From the NCBI GenBank assembly GCA_028277345.1, contig JANQGM010000019.1, forward strand, positions 161,822 to 225,821: DNA of 64,000 bases, in the 5' to 3' direction. The translations under genes and the position numbers were made by a program. A model generated the notes under the pieces. The model made no database searches. It was not told the DNA's origin and saw nothing but the letters and a program-made list of their open reading frames with translations. Positions within the stretch are counted from its first letter, which is position 1; each line of letters starts with the position of its first letter. This DNA is from Candidatus Bipolaricaulota bacterium. Its GTDB lineage: Bacteria > Bipolaricaulota > Bipolaricaulia > UBA7950 > UBA9294. Shown one piece after another: positions 1-64,000 of the stretch.

Positions 1-993
1 GATAACGCCGAAGCTTCCGCGGTAGCGATTGCGTGTATCGAAAATGGGTTGTGGCGAGACAAGCGTGTTCACCGTCATACCGTCAGAGCGCAGGAATGTC
101 AGCTCATAGCCTGCGCTAACCCCTTGTCGGCGCAATCGCATCTGCTCACGGTACTTCGACTGACTCTTTTCGGTCATGAAACCTGCAATTGGCTGGCCGA
201 CAAGGTCTTCGAAGCCTCGTGCTAGCATGCGGCTGAATTGGTCGTTGACGTAGCGAAGGATGCCGGCGTCATCTTGGACGGCCAATCCATCCTGCATCGT
301 CTCTATGAGTGTTTGGAACTGCTGTTGCGTCTCTCCCGCGTGCCGCATGATGGGACGTGTGACCCTGGAAAACAGCCAAGCGCCAAGGAGAATCGCGGCA
401 ATGGCGGGAGCAAGAGCGAGCCGCATCGCTTGGAAGTAGGGCGCCCGAATCTCAGCAAGATCGACCTTGGCCACGACGCCGAGATTTGGAGGATCAACGG
501 GCTCGTAGGCAGCGAGAACCATGACTCCTCGATAATCCAGCGCAATCGCAATGCCGCTTTCCCCCTGAAGGGCACGGCGCATGGGCTCAGCCAGCTCAGA
601 ATCCATGGGAACCGGTTCCGGGGTGTCCAAATCGGAATGGCGATGACTCAGTAGAAACGTGATCTGATCGCCTTCGAGTCTCGCGAGCGTGAACTCGCCG
701 GTTTCTCCGAAGCCCTCATATTGCGCGTGCGCATCCTTGATGATGTCCATGAAATGCCCACGATGATCGGGGTGCTCGTCAAGGTGTTGCTCTTCGTGAC
801 GAACGATGGCTTCGATAAGACGCGCTTCGCTTTGGGCGATGTCGAAAAGTCGATTCCCATCGGCTTCTATGGCCGCTGAGTAGAGGACGTACATGGTCAG
901 CGCTGTGATTCCAAGTACGATGATGGCGAGAATGGCGACCAAAAAGAGTATGCGGGACCATTCCTTGCGTGCTGAATAGGGCGCAAACTCCAC
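1..993 (-). CDS. Membrane-anchored PAS sensor protein, C-terminus cut off by window edge
   Basis: The minus-strand frame is open from a GTG at 993 to the window edge (331 codons seen). A hydrophobic segment near residues 12-34 is followed by about 155 extracytoplasmic residues, a second membrane segment near residues 195-215, and then a PAS domain with the usual core (ETMQDGLAVQDDAGILRYVN, then GFEDLVGQPIAGF). This is the build of a membrane sensor such as a histidine kinase or diguanylate cyclase, but the output domain lies outside the window, so its class is unknown. The GTG has GGGAGG about 14 nt upstream, a long spacing, so the start is tentative. It diverges from the aminopeptidase gene. 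Confidence 0.7.
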   Translation of the reverse strand, partial: MEFAPYSARKEWSRILFLVAILAIIVLGITALTMYVLYSAAIEADGNRLFDIAQSEARLIEAIVRHEEQHLDEHPDHRGHFMDIIKDAHAQYEGFGETGEFTLARLEGDQITFLLSHRHSDLDTPEPVPMDSELAEPMRRALQGESGIAIALDYRGVMVLAAYEPVDPPNLGVVAKVDLAEIRAPYFQAMRLALAPAIAAILLGAWLFSRVTRPIMRHAGETQQQFQTLIETMQDGLAVQDDAGILRYVNDQFSRMLARGFEDLVGQPIAGFMTEKSQSKYREQMRLRRQGVSAGYELTFLRSDGMTVNTLVSPQPIFDTRNRYRGSFGVI

Positions 994-1165
994 GGTTGAG
1001 ATGACGGCCTCCCTTCAGCAGCCCCCTCACCCGGCTCAGGCAGTCTGATCTTCTCGCAAACTCGGCGAAAAGATGAGAATCTCTCTAAAGACACAGTACT
1101 ATGGCTCTGTGATTGTGTCAAATCGGATTGATCAGTCCTATTTAGCGCGTGCTGAAGGCGGGATC

Positions 1166-2269
1166 GTGGTGAACGAACGAGGGCAACAAAAACGGCGGCG
1201 ACTTCGAGAGTGGGGGATGGCTCCGGGAGTCCTTTTCCCGGGAACGAAGAACGCGATTACGGATGTTCCCGGAGTTCGTGTGGGCCATCTGACAGCCATC
1301 CGGGGAGATGATGTTCGGACGGGAGCGACGGCCATTTTGCCCCATGGCGGCAATCTTTATCAGGAGAAGGTGCCCGCCGGACTTTCTGTGGCCAATGGGT
1401 ATGGAAAGCTCATGGGTGGAACCCAGCTTGTTGAATTGGGCGAAATCGAAACCCCGATTGTGTTAACGAACACCTTGGACGTTCCAAAAGCGGCGGATGC
1501 CATTTTGGATTGGACGCTTTCGATGTCCGGAAACGAGGCCGTCCGATCGATCAACCCCATAGTCGGAGAGACCAATGACGGCCAGTTGAATGCCATCGAG
1601 AAGCGAAGCTTGACGTCAACCGATATGCTTGCCGCTATCTCAACTGCATCGACGGAGACGCCGGCGGAAGGGAATGTGGGCGCCGGAACAGGGACGGTGA
1701 CTTTCGGGTGGAAGGGTGGAATTGGGACGAGCTCTCGATGTCTTCCGAGAGCACTGGGATCCTATACGGTGGGGGTCTTGGTGCAGTCGAATTTCGGGGG
1801 CGTTCTTCAGATTCAAGGGGTGCCGGTTGGAGAGCGGTTGGGGCAGCATTACTTCTCTGAGTCGCTCGATGATGGGACAGCGGATGGATCGATCATGATC
1901 GTCGTGGCTACGAATGCTCCGTTGTCCGATCGGAATCTGACTCGGCTGGCAAGTCGGGCGTTCGCTGGACTGGCTCGAACGGGCTCGTCCTTCGTCAATG
2001 GATCGGGTGATTATGCCATTGCCTTTTCGACGGCGGACTCCGTCCGACGGACGCCCGAACGAAGGCGTAACGTGACGTCGTTCTCGGAGCTTCCCAATGG
2101 TTCCGTATCCCCTCTCTTTCAGACCGTCATCGAAGCGACTGAAGAGGCCATTCTGAATGCGTTGTTTATGGCGGAAACGATGACCGGACGGGAGGGTATC
2201 GTTGTTGAAGCCCTCCCCGTTGAGCGCGTTGTGGCGTGGCTGGACGCTCCCGGAGGTGTGGCAACATGA
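1166..2269 (+). CDS. P1 family (DmpA/S58-like) aminopeptidase
   Basis: The protein matches the self-cleaving DmpA/BapA aminopeptidases, which remove N-terminal residues from small peptides or beta-peptides. Near the start NAITDVPGVRVGH is the family's N-terminal signature. The middle holds GNVGAGTG and then GGIGTSSR, the segment that carries the autoproteolysis site and nucleophilic Ser in the family. Similarity begins at RRRLREWGM, so I start at the GTG at 1166, with GAAGGCGGG just upstream. The frame extends back to an ATG at 1073, which would add 31 atypical residues. There is no signal peptide. It overlaps the next gene by ATGA, so the two are probably co-translated. Confidence 0.85.
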   Translation: MVNERGQQKRRRLREWGMAPGVLFPGTKNAITDVPGVRVGHLTAIRGDDVRTGATAILPHGGNLYQEKVPAGLSVANGYGKLMGGTQLVELGEIETPIVLTNTLDVPKAADAILDWTLSMSGNEAVRSINPIVGETNDGQLNAIEKRSLTSTDMLAAISTASTETPAEGNVGAGTGTVTFGWKGGIGTSSRCLPRALGSYTVGVLVQSNFGGVLQIQGVPVGERLGQHYFSESLDDGTADGSIMIVVATNAPLSDRNLTRLASRAFAGLARTGSSFVNGSGDYAIAFSTADSVRRTPERRRNVTSFSELPNGSVSPLFQTVIEATEEAILNALFMAETMTGREGIVVEALPVERVVAWLDAPGGVAT

Positions 2270-2895
2270 CGGAGCGTGAGCAACTGTTCGATGCGTGGGC
2301 GGACCGATACGATGCGCATGTTGCGCAGGAGAAGGGCTTCCCATTCGAGGGATACGAGGCGGTTGTTTCCGAGATTGTGAGCAGAGTGTCTGTGACTGCG
2401 GGTGAGCGTGTGCTCGATCTTGGTGTCGGGACGGGCGCTCTGGCTGAACGGTTCGAACAGTCAGGCTGTGAGCTATGGGGGCTTGATTTCTCAAACGAGA
2501 TGCTTGTTCGCGCTCGCGCCAAGTGTCCGACCGGACGGTTCTTGAAGTGTGATCTGCTTGGGGAATGGCCTAACTCTCTGCCTCTGGGCTTTGATGCGAT
2601 TGTCTCCGGCTATGTGTTTCATGAGTTCAACACAGAGGCCAAGATTCGCATTCTCCGGAGAGCACTTCGTTGCCTAAATCCAAATCGCGCGATCATCATT
2701 GGGGACATTGCTTTTTCATCGAGTTCTGAACGCGAGGAAGCCCGCCGCAGATGGAAGAAGGAGTGGGATGAAGACGAGTTCTATTGGGCATGGGACGAAA
2801 TCGAACCACGGCTGAACGATTTGGGATGCTCCGGCACGTATACGAAGCTGTCAGCCTGCGGAGGCGTCATCGAGCTTCGGAGGACGATCGAATGA
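2266..2895 (+). CDS. Class I SAM-dependent methyltransferase
   Basis: A 209-residue protein of the Methyltransf_25/11 type. VLDLGVGTGALAERF (about residues 50-64) is the glycine-rich SAM-binding motif I. LWGLDFSNEML is the acidic-residue motif II, and FDAIVSGYVFHEF is the motif IV region. The N-terminal LFDAWADRYDAHV is typical of small-molecule methyltransferases of the UbiE or YrrT kind. The substrate cannot be told from sequence. The start ATG lies in the ATGA overlap with the aminopeptidase gene and has GGAGG about 9 nt upstream. The 3' end makes another ATGA overlap with the GNAT gene, so three genes form one coupled unit. Confidence 0.85.
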   Translation: MTEREQLFDAWADRYDAHVAQEKGFPFEGYEAVVSEIVSRVSVTAGERVLDLGVGTGALAERFEQSGCELWGLDFSNEMLVRARAKCPTGRFLKCDLLGEWPNSLPLGFDAIVSGYVFHEFNTEAKIRILRRALRCLNPNRAIIIGDIAFSSSSEREEARRRWKKEWDEDEFYWAWDEIEPRLNDLGCSGTYTKLSACGGVIELRRTIE

Positions 2896-3647
2896 ATGTC
2901 GGGTCCACAGGTTGGCAGGATCTTGAATGCGCCGCCATGCTTGCTTGGCCGGCAGAAGAGGAAAAGGACTATGATGGGTGGCGGCTGCGATTCGCCGATG
3001 GGTTCACCAAACGGGCGAATTCCGTCAACGGCGTCGGTGCGTCAACCATCGATCTCTCTACGAAAATCGCGTTTTGCGAAGCCGTCTATGCGCGTCGTGG
3101 CCTACCACCGGTTTTTCGCATCACCCCGTTCTCGGAACCGGCACCCTTGGATCGTATCCTAGAACAACGGGGATACAGCCGATTGGACGAAACCCATGTT
3201 CTCGTTCAAACGCTCTCCGAGAATCGAGCGCCATCCGATGGCGCGCTCGATGTTCGCCTCGCGTCACCAGCGGACTGGGCTAACGTTCATGCGGTCTTGC
3301 AGGACCGTTCTTCGACTGAGCGGGCGCAGATGATCGGCCTGATTCAGCGAATGCCAGCAGGCGTCTCTCCGCTTGTCGGCATTCAGGGTGCGGATGCCGT
3401 GAGTTGTTGTCTCAGCGTGGTCGTTGGCGGGTGGTTGGGCATCTTCGCGATGGCGGTTCATGAGGATGTGAAGCGCCGCGGGATCGGGACATCGATGCTT
3501 CGATACGCGCTTGATCGAGGACGCGACGATGGCGCGACGCGGGCCTTTCTCCAAGTCCAGGTCGATAACGCCCCCGCCTATAAACTGTATCTGAAAGAGG
3601 GCTTTACGCTGGCGTATCCCTATTGGTATCGGAAACGAATGGATTGA
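2892..3647 (+). CDS. GNAT family N-acetyltransferase
   Basis: A 251-residue protein. The N-terminal half (about 130 residues) resembles the lead segment of GNAT proteins such as those around RimI paralogues. The C-terminal half has the acetyl-CoA pyrophosphate loop in EDVKRRGIGTSML, followed by AFLQVQVDNAPAYKLYLKEGF, the usual beta5-alpha4 region with the conserved Asn/Tyr. The substrate is unknown. The ATG at 2892 lies within the ATGA overlap with the methyltransferase stop. An in-frame ATG at 2784 would lie inside the methyltransferase and is rejected. Confidence 0.85.
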   Translation: MNVGSTGWQDLECAAMLAWPAEEEKDYDGWRLRFADGFTKRANSVNGVGASTIDLSTKIAFCEAVYARRGLPPVFRITPFSEPAPLDRILEQRGYSRLDETHVLVQTLSENRAPSDGALDVRLASPADWANVHAVLQDRSSTERAQMIGLIQRMPAGVSPLVGIQGADAVSCCLSVVVGGWLGIFAMAVHEDVKRRGIGTSMLRYALDRGRDDGATRAFLQVQVDNAPAYKLYLKEGFTLAYPYWYRKRMD

Positions 3648-3679
3648 GACGGTGCATTACGCTGAGGGAGGCTGAGATC

Positions 3680-5488
3680 ATGACGGGAGGACGTTGGGAT
3701 GTGAAGGCGAGGCGATGGGGTTCGGGAATTGGCGCAACATCCGGTATCCTTCTCATTCTGTGGCTGTCCCTCTTCCTATGCGCTTGGGGGCAGAGCGCGG
3801 CGCTCTTGCGCGACGATCATCCGGAATTCGGGGGATGGATGACCTATGTTGAATCTCCGGGAATCGGACGGATCGCCGTTCACATCCGAACCCCGGATGT
3901 GCCTCGTTATCACGATGGTGCTCCCGTGATCGTCAATGTTTCTGGATTCTTTACGGCGTCATCGGGATTCAATTTCCAATGGGATCCCGATGCACTGGGC
4001 GCCATCTACATCACCTACCTATGGCCGGGAAAGACCGATGCCCGCACCGGCATTCGTAGCGACGGGGATTTCGACTATGGTGGGCCAGATTGCCTGACCG
4101 CATTGCGAAGCGTGATCCGTTTCGCGACCGGCGAAATTCCCAATGAGAACGGCGATTTTCTTCACGACCTGTTCGACGGACTTCCGCTGTACGACGTCTC
4201 CGGTTTGTACGCCTTCTCCCACTCGGGGATCGCGGCGACCAATGTCATGGCCTTGCACGGAGCGTCGTTCCCAAAGATGGGGTTCTTCGTTGGGCGCGAG
4301 AATCCGACACTGGATGCCCTTTATCCATTGGAGCCCGGTCATTGGGATGAAGACACCGGGCGGGCGCAGCACAATCCGTTCTACGACCCTGCCGGGTACA
4401 CGCCGACATCGATTGCCATCGACTACTCGACGGTCTCGTGGTCCAGCGACCTGAGCCGCCCGGTGTTTCTCTCTCCCCAGAACGGCCAAATCGTCTATCG
4501 CTGCTCAACGAAGCATCCCCGGATGTGGGAAAAGGACTACTGGTCCACGGGGTTGCTGCAGGCCTTGTTGGACAACGGTGCGTTGACGCGGGAGACGTGG
4601 CCCGAAACGTTGGCGACGCCCGAAGAGGCAGCCGCCCATTGGCCGTTCAGAACGACAGTGAACAACTACTCGCGTTTGCCGGATGTGCTGCCCCATCTCA
4701 AGACGATGCTGGTGTTTGCGGCGGCCGACCATGTTCAGACCGCGCTTGACAAGCCACACATACATCACGCGTACGACGGCTTCCATACGACGGCCGGGCT
4801 ATGGTGCCGCTTAAATCCCGATCGCGCCTATGTCCGCGCCTTCTCAAGCGTCGATGCAGAAACGGTTGTTCCGGACAACGCCGCCAATACAGAGCCCTCG
4901 ACCTGGGCCGTTATCCGGGACTGGGGGTATCGAACGCCGCCTCGGAGTTTGCATCAACAGGTTGTGCTGGCGGCGATTGCGGAGATGTGCGATCGTCATG
5001 TCAACGGAATTTGGTCGAACGACCTGGATGCAGTCTTGCACGCCTATGGACTGAGCGCAGGCCAGGGAGAGGAGATGGCGATGGTTGTATTCCCGGATGG
5101 AACGCACGTGATGGCCTCCCCGCTGTCAGCGAGGAGTGAAGACAACGAGGCCCGCGATTTCGGGTTGTACATGGATGCGGCGTGGGCGCCGACGTGGGAT
5201 GCCGTCGTCATCGACTGGCCGGACTTTGGACTGCCGGCGCAGCCCGAACGCGCGGCGGCTCAGATTCGTGAGGCCTACGAGCGGGCGAAGGCGGGAGAAC
5301 GGCTGGAAATCGGATGTATCGGAGGTACGGGCCGCACGGGGACGGTGCTTGCTTGCATGGCCGTCTTGGCGGGAATCGCCGCCGATGAGGCCGTCGATTG
5401 GGTGCGCGATGCCTACAAACGGGAGGCTGTCGAAACGGACGATCAAGAACGTTGGGTTCACTGGTTCGCTGAGTTCGTTCGGGATTAG
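3680..5488 (+). CDS. Exported alpha/beta-hydrolase-like protein fused to a tyrosine-phosphatase domain
   Basis: A 602-residue frame with two unlike parts. After an Arg-containing leader and hydrophobic stretch (about residues 18-38, signal peptide or anchor) comes a hydrolase-like region with YAFSHSG near residue 180, which could be a nucleophile elbow. From about residue 466 the sequence matches standalone cytosolic protein-tyrosine-phosphatase-like proteins of about 137 residues, including the P-loop CIGGTGRTG (Cys-x5-Arg). The junction GLSAGQGEEMAMVVFPDG coincides with AGGGAGAGGAG followed by ATG at 5075, a good internal start. It may be a true fusion, or two genes joined by loss of a stop or by a sequence error. 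The start at 3680 has GGGAGG 8 nt upstream. Confidence 0.7.
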   Translation: MTGGRWDVKARRWGSGIGATSGILLILWLSLFLCAWGQSAALLRDDHPEFGGWMTYVESPGIGRIAVHIRTPDVPRYHDGAPVIVNVSGFFTASSGFNFQWDPDALGAIYITYLWPGKTDARTGIRSDGDFDYGGPDCLTALRSVIRFATGEIPNENGDFLHDLFDGLPLYDVSGLYAFSHSGIAATNVMALHGASFPKMGFFVGRENPTLDALYPLEPGHWDEDTGRAQHNPFYDPAGYTPTSIAIDYSTVSWSSDLSRPVFLSPQNGQIVYRCSTKHPRMWEKDYWSTGLLQALLDNGALTRETWPETLATPEEAAAHWPFRTTVNNYSRLPDVLPHLKTMLVFAAADHVQTALDKPHIHHAYDGFHTTAGLWCRLNPDRAYVRAFSSVDAETVVPDNAANTEPSTWAVIRDWGYRTPPRSLHQQVVLAAIAEMCDRHVNGIWSNDLDAVLHAYGLSAGQGEEMAMVVFPDGTHVMASPLSARSEDNEARDFGLYMDAAWAPTWDAVVIDWPDFGLPAQPERAAAQIREAYERAKAGERLEIGCIGGTGRTGTVLACMAVLAGIAADEAVDWVRDAYKREAVETDDQERWVHWFAEFVRD

Positions 5489-5512
5489 CCGAGCGAACCC
5501 AATCCTAGGAAC

Positions 5513-5935
5513 TTATCGATTGGCCCCCTTCTGCCGCGCGGTGGCGACATCTTGAAGCGTCGTGTTCTCAAGAAAACGGACCACGGCATCGCGAGCTGGC
5601 TTCCACAGGGGGTGCATATCGCACTCATGATCGCACTCGCAGGGGCAGAGATAGAGCGGGCAGTCATTGAGAACATCTGGGCCGTCCATCGCTACGACCA
5701 CGGTCTTGAGTGTGATGTCGGTGGCTGGCTGAGCGAGCTGAATTCCTCCATGTTTCCCGCGGGCGGCATGGACGAGTCCTGCCCGGCGAAGCTGGCCGAT
5801 GATTTTGGCCAGAAGCGGATAGGGAACGGAGGCGGAAGCAGCGATATCCTTTGTGGAGACCGGGATATCGGGTGGGCACAGGGCGACTTCAGCGAGTGCA
5901 AGAACAGCGTATTTCGCTGTTTTCGAATACAGCAT
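5513..5935 (-). CDS. Rrf2/IscR-type transcriptional regulator
   Basis: A 140-residue winged-helix protein that begins MLYSKTAKYAVLALAEVA, the classic Rrf2 N-terminus. The wing region follows as VSTKDIAASASVPYPLLAKIIGQLRRAGLV and then RGKHGGIQLA. The C-terminal third has a run of five Cys between about residues 92 and 105 (CPLYLCPCECDHEC) in the position where IscR and NsrR bind an iron-sulfur cluster, so redox, iron or NO sensing is likely. Five Cys instead of three leaves the actual ligands open. GGGAGG precedes the ATG. The stop is 24 bp from the convergent hydrolase-phosphatase gene. CGCCT/AGGCG at about 5955-5976 may be an operator. Confidence 0.9.
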   Translation of the reverse strand: MLYSKTAKYAVLALAEVALCPPDIPVSTKDIAASASVPYPLLAKIIGQLRRAGLVHAARGKHGGIQLAQPATDITLKTVVVAMDGPDVLNDCPLYLCPCECDHECDMHPLWKPARDAVVRFLENTTLQDVATARQKGANR

Positions 5936-6014
5936 CGAGACCTCCCATCACAAGCGCCTGAAGTGTAGGCGTCTTTGAGCCAAATGCCAACTGCTCGCAC
6001 TGGCCCGCCGGAGG

Positions 6015-7040
6015 CTATCGAAGGGTCAACCCCTCTGCAGAAAACTCGAAGATGTATCGCGTTTCGTAGTTGCGAGCGAGCGAGAGATGGAGCGTCAACT
6101 CTGAAAGGTCATAGACGATCGACCATTGCGTCCCACTCGCGCTGACCTGCTCGAGCAGATCCATCGCGGCGTTGGCGTCAAGCGCGCCCTCGGCATGAGT
6201 CAAGGCGCTTTGCAACCGGTCGAAGCGAGGGCACAGCCCGTCGGTCTGATCGTAATCGCTCAGGGTGAAGTTGGTGGCCTGATGCCACGGAGTCTCTGAA
6301 GAGATCGTTCGCAACTCGCCGTCCACATATTCGACGACGATCGCTCCTCCATCCCGATCAGCGATGAGGTAGTGCAGATGCGGACCGCCTTGATTGCGAA
6401 TTGAGACGGACTCCAGAAGCGTAGCGGCTTCGCCGGTTGTTCGCGTGTTCTCCAACACGAGACGAATCAACTGGAGATTGCCGACGGTGGGTTTGTCGGG
6501 GTCGCTGACGTACTGATCCGAGGCCACGGCGGCCATGGCGACGGCCAACCCGTGTTCGTTGATCCCATTGAACGGGAGCTGCGGCGATTCAAGCAGCGGC
6601 ATCAGGGCATGGTGGGGTTGGTCCTCCAGTGACGTCCAAAGGGCCTCGTCTTCGATGAGATAGGCGAAATCGACGCTGGTCACAGAGGCGTATCCCTCCT
6701 CGGGGTGGGTATGCAACAAGATCATGGGGCTGTGCTCCCAATCGAAATTGCGGCCGAATAGCGGCGAATTCGAATCTCCGAGCGCGGCGAACAAGGAGCA
6801 TCCCCACGCAGCGATCGGAGCGGACGACGACTCTGACGTTAGATCCTCGGGAACATCGTAAGGCCCTGTCCAATGCATGGTGTACACCGGGTAGGGGTCA
6901 ATCATGGTGATCGACGCCAGCGTTTCCTCGACATGGTCGGGAGTGGGGCTTGCTGTGTCTTGCTCGGGCTTGCACCCGGTAAGAATCAGGAACAACACCA
7001 TGAGGGCCATGCCTCCACGCCGTACTCGATGAGATATCAT
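6015..7040 (-). CDS. Lipoprotein of the C45/choloylglycine-hydrolase (Ntn amidase) type
   Basis: A 341-residue protein. The N-terminus is a lipoprotein signal: Arg-rich, then a hydrophobic run and lipobox LTGC. The mature region resembles linear-amide C-N hydrolases of the penicillin acylase/acid ceramidase clan. WGCSLFAA offers the catalytic Cys, followed by PLFGRNFDW, the conserved Arg/Asn/Asp segment. FNGINEHGLAVAMAA and QNNGG-like 'RNQGGPHLHYLIAD' follow in family order. In this clan the Cys becomes N-terminal after self-cleavage. Here about 80 residues precede it, as a signal plus propeptide would. The substrate is unknown. It stands alone between the Rrf2 gene and the ABC exporter operon on the same strand. 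Confidence 0.75.
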   Translation of the reverse strand: MISHRVRRGGMALMVLFLILTGCKPEQDTASPTPDHVEETLASITMIDPYPVYTMHWTGPYDVPEDLTSESSSAPIAAWGCSLFAALGDSNSPLFGRNFDWEHSPMILLHTHPEEGYASVTSVDFAYLIEDEALWTSLEDQPHHALMPLLESPQLPFNGINEHGLAVAMAAVASDQYVSDPDKPTVGNLQLIRLVLENTRTTGEAATLLESVSIRNQGGPHLHYLIADRDGGAIVVEYVDGELRTISSETPWHQATNFTLSDYDQTDGLCPRFDRLQSALTHAEGALDANAAMDLLEQVSASGTQWSIVYDLSELTLHLSLARNYETRYIFEFSAEGLTLR

Positions 7041-7278
7041 GCGTTCGCCTCCGTTGCCTAGGGTCTGAGTTAGCTTTCTGACCCATCGTCAATCGGAGTT
7101 GTGAAGAAACGATGGAGCGATGGAATGCGATCGCGTCCGCGGCGGCCCTAGACTACGGAAGAGTCAGCGGAGTCCATCCAATCGTGCCATTCATCGCAGG
7201 AGGCGATGAATGAAAACTCGCGAGGAGTGGGGCCGGCCTCCCCACGAGCTGATTGAACGGACGAGCGATCCTTGGTGC
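7041..7278. other. Intergenic gap with a GC-rich hairpin
   Basis: No gene is visible in these 238 bp between the amidase start and the ABC permease stop, both on the minus strand. At 7228-7246 the sequence GTGGGG-ccggcct-CCCCAC forms a hairpin that could terminate the ABC operon. On the minus strand it is followed by TCCTCGCGAGTTTTC, so no T-run follows directly. The remainder should hold the amidase promoter, which I could not assign with confidence. Confidence 0.4.
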
Positions 7279-8748
7279 CTACTCCGCTGCAAGCGCGTCA
7301 ACGGGATTCAATCGAGACGCGCGCCAAGCCGGCCACACGCCCGACAGCGCGCCGAGCACAAAGGAAAACACCAAAACGCCGGTGACGAGCCACCCGTCGA
7401 TAACGGGGGCAAACGAACCGACCCCCAAGCTGGGACCGAGGACTCGTGTGCCCGCCACGCTGAGAAGGCTTCCCAGGACGAGTCCGAGCATCCCTCCCAT
7501 GAGTCCCATGAGTCCTGAATCGAACAAGAACAGAATCAATACTTGGCCGTCACGTGCGCCAACGGATTTCAGGATGCCGATTTCGCGCGTTCGCTCAAGA
7601 ACAGCGGTGTACATGGTGTTCATCAGACCGACGCCTCCGACGATCAGCGCCACGGCGGCGATGCTCGCCAGGACTGTTTCGATCATGCCCAGCGTTCCCT
7701 GAATTTCATCGGCGACTTCTTGGATCGAAATGGGGGTGCCGGTGGCTTCCTGCTGGCCGATGGCGGCCTGGATCGCATCCTTGGTTTCACTGATGGGTGC
7801 GCCGCCCCCCACGCGAGTAATGGTGACCGACATCATGCTGCGTCCGGCGAGAACCTCTGACGCGCGTTCGTTGAGCACAAACAAGGCATCGTCCGTATTC
7901 GTGAGTCCTCGGAGCACAAGATCGGCGGAATTGCCGGTGCCCAGGTTCTGTGCGAGTCCCTGCCCGCTCAACGCGCCTTCGGAAGCCCCGGCATTGTCGT
8001 CCTGGAGTCCGCTGGAGCTGAGAATCCCCACGACCGTGAAGGGGATGTCTCCGATTGCGATGCTGTCACCGATTGCAAGCTGGAGAAGCTCGGCGGACCG
8101 GGCGCCGACCACAACTTGGTTGTCGATGCTGTTGGCGAAGGACGCGCCCTCTGCGATGTCAAACCCACCCAAGACCGATGAGAAGGACGCCAGAAAATCG
8201 AGGGACGGCGTCGATACGCGCAAGAATCCGCTGGTGGATTCCGTACTGACGGGTTGGATCTGGGTGCCGAGCGTTCCAGCTTCGATAAGCTGTGGCACCT
8301 GTTCGAGCAGCAGCTGGGTGTCCAAGCTCGTGGTCGCCGCGCGACGTAGGGCATCGCGAAGATCCTCTGCTGTCTCCGTGTTCCCGTCAGCGTTTGCTGC
8401 AGCGTTTCCCAGATTGTCGGGTGAGAAGGTGCCTCCGGTTGATGTGTCCGTTTGAGGCGGGGACGGCGATTGCCCGCTGAAGGCGCGGACGGATTGTCCC
8501 GTTCCGGGCGCGAACCCGCCGACTGCGCCGCGGCCGCCCTGAGTGCCGCCCCCGATGGGCGAGATGAGAATGATGTCGTATCCGATGTCCTCGAACTGTT
8601 GTAGGACGGCCTGTTGAACGCCGGTTCCGATGGAAAGCAAGGCCACGACGGCGGTGACGCCGACGAGAACGCCGAGGATGGTGAGCCAGGACCGGGTGCG
8701 CCGACTGCCGATGTTCTTTAGCGCAAGACGGAACAGGTTAAGCTTCAT
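7279..8748 (-). CDS. MacB/FtsX-type ABC transporter permease
   Basis: A 489-residue protein with the MacB fold. The N-terminus is KNIGSRRTRSWLTILGVLVGVTAVVALLSIG (cytoplasmic helix plus first membrane segment), followed by a large extracytoplasmic MacB-PCD domain of about 300 residues. The C-terminal FtsX domain has three membrane segments, including YTAVLERTREIGILKSVGA, the coupling region. The periplasmic domain has an unusual Gly/Ser/Thr-rich stretch near residues 65-130 (GGGTQGGRGAVGGFAPGTG). Such proteins drive export by mechanotransmission together with a LolD-like ATPase. The ATG overlaps the ATPase gene by ATGA. The substrate is not evident, but the exported protein at 9441-10160 is a likely partner. 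Confidence 0.92.
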   Translation of the reverse strand: MKLNLFRLALKNIGSRRTRSWLTILGVLVGVTAVVALLSIGTGVQQAVLQQFEDIGYDIILISPIGGGTQGGRGAVGGFAPGTGQSVRAFSGQSPSPPQTDTSTGGTFSPDNLGNAAANADGNTETAEDLRDALRRAATTSLDTQLLLEQVPQLIEAGTLGTQIQPVSTESTSGFLRVSTPSLDFLASFSSVLGGFDIAEGASFANSIDNQVVVGARSAELLQLAIGDSIAIGDIPFTVVGILSSSGLQDDNAGASEGALSGQGLAQNLGTGNSADLVLRGLTNTDDALFVLNERASEVLAGRSMMSVTITRVGGGAPISETKDAIQAAIGQQEATGTPISIQEVADEIQGTLGMIETVLASIAAVALIVGGVGLMNTMYTAVLERTREIGILKSVGARDGQVLILFLFDSGLMGLMGGMLGLVLGSLLSVAGTRVLGPSLGVGSFAPVIDGWLVTGVLVFSFVLGALSGVWPAWRASRLNPVDALAAE

Positions 8749-9431
8749 CGGACCACCTCCAGAGACTGCTGCGCTGCGATGCGGCCATCGCGAAGGGTCA
8801 CGAGCAGATCGGCCATACCGGCGATATCGGGATTGTGCGTGACCACGAGGACGATCTTGTCGTCGTCAGCGAGTCCGCGCAGCAGATCGAGGATGCGCTC
8901 GCCTGTGCCTGTATCCAGATTGCCGGTGGGTTCATCCGCCAAGATCATGGCGGGTTCGTTGATCAGCGATCGGGCAATGGCCACGCGTTGTTGCTCGCCA
9001 CCGGACAGCTTCGATGGGCGGTGGTTCTTGCGATCTGCCAATCCGACGAGATCCAGAGCCTGTCGAGCGCGGGCGCTGGCATACTTGGCGGACTTGCCGC
9101 GAAGCAGCAGAGGAAGCCCGACGTTTTCCAGCGCCGTGAGATTTCCGACGAGGTTGTACTTCTGGAACACGAAGCCGATCTCGGAAGATCGAACGTCCGC
9201 GCGCTCGCGCGATGTCAACGTCGTGAGATCGCGCCCTTTGTATTCAACGGTCCCGGCCGTGGGAACATCCAAGCAGCCCGCCACATGAAGCAGCGTCGAT
9301 TTTCCGGAGCCTGAATGCCCCATGATGACGGAGAACTGAGTCGGAAGAAGCTGAAGGCTGACGCCGCGAAGGGCGTGGACTTGCGTTTCTCCCATCTCAT
9401 AGGTCTTCTGTACGTCGTGTAATGAGAGCAA
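8745..9431 (-). CDS. MacB/LolD-type ABC transporter ATP-binding protein
   Basis: A 228-residue ATPase with a full set of motifs: Walker A GHSGSGKST (about residue 36), Q-loop FVFQKYNLVGNLTALENV, signature LSGGEQQRVAIARS, Walker B ILADEPTGNLD, and H-loop VVTHN. The FQKYNL and ADEPTGNLD wording is typical of the LolD/MacB/FtsE subfamily, consistent with the FtsX-type permease encoded immediately downstream with a 4-nt overlap. It lies 9 nt after the exported-protein gene with AGGAGGTTCTC upstream of its ATG, so three genes form one minus-strand operon. Confidence 0.95.
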   Translation of the reverse strand: MLSLHDVQKTYEMGETQVHALRGVSLQLLPTQFSVIMGHSGSGKSTLLHVAGCLDVPTAGTVEYKGRDLTTLTSRERADVRSSEIGFVFQKYNLVGNLTALENVGLPLLLRGKSAKYASARARQALDLVGLADRKNHRPSKLSGGEQQRVAIARSLINEPAMILADEPTGNLDTGTGERILDLLRGLADDDKIVLVVTHNPDIAGMADLLVTLRDGRIAAQQSLEVVR

Positions 9432-9440
9432 GAGAACCTC

Positions 9441-10160
9441 CTACGGCTCGTAGATGAACTCGATCAATTCGATCTGACTGAAGCTTCGCATTTGGCGGTA
9501 GCCCTCATCCGCATTTTCTTCGGGTAGGCTGTCTGAGGCGTACTCCAACTCGAGGAAAGGGAAGATGGGGAGAAGATTGCGAATCCCAAGATCCACCGGC
9601 ATGGCCAGATTGATCTGAACGTTCGCGAAATCGGCATGCGTATAGGTTGCGTAAATGACGTCAAGCCCAGCGATCGCGCCCTCCTCTCCAACGATAAGGA
9701 ACCCGCCGTCCGGAAGGATGTACTCTCGCTGAGGCACAAGGATTTCATCATCAATGGCCGATAACGGCGATAGATTGACTGTCCCGCCGGAGCTTGTGGG
9801 AATGCCGAATCCCAGCCCTCTCAAGGGGATGCCGAAGAAACCGATGTTGACGCCGGCTAGAGGCACCGTGTTGGTGCTGGAGGATTCGATCCGGTACATG
9901 CCGTCCGCCTCAGGAACGATCTCTGTCGTTGTGGTGGAGACGCCGTCGACACCCTCGCGCGAAACGGTGTACGCGTATTTCAGGTAGCCGCCGGGATAGG
10001 CGCTCCCTCCGAAGAGATCGATTTCAGTCGTTCGTTCATTTCCTTGATGTGTCCCGCTGGGGGGCTGCGTTTGGGCAATGCCTTCGGAGACCCACACCGA
10101 GGTGAGCGCGCCGAGTAGCAGAAGGATCGCGGCGAGGCGCAGTAAGCGGTTGTTCTTCAT
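9441..10160 (-). CDS. Exported protein, first gene of the ABC exporter operon
   Basis: I do not recognise this 239-residue protein. It has a clear Sec signal peptide (Lys/Arg start, a hydrophobic run of about 16 residues, then SEGIAQTQ as a probable cleavage region). The mature part is predicted beta-rich, with YLKYAYTVSREGVDG near the start and no Cys. There is no membrane segment after the signal. It is the promoter-proximal gene of the operon with the MacB-like ATPase and permease, so it may be the periplasmic adaptor or cargo of that exporter. It does not show the helical hairpin and lipoyl motif of MacA-type adaptors. GGAGTGTCTG precedes the ATG. Confidence 0.75.
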   Translation of the reverse strand: MKNNRLLRLAAILLLLGALTSVWVSEGIAQTQPPSGTHQGNERTTEIDLFGGSAYPGGYLKYAYTVSREGVDGVSTTTTEIVPEADGMYRIESSSTNTVPLAGVNIGFFGIPLRGLGFGIPTSSGGTVNLSPLSAIDDEILVPQREYILPDGGFLIVGEEGAIAGLDVIYATYTHADFANVQINLAMPVDLGIRNLLPIFPFLELEYASDSLPEENADEGYRQMRSFSQIELIEFIYEP

Positions 10161-10282
10161 CAGACACTCCTTGTCAATCCGTTAGGTTGTTGGGTGATCG
10201 CGACAGCCATTCACCGAACCCTAGACGAGGCGATTGAAGGAGGGCCGACATTCTGTTGTCAGAAATGTGAAGAGTCGAAAGC

Positions 10283-10939
10283 TCAGTTGCCGTTTTGTAG
10301 ACGCGCGAGAATCCGATCGGAGTACTCGGGGTAAAGGTGGCGGATGCAATCGCTACAAATGCCGTGAGATACGGCTGATGGGAAGGCATGTTGGAAACTC
10401 TCATCGACAGACACCCATCGCTCGTGAGCGAATTTCAACCGTAGGCAGTTCGAGCACAGCACAACCGATTGATCCGCGTGGGATGACGACGGAAGCGAGC
10501 GCCGGAGTTCCTCCACAAGGGCCGACTCTCCGCTGGCGTTGTCGAGTGCTCCCCCTAGGTCGATAACGATGCCGCGAAGCCTCGCCGGATGTCCATTCGG
10601 CGTGCGTTCGAGGATCATGCCTCGATCCATATACCAGGTGTAGTCGCCGTCTGCCCGTTGAATGCGGTAGTCGATCTGATACAACGGAGCGCGGCCTTCG
10701 AGGTGGTCGCGCATGGCCTGCAGGGTGCGTTCGGCATCATCCGGATGAACGAGGTCCATGTAGGCTTGATATCCGGCCCCGCGAAACGACTTCGGGGGAT
10801 AGCCGAGCATGGTGACCTTGCGATCGCTGGCGATCACTCGATTGTCGATCACATCCCACTCCCACCAAGCGAATTGGGACGTTTCCAGAACCTCGTAAAG
10901 AAGTCGGTGAAGATCGTCAAGCGCATACGTTCCCATCAT
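10283..10939 (-). CDS. PAS domain protein with C-terminal CxxC...CxxC tail
   Basis: A 218-residue protein. Residues about 15-135 form a PAS_3-type sensor domain (FAWWEWDVIDNRVIASDRK, then YMDLVHPDDAERTLQAM and YRIQRADGDYTWYMDRG). The last 60 residues hold CSNCLRLKF and, about 30 residues later, SHGICSDCIRHLYPEY. This paired CxxC module often ends PAS or response-regulator proteins and is probably a zinc site. There is no kinase, GGDEF or helix-turn-helix domain, so its output is unknown. GGAGG sits immediately upstream of ATG-ATG (10939 and 10936). The longer frame back to 11473 would run under the esterase gene and is rejected. Confidence 0.8.
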   Translation of the reverse strand: MMGTYALDDLHRLLYEVLETSQFAWWEWDVIDNRVIASDRKVTMLGYPPKSFRGAGYQAYMDLVHPDDAERTLQAMRDHLEGRAPLYQIDYRIQRADGDYTWYMDRGMILERTPNGHPARLRGIVIDLGGALDNASGESALVEELRRSLPSSSHADQSVVLCSNCLRLKFAHERWVSVDESFQHAFPSAVSHGICSDCIRHLYPEYSDRILARLQNGN

Positions 10940-10999
10940 TCCTCCAAACACACTATACGATGGATTGCCTTCCAAGATGGCGCGAACTAGGATGATGCT

Positions 11000-11896
11000 G
11001 TGAAGGCGAACGCTCGATGGAGGCTGTTTCAGAAACTGGCAAAGGCGGTGTGCTTGGCCGTCCTCGTGGCCGCGTTTTGCTCGGAGACATCGTTGGGGCA
11101 TCGGGTGTTGCGCGATATAGCCTACGCCGACGTCGATGGACATACGCTGTGGCTTGATCTGTATCTCCCAGACCCCGTCCCTCAGACGATGGTTCCGCTT
11201 GTGGTTTGGGTTCATGGCGGGGGGTGGCGGAATGGGTCGAAGGACGATACCTATGCTCCCCCAACGCTGGGCGAGGCGTATGCCGTGGCCAGTATCAACT
11301 ACCGCCTCTCGGGCGTCGCGCCGTTCCCTGCACAAATTCACGACGTCAAGGCGGCGGTTCGCTGGCTCCGCGCCCATGCAGAGCAGTATGGATTCGATCC
11401 CGAACGCTTCGGTGCCTGGGGAGCCTCGGCAGGAGGGCATCTGGTCGCCTTGCTGGGCGTCTCGTGCGGTCACCCCGACCTAGAGGGGACGGTCGGTGAG
11501 CATCTTGACCAATCCAGCTGCGTTCAAGCGGTGTGCGACTTCTTCGGTACGACCGACTTCTTCACCCTCGTGGAGCAACGCGGATTGGGAGAGAATCGGC
11601 GGATCATGGCGGAGGACCTGTTGCTCGGCGGACGGGTTGAGGCCCTTCCCGAACTGGCTTCCTTGGCCAGTCCGAGTTCCCATGTGCATGCGCAGGCGCC
11701 TCCATTCCTGATCTTGCATGGATCCGAGGATCCTGTCGTGCCGGTCGGTCAGTCCATCGGCTTTGCCTCCGCCCTCCAAGGGGCAGGCGGGCGTGTCGAG
11801 CTTGTGATTGTCGACGGCGCCGGCCATGGCTTCTCCCGCGATCATCTCGTCCACGTGAAACCGTTCTTCGATCTCTGGCTCAGGAAGGCGGAGTAA
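11000..11896 (+). CDS. Secreted alpha/beta-hydrolase (esterase/lipase)
   Basis: A 298-residue protein starting at GTG with AGGA 9 nt upstream. An N-terminal hydrophobic segment (about residues 12-30) reads as a signal peptide. The fold is alpha/beta-hydrolase of the BD-FAE/HSL-like esterase group: HGGGW supplies the oxyanion hole, GASAGG holds the nucleophilic Ser, HGSEDPVVP the acid and GAGHGF the His. NYRLSGVAPFPAQIHDVKAA is typical of the family. It probably cleaves esters outside the cytoplasm, with unknown natural substrate. It diverges from the PAS gene with only 60 bp between the two starts. Confidence 0.88.
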   Translation: MKANARWRLFQKLAKAVCLAVLVAAFCSETSLGHRVLRDIAYADVDGHTLWLDLYLPDPVPQTMVPLVVWVHGGGWRNGSKDDTYAPPTLGEAYAVASINYRLSGVAPFPAQIHDVKAAVRWLRAHAEQYGFDPERFGAWGASAGGHLVALLGVSCGHPDLEGTVGEHLDQSSCVQAVCDFFGTTDFFTLVEQRGLGENRRIMAEDLLLGGRVEALPELASLASPSSHVHAQAPPFLILHGSEDPVVPVGQSIGFASALQGAGGRVELVIVDGAGHGFSRDHLVHVKPFFDLWLRKAE

Positions 11897-12128
11897 GCTT
11901 CTGTAGGACACGGCTGACGGTCCGGCAGCGGCCGACGATTGCGCGCGGTCAGCAGCACGGAAGCACTCGCTGAAGCAGGCCACCCCTTCGAGTACAATCA
12001 GTTTCAGCAGCCGCATCATCTATCTGAACAGCCACGTTGTGGCGAAGTCCTCTTTTGTCCGTGCGACTCCGTCTCATCAGACAACGACACAAACGCTTTC
12101 TCTCAACCTGGAAATCCGGGAGGTTACG

Positions 12129-12455
12129 ATGTCGGAAGTCCAAATCAAAGTTGCAAAACGAGCAGTCTACGAAGACCTCATTCAGGACTACGTGAATGCC
12201 GAACGGTTCCCAAATGGTTTCAGCGCATGTCCTCGATTCGAGGAGGGCCAGACGTTCCGTGCTCAATGGCCGAAGAAGCCCGAAGGGTTTCCCTGCGACT
12301 GGGCGTGGGCGGACATCCAACGTGCGGTCGCCATGATTGGTTTCGGAGCGAATCCTCCTTGGATCAATCGTCCAGGGACGACTGTGATCTGCTGCAACGA
12401 CGGGTTGCGTCCGGTCACGTTCGTTGTCGAGCGCGTCGAAGGAGAGGGAGCATGA
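12129..12455 (+). CDS. TIGR04076 family protein, copy 1 of the tandem array
   Basis: A 108-residue protein of the TIGR04076 family, which has no assigned biochemical function. Family features seen are a start ending in KVAKRAVYEDL, a Cys followed by FEEGQTF, then PEGFPCDWAWADI and the C-terminal CCNDGLRPVTF. The conserved Cys residues suggest a metal or redox site, but that is inference. GGGAGG precedes the ATG. The stop overlaps the next copy by ATGA. The 230 bp upstream contain no other gene that I can support. Confidence 0.85.
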   Translation: MSEVQIKVAKRAVYEDLIQDYVNAERFPNGFSACPRFEEGQTFRAQWPKKPEGFPCDWAWADIQRAVAMIGFGANPPWINRPGTTVICCNDGLRPVTFVVERVEGEGA

Positions 12456-12781
12456 CCATCAGGATCACCGTCGTTCGAAAGGCCTGCTACGAAGACCTTC
12501 AAGCGGCCCATTGGGATTTCGAGCGATTTCCCAAAGGAGGAGCGTGTCGGTTGTTTGAGGAAGGGCAATCCTGGCAGATCGCCGGATGGCCGGACATGCC
12601 GGAGGGCTTCCCCTGCAATTCAGCATGGGCGGACATTCGAGACGATGTCGCCACCGTTGCGTTCGGTGGAAGCCAACCGTGGATATCTGGAGAGGGCAAA
12701 GCGATGACCTGCTGCAACGATGGATTTCGTCCGGTTAGCTTTCTGGTCGAGCGAATGGATTCCGGAGAGGAGAGCGCATGA
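12452..12781 (+). CDS. TIGR04076 family protein, copy 2 of the tandem array
   Basis: A 109-residue paralogue of the preceding gene, aligned over its full length: ITVVRKACYEDL at the start, CRLFEEGQSW, PEGFPCNSAWADI, and CCNDGFRPVSF near the end. It diverges from copy 1 at many positions, so this is not a recent duplication. AGGAGAGGGAGC precedes the ATG, which sits in the ATGA overlap with copy 1. Its own stop overlaps copy 3 in the same way. A longer in-frame start at 11939 would run through copy 1 and is rejected. Confidence 0.85.
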   Translation: MTIRITVVRKACYEDLQAAHWDFERFPKGGACRLFEEGQSWQIAGWPDMPEGFPCNSAWADIRDDVATVAFGGSQPWISGEGKAMTCCNDGFRPVSFLVERMDSGEESA

Positions 12782-13077
12782 AGGCGCGAATCACCGTCAT
12801 CAAGAAGGCATTTCACAAGGACATTGTCGATCAATACTTCCCGCAGTTGGTGGAGCAGGCCTCCATCTGCACCGTTTTTGAGGAGGGAGAGGCCTACGAG
12901 GTCGAAGGCCCGTTCCCGTCCAAGCCCGAGGGATTCTGCGACTGGGCATGGACGGACATTCACAAGACCGTCGCCCTGACGATGATGGGGGCGAATCCGA
13001 CGCCGGGCACGGAGTTTTCTTGTTGCAGCGATGGCCTGCGACCGGTGACCTTCCGCATCCAACGCATCAAGGAGTAA
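12778..13077 (+). CDS. TIGR04076 family protein, copy 3 of the tandem array
   Basis: A 99-residue third paralogue: ITVIKKAFHKDIVDQY, CTVFEEGEAYEV, KPEGFCDWAWTDIHK and CCSDGLRPVTF. It is slightly shorter than copies 1 and 2 in the middle loop before the CC motif. GGAGAGGAGAGC precedes the ATG in the ATGA overlap. After its TAA a fourth copy begins 2 bp downstream but is broken. Array members may form hetero-oligomers, since the copies are strictly coupled in translation. That is inference. Confidence 0.85.
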   Translation: MKARITVIKKAFHKDIVDQYFPQLVEQASICTVFEEGEAYEVEGPFPSKPEGFCDWAWTDIHKTVALTMMGANPTPGTEFSCCSDGLRPVTFRIQRIKE

Positions 13078-13079
13078 GC

Positions 13080-13160
13080 ATGGCGCGCGCGAAGATCACG
13101 GTGCTGAAGACGACGTTCCATCAGGATTTGGTTGACGACTACCTGAAGAACGAGACGTAG
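13080..13160 (+). pseudogene. TIGR04076 copy 4, truncated after 26 codons
   Basis: An ATG 2 bp after the stop of copy 3, with AAGGAG at the end of that gene, opens a 26-codon frame. Its residues (ARAKITVLKTTFHQDLVDDY) align with the N-terminus of the three full copies. A TAG follows at 13158-13160, and no later frame before the MFS gene continues the family. This is either a fossil of a fourth copy or a short peptide kept for coupling. It is too short to hold any of the conserved Cys motifs. Confidence 0.7.
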
Positions 13161-13191
13161 TCCCCTTACGCAACGGAAAGGTAGGAGCTTC

Positions 13192-14496
13192 ATGGAACGC
13201 CCGGTAGAACCATCGGCGGCTAGGTCGGATTGGATTTCGCGATTTCCCCTTTATTACGGATGGGTCATTCTCGGCGTCGGCACGCTGGGGATTGTGATGA
13301 CGGGCCCGGGGCAAACCTTCGTGGTCTCGATGTTCATCGAGCCGCTCATTCGCGACCTCGGACTCAGCCGATCCGCCATCAGCACGCTCTATATGATTGG
13401 AACACTGGGGAATGCCGTCCTTCTTCAACTGTTGGGTGTCGGGCGAATCATCGACCGCCGCGGTCCTCGCCGGGTCGCCGTTGTCAGCGCCATTTTGTTG
13501 GCGTGCGCGTGCTTCTATATGGCCACGGTTTCGGCGGCATGGATGCTCGTTCTCGGATTCATGGCGCTGCGTTTCTTTGGACAGGGAAGCCTGAACCTGG
13601 TTTCCAGCACGATGATCAACATGTGGTGGGTTCGCCGCCGAGGCACGGTGCGCGGCGCGTCCGGAATTGCCAGTTCCGCGATCGTCGGCGTCCTGCCGGG
13701 GATTGTCATGATGCTGATCGGAGCTGTCGGCTGGCGCTCGGCCTATGCGGTGCTTGGCGGCGCATTGCTCGTGGTGATGGTTCCGGTGGCCGCCGCCCTC
13801 TATCGCCGCCGTCCGGAAGATCACGGTCTCCTACCGGATGGCGGTGCACCGAAGGTGGTGCCCAAGCGGCAAGCGCTCGATTCAAATCTTGACTACACCC
13901 TGGCACAAGCGCTTCGAACGCCGCTTTTCTGGGTGTTGTCCTGCGGCATTGCCTCGATGTCCATGCTCGGCACCGGGCTCATTTTCCACATGGAGAGTAT
14001 CGTGACCGACCAGGAACTGGCGGCCTCCGTTGCCGCCGCGGTGTTCGTGCCCATCGGCATGGTGCAGGCCGTGCTTCGGCTGCCTGTCGGATTTCTTGTG
14101 GACCATGTCTCACCGAAACTCGTACTCACCGGGGCTCTCGTGCTTCAAGCCGCCGTGCTCTGGATGGCGACGAGGTTGATCTCGACGACCAGTGCGATGG
14201 TGTACGGCGGCGTCTTCGGAGCCATGCAAGTGGGCTGGGGCGCCGCCGGCGCGGTGATGTGGGCCAAGTATTACGGACGTGCGCATCTCGGCAGCATCAG
14301 TGGCGCCGGTATGTCCATCGCCATCGTCGGATCCGCGCTCGGTCCCATGGCGATGGGGCTGGCTCGCGATCTCATGGGAACGTATTCGACCTTCTGTAAC
14401 CTGGCCGCCTTCATTCCCCTTGGATTGGCGGTTGCCGCTGCTCTCGTACGTCCGCCGACGGACAAGGATGGCAGGGGAGCGGATGCCGCCACTTGA
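13192..14496 (+). CDS. MFS transporter (OFA-like)
   Basis: A 434-residue integral membrane protein with about 12 hydrophobic segments. FPLYYGWVILGVGTLGIVMTGPGQ at the N-terminus, RIIDRRGPRR after the second helix (MFS motif A) and VDHVSPKLVL in the second half are typical of oxalate/formate-antiporter-like and monocarboxylate-like carriers. The substrate cannot be assigned. AGGTAGGAGC precedes the ATG. It follows the TIGR04076 array by about 30 bp and may share its transcript. A TIGR04076-MFS link would be informative if found elsewhere. Confidence 0.9.
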   Translation: MERPVEPSAARSDWISRFPLYYGWVILGVGTLGIVMTGPGQTFVVSMFIEPLIRDLGLSRSAISTLYMIGTLGNAVLLQLLGVGRIIDRRGPRRVAVVSAILLACACFYMATVSAAWMLVLGFMALRFFGQGSLNLVSSTMINMWWVRRRGTVRGASGIASSAIVGVLPGIVMMLIGAVGWRSAYAVLGGALLVVMVPVAAALYRRRPEDHGLLPDGGAPKVVPKRQALDSNLDYTLAQALRTPLFWVLSCGIASMSMLGTGLIFHMESIVTDQELAASVAAAVFVPIGMVQAVLRLPVGFLVDHVSPKLVLTGALVLQAAVLWMATRLISTTSAMVYGGVFGAMQVGWGAAGAVMWAKYYGRAHLGSISGAGMSIAIVGSALGPMAMGLARDLMGTYSTFCNLAAFIPLGLAVAAALVRPPTDKDGRGADAAT

Positions 14497-14522
14497 GCGA
14501 ATGGCCATGATCACCGTCTCGT

Positions 14523-14550
14523 TTGATTCCCTCACCTCGCGGCGTATACT
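14523..14550 (+). promoter_or_regulatory. Sigma-70-like promoter before the small ORF and GNAT-APH operon
   Basis: TTGATT at 14523-14528, a 16-nt spacer and TATACT at 14545-14550. Transcription would start near 14557, about 55 nt before the 21-residue ORF and about 215 nt before the GNAT gene. Confidence 0.5.
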
Positions 14551-14610
14551 CGGTTCCATTGTCGACGCAACGAAGCATTCATCGCCAACGGACGAGCAAA
14601 GGAGGAGCCA

Positions 14611-14676
14611 ATGACCTTGAACGAACACATCAAAGACGCTGGGAATTCGCTCCTGGATTGCCGAACGATCGCCTAA
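14611..14676 (+). CDS. Possible 21-residue peptide (leader?)
   Basis: A 22-codon frame, MTLNEHIKDAGNSLLDCRTIA, with a strong ribosome binding site (AAAGGAGGAGCC, 5 nt before ATG) and a credible promoter upstream. I recognise no family. It precedes the GNAT gene by 97 bp, and that gap contains the palindrome GAGCGA-aa-TCGCTC at about 14707-14720. A regulatory leader, a small protein, or the start of a gene lost by deletion are all possible. The quality of the ribosome binding site is the main support. Confidence 0.4.
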   Translation: MTLNEHIKDAGNSLLDCRTIA

Positions 14677-14773
14677 ACGCGTTCGTTACCCGTTGACATC
14701 CACCTGAGCGAAATCGCTCTCATCACCCCTCTGCGCGCGTGGCACGCCGTGCGCGATGTCTCAAGGAGTAAAT

Positions 14774-15799
14774 ATGCTTTTCGATCCATGCATGAACTGG
14801 AGTTTGCGTTCGGCGACGTCCGATGATTTGGACGGAATCTGCGACGTGATTCACGAGTATTCAAAGGCGATTCACGGCATTGGAAATGATTCCAAGCGTG
14901 CCGTGGAGCTGACATGGGGACAACCCGGGTTTGACGTTGATCGGGATACGCGTGTGGCTGAGCTTTCGGATGGCCGTATTGTCGGATATGGCGAGATTGA
15001 GGATCTGGAAGAGCCCCACGCCAAGATCGCCGGTTGGCTGCGTGTTCATCCGGACTGCAACGGCCGGGGACTCGAATCCGAACTCTTGGCATGGTGCGAG
15101 GCCCGTGCCATACAGAGCGTCAAGCTCGCTCCCGAGCACCTCCGTGTGACGCTGGGATTTGGCGTTCCGGAAAGCGATTCCTTCCTTAATGAACTGCTCG
15201 CGAAGGACGACTATGGATTGATTCGCCATTTTTGGCGGATGGTTATTGAGTTGGATCACGACATCCCAGAACCGGCGTGGCCGGCCGGAGTAACGGTTCG
15301 CACGTTCGTGCTCTCAGAAGACTTAGAAGCCATGGTTCGCGCCTCGCGGGATTCGTTTCAGGATCATTGGGGGCATGTGGACACGCCGTTTGAGGAAGAA
15401 CTCGAGATGTGGGATCACTGGATTCGCAACGATCCCCGCTTCGATCCCGGCTTGACGTTTTTAGCCATCGCCGACGATGAGATTGTTGGGTTCTCTTCGT
15501 GCGATCCGATGAATGCGGAAGATCCGAAAATGGGATTTATCGATGTGTTGGGCGTTCGCCGCGCCTGGCGGCGGCGGGGGATTGCGATGGCGCTGCTGCA
15601 TCACACGTTCCGAGAATTTAAGAAGCGAGGACAAGAACGGGTCGGACTGGGGGTGGACGCAACCAGTTTGACGGGAGCGAATCGCGTCTACGAAACGGCG
15701 GGGATGAAACCGGTTCGTCAGATCAATGTGTATGAGAAGGAACTGCGCGCCGGCGTCGATCCGAGCTTGCGAGATCTGGAGGAGGGCGAGAACGCATGA
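14774..15799 (+). CDS. Two-domain GNAT N-acetyltransferase
   Basis: A 341-residue protein with two GNAT folds. The N-terminal one (about residues 5-165) looks degenerate at the CoA loop (HPDCNGRGLESELLAW). The C-terminal one is intact, with LGVRRAWRRRGIAMALLHH and GVDATSLTGANRVYETAGM. Tandem GNAT enzymes of this kind include mycothiol-synthase-like and Eis-like proteins, but I see nothing to fix the substrate. The ATG at 14774 has AAGGAG 5 nt upstream, better than the earlier in-frame ATG at 14756. The stop overlaps the phosphotransferase start by ATGA, so an acetyltransferase and a kinase are made together. Confidence 0.85.
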   Translation: MLFDPCMNWSLRSATSDDLDGICDVIHEYSKAIHGIGNDSKRAVELTWGQPGFDVDRDTRVAELSDGRIVGYGEIEDLEEPHAKIAGWLRVHPDCNGRGLESELLAWCEARAIQSVKLAPEHLRVTLGFGVPESDSFLNELLAKDDYGLIRHFWRMVIELDHDIPEPAWPAGVTVRTFVLSEDLEAMVRASRDSFQDHWGHVDTPFEEELEMWDHWIRNDPRFDPGLTFLAIADDEIVGFSSCDPMNAEDPKMGFIDVLGVRRAWRRRGIAMALLHHTFREFKKRGQERVGLGVDATSLTGANRVYETAGMKPVRQINVYEKELRAGVDPSLRDLEEGENA

Positions 15800-16818
15800 A
15801 ACCCCTCCATGATCTGACCACCATTGGGCGAGGGCGCCGTTTGCGTCCCATCGTGGAAGCCCTACTCGCGGAGTATGGCGTCGTTGCTTCGAAACTGAAG
15901 CAGATTACCGAGGCCAGCAACACGATCTTTAAGGTGACTGATGCCCGACGAAAGCAGTACGTGCTGCGGATCGCGGCGCCCAAGAGTTGTCATGGACCTG
16001 ACGAGATGCGATCGGAAGTGGCCTGGCTTCAGGCGTTGGCAGAAGAAACGGATATCGGTTGCCCCGCGCCGGTCGTTCGGCTGGACGGCGGTTATATCAC
16101 TGAGCTCAGTGCTCCCGAAGAAGATGTTAAGCTCAGCAGTTCACTCTTCCGATGGGTTCCCGGACGGATGCTTGACGAGGTGTTAACGCTGGAGAACGTG
16201 TCCCGCCAAGGGATGCTGATGGCTCGGCTTCACCAGCATGCCGGATCGTTTTCTCCGCCAGCCGGATTCCGCATTCGGACCTACGATACCGTCTTCCCCT
16301 ACGCCGCGCCGGGATACGCTGGGATCGAACCGCTCGTGCTGTTTGATGAAGGTCCGGCGGCACCGCTCGGTGCCGGCCGGCGCGCCGTTTTCGAGAATGC
16401 GTACGACAGGGTCGCAGGGGAGTTCGAAGGACTGATGCAATCCGGAGAGCGTCTGCGCGTCATTCACAACGATCTGCACGTTTGGAACGTCAAGGTGACG
16501 CGGAGCGGCATCTTCGCCCTCGATTTCGAAGACATGATGTGGGGCTTCCCGATCCAGGATATCGCGACGACGCTCTATTACTACCGATGGCGCGATGACT
16601 ATGAGGAGCTGTTGGGAGCCTTTCGCAGCGGGTATGAAGGTGTCCGGGAGTGGCCGCAATCCCACCGAGGCCAAATCGATGTGCTCATCATGGGACGGGC
16701 GTTGTTGCTGGCTAACTTTATTGCGGTGTCCAAGGATTCCGAGGACATCGCCTTCGCACCCGACTACTTGAAGCGTGTCGAGGAGCGGCTTCGAGGCATT
16801 CTCCAAAGCAAGGTGTAG
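15796..16818 (+). CDS. Aminoglycoside-phosphotransferase-fold kinase
   Basis: A 340-residue APH/choline-kinase-like protein. The N-lobe has ITEASNTIFKVTDARRKQYVLRI with the ATP-binding Lys equivalent. The C-lobe has VIHNDLHVWNVKV (catalytic Asp, with the metal-binding Asn) and IFALDFEDMMWG (Brenner-type metal Asp). Members phosphorylate antibiotics, homoserine, choline, thioribose or sugars. The closing LYYYRWRDDYEELLGAFRSGYEG is typical of the Ser/Thr-kinase YihE/HSK2-like branch. I would not call it a resistance gene from sequence alone. It is coupled by ATGA to the two-domain GNAT gene. Confidence 0.85.
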   Translation: MKPLHDLTTIGRGRRLRPIVEALLAEYGVVASKLKQITEASNTIFKVTDARRKQYVLRIAAPKSCHGPDEMRSEVAWLQALAEETDIGCPAPVVRLDGGYITELSAPEEDVKLSSSLFRWVPGRMLDEVLTLENVSRQGMLMARLHQHAGSFSPPAGFRIRTYDTVFPYAAPGYAGIEPLVLFDEGPAAPLGAGRRAVFENAYDRVAGEFEGLMQSGERLRVIHNDLHVWNVKVTRSGIFALDFEDMMWGFPIQDIATTLYYYRWRDDYEELLGAFRSGYEGVREWPQSHRGQIDVLIMGRALLLANFIAVSKDSEDIAFAPDYLKRVEERLRGILQSKV

Positions 16819-16829
16819 AATCTAGGACC

Positions 16830-17777
16830 ATGACCGAATCAATGGATCGCCTCCCTCGAATCGGGCTCGCGCTGGGATCGGGCGGCGCTCGGGGCGCGGC
16901 GCATACGGGAGTGCTCAAGGTGCTCGAAGCCGAGGGCATTCCGATTTCCATAGTTGCGGGGTCCAGCATTGGAGCGCTGGTGGGAGCGGCCTTTGCCGTC
17001 GGCCTTCCTTCGGAACGCATGGAGCATGAATGGCTGGCAACAGGGACGAGGCGGCTCCTCCGCAGCTTCCTGCCGTCTTTTCATCCCGCCGGATTCAGTT
17101 CCGGAAGTGAGCTCAAGCGCGTTCTTTCGGAATTGCTCGGCGATCGTAAGATCGAGGATCTCGAGATTCCCTATGGCGCGATGGCATGCGATATCGACAC
17201 CGGAGAAGCCATTCCCTTGAGGAGCGGATCGCTCGTGGATGCGATCCGTGCATCGACAGCCATTCCCGGCGTTTTCCATCCGATGCGTTATGATGGCCGC
17301 CTTCTGATGGATGGCGGGCTCGTCGACCCCGTTCCCATTCGTCTTTGCCGAGCGCTGGGAGCTGATTTCGTCATCGCGGTGGATATTACGCCGACGCCCA
17401 CGCCGACCACGGCACGGCGGCGGAACGCGTGGAATCGAATCGGAGAGAGTCTTGCTGGGAGCTTGGCACAGACGACGGTACTGCCGGCGACGTTGGCGGA
17501 GTGGTTGGAAGGCGTCTTTCGTGAGCGCCCGGCCGAGGAGCGGCCGTTGCCCGGCGTATACAGCATCATGAATCAAACGGTGTCCATTCTGCTGCAAGAG
17601 ATGCTTCGACAAAAACTCATTTTGCACCCTCCCGATATCCTGATCCGGCCGGAACTGGACTTGCACTTCATGGCCTATCAGCGTGCCGAAGCTGGAATTG
17701 AGGCTGGGTGTCGAGCTGCGGAAGCCGTCCTTCCCGAGCTTCGGAGAAAATGGGCGGAAACGTCCTCTGGCGAGTAG
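16830..17777 (+). CDS. Patatin-like phospholipase (RssA-like)
   Basis: A 315-residue protein with the patatin catalytic set: LGSGGARGAAHTGVLKVLE (oxyanion loop) near residue 13, GSSIGALVG with the nucleophilic Ser near residue 47, and DGGLVDPVP with the Asp of the dyad near residue 165. These hydrolyse acyl ester bonds of membrane lipids. It lacks an obvious signal or membrane anchor. About 110 residues after the DGG motif have no recognised domain. It starts 12 nt after the kinase gene without a strong ribosome binding site (CTAGGACC before ATG). Confidence 0.9.
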   Translation: MTESMDRLPRIGLALGSGGARGAAHTGVLKVLEAEGIPISIVAGSSIGALVGAAFAVGLPSERMEHEWLATGTRRLLRSFLPSFHPAGFSSGSELKRVLSELLGDRKIEDLEIPYGAMACDIDTGEAIPLRSGSLVDAIRASTAIPGVFHPMRYDGRLLMDGGLVDPVPIRLCRALGADFVIAVDITPTPTPTTARRRNAWNRIGESLAGSLAQTTVLPATLAEWLEGVFRERPAEERPLPGVYSIMNQTVSILLQEMLRQKLILHPPDILIRPELDLHFMAYQRAEAGIEAGCRAAEAVLPELRRKWAETSSGE

Positions 17778-17833
17778 ACGCTCGGCTTGTTCTGCTGCCG
17801 GCGGTTGAGGCATGATCCTGGCGAGGTGACAGG

Positions 17834-18307
17834 ATGATGAGGATCAGACTCAGAGGACTCGCGTGGATTGGTCTTGTTGCGTTGCTCGTTCCTGCTGTCG
17901 GCGTTTCGGCGGCGGAGACCCTGCCGGATGTTGTCGTGTTCTATCGAGAGGGATGCAACGATTGCCGTCATATGGATGAGGTCCTTGAGGAACTGTACGC
18001 CCAATATCCGAATCTGGTCATCTCGCACATCGAAGAAACGGATCCCGGAGCCTCCGATCTGATGTGGACGTTGGCGACCAAGTACGGCATCTTTCCCTCC
18101 AAATTCCCCGTCATCTTCGTCGGGGATGAGGCGTTGGTGGGGACGGGGAGGGACAAGGAACTCCGCCTACGCGCCGCAGTCCGGGATTGCGTGTTCAATG
18201 GCTGCGAGTCGCCGATTTCTCAAGTGAGTGAGAAGCCGTTCCCGTGGATCACCGCTGCTTCGCTGTTGGTGGCGCTTCTTGTCGCCGCCATCATTCTTCT
18301 GCAATGA
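17834..18307 (+). CDS. Exported thioredoxin-fold protein with C-terminal membrane anchor
   Basis: A 157-residue protein with a signal peptide (about residues 1-26, ending VGVSAAETL), then VVVFYREGCNDCRHMDEVLEEL carrying a CxxC redox motif (CNDC) at the start of the first helix. KFPVIFVGDEALVGTG is the cis-Pro region expected in the fold. The C-terminus has a hydrophobic segment (about residues 137-155) that would anchor it on the outer face of the membrane. It resembles the periplasmic domain of DsbD-like or TlpA-like proteins. GAGGTGACAGG precedes the ATG. ATGA overlap couples it to the lipoprotein gene downstream. Confidence 0.75.
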   Translation: MMRIRLRGLAWIGLVALLVPAVGVSAAETLPDVVVFYREGCNDCRHMDEVLEELYAQYPNLVISHIEETDPGASDLMWTLATKYGIFPSKFPVIFVGDEALVGTGRDKELRLRAAVRDCVFNGCESPISQVSEKPFPWITAASLLVALLVAAIILLQ

Positions 18308-19287
18308 CATTGGGGCGAAGGCTCCGTCTACGTCGTGGGCTTGCCTTCCTTCTCGCGCTCAGCTTCTGTCTTGCCGGATGTCGTTTCCTTGAAGCCACCT
18401 CGGATCGTGATCCCGACATCTATCGCGATGCGATGCGAGCCTGGGTGATCGAGCTGTCGGCGCACGCACGCGAGTCCTACCCCGGCTTTCTCGTCGTAGC
18501 CCAAAATGGCGAGGAATTGATCACCTCCGGTCGAACCCATCAAAGCCCGCTTTCCCTCGACTACATCAACGCCCTCGACGGATTGGGACGCGAAGACCTG
18601 TTCTACGGTTACGACGCAGACAATGAACCCACGCCCACGGATGCATCGGAATGGATGCTCGGCTACTTGACGCGAGCCGAGCTGGTGGGCCTTACGATTC
18701 TCGTGACCGACTACTGCTGGGATTCCGACAACGTCGCTCACTCCGAGGCCGCGAATGCTGCCCACGGATTCTTATCCTTCGCCGCCCCGAGCCGCGAGCT
18801 CGACCGGATTCCTCAGATTCAACCCGCAGAAGATGGACGCAACGTCGTGTCGTTCGCCGAGGCACGGCACTTTCTCTATCTCCTCAATCCCGGTGCATTC
18901 GCTTCGCGAGAGGCGTATCTCAGCGCACTGGAGAACACCCACTACGATCTGCTGATTATCGACCCGGAGTATGAGGGAACCCCATTGCCATTCGCTGAGA
19001 TCGAACGACTTCGCGCAAAGCCCTTGGGAGCCTCTCGGTTGCTGCTGGCGTACCTGTCCATTGGCGAAGCCGAGGCCTATCGCAGCTATTGGGACACGTC
19101 TTGGTCGGCGCATCCTCCGGACTGGCTGAGGGAGGAGAATCCGCATTGGCCGGGCAATTACTCAGTCGACTACTGGAACGACGAGTGGCAAGGATTGGTT
19201 TACAGTTCCCTGGACGCGATCCTGGCCGCAGGCTTCGATGGCGTTTACCTCGATCGCGTCGATGTCTACAAGGAGTTCGAAGAGTAA
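18304..19287 (+). CDS. GH114-like lipoprotein (endo-alpha-1,4-polygalactosaminidase family)
   Basis: A 327-residue protein with an Arg-rich start and lipobox LAGC near residue 22. The mature part matches the TM1410/GH114-like TIM-barrel family. It has LLIIDPEYEGTPLPFAEIE, LAYLSIGEAEAYRSYW and a C-terminal GFDGVYLDRVDVYKEFEE that holds the conserved acidic residues. Known members cleave polygalactosamine exopolysaccharide, but many TM1410 relatives are uncharacterised. The ATG at 18304 lies in the ATGA overlap with the thioredoxin-like gene. The earlier frame start at 18244 lies inside that gene. Confidence 0.8.
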   Translation: MTLGRRLRLRRGLAFLLALSFCLAGCRFLEATSDRDPDIYRDAMRAWVIELSAHARESYPGFLVVAQNGEELITSGRTHQSPLSLDYINALDGLGREDLFYGYDADNEPTPTDASEWMLGYLTRAELVGLTILVTDYCWDSDNVAHSEAANAAHGFLSFAAPSRELDRIPQIQPAEDGRNVVSFAEARHFLYLLNPGAFASREAYLSALENTHYDLLIIDPEYEGTPLPFAEIERLRAKPLGASRLLLAYLSIGEAEAYRSYWDTSWSAHPPDWLREENPHWPGNYSVDYWNDEWQGLVYSSLDAILAAGFDGVYLDRVDVYKEFEE

Positions 19288-19468
19288 TGGCTCGTTCTCC
19301 CTGCCTTCATTTGGCAGGGCACCCCATTGTTTCGCACACGTTGGACGAAAGTTCCAGACGTTGGCGCGTACGTGCGGAAGAATGGGTCGATCTTCGATTC
19401 TGGCCGTTGGACGCGGGATCGGATAGTCTGTGGGCTCTATCGCCGTCACCTTGAAGCAAGGAGCCGCC
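19288..19468. other. Intergenic region with a stem-loop after the GH114-like gene
   Basis: CCCTGCC and GGCAGGG around 19301-19319 pair across a 6-nt loop directly after the stop, a likely transcript end although no T-run follows. The rest of the 181 bp precedes the ABC-F gene and shows no clear promoter to me. Confidence 0.4.
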
Positions 19469-21136
19469 ATGATTGCCGTCACACTCGATCGAATCAAGAT
19501 TTCGTATGCGCAGGCCACGGTGTTTGAGGGCCTGAGCTGGGAAGCGCATGATGATCGCGTGGTAGGCTTGGTCGGTCCCAATGGTTGCGGGAAAAGCACG
19601 ATGCTCAAGGCGATCATCGGCGAGATTCGTCCCTCCGAAGGCGTCATCTCCGAACGCTCCGGCCTGACCGTCGGGTATCTGCCCCAAGCCGTGGAATTCC
19701 CGGAGGGCGTCACCGTGATCGAAACGGTGCGATCGGGCGCTCGTGCGCTGTTGGACATCGAAGCCGGATTGGCCCGTGTCGAGGCGAGGTTGAGCGACCC
19801 TCAGGTCTATGAAGACGACGACATGCTAGCCGAGGTTCTTCATGAGCAGGAAGAACTGCTGGTGGCCTACGACCGCTTGGGCGGTCCCGGGTTGGAATCG
19901 CGCATTCGATCCATTCTTCACGCCCTGGGCTTTCGATCCCGTGATTTCGACCGGTCCGTCAACGTGCTTTCCGGCGGACAGAAAAAGATGGTCGGGTTGG
20001 CTGCCCAGGCGGTCAATCGTCCGGATCTTCTTTTGCTTGATGAGCCGGACAATCACCTGGATCTGACGGGGAAGATGTACCTGGAGAAGTTCCTGCGGGA
20101 TTATGAGGGCGGTGTCATCCTTGTCTCGCACGATCGGTATCTGCTCGACCTTGTGGTGGACGAGATAACCGAGCTGGAAGGCGGCGTCATCACGCGGTTC
20201 CCGGGCAATTACTCCGAATACGCTGTGGAGAAAGAGCATCAACGTGCCTTGCACGAGAAACACTATGCCGATCAGCAGAAGGAGATTCACCGGTTGGAGC
20301 AATCGGCCAAGCGGCTGTTGACGTGGGGAGCCGTGTTTGACAACGAGAAATTCATCAAACGCGGACAGAATATCCTCAAGCGCATCGAGCGCATGGAGAA
20401 AATCGACCGGCCGCATCAACAGCGCGAGATGAAGCTGTCCATTTCCGGTTTCCGCGGCAGCACCAAGGTGATGGAGGCGTCTGGACTCTCCAAGGCGTAT
20501 CCCGCGAGGGAGGATGGCTCGGAAACCAAGACGGTGCTCGATGGCTTGGATCTGCTCGTTCGGCACGGCGAACGCGTGGGATTGGTCGGTGCCAATGGAT
20601 CCGGGAAGTCCGTCCTGTTTCGTTTGATTCGCGGGCAGGAATCGCCGACGCGTGGCGACGTGATCCTGGGGCCCAGCGTCGTTACCGGCTACTACGCCCA
20701 AGAGCACGAGACCCTCGATCTCGATCGATCGCTGATCGACAATCTGCGGCATGCGGCCGGGGTTTCGGAGACGCGCGCGATGCAGACCTTGCTGCAATTT
20801 GCGTTCACCTACGATCAGGCGAGACGCCCGGTCTCGGATCTGTCCGGAGGAGAGCGAAGCCGCCTCCAGCTGGCTCTCATCGTGTTGTCGGGCGCCAACT
20901 TCCTGATGCTGGACGAGCCGACCAATAATCTCGATATCCGGTCCGCGGAAATCCTCGAAGATGCATTTGACGAGTTGGAGGGGGCGGTGTTGGTGATCTC
21001 GCATGATCGCTACTTCCTTGACCGGGTTGTCGATCGGATTGTCGAACTCGTGGATGGGCAGCTCGTCGAGTACGCGGGCGGCTATTCCGAGTACGCGCGC
21101 AAGTCGGGACTCCACCCGGATGAGGGCGAACGTTGA
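19469..21136 (+). CDS. ABC-F family ATPase
   Basis: A 555-residue soluble protein with two ABC domains and no membrane segments, the ABC-F layout of ribosome-associated translation factors (Uup, EttA, antibiotic resistance factors). Domain 1 has GPNGCGKST, LSGGQKKMVGLA and LLLDEPDNHLD. Domain 2 has GANGSGKSV, LSGGERSRLQLA and FLMLDEPTNNLD. The charged linker (about residues 255-330, EKEHQRALHEKHYADQQKE) is the P-site tRNA-interaction motif region. Domain 1 has DEPDNHLD instead of DEPTNHLD. The ATG at 19469 has AAGGAG 5 nt upstream. An upstream in-frame ATG at 19430 lacks one. Confidence 0.92.
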   Translation: MIAVTLDRIKISYAQATVFEGLSWEAHDDRVVGLVGPNGCGKSTMLKAIIGEIRPSEGVISERSGLTVGYLPQAVEFPEGVTVIETVRSGARALLDIEAGLARVEARLSDPQVYEDDDMLAEVLHEQEELLVAYDRLGGPGLESRIRSILHALGFRSRDFDRSVNVLSGGQKKMVGLAAQAVNRPDLLLLDEPDNHLDLTGKMYLEKFLRDYEGGVILVSHDRYLLDLVVDEITELEGGVITRFPGNYSEYAVEKEHQRALHEKHYADQQKEIHRLEQSAKRLLTWGAVFDNEKFIKRGQNILKRIERMEKIDRPHQQREMKLSISGFRGSTKVMEASGLSKAYPAREDGSETKTVLDGLDLLVRHGERVGLVGANGSGKSVLFRLIRGQESPTRGDVILGPSVVTGYYAQEHETLDLDRSLIDNLRHAAGVSETRAMQTLLQFAFTYDQARRPVSDLSGGERSRLQLALIVLSGANFLMLDEPTNNLDIRSAEILEDAFDELEGAVLVISHDRYFLDRVVDRIVELVDGQLVEYAGGYSEYARKSGLHPDEGER

Positions 21137-21666
21137 TGCGGATCGGATTGGTATCGGATACGCACGTCCCGATGAGCCTCAAGCGGCTGCCATCGGCATT
21201 GCTCAACCGGCTTGACGGCGTGGATGCCATTCTTCATGCCGGCGATCTCGTGTCCCTGGGCGTTCTTGAAACGCTGTCCGAGATTGCTCCCACAACCGCG
21301 GTGGCGGGAAACGCCGATCCTCCTGAAGTGGCACGGAGGTTGGCGGACCGCGAGCTGGTGCGTTTCGAAGGACGAACGATCGGCCTTAAACACGGGCATC
21401 AACCCCATGCCGTTCAGGCCCATTACATCGAGTGGGACTACGACCATCCTGCGTTCGAACTCTTCTTTCAGCTGATGTGCGCTCAACTCCCGGAAGCCGA
21501 CATCATCGTTTTCGGACACTTCCACCGGTCGTTGATCCGGCAATGGAACGACGTGCTGTTCATTTGCCCGGGAGCGATCGCCCCCTCACGCGGGGACACG
21601 TCCTTTGCCGTTCTCGAGTTGGGAGACACGGTCAACGCACAGATCATTCCGTTGACGGTGACCTAG
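21136..21666 (+). CDS. YfcE/MJ0936-type metallophosphoesterase
   Basis: A 176-residue calcineurin-like phosphodiesterase. Metal ligands appear in order: LVSDTHVP (DxH), HAGDLV (GD), GNADPPEV (GNxD-like), KHGHQ and GHFHRSLI (GHxH). The length and spacing match the YfcE/MJ0936 group. The insertion HAVQAHYIEWDYDHPAFELFFQLM before GHFH is longer than in most members and may form a lid. The ATG sits on the A of the preceding TGA, so it is coupled to the ABC-F gene. Its stop lies 5 bp before the left inverted repeat of the RT island. Confidence 0.88.
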   Translation: MRIGLVSDTHVPMSLKRLPSALLNRLDGVDAILHAGDLVSLGVLETLSEIAPTTAVAGNADPPEVARRLADRELVRFEGRTIGLKHGHQPHAVQAHYIEWDYDHPAFELFFQLMCAQLPEADIIVFGHFHRSLIRQWNDVLFICPGAIAPSRGDTSFAVLELGDTVNAQIIPLTVT

Positions 21667-21671
21667 AAATC

Positions 21672-21831
21672 TAACCATGAAGGGGCGAACGGACCGCTTC
21701 GCTCGTCAGTTCGGTGGAGTTTGGCCGAAGGCGGCCAAACGTCCAGTCGATGACGTATATCAGTTTGCTGTGCATGGAGACGCTGGGTGTAGATTTCGCC
21801 AAACACAATCAGGGATGTGTCCCTCAAATCC
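21672..21831 (+). repeat. Left inverted-repeat arm with nested hairpins
   Basis: Starts TAACCATGAAGGGGCGAAC and ends with a reversed copy of the GAGGGACACAT motif. Inside, GTTTGGCC and GGCCAAAC form a hairpin, and CGAACGGAC/GTCAGTTCG forms an imperfect one. Two consecutive stem-loops recall REP/BIME elements. The arm matches 24873-25032 in reverse complement. Confidence 0.8.
21806..21830 (-). repeat. Short dispersed motif, copy 1 (reverse orientation)
   Basis: On the minus strand this reads GATTTGAGGGACACATCCCTGATT, matching the motif copies at 22834, 24789 and 24878. It forms the inner end of the left arm. Confidence 0.6.
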
Positions 21832-21885
21832 TTCATGCACTTCATGATGAGGATCTTCAAGGCGCGAGGGTCAATCTGCTCTGTC

Positions 21886-21914
21886 TTGACACAGAGGCCG
21901 ATTTCAGTTATTAA
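21886..21914 (+). promoter_or_regulatory. Promoter of the ArsR operon
   Basis: Consensus TTGACA at 21886-21891, 17-nt spacer, TATTAA at 21909-21914. The -10 lies inside the palindromic operator, so repressor binding would block RNA polymerase directly. Confidence 0.75.
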
Positions 21915-21929
21915 GTAATCGCTTAATAA
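21908..21929. promoter_or_regulatory. Palindromic operator overlapping the -10 box
   Basis: TTATTAAG - 6 nt - CTTAATAA is a perfect inverted repeat of the size and AT-rich kind bound by ArsR/SmtB repressors. It sits just upstream of the ribosome binding site of the ArsR gene, implying autorepression. Confidence 0.75.
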
Positions 21930-21941
21930 TAAGGAGCCGTC

Positions 21942-22337
21942 ATGGGAAGCGACACATCTGAGATCTTCAAAGCCTTGAGTGTGCCGAGCCGGATTCACAT
22001 TCTCAGCCTGCTCAAGCACCACGGTCCGATGCCGGTGAAGGACATCGCCGAAGCCGTGGGGATGAGTTCCCCTGCCGTGTCCCAGCATCTGAAGATCCTT
22101 CGATCCGCCGGCATGGTGCTCGCCAAACGGCAAGGCTACTCCGTGCCGTACGAGCTGGATGTGGCGGCCTTGCACGACTGTTGTGGCCGGATGATTCAAC
22201 TCTGTGCTTGTCCCAACTGCAAGGGCGATGCGAAACATCACGCAGACGAGAGCGATACCGAACGGCTGTTGCAAAAGCGCGAGCGATTGTTGGCCCAACT
22301 GCAACACATCGAAGAGGAGTTGGAGGCGTTGCGCTAG
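21942..22337 (+). CDS. ArsR family transcriptional regulator
   Basis: A 131-residue winged-helix repressor: IFKALSVPSRIHILSLLKHHGPMPVKDIAEAVGMSSPAVSQHLKIL is the ArsR DNA-binding region (helix-turn-helix about residues 30-58). After the wing, HDCCGRMIQLCACPNCKG adds five Cys within about 15 residues, an unusual metal or thiol site outside the classical ELCVCDL position. The end is a predicted coiled coil rich in Glu/Gln/Leu. Metal- or redox-released repression is likely. It is preceded by its own promoter and palindrome, with AAGGAG 5 nt before the ATG. Its target operon includes the Cys/His-rich protein 80 bp downstream. Confidence 0.9.
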   Translation: MGSDTSEIFKALSVPSRIHILSLLKHHGPMPVKDIAEAVGMSSPAVSQHLKILRSAGMVLAKRQGYSVPYELDVAALHDCCGRMIQLCACPNCKGDAKHHADESDTERLLQKRERLLAQLQHIEEELEALR

Positions 22338-22417
22338 TTTTTTTGAGCAACTGATTAAGAGAATGCGCAAAAACATTATTAAAGGCTCGCGGCCGGAGCC
22401 ACACAAGGAGGTGAACA

Positions 22418-22621
22418 ATGGAATCCGTACACGCCACGCATGGATGTTGTGGAGGCGAAGCGAGCGCGCACAAGGTGGCAGCTCATCATTGCTGCTGCGG
22501 CGGGCATCTTTCGCGCCACTTTATCACCAAGCAAGAGCGCCGGGAGGCCCTTGAGCGCTACAAAGAGCAGCTTCAGAAGGAACTCACCGGTGTGGAAGAA
22601 CACCTGCAAGCGATGACGTAG
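22418..22621 (+). CDS. Cys/His-rich small protein with coiled-coil tail
   Basis: A 67-residue protein. The first third is packed with possible metal ligands (HGCCGGE and HHCCCGGH), and the rest is a charged helix (TKQERREALERYKEQLQKEL) likely to form a coiled coil. Similar small proteins with a CC-rich head and an ERxxxLExYxxxLxKE tail are known beside ArsR-type regulators, with no assigned role. Metal storage or delivery is inferred from composition only. It has a near-perfect ribosome binding site (AAGGAGGTGAAC) and is followed by a strong terminator. Confidence 0.8.
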   Translation: MESVHATHGCCGGEASAHKVAAHHCCCGGHLSRHFITKQERREALERYKEQLQKELTGVEEHLQAMT

Positions 22622-22648
22622 CCCTTGAGGGCACGCCCATTCGATACT

Positions 22649-22695
22649 GAGCCCCGAAAGACGCGACGGCGTCCTTCGGGGCTCTTCTTTGTTCT
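22649..22695 (+). terminator. Rho-independent terminator of the ArsR operon
   Basis: GAGCCCCGAA pairs with TTCGGGGCTC, and the stem continues as GACGC/GCGTC around a 4-nt loop after one mismatch. TTCTTTGTTCT follows. Confidence 0.85.
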
Positions 22696-23021
22696 GTCTC
22701 AAAAAACATCGCTTCACTCGCCCGTTCCCAGCAACGCGAAGCATTGCCACTCACTCAAGGACGCCAAGGCGCAGAGAACAGCGAGTCTCCATAACTGAAC
22801 TGCGATTTCACCCTGAAGGACATGAAAGGGGGTGAGGGACGCATACCTGATGGTGTCAGCTGTGGCGTCAACTTCCCGCCGAGTTTCTTGTCAACCCCGA
22901 CCGCGCCATTGTGCCCACGCCTAGTACGGGGGTGACATCAATGATCGCCTGTCTCTGGATGAGATTAATGCGTAGCTTGCGAACTGACAGCTTCGTCCAT
23001 CAGATTGTGGAGGTTCAGTGA
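22696..23021. other. Gene-free stretch upstream of the RT, with repeat debris
   Basis: No protein family is visible. The first half contains ACTCAAGGACGCCAAGGCGCAGAG, which resembles widespread short dispersed repeats, followed at 22834 by a copy of the island's short motif. From about 22854 the composition becomes AT-richer, like the RT gene. This would be the natural place for the promoter and 5' part of an RT-associated non-coding RNA. Confidence 0.5.
22834..22852 (+). repeat. Short dispersed motif, copy 2 (left boundary of RT cassette)
   Basis: GAGGGACGCATACCTGATG. It is in the same orientation as the copy at 24789-24810, so the two form direct repeats around the RT gene and its 5' region. 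Confidence 0.6.
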
Positions 23022-23233
23022 GTGCGTATCGAGCATCCAGGTTTGGCTTTAGAGCCGAAGCTCATCCACTGTCTTCGGCATTCAGAGGGTTCATTCGCGC
23101 GATGCAGACACGTGCTAGCAATTGCAGTTTGCGTAGATTCTCAGCCTACCTTGATCTGCATGCTCCATCGCTATAGGGTAACACTCAAGAACACTAAAGG
23201 GAATATAGTGACAAAAAGCCTGGAGGAGCAATA
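22854..23233 (+). ncRNA. Candidate RT-associated non-coding RNA region
   Basis: About 380 nt between the short motif and the RT start. It includes a perfect 7-bp stem, GCCGAAG at 23054-23060 with CTTCGGC at 23073-23079 and a 12-nt loop. Several defence RT families (DRT2, DRT9) and retrons need a structured RNA encoded just upstream. The position and length fit, but I see no hallmark motif, and an ORF (23022-23234) competes for the same bases. No convincing promoter was found. Confidence 0.3.
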
Positions 23234-23234
23234 A
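23022..23234 (+). CDS. Possible 70-residue protein translationally coupled to the RT
   Basis: GTG start with GGAGG 8 nt upstream. The stop TAA shares its last base with the RT ATG (TAATG), a common coupling arrangement. The residues (MRIEHPGLALEPKLIHCLRH onward) match no family I know and include five Cys and many Arg/His. Its sequence overlaps the stem-loop proposed for a non-coding RNA. A chance open frame is quite possible. The ribosome binding site plus TAATG junction are the only support. Confidence 0.3.
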   Translation: MRIEHPGLALEPKLIHCLRHSEGSFARCRHVLAIAVCVDSQPTLICMLHRYRVTLKNTKGNIVTKSLEEQ

Positions 23235-24763
23235 TGCCTCTTAACTCTGACGTGGATGGATGTGTGACAAGGGCACTGATAGCTGCGTCGGCAGACGAAG
23301 CTAGGAATTACTTCCTGAAAGGAAGCAGCTACTTCAACAAAGATCTCCCTAGTTACATCAGTTTTGAGCACTTGCTTGAGGGTGTCTCGGACATACTCGG
23401 CGAGAGAAATTACAGAGAATTCCAGAACGGACGGCCGAATTACTGCTCGGGGGTAAACTACATCCTCATCGCGAATAAGGATGGTAGGTTCGCGTGGCGC
23501 CCATTCGAGCTTCTTCATCCAGTGATCTATGCGTCTTTGGTTAATACCATTTGCGAACCTTCTGAATGGAACTTGATCACAAACAGACTAGAGTCCTTTC
23601 GGGGTGGTCCGGTGGATTGCTGCAGTTCACTGGCAATGCCTCCCGACGATCAGTCTGACCAAGCGGCACAAGTTAGAAGCTGGTGGCACAGTGTTGAGCA
23701 GAAGTCTATCGCCTACTCTTTGGAGTTCAGCCACATCCTTCATACAGATGTTACCGATTGCTACGGTTCGCTGTACACCCACAGCATCGCTTGGGCATTG
23801 CATACTAAGCGCAAAGCAAAAGAGAGGGTAGGAGATGACTCTCTGGTTGGAAACCGGATCGACAGGCATATCCAGGCCAGTCGCTACGGCCAGACTAATG
23901 GGATCTCTCAGGGATCTGCGCTGATGGATTTCATCGCTGAGATAGTTCTGGGATATGTCGATGATAACATAGCCGCTGAACTAGGCGATCCAACAGATTA
24001 TCGCATTCTTCGATATCGTGACGACTACCGGATATTCGCTAACAGTGACGAACGTGCTGAAGCGATTTTACAAGTGATAAGCAATTGCCTTAGAGACGTG
24101 GGCATGAGGTTAGGGGTCGCGAAGACGACGGAGAGCCGCAATATCGTCGAGGGGGCGATCAAGCAAGACAAACTGGCGGGACTGGAACTACAGGCTCTTG
24201 GTGACGGAAATGCTGGAACGATTCAAAAGCAGCTACTAAGAATGCATAGTTTCGGTCGTCGCTTTCCAAACAGCGGAGCGCTTCGGCGCCTTCTGTCAGA
24301 GATGCATGAGTCAATCTTTGAACAGAAGGAGTGTCCGAGCGATCTCGAGGTTCAGGTGGCAATCGCAGCGGATCTTGGATTCGTATCTCCGCAAGCGTTT
24401 CCGGCGATCGCTGGAATTCTCAGTCATCTTATTTCGCTTGCGTCAAAAGATGACAAAGCAGCTCTTTGGTCGAGAGTTGTAAAGAAGATGAAGCGAGTGC
24501 CTTACAGCGGGTATCTTGAGGTTTGGCTTCAGCGCGTTACAAAACCGTTTGCAGTAGGAATGACTTTCGAGAGCGATGAGCCAATTTGCCAAATAGTGAA
24601 TGGCGAAACAGCAAAACTGTGGGAGAATAGCTGGATTGCCAGCAAGGACCTTCTTAACGTATTGGATGTCTCTAGGATAGTAGTTAGCGCGGCTGATGAG
24701 ATGGCCGAAGTGATCGAGCCAGAAGAGATTGCTCTATTCCGCAACAGTGCTTGGGCATACTAG
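23234..24763 (+). CDS. Reverse transcriptase, unknown-group/defence (DRT-like) type
   Basis: A 509-residue single-protein RT. Motif A is HTDVTDCYGSLYTHSIAWAL (about 170-189, catalytic Asp172). Motif B is QTNGISQGSALMDFIAEIVLG (Ser in place of the usual Pro). Motif C is RYRDDYRIF (YRDD at 261-264, rather than the YADD of group II introns). An N-terminal WRPFELLHPVIYASLV precedes the palm, and an alpha-helical C-terminal region of about 200 residues follows it with no recognised domain. There is no intron maturase X/HNH region. The YTHSI/WALH and YRDD wording resembles UG-type abortive-infection RTs, possibly UG28/DRT9, but I cannot confirm a subtype. GGAGGAG lies 5 nt before the ATG. Confidence 0.85.
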   Translation: MPLNSDVDGCVTRALIAASADEARNYFLKGSSYFNKDLPSYISFEHLLEGVSDILGERNYREFQNGRPNYCSGVNYILIANKDGRFAWRPFELLHPVIYASLVNTICEPSEWNLITNRLESFRGGPVDCCSSLAMPPDDQSDQAAQVRSWWHSVEQKSIAYSLEFSHILHTDVTDCYGSLYTHSIAWALHTKRKAKERVGDDSLVGNRIDRHIQASRYGQTNGISQGSALMDFIAEIVLGYVDDNIAAELGDPTDYRILRYRDDYRIFANSDERAEAILQVISNCLRDVGMRLGVAKTTESRNIVEGAIKQDKLAGLELQALGDGNAGTIQKQLLRMHSFGRRFPNSGALRRLLSEMHESIFEQKECPSDLEVQVAIAADLGFVSPQAFPAIAGILSHLISLASKDDKAALWSRVVKKMKRVPYSGYLEVWLQRVTKPFAVGMTFESDEPICQIVNGETAKLWENSWIASKDLLNVLDVSRIVVSAADEMAEVIEPEEIALFRNSAWAY

Positions 24764-24872
24764 GTGGAATTTGAGGAACACAGAATTCGAGGGACACATA
24801 CCTGATTTCCGTTCGCTGTGTTCACTCCCCTCACACTTGGCGAGAGATAGGCTTTTCACTTTTCATGAGCTT
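24764..24872. other. Short spacer between RT and right arm, with repeated motif
   Basis: Holds an imperfect tandem (GAATTTGAGGAACACA, then GAATTCGAGGGACACA) running into motif copy 3, and about 60 bp with no visible signal. No terminator with a T-run follows the RT stop. Confidence 0.4.
24789..24810 (+). repeat. Short dispersed motif, copy 3 (right boundary of RT cassette)
   Basis: Matches copy 2 at 15-16 of 19 positions by eye (GAGGGACACATACCTGATT) and lies 26 bp after the RT stop. Confidence 0.6.
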
Positions 24873-25032
24873 AAGATTCAGGAACACATTCCTGATTGCC
24901 TTTAGCGAACTCTACTCTCAGCGTCTCCATGCACACCAAACTGATATACGCCACCGACTGGACGTTTGGCCGTTTCCGGCCAAACTCCGCCGAACTGACG
25001 AGCGAAGCGGTCAGTTCGCCCCTTCATGGTTA
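24873..25032 (-). repeat. Right inverted-repeat arm with nested hairpins
   Basis: Reverse complement of the left arm. It contains the perfect hairpin CGAACTGAC/GTCAGTTCG (loop GAGCGAAGCG) and GTTTGGCCG/CGGCCAAAC. Paired base changes keep the stems: the left arm has CGAACGGAC where this arm has the fully paired form. Confidence 0.8.
24878..24900 (+). repeat. Short dispersed motif, copy 4
   Basis: TCAGGAACACATTCCTGATT, a diverged copy that forms the inner end of the right arm and mirrors copy 1. Confidence 0.5.
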
Positions 25033-25168
25033 ATGCGCGAATGGCGCCTCCTCCTTTGAACCGGAGACGGCCATGATGCTACAGACGGTTGCTGAGGGCG
25101 CGAGTTGGGGAATCACGCGCTGATTTCCCCCCTCACATCTGTGACGTGCGCGAAGTACTAGGAGGACG
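25033..25168. other. Intergenic region between island and lipoprotein gene
   Basis: Contains GGGGAATCA-cgcgc-TGATTTCCCC at about 25108-25131, a bulged hairpin followed by CCTCAC. It may end transcription entering from the island. No gene is visible. Confidence 0.4.
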
Positions 25169-25477
25169 ATGATGCGTAAACGATTGTTGATTGGCTGTCT
25201 TGTGGTGCTTGGACTTTTCGTGTTGGCCGGGTGTACGGCAGGAGTCAATCCAGCGGTTGATGTGCCGGATGTCGATGGCAAGGTCGCTGGGTTTTGGACG
25301 GGATTGTGGCACGGTCTTATTTCGTTCGTGACCTTCATCATCTCGCTGTTCACGGATAAGGTGAACATCTACGAGTTGCACAACAGCGGCAACTGGTATG
25401 ACTTCGGCTTTATTCTCGGTGTGAGCATCATCTTCGGTGGCGGGGCGAGTACCCGGCGTTGCAAGCGCAGGAGATAG
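25169..25477 (+). CDS. Small lipoprotein of a widespread uncharacterised family
   Basis: A 102-residue protein with lipobox LAGC near residue 22. The rest is WTGLWHGLISFVTFIISLFTDKVNIYELHNSGNWYDFGFILG in pattern: one or two hydrophobic segments separated by a conserved polar loop, and an Arg/Lys-rich end. Proteins with this GLWHG...FTDKVNIYE...GxWYxFGF order occur in many bacteria without known function. TAGGAGG precedes the ATG. An isolated gene with its own terminator, just outside the right arm of the island. Confidence 0.75.
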   Translation: MMRKRLLIGCLVVLGLFVLAGCTAGVNPAVDVPDVDGKVAGFWTGLWHGLISFVTFIISLFTDKVNIYELHNSGNWYDFGFILGVSIIFGGGASTRRCKRRR

Positions 25478-25494
25478 CTCTGAGAAGGTCCATG

Positions 25495-25535
25495 GATGCC
25501 TCGGAAGCGATGACGGCTCCCGAGGCATCTTGTTT
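25495..25535 (+). terminator. Rho-independent terminator after the small lipoprotein
   Basis: GATGCCTCGG pairs perfectly with CCGAGGCATC over a 15-nt loop, followed by TTGTTT. Confidence 0.85.
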
Positions 25536-25708
25536 ATCCCTACATCCTAGCCCCAATTGATGCGCTTCTTTTCATCTCCTTCCCTGAGGCCTTCATTCGC
25601 ATTGCCGATGGGTGACGCGGGCGGCCTGTTGGTACATTGATACAAGTGAACGAAAAATGGCATACTATTTGGCCGCAGTTCCATCGCAAGAGTTCTAAAG
25701 GAGGCGCC

Positions 25709-26071
25709 ATGTCACACGGAAACTTCTGTCACATCCAGTTCTCAAGCACGGATGCCGAGAAAACGAAGCAGTTCTTCACTGAGATCTTTGGTTGGACGTT
25801 CCAGGACATTCCCGGATTCGAGACCTATGCGATGTTCCAAACCCCTGGCGGTCTCGGTGGGGGCGTCGATGTGGGTCCCAACGCAGAAGCGCCAGGCGCC
25901 ACCGGCCCCATCATCCATATCGAAGTTGACGACATCGATGCGACGTTGGCACGGATTCAGGAGATGGGAGGATCGACGATCGTTCCGAAAACGAAGATCT
26001 CCGATGATTTCGGCGATTTCGCGTTGTTCCTCGACAATGTCGGCAACCGATTCGGGATCTGGAGCAGCTAG
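25709..26071 (+). CDS. VOC (glyoxalase/bleomycin-resistance fold) family protein
   Basis: A 120-residue single-module VOC protein. HIQFSSTDAEKTKQFFTEIFGWTFQDIPG is the first beta-alpha-beta unit with the metal-ligand His. HIEVDDIDATLARIQEMGGSTIVPKTKI and FALFLDNVGNRFGIW form the second unit and end with the usual N/GNxxGIW. Such proteins include many without enzyme assignment, and no substrate is evident. AAAGGAGGCGCC precedes the ATG at 25709. The earlier in-frame start at 25637 has no ribosome binding site. It is followed 31 bp later by the AraC-GyrI regulator. Confidence 0.9.
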   Translation: MSHGNFCHIQFSSTDAEKTKQFFTEIFGWTFQDIPGFETYAMFQTPGGLGGGVDVGPNAEAPGATGPIIHIEVDDIDATLARIQEMGGSTIVPKTKISDDFGDFALFLDNVGNRFGIWSS

Positions 26072-26102
26072 CGCGTGATTCAAGACGAAGAAGGAGTCCA
26101 CC

Positions 26103-27005
26103 TTGGATCAGGTTGATTTGAGACGTCAGGAATACGAGGGTCGAATCAATCGTGCGATGGACTACGTGAGAGATAACCTTCGGGGCGATCTGAAGCTTGA
26201 AACCATCGCTCAGGCGGCGAACTTCTCGCCGTTTCACTTTCATCGAACGTTCAAGGCAATGATCGGCGAAACGGTCAATGACTACGTTCGCCGAATCCGC
26301 GCGCAACGTGCGGCGGCCATGCTGATTCACAATCCAACGATGACGATCACGGAGATTGCCATCTCTTGCGGATACTCTTCGTCCTCCTCATTCGCGCGCT
26401 GCTTTCGCCAACACTTTGGGGTCTCTGCGTCGCAGTTTCGAAGCAGCGGACAAGCGTCGCTCGAACGTTTCCGCGAACAGCTGGAAGAGAAGGGTGTGGC
26501 CTTTCACGCGAACAGTCCTGATCGTTCGGACATGGTGTTTCGGGTCGAGGTTCGCGAGGAACCTGAAATGCATGTCGCCTATATCCGGCATGTGGGCAGC
26601 TACAGCGAGATGGGGAAGACGTTTAGCCGGCTCTCGCGATGGGCCGGTCCTCGCAGACTGTTTCGCGACGATACGCGGATGTTGACGATCTATCACGACA
26701 ATCCCGATGTGACCCCGATCGAGCAGTTGCGTTGCGATGTGTGCATGACGGTTCCGGAGGGGACCAAGGTCAAGCGAAACATCGGAAAGATGACGCTGCC
26801 CGGGGGTACTTACGCTGTGGCCTATGCGGAGATCGATGTATCGCAATACGGCGAAGCGTGGGAGCGACTGTTTGGCGATTGGCTTCCGGAATCGGGCTAT
26901 CAGCCGGACGATCGCCCTTGCTATGAGTTGTATTTGAACGATCCGCGGAAACATCCTGAGCACAAACATATCGTCGAAATCTGCGAACCCATTCGCCCGC
27001 TCTAG
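26103..27005 (+). CDS. AraC family regulator with C-terminal GyrI-like ligand domain
   Basis: A 300-residue protein starting at TTG with GAAGGAG 6 nt upstream. The N-terminal third is an AraC DNA-binding domain (INRAMDYVRDNLRGDLKLETIAQAANFSPFHFHRTFKAMIG, then ITEIAISCGYSSSSSFARCFRQHFG). Residues about 145-300 are a GyrI-like/AraC effector-binding domain (FRVEVREEPEMHVAYIRHVGSY ... GGTYAVAYAEID), as in Rob and BmrR-type multidrug sensors. It probably senses a small hydrophobic or cationic compound. The next gene encodes the same C-terminal domain alone. Confidence 0.9.
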   Translation: MDQVDLRRQEYEGRINRAMDYVRDNLRGDLKLETIAQAANFSPFHFHRTFKAMIGETVNDYVRRIRAQRAAAMLIHNPTMTITEIAISCGYSSSSSFARCFRQHFGVSASQFRSSGQASLERFREQLEEKGVAFHANSPDRSDMVFRVEVREEPEMHVAYIRHVGSYSEMGKTFSRLSRWAGPRRLFRDDTRMLTIYHDNPDVTPIEQLRCDVCMTVPEGTKVKRNIGKMTLPGGTYAVAYAEIDVSQYGEAWERLFGDWLPESGYQPDDRPCYELYLNDPRKHPEHKHIVEICEPIRPL

Positions 27006-27125
27006 CCCTTCAAGCAAGATCTGCAAACTCGCAGGCAAGATCCGGCAATGCGAGCGCAACGAATGGAAAGCTTTCGCCGGAGGGAGCAGATAGGCTAGGG
27101 TATCTGAAACGATCACGGAGGAACC

Positions 27126-27599
27126 ATGAAGTTCACAGCCGAAATCAAAGAACTGCCCGAACACAACGTCGCCTACATCCGTCACATCGGACCGTACAAG
27201 GAAATGGGAAAGACCTTCCAGAAGATCTTCGGATGGGCGGGACCCAAAGGTCTCATTCAGTTCCCGAAGACCCAGAGCATGACCGTGTACTACGACAATC
27301 CGGACGAGGTCGCGGAAGCCGAATTGAAGTCCGACGTTTGCCTGACCGTGCCGGAAGGCACGCCCGTGGATGGCGAGGTCAAGACGATGAAGATCCCGGG
27401 CGGCAAGTTCGCGGTGGCGCATGTCGAGATCGATCCATCGGAGTACGGCGAGGCGTGGGACAAGCTGGTTGGGGAATGGATGCCCGCGCAGGGACTGGAG
27501 TTCGATCCCGGCCGCCTGTGCTACGAGTGGTACATGAACGATCCGGAGCAGCATCCCGAGAAGAAGCACATCGTCGATATCTGCGAACCTATCAAGTAG
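27126..27599 (+). CDS. Stand-alone GyrI-like small-molecule-binding protein
   Basis: A 157-residue paralogue of the C-terminal half of the AraC regulator just upstream: ELPEHNVAYIRHIGPYKEMGKTF, DNPDEVAEAELKSDVCLTVPEG, GGKFAVAHVEIDPSEYGEAW and PEKKHIVDICEPIK all align closely. Free GyrI-like proteins include gyrase inhibitors and cyclopropanoid cyclase hydrolases, and can act as drug sponges. It probably arose by duplication of the sensor domain. ACGGAGGAACC precedes the ATG. Confidence 0.88.
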   Translation: MKFTAEIKELPEHNVAYIRHIGPYKEMGKTFQKIFGWAGPKGLIQFPKTQSMTVYYDNPDEVAEAELKSDVCLTVPEGTPVDGEVKTMKIPGGKFAVAHVEIDPSEYGEAWDKLVGEWMPAQGLEFDPGRLCYEWYMNDPEQHPEKKHIVDICEPIK

Positions 27600-27628
27600 T
27601 TACGACGATACGGAATGTATCGAACGAT

Positions 27629-27664
27629 CGGGGCGGGCCGTTGAGCTCGCCCCGTTTCTCGTTT
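27629..27664 (+). terminator. Rho-independent terminator after the GyrI-like gene
   Basis: CGGGGCG at 27629-27635 pairs with CGCCCCG at 27648-27654, followed by TTTCTCGTTT. Confidence 0.75.
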
Positions 27665-27761
27665 GAGTGCGCTTCTTACGGCGGGTACGATAGAAGCAGG
27701 CTCAGGCGATCATGCGTGGGCTGTCGTTGTCTCTCTTCTTCACCTCTGTAAAGGAGGGCCG

Positions 27762-28937
27762 ATGAACACCCGCACCTTCGGCATGCTGGAATGGAAGCCG
27801 TCCGCACTGGGATTCGGGGCCATGCGTTTGCCGACACGGTCGGAAAAGCGTCCGGGTATCAGTCCCCATCAGATGGAGGATGTCGATGGACCCCGTGCGA
27901 TTGAACTCATTCGCCGGGCGATCGATCTGGGCATCAATTATGTGGACACCGCGCGGCCCTATCATCAGGGCGAAAGCGAGCGAATTGTGGGCAGCGCACT
28001 TCGCAATGGCTACCGCTACAAGGTTAAGCTTGCCACCAAGCTCACGTTCAGTCCGAGGTGGATTCGAAGTGCGGATGACTTTGACCCTTTTCTGGACGAT
28101 CAGTTGAAACGTCTTCAGACGGACCACATCGACTTCTATCTGCTGCATGCCCTACAGAAGACGCGATGGCCCGCGCTTCGTGAGATGGGCGTTCTGGATT
28201 GGGCGGAGCGAGCGAAGGCGGACGGACGAATTGGGCATCTGGGCTTTTCGTTTCATGATGACTATCCGCTGTTCGAAGAGATTGTCGATGCCTACGACTG
28301 GACGTTTTGCCAGATCTTGTACAACTACATGGACATCGATTTCCAGGCTGGAACGCGGGGACTGAGGTACGCGGCGTCGAAGGGCCTGGCGGTCTCAGTG
28401 ATGGAGCCGCTTCGTGGCGGGCAGTTGGCGCGAACGCCGCCGGAAACGGTGGCCAGCATCTGGGAGGAAGCGGATGAGGTGCGAACGCCGGTGGAATGGG
28501 CCTTGCGTTGGTTGTGGCATCAGTCGGAGGTTTCGATTGTCCTGTCCGGCATGTCGACGTTGGAACAACTCGAGCAGAACGTGAAGAGTGCGTCGAGTGC
28601 AGAGGCCGGATGCTTGTCAGGGGATGAGCTCGCTCGATACGATCGCGTCCGAGCCGCCTATCGCGCGCTGTCTCCGATTCCGTGCTCGAACTGCCGGTAT
28701 TGCCAACCCTGCCCGCATGGCGTTCCGATTCCGGAGATCTTTGCCCTCTACAACGAGAAGGTCATGTACGGCGAGCATGGTCAAGGATTCACGGCGTTTT
28801 CGGATTACGGCGCATCGCGGTTGCTGACCAAGGAGTGCATTGCCTGTGGCGCGTGCGAGGCTGCGTGCCCCCAGCAGATCAAGATCATCGAGCGCCTCCG
28901 CGATGCGCGGACCTATTTGCTGGGGGAGTCGGCTTGA
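27762..28937 (+). CDS. Aldo/keto reductase with C-terminal ferredoxin-type domain, copy 1
   Basis: A 391-residue protein. Residues about 1-280 form the TIM-barrel aldo/keto reductase (LGFGAMRLP, NYVDTARPYHQGESE with catalytic Asp/Tyr, DFYLLHAL, GHLGFSFHDDY). The last 110 residues add SNCRYCQPCPHGV and ECIACGACEAACPQQI, Cys patterns for iron-sulfur clusters. This is the 'predicted oxidoreductase of the aldo/keto reductase family' with a 4Fe-4S tail, probably electron-linked rather than simply NADPH-dependent. Substrate unknown. AAGGAGGGCCG precedes the ATG. Confidence 0.9.
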   Translation: MNTRTFGMLEWKPSALGFGAMRLPTRSEKRPGISPHQMEDVDGPRAIELIRRAIDLGINYVDTARPYHQGESERIVGSALRNGYRYKVKLATKLTFSPRWIRSADDFDPFLDDQLKRLQTDHIDFYLLHALQKTRWPALREMGVLDWAERAKADGRIGHLGFSFHDDYPLFEEIVDAYDWTFCQILYNYMDIDFQAGTRGLRYAASKGLAVSVMEPLRGGQLARTPPETVASIWEEADEVRTPVEWALRWLWHQSEVSIVLSGMSTLEQLEQNVKSASSAEAGCLSGDELARYDRVRAAYRALSPIPCSNCRYCQPCPHGVPIPEIFALYNEKVMYGEHGQGFTAFSDYGASRLLTKECIACGACEAACPQQIKIIERLRDARTYLLGESA

Positions 28938-28987
28938 AAGACCTCGGCGTTCCGAGGGAAGATCGAACGACGGATGAGAGGAGTTCC

Positions 28988-30136
28988 ATGCAATATCGAA
29001 GTTTCGGCAAGTTGGACTGGAAACCGTCCGCGCTGGGTTTCGGCGCGATGCGGTTACCGACGACAGACACGGATCCGGCGAATATTGACGAAGCCCTGGC
29101 GACGCGGATGATCCGTACGGCGATCGACGCCGGCGTGAATTACGTTGATACGGCGTGGCCCTACCACAAAGAACAGTCCGAGCCGCTTGTCGGACAGGCC
29201 CTACAGGATGGCTATCGCGACAAGGTCAAGCTGGCCACGAAAATGCCGTCCTGGCTCATCAAGGAACCGGCGGATTTTGATGTGCACCTGGACATCCAGC
29301 TCGACCGGTTGAAGACCGATCGTATCGACTTTTACCTCCTTCATGCGCTGAACAAGACCTACTGGCCCAACCTCCGCGATCTCGGCGTGTTCGACTGGGC
29401 GGAAAAGGCGATCGCCGATGGTCGAATCGGCCACCTTGGATTCTCGTTCCACGACGAGCTCGCGTTGTTTAAGGAGATCGTCGATGCCTACGACTGGACG
29501 TTCTGCCAGATCATGTACAACTACATGGACACGGATTTTCAGGCCGGGCGCGAAGGACTGCAGTATGCGGCCGGAAAGGGCCTCGCTGTCGTCATCATGG
29601 AGCCGTTGCGTGGCGGCTCGCTGACACAACAAGCCCCCCAGCCGGTGGCCGATCTGTGGGCCGGCGCGTCAGAGGAGCGTTCTCAGGCCGATTGGGCGCT
29701 CCAGTGGCTTTGGAATCAGCCGGAGGTCTCGCTGCTGCTGTCCGGGATGTCCGAAATGAAACACGTCGAGGAGAACCTGGAAAGTGCCTCGGCGTCCGGG
29801 ATTGGCACACTCTCTGCTGAGGAACTGGACCTGGTGGAGCGCGTTAGCAAGGCCTACCGCACGCTGTGTCCCATTCCGTGCACGAACTGCAAGTACTGCA
29901 TGCCGTGTCCGAGCGGGGTGAACATCCCTCGCATCTTCTCCATCTACAACGACTACAAGATGTACGGCGACGAGGCGATGGCCAAGCAGCGGTACAACCA
30001 ATTCATGAGTGCGGAGAATCGCGCCGATAACTGCGTGGAATGCGGGCAATGCGAAGCGGCATGCCCTCAGCAGATCGAGATTATCGATTGGCTGAAGAAG
30101 GTTCACGAGTTCCTGACCCTTCCCGCAAACTCATGA
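28988..30136 (+). CDS. Aldo/keto reductase with C-terminal ferredoxin-type domain, copy 2
   Basis: A 382-residue paralogue of the gene 50 bp upstream. The two share SFG(K/M)L(D/E)WKPSALGFGAMRLP, NYVDTAWPYHKEQSE, FYLLHALNKT, the cluster motif CTNCKYCMPCPSGV and CVECGQCEAACPQQI. They differ across the body, so both were probably kept for different substrates or as a heteromer. GAGAGGAG precedes the ATG at 28988. The longer frame from 28682 overlaps copy 1 and is rejected. The stop overlaps the RIO kinase start by ATGA. Confidence 0.9.
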   Translation: MQYRSFGKLDWKPSALGFGAMRLPTTDTDPANIDEALATRMIRTAIDAGVNYVDTAWPYHKEQSEPLVGQALQDGYRDKVKLATKMPSWLIKEPADFDVHLDIQLDRLKTDRIDFYLLHALNKTYWPNLRDLGVFDWAEKAIADGRIGHLGFSFHDELALFKEIVDAYDWTFCQIMYNYMDTDFQAGREGLQYAAGKGLAVVIMEPLRGGSLTQQAPQPVADLWAGASEERSQADWALQWLWNQPEVSLLLSGMSEMKHVEENLESASASGIGTLSAEELDLVERVSKAYRTLCPIPCTNCKYCMPCPSGVNIPRIFSIYNDYKMYGDEAMAKQRYNQFMSAENRADNCVECGQCEAACPQQIEIIDWLKKVHEFLTLPANS

Positions 30137-30960
30137 CGAACCGGCGCTTCGAAGAGATCGACCCCATGGAGGAGAAGCTTCGGAGCGCGCGTTCTTTGGA
30201 GGAAGAAGAACAAACCGTTGAGGAAGCGCTGCTTGCTCAGCTGGATCCGCTTCTTGAAGACCATGTGATTGAGGAGGTCATTCGGCCGATCAAGTCGGGC
30301 AAGGAAGCCGTCGTCTATTGCTGCCGTGCCAGCGAAGCACTGGGCGGCGACTTGGTGGCGGCCAAGATTTACCGGCCCGTGGAGCGACGCAGCTTCAAGA
30401 AGGACGCGGTCTATCAGCAGGGGCGAGAGCGAGGTGCGCGCCCTGACGCTCGTACGCTACGTGCCTTGGGCAAGAAGACCAAACGCGGGCGACTCCACAA
30501 GTTCAGCGCCTGGATTGCCCATGAAATGCGAACCCTGTCCCTTCTCCATCAGGCGGGGGCGGACGTTCCCGAACCCCTTGATCGCGTCGGCCCTGTCATC
30601 CTGATGGAGTATTTTGGAGATGGGGAGCGTCCGGCGCCGGTCCTCGTGAACGTTGGGCTCGACGCAGACGAAGCGCAACCGCTCTACGCCGATGTCCTCC
30701 GGAATATCGAACTCTTCTTGGTTCAGCATCGGGTACACGCCGATTTGTCCGCCTACAACATGCTCTATGTCGACGGGCGGATTGTGATCATCGACTTTCC
30801 TCAATCCGTTGACCCGCGATACAACGATGATGCCTTCGACCTCTTGGTGCGTGACGTACGGAATGTCAATGCTTACTTTGAAGACTATGCTGTCGACCTG
30901 GTCGATCCCTTTTACCACACGTTGGCTCTCTGGCGTCAACACGTTGATCCGATGCGATGA
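30133..30960 (+). CDS. RIO-type serine protein kinase
   Basis: A 275-residue RIO1-like kinase. GKEAVVYCCRA is the short nucleotide loop, VAAKIYRP contains the ATP-binding Lys, HADLSAYNMLY the catalytic Asp and metal Asn, and IIDFPQSVDPRYND the metal-binding DFP-type motif of RIO kinases. The N-terminus is a Glu-rich helix (EEEEQTVEEALLAQLDP). In archaea and eukaryotes RIO kinases act in small-subunit ribosome maturation. Bacterial members are scattered and poorly understood. It is coupled by ATGA to the second aldo/keto reductase, an unexpected pairing. Confidence 0.9.
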   Translation: MTNRRFEEIDPMEEKLRSARSLEEEEQTVEEALLAQLDPLLEDHVIEEVIRPIKSGKEAVVYCCRASEALGGDLVAAKIYRPVERRSFKKDAVYQQGRERGARPDARTLRALGKKTKRGRLHKFSAWIAHEMRTLSLLHQAGADVPEPLDRVGPVILMEYFGDGERPAPVLVNVGLDADEAQPLYADVLRNIELFLVQHRVHADLSAYNMLYVDGRIVIIDFPQSVDPRYNDDAFDLLVRDVRNVNAYFEDYAVDLVDPFYHTLALWRQHVDPMR

Positions 30961-30963
30961 TCC

Positions 30964-30986
30964 GAGGCAAAGCGCCTCTTTCTCTC
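30964..30986 (+). terminator. Terminator after the RIO kinase gene
   Basis: GAGGC-aaagc-GCCTC followed by TTTCTCTC, just after the stop codon and before the convergent permease gene. Confidence 0.7.
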
Positions 30987-31009
30987 AGAGCCCTAACAGC
31001 ACGCCGCGT

Positions 31010-32026
31010 CTATTGGTAGCGAATCCGTGGATCGATCACAACCAGCAATAGATCAGCGAGCAGGTTGCCGACAATGAGGAAGCAGGAGTAAAAGAGCAGC
31101 GCTGCAGTCAAGAGGTGCTGGTCTTGCCGCTCGATGGCGTTGATGAACACCATGCCGAATGACGGATAACCGAGCATGCTCGCGGCAATAATGGATCCCG
31201 TGATGAGCCTGGGAAGCATGATGCCGAAAAGGCTGATCAGTGGGTTAATCGCATTGCGGAACGCGTGCTTGAGAATGACGGACCGTTGCTTCAATCCCTT
31301 TGACTTTGCGGTCACCAGGTACTGGGCATTGAGCGTATCCAGCAGGTTGATCTTCATGTAGCGGACGACAATGGCGAAGGTCGGAGCGGCGACGATGATC
31401 CAGATGGGGACGAGATGGATGATATAGCTCCCCAATTTGGTCAGCGACATCGGCGCATGCACAAGATCGTAGTGAACGACGCCCCACACGCCTCGATTGA
31501 TGATCAGTGGATTGATGAAGGTGTACATGATCCAGAAGAACAATCCGCCCATCACGAACTCGGGAATGGAGAGGCCGACGTAGGCAACGCCGGAAATGAG
31601 CGAATCCGTCGGCTTCCGGTACCTCAGCGCAGACAGGATTCCCAACGGGACGCCGAGAAGCCAAGCGAAGAACATGGCGCCTGACGTGATGATCAGGGTC
31701 CAGTGCAGCCCGGAACGGGCCGAAAACAGCAATCGAGAGATGCTCACACCGGAAAAGGACGTTCCGAAATCTCCTTCAGTGACAACGCCGACGAGCCAAA
31801 TCCAAAATTGAACGATGAATGGCTTGTCGATGCCCGCTTGGATCCGCAACGCCGTATGCACGGCTTCGGGATCCATCCCTGCGAGGGCGGCCCCCATCTT
31901 GGCGGGGGTGAAGTAATCGCCCGGGAACAAACTGACCATCGAGAACGAGATGAAGGCAACGACAACGAATACAGGGAGAACTGATAGAATGCGCTTGATA
32001 ATATACGAAAGCAAAAGACCTCTCAC
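31010..32026 (-). CDS. Orphan DppB/OppB-type ABC transporter permease
   Basis: A 338-residue permease that begins with the conserved IIKRILSVLPVFVVVAFISFSMVSLFPGD. It continues with the inner-membrane permease helices and the EAA-like loop near residue 230 (YLVTAKSKGLKQRSVILKHAFRNAINP), which docks to an ATPase. It ends LLVVIDPRIRY, as DppB proteins do. DppB normally pairs with DppC, two ATPases and a binding protein, yet none of these is adjacent: the flanks are a RIO kinase and a PKD lipoprotein. It must work with components encoded elsewhere or be a remnant. All visible features look intact. Confidence 0.9.
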   Translation of the reverse strand: MRGLLLSYIIKRILSVLPVFVVVAFISFSMVSLFPGDYFTPAKMGAALAGMDPEAVHTALRIQAGIDKPFIVQFWIWLVGVVTEGDFGTSFSGVSISRLLFSARSGLHWTLIITSGAMFFAWLLGVPLGILSALRYRKPTDSLISGVAYVGLSIPEFVMGGLFFWIMYTFINPLIINRGVWGVVHYDLVHAPMSLTKLGSYIIHLVPIWIIVAAPTFAIVVRYMKINLLDTLNAQYLVTAKSKGLKQRSVILKHAFRNAINPLISLFGIMLPRLITGSIIAASMLGYPSFGMVFINAIERQDQHLLTAALLFYSCFLIVGNLLADLLLVVIDPRIRYQ

Positions 32027-32184
32027 CTCGTTCCGATCGAGATTGCCTCGCCTTTCGCTCTATCCGACGGTTCGCTTCTGAAGCGACTTCGGTGTCCAAT
32101 TTCATCTTACCCCGATTCTCAATGCAGGGCAATGAGACACACGATCCGTACGCGATACATCTTGGAGAGGCGCGTCCGGTCGGG

Positions 32185-33774
32185 CTAGGGGCGATGACGA
32201 GAGGCGCGAAGTTGCTGAGTTGGATCGGCTGCGTTCCAGATGTTCTTGATGTCCCCCTGTTCGATTCCCCACGGATCGATGCCGAGGGCCAACGTTCCTC
32301 CCGTGACGGCGGTTTCAGCAAAGGCGTAGGTTTTGCCCGAGATCTCCCACAGGCTTCGATTCGGATACGCATTGATGAAACAGTCGGCGACCCTGACCAA
32401 GACGGCGATATGATCGATCACACCGTCGCCACTCGTATCGACCGAGATGAGCAGCACGCCGGCACTGTAGCCAAAAGCCCGAACGATACTCGCGTACAGT
32501 ATGGCGGAGTCTTCACAATCACCCATGCCATCAACGAGTGTCTCAACCGGATAGCGAGGGTATTCGGTGCCTCCCGGATCGGGCTGATAGGAGATCGCCT
32601 GTTGGACAAAGGCGAGCGCGTTTTCGATGGTCGATTGGTAGCTGTTGTTCACGAGTAGCGAATCTCGAAGATCCTCCATCAGATCGTCATCCGATGGATC
32701 GAGGACGAATCGCGAATAGCCTTCAGCGTTCCAGACGCCCCGCGGTTTCGATCGATAGGTCTCATAGAGGGCGGTTGGAATCTCCAACGAGAGCCTGCGG
32801 CTCCCTCCGTACGACCAGCCGAAACTGAGGGAATAGATGTCGTCTTCGGCTGCCGGGGGGGCGGGCGGTTCGGATGGCGTTCGAACGGTGATCGATCGCT
32901 CCAGTGATTGGATGGCACCGTCCGGATAGCGAACGATGAGGGTGATGCGGTAGGTCCCGGCGTTGACGAAAAGGTGCTGGGCGATGGTTCCCTCGGCGCG
33001 CGTTCCATCGCCGAAATCCCACTCGCAGGTGGTTGTGCTTGCCGCCTCGGAGGGGAGGATGGCGCGGCAAGTCAACGCTTCGCCCACGATGAGCGATGTG
33101 GCCGATGTCTCCAGTTGAAGGAGCGAAGCGGGGGAGGGATCCGCAATGAGGATCTGCTTTTCCAGGACGTCTTCTCCGCCGTCTTGATCGATGACTCGAA
33201 GGGTGACGATATACGTGCCCGGATTCGAGAACGCGTGTTCGGTTGTCTCCCCTTGGCCGGTCGTTTCGTCCCCGAAGTTCCATTGGTAGGACACGATCAT
33301 CCCTTCGCCGTCACGGGATTCGCGGGCATCGAACTGAACGCGTTCTCCAGGGACGGCGGCTGAGGGCGTTGTCGTGAACGCGGCCGCGGGAGGCGTGTTG
33401 GGTTTGTGGACGACAAGGGTCCGAGACGTCGAACTTGCCATACCATCGTCATCGAACACCGTCAGTTCGATTGCATAGCTGCCTGGAACGATGTAGGTAT
33501 GGTTCGGCCACATGGCCGTTGATGTCACGCCATCTCCGAATGTCCATTGATAACGGGCGATGACGCCATCGTCATCCACGGAGGAGGAGGCATCGAATTG
33601 AACGAACAGAGGGGCGTCTCCCTCCGTGGCGTCCATCACGATGTGCGCGGTCGGAGGAAGGTTGGGCGCGAGAAAGCACCCTGCGAGACTGAGGCAGCTG
33701 GCGCCCAGGATTCCGAGCCAAAGCCGCCGGCCTCTCAGTATAGAGTTGCTGTGCCTAAACCCTCCGAAAGACAT
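32185..33774 (-). CDS. Lipoprotein with three PKD domains and a transglutaminase-like domain
   Basis: A 529-residue surface lipoprotein (lipobox LAGC near residue 33). PKD domains occupy about residues 40-125, 130-212 and 215-300, each with the YQWTFGDG/YQWNFGDE/CEWDFGDG and GTYxxxLxV pattern. The C-terminal part has GMGDCEDSAILYASIVRAFGYSAGVLL, followed by DHIAVLV and a later Trp/Tyr-rich segment. This is the Cys-His-Asp layout of transglutaminase-like Cys peptidases. It probably acts at the cell surface. It lies 158 bp upstream of the orphan permease on the same strand. Confidence 0.8.
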   Translation of the reverse strand: MSFGGFRHSNSILRGRRLWLGILGASCLSLAGCFLAPNLPPTAHIVMDATEGDAPLFVQFDASSSVDDDGVIARYQWTFGDGVTSTAMWPNHTYIVPGSYAIELTVFDDDGMASSTSRTLVVHKPNTPPAAAFTTTPSAAVPGERVQFDARESRDGEGMIVSYQWNFGDETTGQGETTEHAFSNPGTYIVTLRVIDQDGGEDVLEKQILIADPSPASLLQLETSATSLIVGEALTCRAILPSEAASTTTCEWDFGDGTRAEGTIAQHLFVNAGTYRITLIVRYPDGAIQSLERSITVRTPSEPPAPPAAEDDIYSLSFGWSYGGSRRLSLEIPTALYETYRSKPRGVWNAEGYSRFVLDPSDDDLMEDLRDSLLVNNSYQSTIENALAFVQQAISYQPDPGGTEYPRYPVETLVDGMGDCEDSAILYASIVRAFGYSAGVLLISVDTSGDGVIDHIAVLVRVADCFINAYPNRSLWEISGKTYAFAETAVTGGTLALGIDPWGIEQGDIKNIWNAADPTQQLRASRHRP

Positions 33775-33963
33775 ACCTGATCATTCCTCATTTCTGCGCG
33801 GGCCGGGAGGGCAAAGGAAGCTCTCCCAGGCGAAGGCCTTCGCCTCGATCTCGGACAACTGGGAATGGATGAATGCGGACAACTGGGATTAAGGCGAGAG
33901 ACCTCTTTGATGAGCGATTCAACGAAGCGATCGTGTTCTTGCGTCTAGAGGTACGGAAGGCAG
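33775..33963. other. Intergenic region with an 18-nt perfect palindrome
   Basis: AGGCGAAGGCCTTCGCCT at 33828-33845 is self-complementary. Near 33855-33893 the phrase CGGACAACTGGGA occurs twice. ACATACCTGAT at 33772 recalls the island's short motif. No gene is visible. Confidence 0.45.
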
Positions 33964-36831
33964 CTAGCGTTCGCGCTTGTCCTGATACATGCGCTCATCC
34001 GCGCGAGCCAACGCATCCTCGACGCTCGTGCCTGAGGTGGGGTCCCAGCAGGCAGTGCCGACGGATACCGAGATCGGTACACGTTGTCCGTCGATCTTGA
34101 TTTCAGCGGCTTCGATGGCCGTTCGAATGCGGTCGGCGACGCGATCGGGATCGTCCTCAGACTTGGTGAGTGCAATGAGAAACTCATCGCCTCCGTAGCG
34201 CACGATGAAGTCGGTTTCACGAACCGATGCAACGAGCGCGCGGGCAATCGTGCGCAACACTTCGTCGCCGACGTGATGGCCGTAGTGATCGTTGATGTGC
34301 TTGAATCGGTTGGCATCGATCATCAGGAGACCGATACCATGTTCGTATCGCTTGGCGCGGCGAACTTCGGAGTCGATGATGGTGTTAAAGTGGCGGCGAT
34401 TGAACACGCCTGTCAAGGGGTCGCGCATCGCTTGGTCATGGAGCTTGTTTTGAAGGCGGATACGTGCGAGGGCCTCGACGCAATGGCCAAGCAGGATCCT
34501 AACGAAGCGAATGTCGTCTTTCGAAAAGGTGTGCAATTTGGAGGACGCCGCCTGAAAAACGCCAAGATCCCCCATGGGAACGGTAATCAGACATTGAATG
34601 TGATGGTCGATATCTTCGACGATTTCGGACCTGGAAGGTGGATCCATGAGAATCGGTTTTCCTTCAGACAAGGCGCGGCCCGCGATGCCGGCATCGCTCA
34701 GGAGAACGGTTCTCCATCGTGCTGGAGGCGCTTCCTCGGAAGCGGCAACAGTCGTGAGCGTATCGCCTTCTCGGATGTCCAATGCGCAGTGTCCGAAACC
34801 GAGGATTCGGTTGGCGGCATCGATGGTGTGGTCATAGACGGAGGATTCGGTTGAGGCTTGCTCCATGACAACGGCGGCATCATGCAGCTTCTCGAGCTTC
34901 TCTTGCGCGTTGGCCAACGCGCGTTCGGCTTGCTTTCGAACGGTGATGTCGCGGTAAATGCCATAGACACCGACTTGGGTTCCATCGATGAAGATCGGTT
35001 GGGCGAGAATGGAAACATCGCAGGGGGTGCCGTCGCTTCGCAGTCGAACCGATTCCCTCGAAGCGGAACGTCCCTTCGCGATATCTTCTGTCATCTCAGA
35101 GGCTTCTTCGATGATCTCTTTGGAGCCCGATGCGAGTAGATCGTCCAGGTTTTTCCCCATGGCGTCGTCTTCCGAATAGCCGAAGAGCGATGAGAACGTG
35201 GCATTGATTCGGACGATTCGCAGATCGTTATCGCAGAGAACGAAGGCTTCCGGTGCGCCGGCGAACAGCTGCTCGAAGTAGGCTTTCTCGCGTTCCAGCG
35301 TGCGCTCGATCGTTTTCCGGTCGGTGATGTCCCGATAGATGCCGTACACCCCGATCTGAGAGGATTTCATCCGGATCGGCTGTCCCAGAATGGAAACCTC
35401 GACCAGGCTTCCATCCTTGCGCTGCCGGACGGTTTCAACGGCGATGGATGTTCCATGCGCCACCTGGTAGGTAATCGACGAGGCTTCATTCTCGAATTTG
35501 GGATCCGAAGGAGCCAAGAGTTCGTCGACGCTTCGCCCCTTGGCCTCGTCTTGCGAATAACCGAACAGACGCTCGAATTCAGGGTTGATGCGATGGATCA
35601 CGCTGTCATGGGAGCATAGGACGATGGCTTCCGGAGCATGAGAGAGCAGTTGCTCGAACAGCGTTTTCTCACGCCTCAGCTCCGCTTCGATGCGCTTGCG
35701 TCCGGAAATATCCTGAGCAGAACCCTCGTAGCGAACGACGGCGCCGTGTTCATCCCGAACGGCCCGGGCGAACTCCTCAATCCACAGCGGTGTGCCGTCG
35801 TGTTTCTTCCAAATGGCTTCGGAGCCGTTGATGGTCCCTTCGCGCTCGATGCGCTCGCACCATGCGCGCCGCGCCGTGGCCTGCGCGTAACTATCCTCGA
35901 CACGCACGGAAAGCAGGGTGTCTCGATCGGGATAGCCGAGCATGGCCACCAACGCCGGATTGACATCTTGAATCGTTCCGTCGGGCGCTGTTCGATACAA
36001 GCCGATGGGAATGGAGTCGAACAGACTTCGGTATCGGGCTTCGCTGGAACGAAGCGCTTCTTCGGCCCGCTGAGCCTCCGTCACATCACTGAGGAAGGCG
36101 CATAGCGTTCGGCCTTTTGCGGTAGGAATCGGGAAGGCGTACGCGCGTACGATACGGCGCTTGCGATCCGGACGGACGATGTCAAAGGTGTGTTGAGCCT
36201 CAAGCTGAGATGCGTCGCTTCCCGCGAAGAACGACGAGAGGAGTTCCGATGCTATGGATGGGCAGGACCCCTGGTCAGAGGATGGGCGGATCAGTTCCTC
36301 GGCGAGTTGGATGAGCGACTTGCCCAACACAGCGGCCTTTGGGATGCCGATCAGCTCTTCAGTTGCAGGGTTCCATTCGGTGATGGTTCCTTCGGGATCC
36401 GTTGTAAGGATGGCTTCTGCCGCATGTTCGATGAGCAACCGGAGATAGCCTTCCTTCTCTTGCAATCGCCGCAATGCATGCACGCGATCGGTGACATCTC
36501 GAACGATGGACTGAATCACGGGCTGCCCGCACCAGGGGATCATTCGGCTGGTCGCTTCGATCCACAGAATGTGTCCATCACGATGAATGACTCGATAGGT
36601 CTGGGACGATGTCTCGGATGGAGACGAGGCGATATCGGACATCCGTTGGGTTGCGATGTCTCGATCCTCGGGATGAATGAGCGACCGAGGATCCTTGCCG
36701 AGAAGTTCGGATTCCTCAATACCCAAGAGCATACTGAACGAACGATTAACGCGGAAAATGGACGATCCCCTCACCAAGAGGATGCCGTCGACGCTTTGCT
36801 CAAACAGCTGCTCGTACAAGTTCTCGTTCAC
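33964..36831 (-). CDS. Multi-PAS, GAF, GGDEF diguanylate cyclase
   Basis: A 955-residue soluble signalling protein. Five PAS domains follow one another (about residues 1-110, 125-240, 265-385, 390-510, 515-635). Domains 4 and 5 are near-duplicates (FEQLLSHAPEAIVLCSHD versus FEQLFAGAPEAFVLCDND). A GAF domain (about 650-790) and a GGDEF domain (about 795-955) complete it. The GGDEF motif is intact (RYGGDEFLIAL), and an RxxD inhibitory site (RETD) lies five residues before it, so it should make c-di-GMP under product inhibition. There is no EAL domain and no membrane segment. It is a single-gene unit. Confidence 0.95.
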   Translation of the reverse strand: MNENLYEQLFEQSVDGILLVRGSSIFRVNRSFSMLLGIEESELLGKDPRSLIHPEDRDIATQRMSDIASSPSETSSQTYRVIHRDGHILWIEATSRMIPWCGQPVIQSIVRDVTDRVHALRRLQEKEGYLRLLIEHAAEAILTTDPEGTITEWNPATEELIGIPKAAVLGKSLIQLAEELIRPSSDQGSCPSIASELLSSFFAGSDASQLEAQHTFDIVRPDRKRRIVRAYAFPIPTAKGRTLCAFLSDVTEAQRAEEALRSSEARYRSLFDSIPIGLYRTAPDGTIQDVNPALVAMLGYPDRDTLLSVRVEDSYAQATARRAWCERIEREGTINGSEAIWKKHDGTPLWIEEFARAVRDEHGAVVRYEGSAQDISGRKRIEAELRREKTLFEQLLSHAPEAIVLCSHDSVIHRINPEFERLFGYSQDEAKGRSVDELLAPSDPKFENEASSITYQVAHGTSIAVETVRQRKDGSLVEVSILGQPIRMKSSQIGVYGIYRDITDRKTIERTLEREKAYFEQLFAGAPEAFVLCDNDLRIVRINATFSSLFGYSEDDAMGKNLDDLLASGSKEIIEEASEMTEDIAKGRSASRESVRLRSDGTPCDVSILAQPIFIDGTQVGVYGIYRDITVRKQAERALANAQEKLEKLHDAAVVMEQASTESSVYDHTIDAANRILGFGHCALDIREGDTLTTVAASEEAPPARWRTVLLSDAGIAGRALSEGKPILMDPPSRSEIVEDIDHHIQCLITVPMGDLGVFQAASSKLHTFSKDDIRFVRILLGHCVEALARIRLQNKLHDQAMRDPLTGVFNRRHFNTIIDSEVRRAKRYEHGIGLLMIDANRFKHINDHYGHHVGDEVLRTIARALVASVRETDFIVRYGGDEFLIALTKSEDDPDRVADRIRTAIEAAEIKIDGQRVPISVSVGTACWDPTSGTSVEDALARADERMYQDKRER

Positions 36832-36988
36832 GATCGTCCTTCCAAGCGTTCGGCTTCGTTGATTTGAGTATGCCTGAGGAGACCGATCCTCAGTCCAGGC
36901 CGGATCATCGGAAAATGGAGGTGGCTGTGGACGTTCAGAGCTTCAGGATCAAGCTATGCGTACGCCACAAGGGGATAGCTGACCCGAA

Positions 36989-39043
36989 CTAGTCTAGTTC
37001 GGCAAATTGCAGGCTGTGCAAGGCGGCGTACAGTCCGTCGTGTTCGAGGAGTTCGTCGTGCGTTCCCTGTTCCAACAGCGTGCCTTGATGCAAGACGATG
37101 ATGTTGTCGGCTTCCCGGATGGTGGAGAGCCGGTGCGCGATGACAATGGACGTTCGCCCACGCATGATCTTTCGAAGCGAGTTTTGGATGAGATGCTCGG
37201 TGTGTGAATCGATGCTTGCCGTCGCTTCGTCGAGAACAAGGATGCTGGGATCGAAGGCTACGGCTCGCGCAAACGACAGGAGCTGGCGTTCGCCGACGGA
37301 CAGCGTTACGCCACGTTCTTTGACTTCCGTGTGATAACCATCCGGAAGCTCCTCGACGAAATCGGCATTGACGAATCGGGCGGCCTCAATCGCGACATCG
37401 TCGGAGATGTCCGATCGAAGCTTGATGTTGTCCATGATGTCGCCGGAGAACATGAACACATCCTGGAGGACGACGGCCATCTGAGATCGAAGATACCCGA
37501 GGTCCAATTCCTCAAGCGGAACGCCGTCGATGAGGATTTGGCCCTTTTGGATCGGGTACATCCGTAAGAGGATGCGGATGATCGTGGTCTTTCCGGAACC
37601 GGTTGGGCCGACGATGGCGACATGTTGTCCGGGTTCGGCGACGAAGGAAACGCCCTTGAGAATCCAGTCCTCTTCGTTGTAGGCGAACCACACATCCTTG
37701 AACTCGATCTTGGCTTGGAAGGCGTCGAGCGTGACGCCGCGCCCCGGATCCTCTTGCCGCTCATCCAAGAGGCGGAAGATGCGTTCGGAGGACGCCATGG
37801 CGGCTTGGAGCACGTTGTAGCCTTCTGATAAACGCAGTACCGGTTCGAAGAGCATTCGCACGTATTGCACAAACGCCGTCAGGGCGCCCAGAGACAGGCT
37901 TCCTCTTAGGACGTTCAGTCCGCCGTACCAAATCACAAGGGCGATGGCGAACGAACTGAGGAAACTCATGAGCGGACGGAAGACGGCGAACGTCATCAGC
38001 TGGCGCATGTCGGCGCGATACTTCGATTGATTGATGTCATCGAATCGATCGTTGGCCTTCTTTTCCTGAACGAAGACTTGAATGATGCGCATTCCGGAGA
38101 TCGATTCCTGTAGGTACGCATTCATGCGCGCAATCTGCTTTCGGACCTCTCGATAGGCGGCGCGAACGCGATTGCGGAACTGCCATGCAGCCAAGACGAT
38201 GATGGGGAAGAAGGCGAGGATGGCCAACGCGAGGCGCCACTCCAGCTGGAACATGACAACGAGGATTCCCAACACCAAAAAGGCGTCTCTGAACAAGTTC
38301 ACCAGCATGGAGGTGAACATCTCGTTGATGGCCTGAACGTCGCTTGTCACCCGGGTGACAAGACGTCCGACAGGCGCATGGTCGAAGAAGGCGGCGGGCA
38401 GGCGGAGGACATGGGCGAAGATTTCTTCCCGCATGTCGTACATCACCCGTTGTCCGGTGTATTGCAGCAAGTACATCTGAAGCACGCCGAATACGAAGCG
38501 AGAGAGCAACACGAAGAGGAACAGCACCGCCAGTCGAACGATTCCGGAAATGGAGCCGCCGCGGAGGCGTTCGAGTTCCTCAAGAGGGAGCGCGCCCAGT
38601 TGGTCCTCTGTGGCGATCCATCCGCCAGAGATGGCGGTGAAGGCCTCGGGGAATCGCTCGGGATAAGAGGCTTCCTCCGTGCCTTGGGCGATGTAGAGGT
38701 AGCGCTCAATGCTGAGAAGGTCAGCTTCCTCCCATTCTCTCCGGACTTCCGGATGAACGGTCAAGGTTTCCACCAAGTAGCGGTTTTCGCCCAAATCGAT
38801 CGGAGACCCCTCGGACGGGGCGTCCGGCAGGGTGACGACCGAACGTGGCAGGGTCATGAAGGAGTCGATGGCCGTTTTCGTGAGGAAAGGGATGGTCAGC
38901 TCGATGCCGGCGAGCCCCAGCGTGAGGAGCACGCAGACCAGGAAAAGTCCCTTGTAGCGTCTCAGGAATCGAAGCAAGCGCCGCATGAGCTGGGCGTCAA
39001 AGGCTTTCCCGAGGATATCGTCTCCCTGGAAATGGTCGCTCAT
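36989..39043 (-). CDS. ABC exporter half-transporter with intact catalytic site (heterodimer subunit A)
   Basis: A 684-residue membrane-ATPase fusion of the MsbA/LmrA type. Six membrane helices are interrupted after the first by an extracytoplasmic insertion of about 100 residues, longer than usual. The ATPase domain has GPTGSGKTT, SVGERQLLSFARA, ILVLDEATASIDS with the catalytic Glu, and VIAHRLSTI. The ATG at 39043 lies in the ATGA overlap with the upstream gene. The frame start at 39082 lies inside that gene. With the partner it should form a heterodimeric exporter of drugs, lipids or peptides. Confidence 0.93.
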   Translation of the reverse strand: MSDHFQGDDILGKAFDAQLMRRLLRFLRRYKGLFLVCVLLTLGLAGIELTIPFLTKTAIDSFMTLPRSVVTLPDAPSEGSPIDLGENRYLVETLTVHPEVRREWEEADLLSIERYLYIAQGTEEASYPERFPEAFTAISGGWIATEDQLGALPLEELERLRGGSISGIVRLAVLFLFVLLSRFVFGVLQMYLLQYTGQRVMYDMREEIFAHVLRLPAAFFDHAPVGRLVTRVTSDVQAINEMFTSMLVNLFRDAFLVLGILVVMFQLEWRLALAILAFFPIIVLAAWQFRNRVRAAYREVRKQIARMNAYLQESISGMRIIQVFVQEKKANDRFDDINQSKYRADMRQLMTFAVFRPLMSFLSSFAIALVIWYGGLNVLRGSLSLGALTAFVQYVRMLFEPVLRLSEGYNVLQAAMASSERIFRLLDERQEDPGRGVTLDAFQAKIEFKDVWFAYNEEDWILKGVSFVAEPGQHVAIVGPTGSGKTTIIRILLRMYPIQKGQILIDGVPLEELDLGYLRSQMAVVLQDVFMFSGDIMDNIKLRSDISDDVAIEAARFVNADFVEELPDGYHTEVKERGVTLSVGERQLLSFARAVAFDPSILVLDEATASIDSHTEHLIQNSLRKIMRGRTSIVIAHRLSTIREADNIIVLHQGTLLEQGTHDELLEHDGLYAALHSLQFAELD

Positions 39044-40773
39044 GAAGGCTTCACCTGCCTTTCCGCCTGCTGGAGTTTCCAAATACGTGTGTAGATGCCG
39101 TTCTCGGCGATCAGTTCCTCATGGGTCCCCTGTTCGACGATGCGTCCCTTGTCCAAAACGATGGTTCGATCCGCATTCATGACGGCTGAGATGCGGTGCG
39201 CGATGATGATGCTCGTTCGCTTGTGGAAGAACTCTCGGAGCGAGCCCAGGATGAACTCTTCGCGTTCGGCATCGACGGCGGAAAGCGGATCATCGAAGAC
39301 AACGATCTGGGGATCGAGAAGCAGTGCGCGGGCAATGGCGACCCGTTGCTTCTGTCCTCCGGAGAGCGAGATACCGCGTTCTCCAACCGTGGTTTCGTAC
39401 CCCTCCGGGAACTCGACGATTTCGTCGTGAATGCCTGCCATCCGAGCGCTTTCCTGAATGGCGTCCAGATCGGCGTCCGGAAGCCCGAAGGCGATGTTTT
39501 CAGCGATGGTCGCTGAAAAAAGAAACGGATCTTGCGGCACGAACCCGATGGAACCGCGCAAGACGGGAAGATCGATATCGCGAATGTCGATGCCTCCGAT
39601 GCATACGGTTCCAACGGGAGGATCGAAGACCCGAGGAATGAGATGGGCGAGCGTCGATTTCCCCGATCCCGTCAACCCGACGATGCCCAGCGTGGTTCCT
39701 TCTTCGATGGTGAGTTGGATGTCCGAAAGGGCGGGGACATCACTTCGTCCCTCGGCTGTCGGATAGGCAAACGTCAGATTGCGAATGCCGATGCGCGTCC
39801 CGCTCAGCGAGCGTGGCTTCGGCGGATTGATGATTTCCGGATCTTGGGCGAACAGCTGGTTGATGCGTCCGAGAGACGCGCGACCGCGCTGCAGCAAATT
39901 GACGGCCCAGCCGAGGGAGATCATCGGCCAGATGAGCATCGACAAGTATTGGGTAAAGGCGACGAAATCACCGAGTGAAATCGAGTTGCGAACCACGTCA
40001 ATTCCGCCGATCCAAAGGACGATGGCCAAGGTTGCGCCCGACATGAGCTCGATGAGTGGATGGAACAATCCCCAGACTCGAACCAAGGCCATGTTCTTGT
40101 CGACATAGGTCTGGTTTGAGGTGGCAAAGTCCGCTTCGGTGCCCTTTTCCTGGACAAACGATTTCAAAACGCGGATGCCGGCGATGTTCTCCCTGACCTT
40201 CTCCATGAGTTCGGAGTAGGAGGCTTGAACGTTTTCGAACCTCTTGTGAATGACCTTTCCGAATCCGAGCATGAACACGGTCAAGATGGGTAGGGGAAGC
40301 ACGGCGTACAGGGTCAGGCGTGGGTCGATCGAAATCATGATGGCGATGGAAATGGGGATGACGAACAACGGATCGACGATCGTCAGGATGCCGAACCCAC
40401 AGGCGCGCTGAACGGCGTCAATATCGTTGGTCGCGTGGGCCATCAAATCGCCGGTTTTGACGTCGTTGTAGAACGAGGCGGACATGGACAGGAAATGATT
40501 GTAGAGCTTGGAGCGCAGGGCGCGCTCGATTCGCCGCGATGTGCCGATGAAGAAGTACCGCCACAGGAAACGGAACACCATGACGACCAATGCCAAGCCC
40601 GTGATTTGAAGGCCGCTGATGAGCAAATCGCCTTCGCCTCGCGTGAGTCGATCGATGGCCGCACGGATAACGAGCGGAACGAGAATGGTGGCGGAGTTGA
40701 CGAAAAGAAGTGATATAAACCCCGCGAAGACCCTTCCCTTATAGCGCCACAACCATGTTGCTAACCGGTCCAT
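39040..40773 (-). CDS. ABC exporter half-transporter with degenerate site (heterodimer subunit B)
   Basis: A 577-residue half-transporter: six membrane helices, then GLTGSGKST, LSGGQKQRVAIARA, IVVFDDPLSAVDA and IIAHRISAV. In Walker B the catalytic Glu is replaced by Asp (FDDP). This is known from asymmetric heterodimers such as TM287/288 and TmrAB, where one site hydrolyses ATP poorly. Its partner carries the normal Glu. The family N-terminus matches MDRLATWLWRYKGRVF at 40773. A GTG at 40854 would add 27 residues and has no ribosome binding site. TATCAT 9 nt before the ATG could make the mRNA leaderless. Confidence 0.9.
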   Translation of the reverse strand: MDRLATWLWRYKGRVFAGFISLLFVNSATILVPLVIRAAIDRLTRGEGDLLISGLQITGLALVVMVFRFLWRYFFIGTSRRIERALRSKLYNHFLSMSASFYNDVKTGDLMAHATNDIDAVQRACGFGILTIVDPLFVIPISIAIMISIDPRLTLYAVLPLPILTVFMLGFGKVIHKRFENVQASYSELMEKVRENIAGIRVLKSFVQEKGTEADFATSNQTYVDKNMALVRVWGLFHPLIELMSGATLAIVLWIGGIDVVRNSISLGDFVAFTQYLSMLIWPMISLGWAVNLLQRGRASLGRINQLFAQDPEIINPPKPRSLSGTRIGIRNLTFAYPTAEGRSDVPALSDIQLTIEEGTTLGIVGLTGSGKSTLAHLIPRVFDPPVGTVCIGGIDIRDIDLPVLRGSIGFVPQDPFLFSATIAENIAFGLPDADLDAIQESARMAGIHDEIVEFPEGYETTVGERGISLSGGQKQRVAIARALLLDPQIVVFDDPLSAVDAEREEFILGSLREFFHKRTSIIIAHRISAVMNADRTIVLDKGRIVEQGTHEELIAENGIYTRIWKLQQAERQVKPS

Positions 40774-40857
40774 AGGTGCGAGATGATACCGGGTTTGCCG
40801 TCGCGGAGAAAGGGACGAGCGCTGAAAGATAGTCAGGAAAAGGACTATCGTCACCCG

Positions 40858-40886
40858 TTGGTCGAACTAGGGGAGATGGCTATAAT
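40858..40886 (+). promoter_or_regulatory. Promoter of the SsuABC-like importer operon
   Basis: TTGGTC at 40858-40863, 17-nt spacer, perfect TATAAT at 40881-40886, about 32 bp before the substrate-binding-protein ATG. Confidence 0.8.
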
Positions 40887-40918
40887 CAGGCAAGTCCAAT
40901 CCCATGTGAGGGGGCACG

Positions 40919-41926
40919 ATGAAGCGAATTCCGGGTGTGGTTCTGGGTTTAGTAATGATACTGGCCATGGTGGCGGCTGGCGATGACCTTCCATTGCTTC
41001 GCTTCAGCCTTCCTCCCGTGCTTGAAGCGCTTCCCATTGCCTTTGCCGAAGCATGGGGGCTGTTTGATGCGCAGGGTGTGAATGTCGAATTGGTTGGAGT
41101 CACCGATAACCAACAACGCAGCGCGGCCTTGATCACCGGCAACCTCGACGGACTGTTCGAGGATGTCACGCGATCCATCCTCGATGCAACGGCGGGTGCG
41201 GATGTGCTCATTACAAGCACGGCCACCCTGCGTCCGCAGACCGAAAGCCTTTCGCTTGCGCTTCTGTCGCCGGTGTCGTTCCATCACGAGACCATGGAGG
41301 AGATGCTCGATTCGGGGCAGGCCATCGGCACCATCTATCGCTCGGATTACGAGTACGTCTTGGATCGCTACCTGGAGCAGGAGCTGGGGTTGGATCCAGC
41401 ATCCGTGCGTACCATGTACTTCAATGACATGCTGCAAATGGCGGTGTGGTTCGGTGCGCAAACCCTGCCTGCCGCCATGCTGCCCGAACCCTATATCTCG
41501 TACATCGAAACCTATCGGCCGGCCAACGGACAACCCCTGAAGCTCAACCAGCTGTCCGATCTGTCGGAGTTGGGGCCGCTGCCGACCACGCTTGTCTTTC
41601 GCTCGTCCTATGTGGAGGCGAATCCGGACGCCGTTGTCGCGTTCTATGCGGCCTATGTGGAGGCCATCGAACGGATGAATTCGACCCCCCGCGACGTTCT
41701 AATCGACGAGGGCATCGATATCGCCTTGGGCCTGTTCTTCCAAGGGGCGGACCGCAACTCGATCAATCAAGAAGTGATCGATGCTTTACAGATTCCCTAT
41801 TTCGAGCTCCCGGGCGACTTGACCTCCGAGCTCTATGCTTCGGTTGGAGAGTGGATGCTCAGCAAGTACTACATCTACGACCTGCCTGTGTACGATGGGT
41901 TGGTCGACTTCCAATACATCCCATGA
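40919..41926 (+). CDS. ABC transporter substrate-binding protein (SsuA/NMT1-like)
   Basis: A 335-residue exported protein with a signal peptide (about residues 1-20). The fold matches the NMT1/SsuA/TauA class: LRFSLPPVLEALPIAFAEAWGLFDAQGVNVELV at the mature N-terminus, the D-G-L-F-E-D hinge region, and a C-terminal YYIYDLPVYDGLVDFQYIP. The family binds sulfonates, taurine, nitrate, thiamine precursors or riboflavin. I cannot choose among them. First gene of a three-gene operon with a strong promoter and GAGGGGG before the ATG. Confidence 0.88.
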   Translation: MKRIPGVVLGLVMILAMVAAGDDLPLLRFSLPPVLEALPIAFAEAWGLFDAQGVNVELVGVTDNQQRSAALITGNLDGLFEDVTRSILDATAGADVLITSTATLRPQTESLSLALLSPVSFHHETMEEMLDSGQAIGTIYRSDYEYVLDRYLEQELGLDPASVRTMYFNDMLQMAVWFGAQTLPAAMLPEPYISYIETYRPANGQPLKLNQLSDLSELGPLPTTLVFRSSYVEANPDAVVAFYAAYVEAIERMNSTPRDVLIDEGIDIALGLFFQGADRNSINQEVIDALQIPYFELPGDLTSELYASVGEWMLSKYYIYDLPVYDGLVDFQYIP

Positions 41927-42654
41927 TCGATGTCCGCAACGCTGTCGTCGAGTATGGGCAAGGACCACAGGCGGTACGCGCCGTTGACTCGGTGTCGCTT
42001 GAAATTGCCCGCGGCGAGAGCGTCGCGTTAATCGGCCCATCGGGATGCGGCAAGACATCGCTGTTGTTCGCCATGGCGGGATTGCACGACCTGACCGATG
42101 GTCGCATTGAGATCGATGACTCGCCGTTGGATGGACCGCGCAAAGAGATCGCCCTGATCCTGCAGAATGCGGGTCTGCTGCCTTGGAAGACGGTCTTGCA
42201 GAATGCCAATCTCAGTTTGCTCCTGCACAAAATCTACCCTCAGAAAACGGCGGATGCCGTGCTTGAGGATCTCGGATTGGGAAGCGTCAAGCAGCGATTC
42301 CCCGCGGAATTGTCCGAGGGCATGAAGCGGCGCGTCGGTATTGCCCGCGCGCTATCGACGGAGCCCACGGTGATGCTGATGGACGAACCCCTTGCTTCGC
42401 TGGATACGTTGACCAAGGAACGCGTTCAGGATCTGTTTCTCGAATTGTGGATCCAGCATCAGTTCTCGCTGGTACTGGTGACTCACGATATCGAAGAGGC
42501 CGCGTTCCTGGGACAGAAGATCGTTGTCCTGACCGAGCGTCCGGCGCAAATCAAGATGGTGGTTGACAATCCTGAAATGGGGGCGCTCGCCTATCGCGGG
42601 ACAGACGCCTTCATGGCTGTTGTGAGTCAATTGCGGAAGGCGCTGGAGGAATGA
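41923..42654 (+). CDS. ABC transporter ATP-binding protein (SsuB/TauB-like)
   Basis: A 243-residue ATPase: GPSGCGKTS, ILQNAGLLPWKTVLQNANL (Q-loop in the SsuB/TauB style), LSEGMKRRVGIARAL, VMLMDEPLASLD and LVTHDIEEA. The signature reads LSEGM rather than LSGGM, a small deviation. The ATG at 41923 is in the ATGA overlap with the binding-protein gene. The longer frame from 41446 is inside that gene. The stop overlaps the permease start. Confidence 0.92.
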   Translation: MIDVRNAVVEYGQGPQAVRAVDSVSLEIARGESVALIGPSGCGKTSLLFAMAGLHDLTDGRIEIDDSPLDGPRKEIALILQNAGLLPWKTVLQNANLSLLLHKIYPQKTADAVLEDLGLGSVKQRFPAELSEGMKRRVGIARALSTEPTVMLMDEPLASLDTLTKERVQDLFLELWIQHQFSLVLVTHDIEEAAFLGQKIVVLTERPAQIKMVVDNPEMGALAYRGTDAFMAVVSQLRKALEE

Positions 42655-43478
42655 GCGTGAAACCGACTGGATGGAGACGAGGGCTTCATTCCATGCTCAA
42701 TCGCACCGTCATTTGGCACATTGCCCGTTACGTGATCAGCATCGGGGTGTTGTTGCTGATCTGGTGGGCGGTGAGCGCGATCGTCGAGGCTGTGAAGGAT
42801 CGCGCCTTCCTACCCAACCCCGTGCAGGCGCTTCGTGAAATGTGGCGGCTCGGGCCGACCTTGTTCCGCAATTTCTGGGTCAGCGCGTGGCGGCTTGTGC
42901 TGGCCATCTCGATTGCCTTCACGCTGGGCTATCCGCTCGGCCTGCTCATTGGACAGGAGCGCCGCCTCGATCAAGCGATCTCCCCGATGATCTACATCAT
43001 CTATCCCATTCCTCAGGTGGCCTTCATCCTGCCCCTATTCCTGATTTTCGGGCTGGGAGATCCGGTGAAGGTGGCGATTGTGGCCAGCGCCCTGTTCTTC
43101 CAATTGCTGGTTTCAGCGCGCGGCGCCGCCAAGCTCATCGAATTCGAGCACATCACCAGCGTGCGGTCGGCGGGCGCGTCGTGGTGGCAGATCTACCGCC
43201 ATGTCGTCCTTCCGGCCACCCTACCGTCCATTCTGACCAGCCTGCGCGTCAGCGTCGGATTGGGGATGGCTTTTCTCTTCATCGCCGAAACAACCGGATC
43301 GTTCGATCCCTACCGCGGCGGCTTGGGATCGTTTATCGACTCCAACATCTATGCGCCCAAACAGGCGTTTGCGGGCATCATGGCGATGGCGCTGTTGGGA
43401 TTGGCGCTCTACATCGTGATCGATGTCATCGAGCGGATCGTTTGCCGGTGGAAGTTTGTGCGCCGCAAATCCTCTTGA
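42651..43478 (+). CDS. ABC transporter permease (SsuC/TauC-like)
   Basis: A 275-residue inner-membrane permease with about six hydrophobic helices. The conserved cytoplasmic loop is FEHITSVRSAGASWWQIYRHVVLPATLPSILTSLR (EAA-type loop, about residues 165-200), which contacts the ATPase. It starts in the ATGA overlap with the ATPase gene. With the binding protein and ATPase it completes an importer of the sulfonate/nitrate/thiamine-precursor class. Its 3' end contains the predicted nadK promoter. Confidence 0.92.
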   Translation: MSVKPTGWRRGLHSMLNRTVIWHIARYVISIGVLLLIWWAVSAIVEAVKDRAFLPNPVQALREMWRLGPTLFRNFWVSAWRLVLAISIAFTLGYPLGLLIGQERRLDQAISPMIYIIYPIPQVAFILPLFLIFGLGDPVKVAIVASALFFQLLVSARGAAKLIEFEHITSVRSAGASWWQIYRHVVLPATLPSILTSLRVSVGLGMAFLFIAETTGSFDPYRGGLGSFIDSNIYAPKQAFAGIMAMALLGLALYIVIDVIERIVCRWKFVRRKSS

Positions 43479-43503
43479 TGGCGTACGATCGCCTCGCTAC
43501 CAT
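43475..43503 (+). promoter_or_regulatory. Promoter predicted to give a leaderless nadK mRNA
   Basis: TTGATG at 43475-43480, 17-nt spacer, TACCAT at 43498-43503. Only six bases separate the -10 from the ATG at 43510, so transcription would start at or next to the start codon. No ribosome binding site is seen. Confidence 0.5.
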
Positions 43504-43509
43504 GCGACC

Positions 43510-44340
43510 ATGAACCTGTCTCGCCTCTACCTTGTGACCAACACGACCAAGCCGGATGCCCTGCGCGTACTCGCTGACTTGAAGGTCTGGTGTCAGGAGA
43601 AGGGCATTGAGGCGATTCCGGTTTCGGGCCCTCATCGCCAAGACGATGAAAATGCGGTGGTCTTGGCATTGGGAGGGGACGGAACCGTGCTTCGAGCCGC
43701 CGATTTCTTCGCGCAAACGGCGATTCCTGTGTTGGGCATCAATCTCGGAAGCCTGGGCTTCATGACGCAGGCAACGATCGACGATCTTCCCGAGGTCATG
43801 GAGAAGCTGCTCGCCGATCAATTCCTATTGGAGGAACGGATGCGCTTGGCGTTCCGATTCGGGGATCGAGCGGGAACCGTGCTCAACGACGTGGTGATCA
43901 CGGGCGTATTGGAAACGCCCTTCTGTGAAATCGAGTTGGCATGGGGCGATGGGGTGGTCTCCGCGTTCCCCGGAGATGGGATCATTCTTGCAACGGCAAC
44001 CGGTTCGACAGCCTATAGCCTGTCCGCCGGCGGTCCCGTCATCGTGCCCCCGGCAGCCTGTATCCTGGCCACACCGCATGCTGCGCACAAGCTCGGCCTG
44101 CGTCCGGTGATCTTCCCACCCGATGAGACGATTCGGGTGACTACGCGATCTGCTGTGCGCGTGTTTGCGGATGGAGACTTCATCTCCGAAGCCGGGGATG
44201 GAACCGAGATCGTGATTCGCCGTGCGGGCAACAGCACCCGCCTTATCCGTTTGGCGGACTCTCCGACCTTCTTTCGGGTTCTGGACGAGAAACTCAACTG
44301 GGCGGAGGCCGAGCGGCGGAAGTGGCGTGAAAACGAGTAG
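43510..44340 (+). CDS. nadK: NAD kinase
   Basis: A 276-residue ATP-NAD kinase, which phosphorylates NAD to NADP. ALGGDGTVLRAA near residue 55 is the GGDGT motif with the catalytic Asp, NLGSLGFM is the conserved NExxGFL-like segment, and ATATGSTAYSLSAGGPV is the NAD-binding TGSTAYxxSAGGP motif. The ATG at 43510 matches family N-termini (LYLVTNTTKPDA). Starts further upstream lie in the permease gene. No ribosome binding site precedes it, in keeping with a leaderless transcript. Confidence 0.95.
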   Translation: MNLSRLYLVTNTTKPDALRVLADLKVWCQEKGIEAIPVSGPHRQDDENAVVLALGGDGTVLRAADFFAQTAIPVLGINLGSLGFMTQATIDDLPEVMEKLLADQFLLEERMRLAFRFGDRAGTVLNDVVITGVLETPFCEIELAWGDGVVSAFPGDGIILATATGSTAYSLSAGGPVIVPPAACILATPHAAHKLGLRPVIFPPDETIRVTTRSAVRVFADGDFISEAGDGTEIVIRRAGNSTRLIRLADSPTFFRVLDEKLNWAEAERRKWRENE

Positions 44341-44356
44341 TTCCTGCGCGCTCTCC

Positions 44357-44385
44357 TTTCAGGACCCGCATTCGACCGGTATAAT
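44357..44385 (+). promoter_or_regulatory. Promoter of the pdxST operon
   Basis: TTTCAG at 44357-44362, 17-nt spacer, perfect TATAAT at 44380-44385. The -35 is weak. Confidence 0.55.
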
Positions 44386-44421
44386 CGCCCCCGAAATGCT
44401 GCACGTATAGGGGTGAGCGCG

Positions 44422-45306
44422 ATGGAGAAAAAAGGTACGTTTCGCGTAAAAAGCGGTTTGGCCGAAATGCTCAAGGGCGGCGTCATCATGGATGTGACCA
44501 CCGCCGAGCAAGCGAAGATTGCAGAAGCCGCGGGAGCGGTCGCCGTCATGGCATTGGAACGCGTTCCCGCCGATATTCGAGCCCACGGCGGCGTCGCCCG
44601 AATGGCCGACCCGGCCAAGGTGCAGGAAATCCTTGTTTCGGTTTCGATTCCCGTCATGGCGAAGGCGCGCATCGGCCACTTTGCCGAGGCGCAGATCCTG
44701 GAATCGCTGGGTGTGGACTACATTGACGAGTCCGAGGTGCTAACGCCGGCTGACCCCGACTATCACATTGACAAATGGAAGTTCACGGTGCCGTTTGTTT
44801 GTGGCGCGCGAAACCTCGGCGAAGCCTGCCGCCGTCTGGCTGAAGGCGCAGCCATGATCCGAACCAAGGGCGAGCCCGGGACCGGAAACGTGATCGAGGC
44901 CGTGCGGCACATGCGGCAGATGAACGAACAGATCCGGACCGTGCTGGCCGCTCCGGATGAAGAGTTGATGACACTGGCCAAGGCGTATGGCACGCCGTAT
45001 CAGATGCTGTTGGCGATTCGCGAGCACGGACGGCTTCCCGTCGTCAATTTCGCGGCCGGAGGCATTGCGACTCCGGCGGACGCCGCCCTGATGATGCAGC
45101 TGGGTTGCGACGGTATCTTCGTTGGAAGCGGCATCTTCAAATCCGGAGACCCCGAGACGCGCGCGCGCGCCATTGTGGAGGCCACCACGCACTTCAATGA
45201 CGCGGCCAGGGTCGCCGCCGTTTCTTCCGGACTCGGCGAGGCGATGTCGGGAATGGCCATCGAAGAAATTCCCGAGCATGAGATGATGCAAAATCGCGGA
45301 ACATGA
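44422..45306 (+). CDS. pdxS: Pyridoxal 5'-phosphate synthase, PdxS lyase subunit
   Basis: A 294-residue TIM-barrel enzyme that builds PLP from ribose 5-phosphate, glyceraldehyde 3-phosphate and ammonia. The family is nearly invariant and matches along its whole length: [57 protein letters not shown] (catalytic Lys) and [22 protein letters not shown]. The ATG at 44422 has GGGG upstream. A GTG at 44413 is the alternative start. It overlaps pdxT by ATGA, which fits the 12+12 synthase complex. Confidence 0.97.
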
Positions 45307-45875
45307 TCATCGGAGTCCTTGCCCTTCAAGGGGCGGTTCGCGAGCATGTAATTAGTCTACGCGCATTGGACGTGGAGACGCGTATCGTCAAACGCAAGAG
45401 CGACCTTGAAGGGCTCTCAGGACTCATCCTGCCGGGCGGCGAATCGACCGCGATGTCCTTGTTGGCTGAAGACGGGTTCACCGAGCGGCTTAAAGCGCTT
45501 GCCGATGCAGGGTTTCCGATGTTCGGAACCTGCGCCGGTATGATCCTGCTGTCTGAGGCGGTCGAGGGACGTCCGACCGGGCACATCCGGGCGATCGATA
45601 TCACGGTGGCGCGGAATGCATCGGGGCGTCAGGTGGACAGCTTTGAAACCCTCTTGGATGTCGAGGGAATCGGCTCCGACGTTCCCGCAGTCTTCATCCG
45701 TGCTCCCTACATTGTGACGCACGGCAGCGGGGTGCGGCCGATGGCCGTTCACAACGGCAGCGTGGTCATGGCGCGGCAAGACACTATCCTCGTGGCCAGC
45801 TTTCATCCTGAACTGACGGATGATCGAAGGATCCACGAGTACTTTATCGAAATGGTCAAAGAGACTGGAACCTAG
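45303..45875 (+). CDS. pdxT: Pyridoxal 5'-phosphate synthase, PdxT glutaminase subunit
   Basis: A 190-residue class I glutaminase that supplies ammonia to Pdx[14 protein letters not shown] is the family start, LPGGESTAM the oxyanion region, [10 protein letters not shown] holds the nucleophilic Cys near residue 80, and ASFHPELT the His-Glu pair near residue 170. It is coupled to pdxS by ATGA. Confidence 0.97.
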
Positions 45876-45889
45876 AGGAGGCATCGACC

Positions 45890-46897
45890 ATGAAACGAGT
45901 GGCTATTAATGGATTCGGACGGATTGGAAGAGCGTTTTTTCGCCTGGCCTACGGGCATTCGGAGATTGAGATCGTGGCGATTAACGATCCCTTCTTCAAG
46001 CTGGACATGGCCCGCTATCTATTGCTGAACGATTCGGTGTACGGGAAGTACGACAAGACCGTTGAGGTCGTTGAGGGCGGATTGTCGATCGATGGAAAGA
46101 TCGTGAAGTTCCTCGCCGAGCGCGAGCCCGACCAACTGCCTTGGGGGGACATGAAGGTCGATCTCGCGATCGAATCGACCGGCGTCTTTCGAGCGCTCAC
46201 CGGCCCCAAAGGGGCGGGACGGCACCTGGAGGCCGGCGCCAAGCGCGTGTTGCTTTCAGTCCCCAGCAAGGGTGAGGGCGCGGAGAACATTCCGCAGATT
46301 GTCTATGGCGTCAATGATCATCTCATTGCCGATCAAGATGTCGTTTCCGCCGCCTCCTGCACAACGAACTCGCTGGTCCCCGTGATGCACGTGTTGGAGC
46401 GGGAGTTCGAGATTTCGCATGCCTTCCTGTCTACGATTCACGGCTACACGGCCGATCAGCGATTGGTCGATGCCATGCATGGATCGATGACGCGAGGGCG
46501 AGCCGCCGCCATTAACATCATCCCGACGACGACGGGAGCTGCCAGCGCGACAGAGAAGGTCATTCCCTCCCTGGCGGGACGAATGGACGGCATTGCTTTC
46601 CGAGTGCCCGTACCGACGGGTTCGGTCAGCGATATCACGTTGGAGATGAAGCGGCCTGTAACTGCTGATGAGGTCAACGCGACGCTCACTCGTTACGCTG
46701 AAGGAGATCTGAAGGACATCCTGCGGGTTTCCACGGATCCGCTGGTCTCGACCGATATCATTGGTGAAACGCATCCGAGCATCGTCGATTCGACGCAGAC
46801 GGCCGTCGTGGACGAACGCTTGCTGAAGGTCGTTGCGTTCTATGACAACGAATGGGGCTACACCAACCAACTGCTGCGCGTCGCGCTGAAGCTATAA
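45890..46897 (+). CDS. gap: Glyceraldehyde-3-phosphate dehydrogenase, type I
   Basis: A 335-residue GAPDH for glycolysis and gluconeogenesis. INGFGRIGRAFFRLAY is the NAD-binding start, SAASCTTNSLVPVMHVLE carries the catalytic Cys near residue 153, STIHGYTADQRLVD the His near residue 180, and YDNEWGYTNQLLRV is the family end. Asp in position INDPF suggests NAD preference. AGAGGAGG lies upstream of the ATG. It follows pdxT by 14 bp, and glyceraldehyde 3-phosphate is a PdxS substrate, so co-transcription is metabolically sensible. Confidence 0.97.
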   Translation: MKRVAINGFGRIGRAFFRLAYGHSEIEIVAINDPFFKLDMARYLLLNDSVYGKYDKTVEVVEGGLSIDGKIVKFLAEREPDQLPWGDMKVDLAIESTGVFRALTGPKGAGRHLEAGAKRVLLSVPSKGEGAENIPQIVYGVNDHLIADQDVVSAASCTTNSLVPVMHVLEREFEISHAFLSTIHGYTADQRLVDAMHGSMTRGRAAAINIIPTTTGAASATEKVIPSLAGRMDGIAFRVPVPTGSVSDITLEMKRPVTADEVNATLTRYAEGDLKDILRVSTDPLVSTDIIGETHPSIVDSTQTAVVDERLLKVVAFYDNEWGYTNQLLRVALKL

Positions 46898-46903
46898 CCG
46901 TCC

Positions 46904-47608
46904 ATGATCGCACGGACGCGGCGGTGGCTGGCTTCGACGGTCGCCGCCCTGTTCCCGCCTCGATGCGCGCTCTGCGAGCGCGAGCTTCCATCCTTGGAGG
47001 TCGTTTGCGAATCGTGCCTTCGCCAGCTGCCCTCCTTGGGCAACTTCCTGTGTCAACGTTGTGGAGAATCGATTGAGGAGGGCCTCGATCTATGTCTAGC
47101 ATGCGGAACGAAACGCCAGGCCGTCGACAGGATCCTCTGTCTGGGCCCCTATCGGGGCGCGTGGGGAGACCTCGTGCGCGGCTTCAAATTCGATCACGAC
47201 ATGGCGATCGGACGATGGCTTGGTGGACGGCTTGCCGATGCGGTGCGTGAAAGCGGGCTCATGGGACGGCTTGATGCTGTTACCTATGTGCCGATGACGC
47301 ATCGCGACCGCCGGCGCCGTGGCTTCAATCAAGCCCAGGTGCTCGCCCGCGCCATCACGCGCGCAACTCAGCTCCCGCTGATGTCCACATTGACGAAGTC
47401 CAGACCGACGGAACTGCAAGCTGGATTACCGGCGCAGGACCGCCGAATCAACTTGCAGGGCGCTTTTCGACCGGTACCATGTTCGTACGGCCGGGTCTTG
47501 CTTGTTGACGATATCTATACAACGGGCTCGACGGTTGAAGAATGTGCTCGGACGCTGAAACGTGGCGGCGTGGAGTCGGTTGTCGCCATCACCGTGGCTC
47601 GAGCGTAA
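46904..47608 (+). CDS. ComF family phosphoribosyltransferase-fold protein
   Basis: A 234-residue protein with N-terminal zinc-type Cys pairs (CALCEREL, CESC, CQRCG, CLACG) and a C-terminal phosphoribosyltransferase domain. RRRRGFNQAQVLAR is the ComF signature, and VLLVDDIYTTGSTVEECAR is the PRPP-binding loop. In naturally competent bacteria ComF acts on incoming single-stranded DNA. In others its role is unknown. No other competence genes are in this window. It starts 6 bp after gap without a clear ribosome binding site. Confidence 0.92.
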   Translation: MIARTRRWLASTVAALFPPRCALCERELPSLEVVCESCLRQLPSLGNFLCQRCGESIEEGLDLCLACGTKRQAVDRILCLGPYRGAWGDLVRGFKFDHDMAIGRWLGGRLADAVRESGLMGRLDAVTYVPMTHRDRRRRGFNQAQVLARAITRATQLPLMSTLTKSRPTELQAGLPAQDRRINLQGAFRPVPCSYGRVLLVDDIYTTGSTVEECARTLKRGGVESVVAITVARA

Positions 47609-47617
47609 GGAGACGTC

Positions 47618-48184
47618 ATGCGCGTATCGTCCGCCTGTCTGGGCCCGCTCGCGACCAATTGCTACTTGATCGAGATGGATACGTACACGTTGTTGGTTGA
47701 TCCGGCCGACGCGTCTCCGGAACTGGACGCCTTGATCGGGAATCGCTCGATCGATGCCGTGGTGCTGACCCACGGCCACTTCGACCATATCGGAGGCGCC
47801 TGGTCGGTGGCGGATGCCGCCGTTCTGATGCACGCCGAGGATCTCGCGTTGCTTGATGAAACCTCGCCCGATCACGGCCCGATTGAAACATTCCTATCGG
47901 ATGGAGACAGCCTCGCCCCCGGAATTGATGTGCTCCATCTGCCCGGCCATTCACCGGGCTCGATTGCCCTGAAGGTTGAGGACGCTCTGTTTGTTGGCGA
48001 CGTTCTGTTTGCCGGGTCGATCGGCCGTACGGATCTCCCCGGCGGTTCGATGAAGGCGATGTCGGACTCCCTTCGGCGGTTGATCGAGCTTGACGGTGAC
48101 TTCGATGTGTATCCGGGACACGGCCCGGCGACGACGTTGAACTGTGAGCGGGATACCAACCCCTATTTGCGAATGATGAGGTAG
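47618..48184 (+). CDS. MBL-fold metallo-hydrolase (glyoxalase II-like)
   Basis: A 188-residue metallo-beta-lactamase-fold enzyme: LTHGHFDHIGG (HxHxDH metal site) near residue 50, HLPGHSPGSIAL with the next His, LFVGDVLFAGSIGRTDLPGG with the bridging Asp, and YPGHGPATTL with the last His. This order is typical of YcbL/YqgX-type glyoxalase II relatives that hydrolyse thioesters. AAGGAGACGTC precedes the ATG. dnaG starts 3 bp after its stop. Confidence 0.92.
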   Translation: MRVSSACLGPLATNCYLIEMDTYTLLVDPADASPELDALIGNRSIDAVVLTHGHFDHIGGAWSVADAAVLMHAEDLALLDETSPDHGPIETFLSDGDSLAPGIDVLHLPGHSPGSIALKVEDALFVGDVLFAGSIGRTDLPGGSMKAMSDSLRRLIELDGDFDVYPGHGPATTLNCERDTNPYLRMMR

Positions 48185-48187
48185 AGC

Positions 48188-49942
48188 ATGCCAGGACAAC
48201 GCGCGGATGTGCAGGAGATCAAATCCCGCCTGAGCATTGTCGACATCATTTCGCGCTATGTCACGTTAACCCCATCCGGCGCGGGCTATAAGGGAAAATG
48301 CCCTTTCCATAAGGATGACACGCCATCGATGACGGTGAGCGAAGAGAAGGGGTTGTGGCATTGCTTCGGCTGCGGCGAAGGCGGCGATCTGATTGCCTTT
48401 GTGATGAAGATCGAGCGTCTCTCATTTATTGATGCGACCCGGCGGCTAGCTGAAGAGGCGGGCGTGTCATTCGATGTCGCCGAGGATGGGGCGAGGGATG
48501 AACTGCGGGAGATCATGGCTGAGGTGGCCAACGCCTTTGTCCTGAATCTGCGCTCGCCGGCGGGGAAGAAGGCGCGCGATTATCTCCTCAACCGTGGCTA
48601 TCCTGAAGACTGCTGGATGACCTATGGGCTTGGCTACGCCCTTCCCGGCTGGGAAAACGTCAAGCGTGCGTTTGCGAAATACGGTGAGGCCACGCTCCTG
48701 AAGCTGGGCCTTCTCGTTCAGGGGGACAAGGGCGTCTACGATCGATTCCGCGATCGGACGATCTTTCCGATTCTCGATGTGTCCGGCCGTCCCATTGCCT
48801 TTGGGGGACGCGCGTTCGAAGGACAACCGAAATATCTCAATTCCTCTCAGACGCCGCTCTTTGACAAAGGCCGCGTCATCTATGGATTGTCGTGGGCGCG
48901 GGAACGAATGTCTCAAACGCGCATCGCGGTATTGGTTGAAGGCTATACGGACGTTCTCAGCCTCCATCAAGCCGATATCCGCAATGCCGTCGGCAGCATG
49001 GGAACGGCGCTGACTCAGGGACAGGCCGAGATGCTGAAGCGCTTCGTGGATGAAGTGGTGATCGCCTACGATCAAGACGCCGCTGGGAGCGCGGCGTCGC
49101 TACGCGGCATGCAAGTGCTTCGAAACGTTGGGTTAAACGTTCGTGTCGCCCGATTGCCCCTTGGAGAAGATCCCGATGGCTTCGTTCGAGCCCACGGATC
49201 CGAGGCGATGCAAGAGATTTTTGAGAGCTCGCTTCCGTTCCACGAGTTCTTCATCGAATCGCTGAAGGCGCGGCACGATCTCTCAACGGTACGAGGAAAG
49301 GAACAGCTCCTTGAGGATGCGCGCGAGTTCTATGCCGACATTCGCAGCTCGGCGCTTCGAGAAGTCATCGAGCGAGCCATTGCCGACTTGGTAGACCTCT
49401 CTATCGAATCGGTTCGGCGTGAGCTGCCGCGCAAACGGAAACCGCGCCATGAGGAAGGCGAGTCGCGCCCCTCTGCGGAACACTGGGGCGTCGAGGAGCA
49501 TGTCCTGGCGTTGGTGCTTCGCGGCGAGGCAACCTGGAGTGCGTTTGAGCCGTATCTGTCTCCCTCCGACTTCACGGGCGCCAACCGCAGCATTGCCGAA
49601 TATCTTTCCAAAGGAAGCATGGAACTATCTGAGCTTATGGGGGTACTGGACGAAGAGGGGGCTCGTCGTGCAAGCTTTTACGCATTGTCCCCGATTCGAA
49701 TCAATGTTGAGGGGACTATCGAGGACGCGAAGCGATGGATGGGAAGACTTCCTGCCATTGAAAAACGGCTGCAGGAACTGGATCGCGAAATCGAGCGTAG
49801 CGGACAGGAAGAGGATTGGACGCGATGGGACGAATTGCAGAAAGCGAAATCCGATCTACGCAAAGCCTTGATCCAAGCGAAGGATGCGAAGCGAAAGGGA
49901 ATCCATGAGCAGCAAGACAACCAAGAAAACCCCGAAGGCTAA
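48188..49942 (+). CDS. dnaG: DNA primase
   Basis: A 584-residue primase that lays RNA primers for replication. The N-terminal CHC2 zinc finger is seen in KCPFHKDDTPSM and WHCFGCGEGGD. The RNA polymerase core has YPEDCWMTYGLGYA and FPILDVSGRPIAFGGR, and the TOPRIM domain has VLVEGYTDVLSLHQ, GTALT and YDQDAAGSAA. The C-terminal helicase-binding part is present and ends with a coiled-coil-like region. Its last 38 bases overlap the rpoD start, the macromolecular-synthesis arrangement known from many bacteria. Confidence 0.97.
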   Translation: MPGQRADVQEIKSRLSIVDIISRYVTLTPSGAGYKGKCPFHKDDTPSMTVSEEKGLWHCFGCGEGGDLIAFVMKIERLSFIDATRRLAEEAGVSFDVAEDGARDELREIMAEVANAFVLNLRSPAGKKARDYLLNRGYPEDCWMTYGLGYALPGWENVKRAFAKYGEATLLKLGLLVQGDKGVYDRFRDRTIFPILDVSGRPIAFGGRAFEGQPKYLNSSQTPLFDKGRVIYGLSWARERMSQTRIAVLVEGYTDVLSLHQADIRNAVGSMGTALTQGQAEMLKRFVDEVVIAYDQDAAGSAASLRGMQVLRNVGLNVRVARLPLGEDPDGFVRAHGSEAMQEIFESSLPFHEFFIESLKARHDLSTVRGKEQLLEDAREFYADIRSSALREVIERAIADLVDLSIESVRRELPRKRKPRHEEGESRPSAEHWGVEEHVLALVLRGEATWSAFEPYLSPSDFTGANRSIAEYLSKGSMELSELMGVLDEEGARRASFYALSPIRINVEGTIEDAKRWMGRLPAIEKRLQELDREIERSGQEEDWTRWDELQKAKSDLRKALIQAKDAKRKGIHEQQDNQENPEG

Positions 49943-51272
49943 GCCCGCGAACGCGGATGTCGTTCAGGAGGTCATCGAGGAGACTCAACAGTCGAGTGAG
50001 ACCGTCAAATCCGCCGATGATGTCAAGAACGTGGCTGCGGACGGCACCGTTGTCCCTGATGAAGACGATCTCACCGATCCCGAGGATTTGCTTGAGGACG
50101 ATGAGGGAGACTTGGAGGACGAGGCGATCGAAGAGCCCAAGCCCGAGTCGCGCGTCGCGACCCGCGCTCGCCAAGATTGGATCAACGGCAAGGCAAGCGC
50201 CCGTCGGGAAGATCCCGTCAAAACCTATCTTCGGGAGATCGGCAAGGTTCCGCTGCTGACCAAGGAAGGGGAAGTCGAGCTGGCCAAGGCAATGGAGATC
50301 GGAGCCTATGCCGAGTTGTCGATCGCCGTCATGATCGGCCAGGATGCGGCCGCGACACTAAAGACGGCCAAGGATCTCTCCGAGTTGGAGCGCAAACAGG
50401 CCGAAGATCTGGCTGAAAAGGGCGAGGCGGCGGCCGAATTGATGATTTCTTCTGCGTTTGAGGAAAAGCTGGGCGACGAACTCCCTCGATCCTCGGATCG
50501 CGCTGAGTTGGAGAGCCTGGTGACCTTGGGCACGGCGGCGCGGGATCGCCTGACCATTTCCAACCTTCGACTTGTTGTCTCCATCGCCAAGCGCTACATG
50601 AATCGTGGCTTGTCCTTCTTGGATCTCATCCAAGAAGGCAATATGGGCCTCATGAAGGCGGTTGAGAAATTCGACTTTACGCGTGGATACAAGTTTTCCA
50701 CGTATGCGACGTGGTGGATTCGCCAAGCAATCACGCGCGCGATCGCCGATCAATCGCGAACGATTCGCGTGCCCGTTCATATGATCGAAACCGTGCGTGA
50801 GCTCAACCGAGTTAAACGCGAGTTCATCCAATCACACGGCTCCGCGCCGACCCTCGAAGAACTTGCCGAGCTTACGGGCATGTCGATCGATAAGATCAAG
50901 AAAGTGGAATCGGTGTCGCAGTACACGGCGTCGCTCGAGCGGCCGTTCGGAGACGAAGATGAAGATACGTTGGGGGATTTCATTGAAGATCCCTCATCTC
51001 CGTCGCCGACCAAGGAGACGTTCCGCATGTTCTTGAAGGAACAGCTGTCGCGTGCACTCGACCAGCTGGATGAGCGGGAGCGAGAAATCCTGAAGCTTCG
51101 CTATGGATTGGATGACGGCCATCCCCGCACGCTGAAAGACGTTTCCCTCAAATTCAACATCACGAGAGAGCGCGTCCGGCAGATTGAAATCAAGGCGATT
51201 GAGAAGCTGAAGCATCCGTCTCGCCGTGCGGAGTTGAAGCGATTCCGCGAACTGCTGCTCGCCGAGGACTGA
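49905..51272 (+). CDS. rpoD: Primary RNA polymerase sigma factor (sigma-70/RpoD)
   Basis: A 455-residue sigma factor. After a Lys-rich and then strongly acidic N-terminus (about residues 1-85, in place of a regular region 1.1) comes region 1.2 ([21 protein letters not shown]). Region 2 follows with [20 protein letters not shown] and [22 protein letters not shown], then region 3 ([17 protein letters not shown]) and region 4.2 with helix-turn-helix ([26 protein letters not shown]). The start at 49905 has AAGGGA upstream. An in-frame ATG at 49884 is possible. Confidence 0.95.
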
Positions 51273-51274
51273 TT

Positions 51275-52213
51275 GTGGTGGGCGAGCATGCCCGGCCGTC
51301 AGTGCTCGTTGTGTTGGGGCCGACAGCATCCGGAAAGACTTCGGTGGCCATCGCATGCGCCCAGCGTCTTGGGGGTGAAATCATCTCAGCGGATTCTCGC
51401 GCCTTCTTCGCGGGGCTCGATATCGTGACGGATACGCCAACAGACGCCCAGCGTAGTGATGTGCCTCATCACTTGATCGATTGCATTCCCGTGTTAGGTC
51501 ACTACGATGCTATGGCGTTTCGCAAGGATGTCGCACGTCTGATTCCCGCGATTCGAGATCGAGGCAAGGTTCCCATCCTTGCAGGCGGTGGAACCGTCTA
51601 TCTTGGCGCCGTTTTGCGCGGATTGTTCGAAGGCCCCGCCGTGGATGAGGCATTGCGCGAGCAGTTGGCCGACCTGCCGCTTGAGGCGCTTCATCGCGAA
51701 CTCCAGCGTGTCGACCCTCCCGCGGCAGAGCGCATTCACCCGAACGATCGGCTTCGCTTGATGCGTGCGCTTGAGGTGTACCGACTGACGGGGTTGCCCA
51801 TGAGCCATTGGCAGGCAACGGCACGCCCATTGGACGAGTCCTTCGTCCTCATCGGGCTGAGACGCGACCGCGATGAACACCGTCAGTTAATTCGCTCCCG
51901 GATCGAGCAGATGGTGAAGCGGGGCGTTTTCGAAGAGATTGCTCGGCTGCGCTCATCCGGACTGCGGGACGAGGTGCAAGCCTATCGAACGATCGGCGTC
52001 CCCGAAGCCTTCCGCGTGCTCAACGGAGAGTGGGATGAAGATCAATTCGTGGATGTGGTCGGGCATCGCACGTGGCAGCTCGTGCGCCGTCAACTCGCGT
52101 GGTTCCGGCGGGACGAGAACGTTCATTGGATTGAGATGACGGGTCGGAGCCACGACGATGTCGTTGCCGAGGCCCTTGCCCATTGGAACTCGGAAACCGG
52201 CAAGAGGACATGA
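51275..52213 (+). CDS. miaA: tRNA dimethylallyltransferase
   Basis: A 312-residue enzyme that adds a dimethylallyl group to A37 of tRNAs reading UNN codons. LGPTASGKTSVAIACAQRLGGEIISADSRAFF contains the P-loop and the DSxQ-type segment. DVPHHLID, ILAGGGTVYLGAVLRGL and RLMRALEVYRLTG follow in family order. The GTG start lies 2 bp after the rpoD stop. Here the usual DSxQ(V/I)Y reads DSRAFF, a mild deviation in the substrate-binding segment. Confidence 0.93.
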   Translation: MVGEHARPSVLVVLGPTASGKTSVAIACAQRLGGEIISADSRAFFAGLDIVTDTPTDAQRSDVPHHLIDCIPVLGHYDAMAFRKDVARLIPAIRDRGKVPILAGGGTVYLGAVLRGLFEGPAVDEALREQLADLPLEALHRELQRVDPPAAERIHPNDRLRLMRALEVYRLTGLPMSHWQATARPLDESFVLIGLRRDRDEHRQLIRSRIEQMVKRGVFEEIARLRSSGLRDEVQAYRTIGVPEAFRVLNGEWDEDQFVDVVGHRTWQLVRRQLAWFRRDENVHWIEMTGRSHDDVVAEALAHWNSETGKRT

Positions 52214-52217
52214 TCGG

Positions 52218-53765
52218 ATGAACCGGGGACAGACAGCATGGATCTTGACGGCAGCCCAACAGCGGAAACTTGATGAAGCGGCCGTTCGAGCAGGAACTCC
52301 GTCCGCCCAGCTCATGGAGTCCGCCGGAGCGAGCGCCGCGGACTGGATCCTAAGCCATACCTCGCTGAAGAAGCTCGTGATCCTCGCCGGACCGGGAGGA
52401 AACGGAGGCGATGCCTTTGTGGTCGCGCGCCGCCTGCTGCAGGCTGGCGTTCAGGTCAGTGTGATGGCTCGCAATGACCTTGGAACCTGTTCGCCACTGG
52501 TGCAGAAAATGGGGCATGCGTACCGGGACGCTGGCGGGGCTTTCCTATCGGCGGATACCTTCCCACAGGCGGTGCGTGGGTCGGACGGTGTGGTCGATGG
52601 GTGGTTTGGCAGCGGATTATCTCGCCCCTTGGTGGGACGAGACGCGGAGGTCGTGTCGGCGATCAACGACACGGCGGACAGAATCATCAGCTTGGACGTG
52701 CCAAGCGGGCTCGCATCGGACACGGGAGCTCCGATAGGTCCGTCCATTCGCGCGCACGTCTCGTTGGCGATGGCGTTCACGAAACCTTGCCATGTCCTTT
52801 ACCCCTCCGCCGAACACTGCGGATCCGTTCATGTGGTGGAGGTCGATTATCCGGCGTCCGAAATCGCGGCGCTTGATCCGACGGCCGTGATCCTCAGCCG
52901 GTCCGAGATCGGGAAGCGACTGCCGGACCGCGCCCCGGCAGGGCACAAGGGGACATTCGGGCGCGTTTTGGTTGTTGCCGGATCTCCGGGGATGACGGGC
53001 GCGGCCATTCTTTGTGGGCGTGCGGCGCTTCGAGCCGGGGCAGGGTTGGTAGAGATGGCGATCCCCGCGTCCATCGCACCGGTCATTCAGACGGCAATTC
53101 CAGAGGCCACCACCGTCGTGCTTGACGAAGCGAACGGAGATCTCGATGTTGAGAAATCGTGGGAGGCGCTTCAACCGACGATCGAGCGAGCGGATGCCAT
53201 GGCCATCGGGCCGGGGCTTTCGCGCGAGCGGGGCGCCTTGGAGCTGGTTCGCGCGGTCGTGCGGACGGCGGCTGTCCCGATTGTGCTCGATGCCGATGCC
53301 ATCTATGCGTTGATTGGACACGAAGACCTCTTCTCAACGCGCGCGCGTGCCTGGCTATTGACGCCCCATCTCGGCGAGTTCCGCGCCTTGACCGGACTGA
53401 GCTCGGAAAGCATCGAGCGGGACCCCTTTGGCGTCGTCCAGCGCTATGCGCGCGCCCACGATTGCCATCTGTTGCTCAAGGGGCGTCCGACCGTCATTGG
53501 GCGTCCGGATGGCTCACTCGTTGTTAATCCGACCGGCAACACGGGGTTGGCGACCGGAGGATCAGGGGATGTGCTCACGGGCCTGATCACGGGATTGGCG
53601 GCGGGTGGAGTTTCCATCGACGATGCCGCGATCGCGGGCGCGTACACACACGGATGGGCGGCCGACCGGTGGGCGGAGACGTACGCTGAGCGGTCGCTGA
53701 CGCCGTCGGATGTCCTAAACGATATTCCCGAGATGTTGAAGGAGATTGAACGTGAAGTGGATTGA
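52218..53765 (+). CDS. nnr: Bifunctional NAD(P)H-hydrate epimerase / ADP-dependent dehydratase
   Basis: A 515-residue fusion that repairs hydrated NAD(P)H. The N-terminal domain (about residues 1-215) is the YjeF epimerase: LMESAGASAADW, LAGPGGNGGDAFVVARRL and SLDVPSGLASDTG. The C-terminal domain (about 225-510) is the ribokinase-like dehydratase: HKGTFGRVLVVAGSPGMTGAA, GPGLSRERGALELV, LTPHLGEFRAL and TGNTGLATGGSGDVLTGLI. The ATG at 52218 has GAGG upstream. The frame extends to 52158 inside miaA. Confidence 0.95.
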   Translation: MNRGQTAWILTAAQQRKLDEAAVRAGTPSAQLMESAGASAADWILSHTSLKKLVILAGPGGNGGDAFVVARRLLQAGVQVSVMARNDLGTCSPLVQKMGHAYRDAGGAFLSADTFPQAVRGSDGVVDGWFGSGLSRPLVGRDAEVVSAINDTADRIISLDVPSGLASDTGAPIGPSIRAHVSLAMAFTKPCHVLYPSAEHCGSVHVVEVDYPASEIAALDPTAVILSRSEIGKRLPDRAPAGHKGTFGRVLVVAGSPGMTGAAILCGRAALRAGAGLVEMAIPASIAPVIQTAIPEATTVVLDEANGDLDVEKSWEALQPTIERADAMAIGPGLSRERGALELVRAVVRTAAVPIVLDADAIYALIGHEDLFSTRARAWLLTPHLGEFRALTGLSSESIERDPFGVVQRYARAHDCHLLLKGRPTVIGRPDGSLVVNPTGNTGLATGGSGDVLTGLITGLAAGGVSIDDAAIAGAYTHGWAADRWAETYAERSLTPSDVLNDIPEMLKEIEREVD

Positions 53766-54525
53766 CAGTCATGCCCATCTGGATGATCGTGCGTACGAAA
53801 AAGACCTGGCTGTTGTAATCGCTCGCTGTACGGAAGCCGATCTGGGGGTTATGACGATCGGTGCGTCGATGCGTTCAAGCCGAGAAGCCGTCCGGCTGGC
53901 GTCTCGATATCGGCGCATGTGGGCGACGGTCGGTGTTCACCCTCACAATGCCAAGCATGTTGACGCTGGGACAGTGCACGAATTGCGGGCGTTGGCCGGG
54001 AACGAACGGGTGGTCGGCATCGGTGAAATCGGGCTCGATTACTACCGTGACCTATCTCCGCGAGATGTCCAGCGAACGGCTTTTCGCCAACAGCTCGAAT
54101 TGGCGCAAGACGTTGAGCTTCCCGTGTGTCTCCACAATCGAGAGTCCACCGATGACCTTCTTGCGATCCTCAGGTCCGTTTCGGCGACGCATCGCGGCGT
54201 GATCCACTCCTTTCTGGGCGACATCGCGCTCGCCACGCGGTTTCTTGAGCTTGGCTTTCACCTAGGCGTTGGCGGCCCCATTACCTTCCCCAAGAACGGA
54301 CCCTTGAGGGATGCGGTTCGACGGATCCCGCTCGATCGAATCCTGTTGGAGACGGATTGTCCGTACTTGACTCCGGTCCCGTATCGGGGAAGGCGGAACG
54401 AACCCGCGTACGTTCAATACGTGGCTGAAGAAATCGCTCGACTCAAGGGAATCTCGATCGACGCGGTGGCGGAGCAGACGTTGACGACGACGAAACGGCT
54501 ATTTGGCATTGAAGATGGTGGCTAG
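53752..54525 (+). CDS. TatD family metal-dependent deoxyribonuclease
   Basis: A 257-residue TIM-barrel metallohydrolase: DSHAHLDD (HxH metal site), GVHPHNAKHV, GIGEIGLDYYRD (Glu ligand), CLHNRESTDD (His), and LLETDCPYLTPVPYRGRRNEP (Asp ligand). TatD/YcfH proteins act as 3'-5' exonucleases in DNA repair or turnover. The GTG at 53752 has AAGGAG 7 nt upstream and overlaps the nnr gene by 14 bases. A TTG at 53746 is the alternative start. Confidence 0.93.
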   Translation: MKWIDSHAHLDDRAYEKDLAVVIARCTEADLGVMTIGASMRSSREAVRLASRYRRMWATVGVHPHNAKHVDAGTVHELRALAGNERVVGIGEIGLDYYRDLSPRDVQRTAFRQQLELAQDVELPVCLHNRESTDDLLAILRSVSATHRGVIHSFLGDIALATRFLELGFHLGVGGPITFPKNGPLRDAVRRIPLDRILLETDCPYLTPVPYRGRRNEPAYVQYVAEEIARLKGISIDAVAEQTLTTTKRLFGIEDGG

Positions 54526-55039
54526 GACCTCCCTAGTTCCCGAGCTTGAGGGTTGAACTGTTCAACGACGTCGATACCGCGACGCTGTGCGGCCTCACAT
54601 TGAATCCGACCTGCAGGATGAGCGGGACGTCAGTGGCTTTCCGAATGCCGGCATCGTGTTGCCGTTTCGGTGTTCGTTTTGCACCGCAAAGGAAGCTAAG
54701 AGTCCTCCGGATACTCAGGCGGCCATGCCGTGCCCGGCTTGAGTCGGCATGGAACTTTCCTGCGGGCCACACCAAATCCAACGGCGCGATCGCGCTCTAG
54801 AAGAATCGGAGAACTGAGTGGAGTCTCTGAGATCCTGTGCTGTCGCGTTGAGCGTGCGATTCCATGGGACCAATGACTTTCTTGATTCTCGCTACTCTTC
54901 CAGGATGGCAGGACAGAACTTGACGGTCAAAGTGCGTCTTGTCGATTTGTCCGATTGCCTTTCGAACTGTGCTCCGGTTTGATATGATCCGGCAACTCAT
55001 CAGGCCTCATCGCCTGTAGACGCAGCCCGGGAGTTGATG
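54526..55039. other. Gene-free 510-bp gap with several hairpins
   Basis: No frame resembles a protein. Inverted repeats seen: CTAGG-acctc-CCTAG (about 54522-54536), GTTGAA-ctg-TTCAAC (54552-54566), and CCATGCCG with CGGCATGG across a 14-nt loop (about 54723-54752). The first may end the tatD transcript. The block at about 54546-54780 has the look of a dispersed repeat but no second copy occurs in this window. TATGAT near 54983 may be the pckA -10 box. Confidence 0.5.
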
Positions 55040-56683
55040 ATGGAGTTTACGAGTCAATTGGCAAGTCTTTTGGAACGGCCTTCCATAGTAAAGAATCCTG
55101 ATCGTGGCCAGCTGATCCGCGATGCCGTCGAGCGGCGAGAGGCCGTGGTAAGCGCTTCTGGAGCCCTAGCGACCTGGACCCCGCCGGAATCGACGGGGCG
55201 AAGTCCTCAGGACACCTTGACGGTCAAGCGCTCATCGAGCGCGGATACCATCGATTGGGACTCGCCCAACAATCTTCCCATCGATGAAGAGACTTTTGAC
55301 ATGGTGCTGGAGGATGCGCTGGCAGCTCTGGGCGCGAAGGCCTGCGTTTATGCATTGGATCGAGCGATCGGCGCTGACTCCGCCTATGCATTGCCGGTGA
55401 CGTTCGTTTCCTACCGCGCGGTGTCGACGCTCTTTGCTGACAACATGTTCCGGCCGGTTCCCAGCGACATTGAGCGATCCGTATTCTCCGAGCATCCGTT
55501 CACGTTGCTCTCACTGCCCTACGACAAGCTTGATCCCAAGCGATACGAGGGACGTTTGCGCATCGATCCGCGCATTGACGGGACATCGACGATGGTGATC
55601 GCCATGGATCTGGACCGGCGAATCGGCATCGTCTATGGCTCCGCCTACTGCGGTTCATCGAAGAAGTTGATGTTCTCGGTGATGAATTACTTGCTTCCCG
55701 CTGAAGGCATCCTCCCGCTTCACTGCTCGGCCAATGAAGGTCCGGACGGCGATATTGCCCTCTTGCTCGGATTATCCGGCACGGGAAAGACGACCCTATC
55801 CGCCGATCCGCGGCGCGCCCTGCTCGGCGATGATGAGCACGGATGGGCGGAGACGGGCATCGCCAATTTCGAAAATGGTTGCTACGCTAAATTGATCGAT
55901 CTGGATGCCGTCAAGGAACCGGAAATCTACAACGCCATCATGCACGACGATGCGTTTACGAGCCACGGTGCGATTGTCGAAAATGCAATGGTTTACCCGG
56001 ATGGGACCTTCGACCTGTACGACGATCGGTTGACGCCCAACTCGCGAGGATCGTATCCCCTCACCTATCTATCGAATATCAAGCCTTCCTCGGTCGGCGA
56101 TCATCCATCGACGATCCTGTTTCTGACCGCGGATGCCAATGGCGTGCTTCCCCCGATCAGCCGACTGAACAAGGAACAGGCGATGCTTTGGTTCCTTATG
56201 GGATACACGAGCAAGCTGGCGGGAACGGAGACCGGAATTGTCGAGCCGAAGACGACGTTTTCCCGATTCTTTGGCGAGCCGTTCATGCCGCGCAATCCGG
56301 ATGTTTATGCGCAACTGCTTGGGGAGAAGTTGGATGCCCATGGAACGGATGTCTATCTTGTCAATACCGGATGGGTAGGCGGCCCCTATGGCCAGGCGGG
56401 GCGCGTCGATATCGATCTCACTCGTGCCATGGTTCATGCCGCGCTCTCCGGCGAACTTCGCGATGTGGCGTATACGCTCAACGCAACCTTCCATGTCTCG
56501 ATTCCGGCCGAGTGCCCTGGTGTGCCCAGTGCGCTGCTCGATCCGCGCCGAGCGTGGGATGATGTGGCGGCCTATGATACGAGAGCGTCCAAACTGGCCT
56601 CTGAGTTCGCCGCGCATTTCGACAAGGCCTACGGGAACAAGGGCATCGATCCGGACGTGGCCGCTCAGTGTCCAGGCCGCTAA
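55040..56683 (+). CDS. pckA: Phosphoenolpyruvate carboxykinase (ATP)
   Basis: A 547-residue enzyme that converts oxaloacetate and ATP to PEP, CO2 and ADP in gluconeogenesis (reversible in some anaerobes). The kinase P-loop is GLSGTGKTTLSADPRR (about residue 245) and the metal site is LGDDEHGW. NFENGCYAK, RGSYPLTYLSNI and GYTSKLAGTE follow as in the ATP-type family. GTP-type motifs are absent. Three adjacent starts are possible (TTG 55034, ATG 55037, ATG 55040). GGGAG best suits 55040. Confidence 0.95.
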   Translation: MEFTSQLASLLERPSIVKNPDRGQLIRDAVERREAVVSASGALATWTPPESTGRSPQDTLTVKRSSSADTIDWDSPNNLPIDEETFDMVLEDALAALGAKACVYALDRAIGADSAYALPVTFVSYRAVSTLFADNMFRPVPSDIERSVFSEHPFTLLSLPYDKLDPKRYEGRLRIDPRIDGTSTMVIAMDLDRRIGIVYGSAYCGSSKKLMFSVMNYLLPAEGILPLHCSANEGPDGDIALLLGLSGTGKTTLSADPRRALLGDDEHGWAETGIANFENGCYAKLIDLDAVKEPEIYNAIMHDDAFTSHGAIVENAMVYPDGTFDLYDDRLTPNSRGSYPLTYLSNIKPSSVGDHPSTILFLTADANGVLPPISRLNKEQAMLWFLMGYTSKLAGTETGIVEPKTTFSRFFGEPFMPRNPDVYAQLLGEKLDAHGTDVYLVNTGWVGGPYGQAGRVDIDLTRAMVHAALSGELRDVAYTLNATFHVSIPAECPGVPSALLDPRRAWDDVAAYDTRASKLASEFAAHFDKAYGNKGIDPDVAAQCPGR

Positions 56684-56698
56684 CCCTCAGGATTCATG

Positions 56699-57241
56699 CT
56701 AACGGAATCGATTTCGCAGCTCGCGTCCGAGGGCGCGAGCTGCGAATTTCAGCTTGTGGAAGAACGGAAGATGCTCGGAATGCGGCCACTTCCATACCAA
56801 CCCGATGGCGAGAAGAACGACGGCAACCGTCGTGAGGAAATAGAGAAGTCCTGATGACAAGCTGAGAACGATGGCAAACGCAATGATCGTCATGCAAAAG
56901 GCCATCTCAATCGTGGAGCTGCAACGGAATTCTTCGCAAGCTGCATTCTGAGCGCCGCGATAGGCAAGACGCAATTTCTCATGAAACCGCGCGCGAACCC
57001 CTTTCGGCCATTTCCACAGGAGAAGGGCAAGACCAAAAACGATCAGCACATCCATCAATTCTCCGATGACACCTGCGATGATGGCGAGAACGATGGCCAG
57101 TGCATTCAAGGCCGCGGCCAAGGCGAGCAACCAGATTGATAGGGGAGACGCTCGATACGTTCGTACAAAGGCCCTGAGCGGAACAACGATGGGGAACAGT
57201 GCAAACAGCAATGTACCGCGTACCACCCAAACCAGTGTCAT
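56699..57241 (-). CDS. Membrane protein of unknown function with an internal repeat
   Basis: I do not recognise this 180-residue protein. It has about five hydrophobic segments. Two halves look alike: LLLWKWPKGVRARFHEKLRLAYRG near residue 80 and IGLVWKWPHSEHLPFFHKLKFAARALG near residue 150, each following hydrophobic helices. This suggests a duplicated two-helix-plus-amphipathic unit. It lies convergent to pckA with 15 bp between stops. Its last codons contain a perfect hairpin that may terminate pckA. Confidence 0.65.
   Translation of the reverse strand: MTLVWVVRGTLLFALFPIVVPLRAFVRTYRASPLSIWLLALAAALNALAIVLAIIAGVIGELMDVLIVFGLALLLWKWPKGVRARFHEKLRLAYRGAQNAACEEFRCSSTIEMAFCMTIIAFAIVLSLSSGLLYFLTTVAVVLLAIGLVWKWPHSEHLPFFHKLKFAARALGRELRNRFR
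56713..56746 (+). terminator. Perfect 13-bp hairpin, probable pckA terminator
   Basis: TTCGCAGCTCGCG and CGCGAGCTGCGAA pair around an 8-nt loop, followed by TTTC. It lies 30 bp after the pckA stop and inside the 3' end of the convergent membrane-protein gene. Confidence 0.6.
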
Positions 57242-57307
57242 CGATGCCCCCTCGGGGTGTAAGCCATCCCTATTATAGGCCCTTATCTCGGTCGACCGTC
57301 AACGGGC

Positions 57308-57928
57308 TCACGAGGGTCGTTCGACATCATCCGCTCCCCACTCTGGCGATGTTCGCGTGCAGAAGGCGCGGGCAACGGCGATCGCACGCGAAATCTTCTC
57401 CGGATCGAGGACGATTCGACCGGAACGTTTCTGAAGCCAGGAGCAGTTTTCCACAGCACGGCTGGCGTGGTCATCGCGCGCGGAGATGGCGCGAAGCACG
57501 GCCATGCCATCCCGAAGCGTGACGCGGTCCAGGTTGATCTTCTCGGCCCACAAGAGTAGCAGTGTCATGGCGAGGACCGCATTGCTGACCGCGGTTCGCC
57601 CACGCTCGGCGGTTTGGTGCTTGAACGCCTCCCAATAATGCTTGTTCGGGAAGATGTACGGGGCAATCATCCGGGGGTGGCAGGCGGCCAACAAGTTCTT
57701 CGCGTCGATGCCCAATTCATCAGCCATCGAAAGGATGGCCGTACGCTCTTCTTCAGGAACCCAGCCGATGGCATCATCTTGACTCGGAGTAGCGGGTCCC
57801 AAGACGTGATCGATATCTGTGCCTTGAATCGCTTGGAACGCGGCCTGCCAGATCACGCTGTCTTCGGATTCGGCGATGACGACATCGTTGGCGAGTAATA
57901 CGAGTTTGAGTTGTGCCTTGATGGCCAT
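57308..57928 (-). CDS. Conserved-looking protein of unknown function
   Basis: I do not recognise this 206-residue protein. It starts KAQLKLVLLANDVVIAESEDSVIWQAAF and has no signal peptide; one hydrophobic helix-like stretch (NAVLAMTLLLLWAEKINLDRV) lies near residue 120. Three Cys are scattered and do not form a motif. The start is well supported: AAGGAGATAAGGAG before the ATG, and a promoter (57962-57989) overlapped by a palindrome. It is transcribed away from the GNAT gene at 58092. Confidence 0.6.
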   Translation of the reverse strand: MAIKAQLKLVLLANDVVIAESEDSVIWQAAFQAIQGTDIDHVLGPATPSQDDAIGWVPEEERTAILSMADELGIDAKNLLAACHPRMIAPYIFPNKHYWEAFKHQTAERGRTAVSNAVLAMTLLLLWAEKINLDRVTLRDGMAVLRAISARDDHASRAVENCSWLQKRSGRIVLDPEKISRAIAVARAFCTRTSPEWGADDVERPS

Positions 57929-57958
57929 ATGACTCTCCTTATCTCCTTATTATCCGAA

Positions 57959-57972
57959 CCGAGTATACTCGG
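57959..57972. promoter_or_regulatory. 14-nt perfect palindrome overlapping a minus-strand -10 box
   Basis: CCGAGTATACTCGG lies over the TATACT element that would drive the gene at 57308-57928, a likely operator for a dimeric repressor. Confidence 0.55.
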
Positions 57973-57989
57973 GAAATCCCCGTATTCAA
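57962..57989 (-). promoter_or_regulatory. Promoter of the unknown gene at 57308-57928
   Basis: Reading the minus strand: TTGAAT (57989-57984), 16-nt spacer, TATACT (57967-57962), about 34 bp before the ATG. Confidence 0.6.
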
Positions 57990-58022
57990 TGATTTACTCG
58001 ATTACATCGCCGAAAGATGAGG

Positions 58023-58051
58023 TTGACACGATACGACATAATTCTTAATAT
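58023..58051 (+). promoter_or_regulatory. Promoter of the GNAT gene at 58092
   Basis: Consensus TTGACA at 58023-58028, 17-nt spacer, TAATAT at 58046-58051. The surrounding 100 bp are markedly AT-rich. Confidence 0.75.
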
Positions 58052-58091
58052 GGAGCTATTTACATACCAAATTATAGAATAAGGAGGCGTT

Positions 58092-59123
58092 ATGGGTGAA
58101 GGAACGGCGATTCGTCCCTATCGGCTGGGCGCGGATACAGCTCAGGCTTGCGAACTGGAGGCAGCAGCATTCACCGAGGACTACCGCAGGATGGGAGAGG
58201 ATCCTCGCATGGAAGCGGGGCGAGAGCAGCGTGTCGAGCGGCTCTTGAGATGGGTGTCGAGGATTATTCCGTCGCTTCGCTATGCACGGATGGGCTTCGT
58301 CGTTGAGGTGAAGGGTGTGCTGGCATCCGTGGTTCTCTTCTCACGGGATGGTCTTCGAGGTGCGCGGTGGACCATTGATGCCGTGGGCACGCATCCCGAT
58401 CACCAGCGGCGCGGGTTGGCCAAGAGCCTCATCGGGCGTTCGATTGAGACCATGGTGAGCGGGGGGGCCGAGACGTGCGTTCTGAAGGTCCGGCAGGACA
58501 ACGATCCAGCCTATCGATTGTATCGCGGGCTCGGATTCTCGCACTTTCATACGTCTCGACAGATGAAGCTCGATGCAAAAGCGCCGGCAAGGGACGTGGA
58601 GATCCCCGTCATTGATGATCTAGAGCGCCTGAAACCATCGGCATGGTATTCGCTCTGGCGCGAGCGGCAGGACCTGGCGCGGCGTTCGACATCAGAAGAA
58701 CTCCAAACGTACAAGCCGCTTGTGGAGTCGAAATTCCGGCGTCCACGAATGATTCGCGCCCTAGGCCCTCTTGTCATGAAGCTCGGTGGGATGAAGATTG
58801 AGCACTGGGCGTTGCGTCGTGAAGGGCGGCTCATGGCTACGCTCGTCCTTCGCGCCGACATCACGGGGCATCGATCGCACGAATTGCACATCGATATGGA
58901 CTCAAAATATCAAGCGGCCTTCGCGGCCCCACTTGTCGAGATGGGACTGCAACGGCTTCGCGGTTACGGGCAGTCCAACATCCTGATGGAAGTGGATGGC
59001 CAGCATGCGGACGTGATTGACGCGTTAACGCAGTCAGGATTTGAAGAGATGAGTGTCTGGCACTGGCTTGGCGCACGATTCCAGGAGATTGGCAACAAAG
59101 GTCTTGATAACGTAACAGTGTGA
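58092..59123 (+). CDS. GNAT family N-acetyltransferase with C-terminal extension
   Basis: A 343-residue protein. The N-terminal half is a GNAT domain: GVLASVVLFSRDGLRGARWTIDAVGTHPDHQRRGLAKSLIGRSIE holds the CoA loop, and CVLKVRQDNDPAYRLYRGLGFSHF the beta5 region. The C-terminal half (about residues 170-343) resembles a second, degenerate GNAT fold (HIDMDSKYQAAFAAPLVEMGLQRL, then VIDALTQSGFEEMSVWHWLG). Substrate unknown. AAGGAGGCGTT precedes the ATG and a strong promoter lies upstream. Its 3' end overlaps the palindrome that precedes the 55-residue ORF. Confidence 0.85.
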   Translation: MGEGTAIRPYRLGADTAQACELEAAAFTEDYRRMGEDPRMEAGREQRVERLLRWVSRIIPSLRYARMGFVVEVKGVLASVVLFSRDGLRGARWTIDAVGTHPDHQRRGLAKSLIGRSIETMVSGGAETCVLKVRQDNDPAYRLYRGLGFSHFHTSRQMKLDAKAPARDVEIPVIDDLERLKPSAWYSLWRERQDLARRSTSEELQTYKPLVESKFRRPRMIRALGPLVMKLGGMKIEHWALRREGRLMATLVLRADITGHRSHELHIDMDSKYQAAFAAPLVEMGLQRLRGYGQSNILMEVDGQHADVIDALTQSGFEEMSVWHWLGARFQEIGNKGLDNVTV

Positions 59124-59129
59124 TGTTAC
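59112..59129. promoter_or_regulatory. Inverted repeat upstream of the 55-residue ORF
   Basis: GTAACA-gtgtga-TGTTAC is a perfect dyad. The core AACAGTGTGATGTT recurs at 59332-59345 before the YhbD-like regulator gene. Candidate binding site of that regulator. Confidence 0.5.
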
Positions 59130-59161
59130 ACTAATATCATCACCCCCAGGAGGTGGAAGAC

Positions 59162-59329
59162 ATGTTGACAGTTCAAGAGATCGGAACGCTGGCAAAGATG
59201 ACGCAGGAAGCTATAATCAAGAATGAACAGAATAGGAAATTCGCTCGAACCATGCGCCAGGTGGAGCGATTTCGAAAAGCGCATGGCGATGAGTTTGTCG
59301 TATACGCACGCCGGGCGTGTCAGAACTAG
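59162..59329 (+). CDS. Small protein (55 residues) before the YhbD-like gene
   Basis: A 56-codon frame with a strong ribosome binding site (CCAGGAGGTGG) and an upstream palindrome. The sequence (MLTVQEIGTLAKMTQEAIIK onward) is highly charged, predicted mostly helical, and ends with a lone Cys. I know no family for it. Synteny with a regulator and bactofilin suggests a part in the same cell-envelope or cytoskeleton unit, but that is inference. Confidence 0.55.
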   Translation: MLTVQEIGTLAKMTQEAIIKNEQNRKFARTMRQVERFRKAHGDEFVVYARRACQN

Positions 59330-59331
59330 AA

Positions 59332-59345
59332 AACAGTGTGTTGTT
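59332..59345. promoter_or_regulatory. Second copy of the dyad, before the YhbD-like gene
   Basis: AACA-gtgtgt-TGTT, inside a wider AGAAC (59322-59326) / GTTCT (59343-59347) pair. Only one base of the 14-nt core differs from the first copy. Confidence 0.5.
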
Positions 59346-59362
59346 CTAATAAGGAGGGATGA

Positions 59363-60073
59363 ATGGATGACGAACGCCTGATCTCGAAGAAGGATGTCCT
59401 CGAGGCCATGGGCATTTCGTACGGACAGCTCTATCGATGGAAACGCAAGGGGTTGATTCCTGAGTCCTGGTTCATTCGACGTTCTACCTTTACAGGACAA
59501 GAGACGTTTTTCCCGCGCGATAAGATCGTCGAACGAATTCGCCGCATCAAGGACATGAAGGGCGATCACGCGCTCGATGACCTTGCGGACGTGATCTCGG
59601 AGTTCGCCACGGCTCAGCTCGATGTCGCGCTGAAGCAGCTGAGGCATCTGGGATGGATCGACGACGATCTCGTCGAATCGTCGGGCATCTCAGAAGACGA
59701 CGGAGGTATGCTGTCGCTTCGCGACGCTCTTCGGCTGGCGGTTCTGAAGAAGCTCAAGCGGTCGGCCCGAGAAGAGGAGATCACCTTGGCAAGCCGCACG
59801 CTGGAAAGCGCGCTTCCTGGAAAGGGGATGGACCTTTCCCTCCTGGAGGGAAAGACGCTCCATTTGCTGCGAAAGCAGCTGTCCGGCGGCGGGATATCGG
59901 CTGAGATTTCGGCAATTGCCATTGCTATGGATGAGCTAATCGTGGATCCGGAAATGAAAAAGATCGATTCGATCGATCTGGCGGCCATGCTTCAGCAAGT
60001 GAAGCTGGACCTCGCTAATCTTGACAATGCAAGTTCCCAGGAGCGGGAAAGCGGGAGGAGCGACGATGAGTGA
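59363..60073 (+). CDS. YhbD-like (DUF4004) MerR-type helix-turn-helix protein
   Basis: A 236-residue protein. The first 70 residues match the YhbD/DUF4004 family: LISKKDVLEAMGISYGQLYRWKRKGLIPESWFIRRSTFTGQETFFPRDKIVERI is a MerR-like helix-turn-helix. The rest is helical, with Leu/Glu-rich stretches and no known ligand domain. In Bacillus subtilis yhbD precedes the bactofilin genes yhbE and yhbF, and the same order holds here. TAAGGAGGGATGA precedes the ATG. The stop overlaps the bactofilin start by 8 bases. Confidence 0.85.
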   Translation: MDDERLISKKDVLEAMGISYGQLYRWKRKGLIPESWFIRRSTFTGQETFFPRDKIVERIRRIKDMKGDHALDDLADVISEFATAQLDVALKQLRHLGWIDDDLVESSGISEDDGGMLSLRDALRLAVLKKLKRSAREEEITLASRTLESALPGKGMDLSLLEGKTLHLLRKQLSGGGISAEISAIAIAMDELIVDPEMKKIDSIDLAAMLQQVKLDLANLDNASSQERESGRSDDE

Positions 60074-60803
60074 AGAACGACAATCCGTGAGCGTTTCAGG
60101 AGCCGGCGCGATTGCCGGTGGGTCTTATTCCCGCGTTTCGATATCCGGCGCCGGTCGGGTCAGTGGCGATTTATATGCCGAAGAGCTTCGCATGTCCGGC
60201 GCCGGCCGGGTGAACGGCCATTGCGAGGTCGTTCAGCTGACGGTCTCAGGAACCGGCCGCTTCGAAAAGGGCATTGTCGCTGACGAGATGCGCGTGAGCG
60301 GCGTCGCCCGGGTTGACGGGCTTGTGAAGGTCAAGGAACTGAAGTGCTCGGGCACGTTCCGTACCGCGGAGAGCATTAGCTCGGAATACGTGAAGGTGAG
60401 CGGCCAACTTCATGTCGACGGCGATGTCGAATCAGAGATCTACCGCGCCAGCGGAGGATTCGATATTCGGGGACTGCTGTCCGCTGACCGAATCGAAATT
60501 CACCCCGGAGGGCGTTGCCGGGCCGCCGAAATCGGAGGAGCGCATATCGATGTGCGCCGCTATGGCTCTCGGGATCGCGGTATCTTGGAATCGGTCATTC
60601 GCGCGCTCAGCAGCGCTTGGGGCGGAGAGGTCGAAGCCAAGGTGATTGAGGGCGACGAGATTTACTTGGAATACACGCGGGCGGATGTTGTGCGTGGGAA
60701 GACGATTGAAATCGGTCCGCACTGCGAAATCGGACACGTGGAATACACGGAATCATTGAAGGTGCACGAGGACTCAAACGTGGGGAAGCGAACCAAGAAC
60801 TGA
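60066..60803 (+). CDS. Bactofilin-like polymer-forming protein (YhbE/YhbF type)
   Basis: A 245-residue protein built of short beta-helix repeats: SVSGAGAIAGG, SISGAGRVSGDL, RMSGAGRVNG, TVSGTGRFEKG, RVSGVARVDG, KCSGTFRTAE and KVSGQLHVDG follow at intervals of about 20 residues. This is the YhbE/YhbF bactofilin pattern, which in B. subtilis affects flagellar assembly. The last 90 residues continue the helix with a less regular region that contains a predicted coil. It overlaps the YhbD-like gene by 8 bases, so regulator and polymer are co-translated. Confidence 0.85.
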   Translation: MSEERQSVSVSGAGAIAGGSYSRVSISGAGRVSGDLYAEELRMSGAGRVNGHCEVVQLTVSGTGRFEKGIVADEMRVSGVARVDGLVKVKELKCSGTFRTAESISSEYVKVSGQLHVDGDVESEIYRASGGFDIRGLLSADRIEIHPGGRCRAAEIGGAHIDVRRYGSRDRGILESVIRALSSAWGGEVEAKVIEGDEIYLEYTRADVVRGKTIEIGPHCEIGHVEYTESLKVHEDSNVGKRTKN

Positions 60804-60819
60804 CCTCCTCCCGATGAAC

Positions 60820-60867
60820 CGGGCTGCTTGCAGAGGACACTTATGTGAAGGAACGGCAAGCAGCCCG
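60820..60867 (+). terminator. Perfect 12-bp stem-loop after the bactofilin gene
   Basis: CGGGCTGCTTGC (60820-60831) pairs with GCAAGCAGCCCG (60856-60867) across a 24-nt loop. No T-run follows, so it may be a processing or regulatory structure rather than an intrinsic terminator. Confidence 0.5.
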
Positions 60868-60919
60868 TCATCACCGTTAGATAGAGGCGGGACCATCCAA
60901 GCAGGATAAAGGAGGGCGC

Positions 60920-62296
60920 GTGAAATCAACGATCCAACAAGCGATTGCAGCGAGTCCTGCGGATTACACCGAGATCCGCATCGAACGCCGCTGGTTGACG
61001 CACGTCGGCTACCAACGAGACAAGCTGGAGAACCTTGAGGTTCGGATCGAATCCGGAGGAGTCGTGCGTTGCCTGAAGAATGGCGGATGGGGCATCTCGG
61101 TGTTCAACGACCTATCGTCCCTTTCCAAATGTATCGCGGAAGCGTCAAGACTGGCACAGATCGTGTCAGAACGAGGTGATGATGGCGTTCGATTGGCCGC
61201 TGTTCCGAGGGTCGAAGATGAGTTCCGCGCACACTTGGAGCACGATTTTCGGCACATTCCGCTTCAGGAAAAGGTGGCGCTCGCCGAGAACTACAATCGG
61301 ATGATCCTGGGCGCCTCCGACAAGATCGTTTCGTCGATGGTTCAGTACGTCGACCGCTTCATCGAAAAAACGTTCGCCAACTCGGAAGGGACGTTCTTGG
61401 TTCAGGAACTTCCCGACATCACGCTCCTGCTTGGTGCAGTCGCTGGGGATGGAAAAGGGGATATCCAGCTTGGCTCGGAATCGGTGGGCCAAGCGGGTGG
61501 ATTCGAGTGGGTGAAAGGACGAGGTGATCAGGCACGAGCCGCCGCTGATCGAGCGGTTGCCATGCTCGAGGCGGCTCCCGTCCAAGGCGGGCAGCATACG
61601 GTGATCCTCGATCCGCACTTGGCAGGCGTCTTTATCCACGAAGCCTTCGGACATTTCTGCGAAGCGGATTTTCTCTACAAGAACCCGCGATTGGCGGATG
61701 TGATGTCGCTGGGCAATGCGTTCGGGTTACCGGAACTTCAGGTGTTCGACGAGGGATTTGTCCCCGGGCACCGAGGGAACGTGCCCTTCGATGACGAAGG
61801 GGTGCGTCGCACCAAGACGCAACTGATCAAGGATGGCCGGCTGAACTCCCTCCTGCATTCCAGGGAGACGGCGGCGCGAATGGGGGCGGAGCCAACGGGG
61901 AACGCTCGCGCTACCACCAATGAGTTTGAGCCCATCGTTCGAATGACCAATACCTACATCGAGAATGGCTCAACTTCAGTTGAGGACATGATCAAGGGCG
62001 TTGATCGAGGCATCTATGCGATCGGTGCGTATGGGGGACAGACGGAATTCGAGTTGTTCTCCTTCTCGGCAGAATACGGGTACGAGATCATCGATGGGGA
62101 GGTGGGAGGATTGGTACGCAACGTCGTGCTAAGTGGAAACCTCTTTGAAACCCTTCGTTCCATCGATGCGATCGGAAACGACCGAGACCTTTACGGCGGT
62201 GTCGGCGGGTGCGGCAAGGGAGGGCAATCGTCCTTGCCCTGCACCGTGGGATCTCCGCACATTCGCATTCGCAACGTCACCATTGGAGGTGAATAG
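60920..62296 (+). CDS. tldD: TldD metalloprotease subunit
   Basis: A 458-residue protein of the TldD/PmbA family. IHEAFGHFCEADFLYKNPR near residue 240 contains the HExxxH zinc motif of TldD. Downstream are GRLNSLLHSRETAARMG, EPTGNARATTNEFEPIVRMTNTYIENG and GGVGGCGKGGQSSLPC with its Cys-Gly-rich end. With TldE it forms a protease that degrades unfolded or leader-bearing peptides, as in microcin B17 maturation and CcdA turnover. The start is GTG with GGAGG upstream. The TldE gene begins 1 bp after its stop. Confidence 0.93.
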   Translation: MKSTIQQAIAASPADYTEIRIERRWLTHVGYQRDKLENLEVRIESGGVVRCLKNGGWGISVFNDLSSLSKCIAEASRLAQIVSERGDDGVRLAAVPRVEDEFRAHLEHDFRHIPLQEKVALAENYNRMILGASDKIVSSMVQYVDRFIEKTFANSEGTFLVQELPDITLLLGAVAGDGKGDIQLGSESVGQAGGFEWVKGRGDQARAAADRAVAMLEAAPVQGGQHTVILDPHLAGVFIHEAFGHFCEADFLYKNPRLADVMSLGNAFGLPELQVFDEGFVPGHRGNVPFDDEGVRRTKTQLIKDGRLNSLLHSRETAARMGAEPTGNARATTNEFEPIVRMTNTYIENGSTSVEDMIKGVDRGIYAIGAYGGQTEFELFSFSAEYGYEIIDGEVGGLVRNVVLSGNLFETLRSIDAIGNDRDLYGGVGGCGKGGQSSLPCTVGSPHIRIRNVTIGGE

Positions 62297-62297
62297 G

Positions 62298-63623
62298 ATG
62301 AACGACATCCTCAAGCGAGCGGCCGCGCGAGCGGATCGTGCCGAACTCTACCATCTTCAACAGCGGAGTCTTCCGGTGACCTTCGATGCGCAAGGCCTGT
62401 CGGTGATTAAAGCGAGACGCACGGAAGGGGTTGCCCTTCGAACGATCGATCGCGGAAGACTGGGATATGCGACGACAACGGATCTTCAGCATCCTGAGGC
62501 CGTGGTCGATGCCGCGCTGGCCACAGCGATATTCGGCGAGGTGGTAGATCTTGATATGCCGGCGCAGTCGCCGCGCGTGGACGGCGGGCGGTTGAGCACG
62601 GGCACGGCGACTCCCTCACCCGAACGACTGATCGAATTGGGAATGGCGATACGCGAACGCATTGCCGAAGACAACGAGTCAGCCGAACTTGGGTTGGAGA
62701 TCCAATCTACGCAAGACTGTGTTCGAGTGGCCAATACAGCGGGATTGGCATTTGAGGAAACGCAGTCCTTTGTTGAGATTAGCATCGAGGCGACGTTGGC
62801 TCAGGACGACGATATCTACACGGTGTCGGATAGCCACGTCATTTCGGACGTCGACACGGCGTCGGTTGACGACATTACCCAACGCATCCGATGGTTGCTT
62901 GCTGCGGGAAGGGATGTCGTCTCCGCACCGTCCGGAACGTTGCCTGTGGTCTTTACGCCGCACGGCGCGCTGGCCGTTCTTCTCCCCGTTGCGTCAGGGC
63001 TCAGTGGGAAGTCCGTGCTGTTGGGAACATCGCCGCTAGGGGACAAGCTGGGACAGCCGATCTTTGACGAGCGCGTGTGCCTCACCGACGATGGATCGTG
63101 CGAAGGCGGAAAGCGCTGGGGCAGTGCGGACGATGAAGGCGTCGCTTCGTGCCGAACGGGGCTGGTGTCCGAGGGTGTCTTGTCCTCGTTCTACTACGAT
63201 TTGCGAACCGCCAAGCAGGCGGAGACCCAGTCAACGGGCAACGGCATCAAGGGAGGCTTTTTTGGGGGGCGCGATTTTCGGCCCGCTCCGCAGCCGAACC
63301 TTTCCCATCTGATCCTCGGCGAGGGGGGACGTTGCTTTGATGAGCTGATCTCGACGATCTCATCCGGCTTGGTTGTGGATACGGTGATGGGTCTTGGGCA
63401 AGGCAATGTGATGGCCGGCGATTTCTCCAACAACGTCTCCGCCGCATTTCTGATCCAAGACGGCAAGATGGCGGGGCGCGTGAAGAATGTGATGATTGCC
63501 GGCAACAGTTATCAGCTGCTCAAGGACCACCTCATCGGGCTTTCGGATCGCAGCCAGTGGATCTACGGACGATTCCGATTTCCTGCCTTGGCGCTCGATG
63601 GCCTCCACGTGGCTTCCAAGTAG
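62298..63623 (+). CDS. tldE: TldE/PmbA protease partner subunit
   Basis: A 441-residue paralogue of TldD that lacks the HExxxH motif, as expected of TldE/PmbA: in the equivalent place it reads PVVFTPHGALAVLLPVASGLSGKSVLLGTSPLGDKLG. Other family features are TEGVALRTIDRGRLGYATT near the start, EGVLSSFYYDLRTAKQ, and GNVMAGDFSNNVSAAFLIQDGKMAGRVKNVMIAGN near the end. AGGTGAATAGG precedes the ATG at 62298. The frame start at 62133 lies inside tldD. The two proteins act as a heterodimer. Confidence 0.92.
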   Translation: MNDILKRAAARADRAELYHLQQRSLPVTFDAQGLSVIKARRTEGVALRTIDRGRLGYATTTDLQHPEAVVDAALATAIFGEVVDLDMPAQSPRVDGGRLSTGTATPSPERLIELGMAIRERIAEDNESAELGLEIQSTQDCVRVANTAGLAFEETQSFVEISIEATLAQDDDIYTVSDSHVISDVDTASVDDITQRIRWLLAAGRDVVSAPSGTLPVVFTPHGALAVLLPVASGLSGKSVLLGTSPLGDKLGQPIFDERVCLTDDGSCEGGKRWGSADDEGVASCRTGLVSEGVLSSFYYDLRTAKQAETQSTGNGIKGGFFGGRDFRPAPQPNLSHLILGEGGRCFDELISTISSGLVVDTVMGLGQGNVMAGDFSNNVSAAFLIQDGKMAGRVKNVMIAGNSYQLLKDHLIGLSDRSQWIYGRFRFPALALDGLHVASK

Positions 63624-63659
63624 CGCATTCGTGGTTAAAGCACGGCAAATGAGGAACCG

Positions 63660-64000
63660 ATGACATACGAGACGAGAAGATGGTTCGCCCCCTTCTTCAC
63701 GATTTGGACCGGACAGCAATTGTCGATCGTGGGAAGCCGCGCCGCCCAATTTGCGTTGGTATGGTGGCTGACGTTGGAGACGGGATCGGCATCCGTCCTG
63801 GCGACGGCTTCCCTGGTCGCCTTTGTCCCGATTATCCTCTTCGGTCCGTTTGTCGGAGCCCTGATTGATCGATGGAATCGACGCATCGTGATGATCGTCG
63901 CCGATTCGTTCATCGCCTTGGTCGGCCTGTGGCTCGCCTATTTGTTCTGGTCGGGAACGATGGAGGTGTGGCACATCTACGTGGTGATGCTCGCCCGTTC
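63660..64000 (+). CDS. MFS transporter, C-terminus cut off by window edge
   Basis: 113 codons are visible. WFAPFFTIWTGQQLSIVGSRAAQFALVWWLTLETGSASVLATASLVAFVPIILFGPFVGALIDRWNRRIVMIVADSF is the N-terminal half of the MFS_3 (EntS/antibiotic-efflux-like) type, with motif A in GALIDRWNRR. Helices 1-3 and the start of 4 are present. AGGAACCG precedes the ATG. An exporter is likely by family, with substrate unknown. Confidence 0.85.
   Translation, partial: MTYETRRWFAPFFTIWTGQQLSIVGSRAAQFALVWWLTLETGSASVLATASLVAFVPIILFGPFVGALIDRWNRRIVMIVADSFIALVGLWLAYLFWSGTMEVWHIYVVMLAR

Follow-up and report, generated by a model that had tools for sequence, protein, structure and literature searches.

The window (the whole 64-kb stretch of Bipolaricaulota DNA that was analysed) carries a reverse transcriptase (RT)-like gene whose frame is open over its full length, without stops, and which sits as a lone chromosomal gene among metabolic genes and not in a prophage (Table 1). 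The preliminary description of a 509-residue RT with YRDD at the active site and GISQGS in motif B (residues 223–228) is borne out by the open reading frame, as is the lack of maturase domains, with Pfam returning a match to RVT_1 (2.9e-10) and none to a maturase domain. The predicted structure is helical after about residue 304, in agreement with the helical C-terminal region described earlier, and the two 1-kb segments holding the gene have the lowest GC content of the 64 in the window (0.495 and 0.497), confirming that the gene is AT-richer than its flanks.

Table 1. Features at the RT locus (positions in the window)
Feature	Position	Strand	Basis
Left arm of 156-nt inverted repeat (89%), with motif copy; judged a dispersed genus repeat unrelated to the RT	21672..21827	-	
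Region (≤2.5 kb) with no DNA similarity to genomes of the same genus, RT acquired within	22622..25167	.	genome comparison
GAGGGACRCATACCTGAT motif copy, judged not part of the RT system	22834..22851	+	repeat search
GGAGG, likely ribosome-binding sequence, 8 nt before ATG	23222..23226	+	sequence
Abi-P2 family RT-like polymerase gene, 509 aa	23234..24763	+	ORF list, profile, structure
Codon of Tyr41, aligned with priming Tyr61 of Abi-P2	23354..23356	+	alignment
Codon of catalytic Asp172, motif A	23747..23749	+	D in 205/205
YRDD active-site motif, residues 261–264	24014..24025	+	alignment of 205
C-terminal helical domain, approximately residues 311–500	24164..24733	+	predicted structure, aligned with 7r08
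Second GAGGGACRCATACCTGAT motif copy, judged not part of the RT system	24789..24806	+	repeat search
Right arm of the same 156-nt inverted repeat	24877..25032	+	

Judged by its sequence and predicted fold, the gene is a clear member of the Abi-P2 family, and an ordinary one of known kind. The Abi-P2 family profile matches residues 14–506 with 606.7 bits, compared with 165.8 for RT_UG14, 155.9 for Drt6, 135.7 for Drt4 and 92.6 for AbiK, and the predicted fold comprises an RT palm and fingers followed by the Abi-P2 helical domain, with no thumb. In the comparison of the C-terminal region that the preliminary description had proposed, the predicted structure aligned with PDB 7r08 up to residue 502. 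NCBIfam gave sub-cut-off matches only and none to AbiP2, which counts against an Abi-P2 defence reading; the group II intron model TIGR04416 scored 41.5 bits against a cut-off of 300, and the only retron RT model to match, NF038233, 26.5 bits against 235. The family is large, with 4898 proteins passing among 7999 scored candidates (best non-self match 71% identical), and 92 genome loci were confirmed, of which 80 were kept; one locus, L047, is absent from the RT table. The twelve loci closest to the window (L001–L012) encode proteins that share 51–66% identity with the window protein; their labels are Abawacabacteria, Chloroflexota, Pseudomonadota, Kiritimatiellota, Myxococcota and Cyanobacteriota. 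A quick tree of 87 rows, outgroups included, leaves out loci with an RT frame below 420 aa and places the window RT in a 14-row clade (SH-aLRT 100) whose inner order is only partly resolved; the place of the P2 sequences themselves is unsure because they join near the long outgroup branches. The earlier proposal of a defence-type RT that is neither a group II intron nor a retron therefore stands, whereas nearness to DRT9/UG28 or a new branch is not supported, since profile, alignment, tree and fold point to Abi-P2.

Abi-P2 of P2-like prophages (ORF570 of P2-EC30; PDB 7r08) shares with the window RT whole-length homology, the two-domain fold, YRDD, the catalytic Asp and the position of the priming tyrosine. 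The two nevertheless differ in several respects: their identity is only about 30%, a point against the reading, the window RT falls in a separate clade, its motif B reads GISQGS where Abi-P2 has GIPLGS, and it lies alone on the chromosome rather than in a prophage. DRT6 (UG12), DRT4 (UG15) and AbiK are more distant, at 12–19% identity.

Abi-P2 is reported to synthesise DNA without a template, primed by the protein itself, and to form trimers, with Tyr61 needed and Tyr46 not (Figiel et al. 2022, PMC9508834). Our alignment places Tyr61, Tyr46 and Tyr282 of Abi-P2 at Tyr41, Tyr26 and Tyr261 of the window protein. Of its 205 sequences, 120 are database proteins and 85 come from the window, loci and records; the set is redundant and includes the window protein twice. 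Position 41 holds Tyr in 202 of them, with gaps in the other three, and at position 26 the residue is His 122 times, Phe 50 times and Tyr 26 times. Asp172, Arg262, Asp263 and Asp264 are invariant (205/205), and position 261 is Tyr in 202 and Phe in three. A needed tyrosine that is kept and a dispensable one that varies fit the published Abi-P2 result.

Among the 120 matches listed for a neighbouring AraC-GyrI protein, the four with an organism name all read Candidatus Bipolaricaulota or Bipolaricaulia, so the host probably belongs to that phylum. The RT was searched for in 60 genomes and matched in three, namely the host's own genome, one from a different genus of the same family (64%), and a third with a weak match restricted to residues 193–298. 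Presence and absence here rest on metagenome-assembled genomes, many of them incomplete, which counts against the reading; 28 of the 60 pass the 90%/5% quality mark, and none of these 28 has a match. DNA similarity to same-genus genomes ends at window position 22621 and restarts at 25168, which places the RT within an acquired segment no longer than 2.5 kb. One genome of the genus (G002) has the ABC-F, phosphoesterase, ArsR and Cys/His-rich genes arranged as in the window, and the 1.7 kb between the Cys/His-rich gene and the contig end lack an RT; another (G004) keeps the right-hand genes from the small lipoprotein-like gene through the aldo/keto reductase; both RT flanks side by side were found in no single relative compared. 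The Cys/His-rich gene (22418–22621) encodes a 67-aa protein with no Pfam match directly after ArsR, a pair kept in G002. The transferability claimed in the preliminary description is thus upheld by foreign base composition and rarity among relatives, though not by bounding repeats, and the RT was probably gained by horizontal transfer.

The two same-orientation copies of a motif of about 19 nt noted earlier do exist, as 18-nt copies of which the left ends 383 bp before the start codon and the second lies 26 bp after the stop; a role as cassette boundaries is not borne out. A 17-nt core has four window matches at up to three mismatches, against a shuffle mean of 0.10, and 0/100 shuffles reached four. 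The two further copies (21807–21823, minus strand, some 1.4 kb upstream of the RT start; 24881–24897, plus strand) sit within the arms of the 156-nt inverted repeat, which brackets ArsR, the Cys/His-rich gene and the RT, its left arm being two genes to the left of the RT. That the RT is cargo of a small transposon or cassette ending in the 18-nt repeats or the inverted repeat would agree with motif clustering far above chance, with arms that bracket the gene and with an own genome in which the motif at up to one mismatch occurs in two places only, both at the RT locus. We nevertheless regard it as extremely unlikely: the 84 homologue loci hold no good motif copy and two matches only, each with three mismatches; relatives carry the motif elsewhere (at up to one mismatch in 4/39 other related genomes, and in G012 and G014 as inverted pairs 50–130 nt apart); the left arm lies beyond ArsR and the Cys/His-rich gene, which keep the same order in G002 without the RT; and three of the four remaining genomes of the genus carry pieces of the inverted repeat, itself present in two copies in the own genome, at sites with no RT nearby, and a 46-nt piece was seen in G004. 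The direct repeats were therefore rejected as cassette ends, given the additional copies, the homologue loci and the relatives, and the inverted repeat as transposon ends, given its left arm beyond host genes. Most likely the motifs are dispersed and unrelated to the RT; one of the five Y1-transposase loci of the own genome has related motif copies nearby, a neighbourhood that hints at REP elements.

A defence island around the window RT was sought with PADLOC and with Pfam on the neighbours, and neither gave one. At 1e-10, with 23 chosen ORFs between 10286 and 39082 and the RT excluded, PADLOC returned six families not tied to single ORFs (mad3 with two members; AriA, mad8, AbiLi and two Csa3 models with one each), which we read as generic ATPase and regulator matches. 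Thus no defence neighbours were found, which counts against a defence reading; there are no cas genes among the neighbours and no tRNA in the 64-kb window. To the right, 26103–30136 holds apparent tandem duplicates, with two GyrI-like and two aldo/keto reductase-like genes. A lone gene amid metabolic genes, near which promoter matches are at chance level (two found, 2.1 expected), could also be a decayed or silent copy without function. This seems highly improbable in view of the full-length frame without stops, the kept catalytic and priming positions, the good ribosome-binding sequence and the existence of full-length homologues at up to 71% identity; we regard the RT as a real gene that probably works in defence.

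The gene is preceded by a long gap (22622–23233), and related defence RTs are reported to use neighbouring RNAs (PMC12483538, PMC12632851), which raises the alternative of a DRT9/UG28-, DRT2- or DRT10-like defence RT with an adjacent non-coding RNA as its template. Against this, the protein agrees in both fold and sequence with Abi-P2, which polymerises without a template. DRT9 resembles the window RT in the RT core only, its entries ranking 24th and below in the structural comparison with TM scores of 0.25–0.34 (absence from such a ranking alone excludes nothing), and it is described as needing a non-coding RNA (PMC12489045), whereas no such RNA was found beside the window RT. Rfam gave no match below E 0.19 at the RT flanks, and the upstream region folds no better than shuffles (z 0.91, 166/200 equally good). 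With single-base shuffles as the control, the flanks of the clade align hardly above chance: the upstream flanks of the 14 members have a mean score of 21.8 over 91 pairs against 17.8 for shuffled sequences, falling to 18.4 once the sister pair L005/L008 is removed, and the downstream flanks 18.6 over 66 pairs against 17.7. Rfam, flank comparison and folding thus gave no conserved adjacent non-coding RNA, a search that a fast-evolving RNA could escape, and we hold the templated alternative to be highly improbable.

The preliminary description would count an invariable housekeeping context of the homologues as a refutation. Such a context is true of the window neighbours and not of the homologues overall. 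At least two of the three type I restriction genes lie near the RT in 11 of 84 loci (83 and the window; BLAST clusters). Three loci (L022, L023 and L032) have the RT as the only gene separating the specificity gene from the restriction gene. For L022 (4824–12656), Pfam confirms all three subunits (methylase, specificity and restriction), and the end of the specificity gene and the start of the RT gene share one base. The RT is inside or beside type I restriction operons also in L013, L015, L023, L032, L048, L052 and L062, and gene ends overlap at the RT in L013, L014, L022 and L023. In L048 an AbiH gene (6885–7940) stands between part of the restriction operon and the Abi-P2-like RT. The literature search confirmed no report of Abi-P2 in type I restriction operons; a 2008 study by Kojima and Kanehisa may already describe RT genes located beside restriction genes. 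One further locus (L067, 3559–11750) has an Abi-P2-like RT flanked by cas4 and cas1 in a type I-C CRISPR locus; such RTs, of the same family as the window RT, which has no cas neighbours, are already known from type I-C loci of Haemophilus (PMC8934634).

Around the 12 closest genome loci, with 104 ORFs of at least 100 aa within 5 kb, none of the 25 families listed out of 44 occurs in more than two members, and Pfam gave a like result. Three of these 12 have attC-like sites right after the RT stop (L001, 3803–7283; L003, 9526–9597; L004, 9502–9573). L001 is the clearest, with four sites of 129–130 nt that share a core, two of them directly flanking the RT, and that, judged by eye, all bulge out the same one base when the bottom strand is folded. 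The L003 site scores poorly, 3/30 shuffles having reached it, and L021, L035, L041 and L050 have candidate sites only. The finder was home-made, and its first version hit 2/6 shuffled controls. Of 163 RT flanks, 19 beat all 30 shuffles against 5.3 expected, several being unconvincing by eye. A scan of whole loci returned 24 hits where shuffles gave 13.7; being strand-symmetric by construction, it allows no valid comparison of strands. An integron integrase over the cut-off was found in one of 14 genomes, that of L007, and only the cut-off counts because weak matches occur in 14/14 genomes and 14/14 controls. Judging by the attC-like sites of L001, L003 and L004, it seems that close relatives of the window gene move as integron cassettes. 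For the window copy itself, flank scores are within the shuffled range, no attC-like site exceeds the threshold in 18 kb, and the best integron integrase match in the own genome (89.62% complete) is 48.7 bits against a cut-off of 265. No paper joining integrons with AbiP2 or Abi-P2 was found in a literature set from which subscription papers were mostly missing, and we claim no priority.

Taken together, the full-length sequence and predicted-fold match, the kept catalytic and priming positions, the foreign composition and the rarity among relatives point, with a probability of roughly 0.85, to a stand-alone RT-like polymerase of the Abi-P2 family that likely acts in phage defence through template-free DNA synthesis on its own Tyr41 and that was probably gained horizontally. 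By analogy with the family, the protein would form trimers through its helical domain and attach the first nucleotide to Tyr41; a single DNA strand without defined sequence could then be extended, untemplated, in a channel between two lobes while held by the helical domain, and no RNA partner would be needed. The P2 Abi-P2 protein is reported to confer resistance to phage T5 (PMC11077055). Phage might be blocked by interference with phage recombinases, a step modelled on a related RT for which targeting of Rad52-like phage recombinases is cited (PMC8934634).

The gene itself is ordinary, one more Abi-P2 family member with an apparently intact frame, in a phylum, Bipolaricaulota, with little molecular work. 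We tentatively raise a wider possibility, which we think rather less probable than otherwise, that polymerases of the Abi-P2 type serve as a plug-in module of defence: the window clade would spread across phyla as a single gene, partly in integron cassettes, while sister clades would be built into operons of type I restriction (with the RT placed between the specificity and restriction subunits) and of I-C CRISPR systems, acting as a backup when DNA cutting fails. Of greater interest, should it be borne out, is a by-product of the analysis, namely that the P2-prophage protein behind the biochemistry is a divergent member of a large family, other members of which reside in integron cassettes, type I restriction operons and one CRISPR operon; this would provide testable ideas on how Abi-P2-type polymerases travel and what triggers them.
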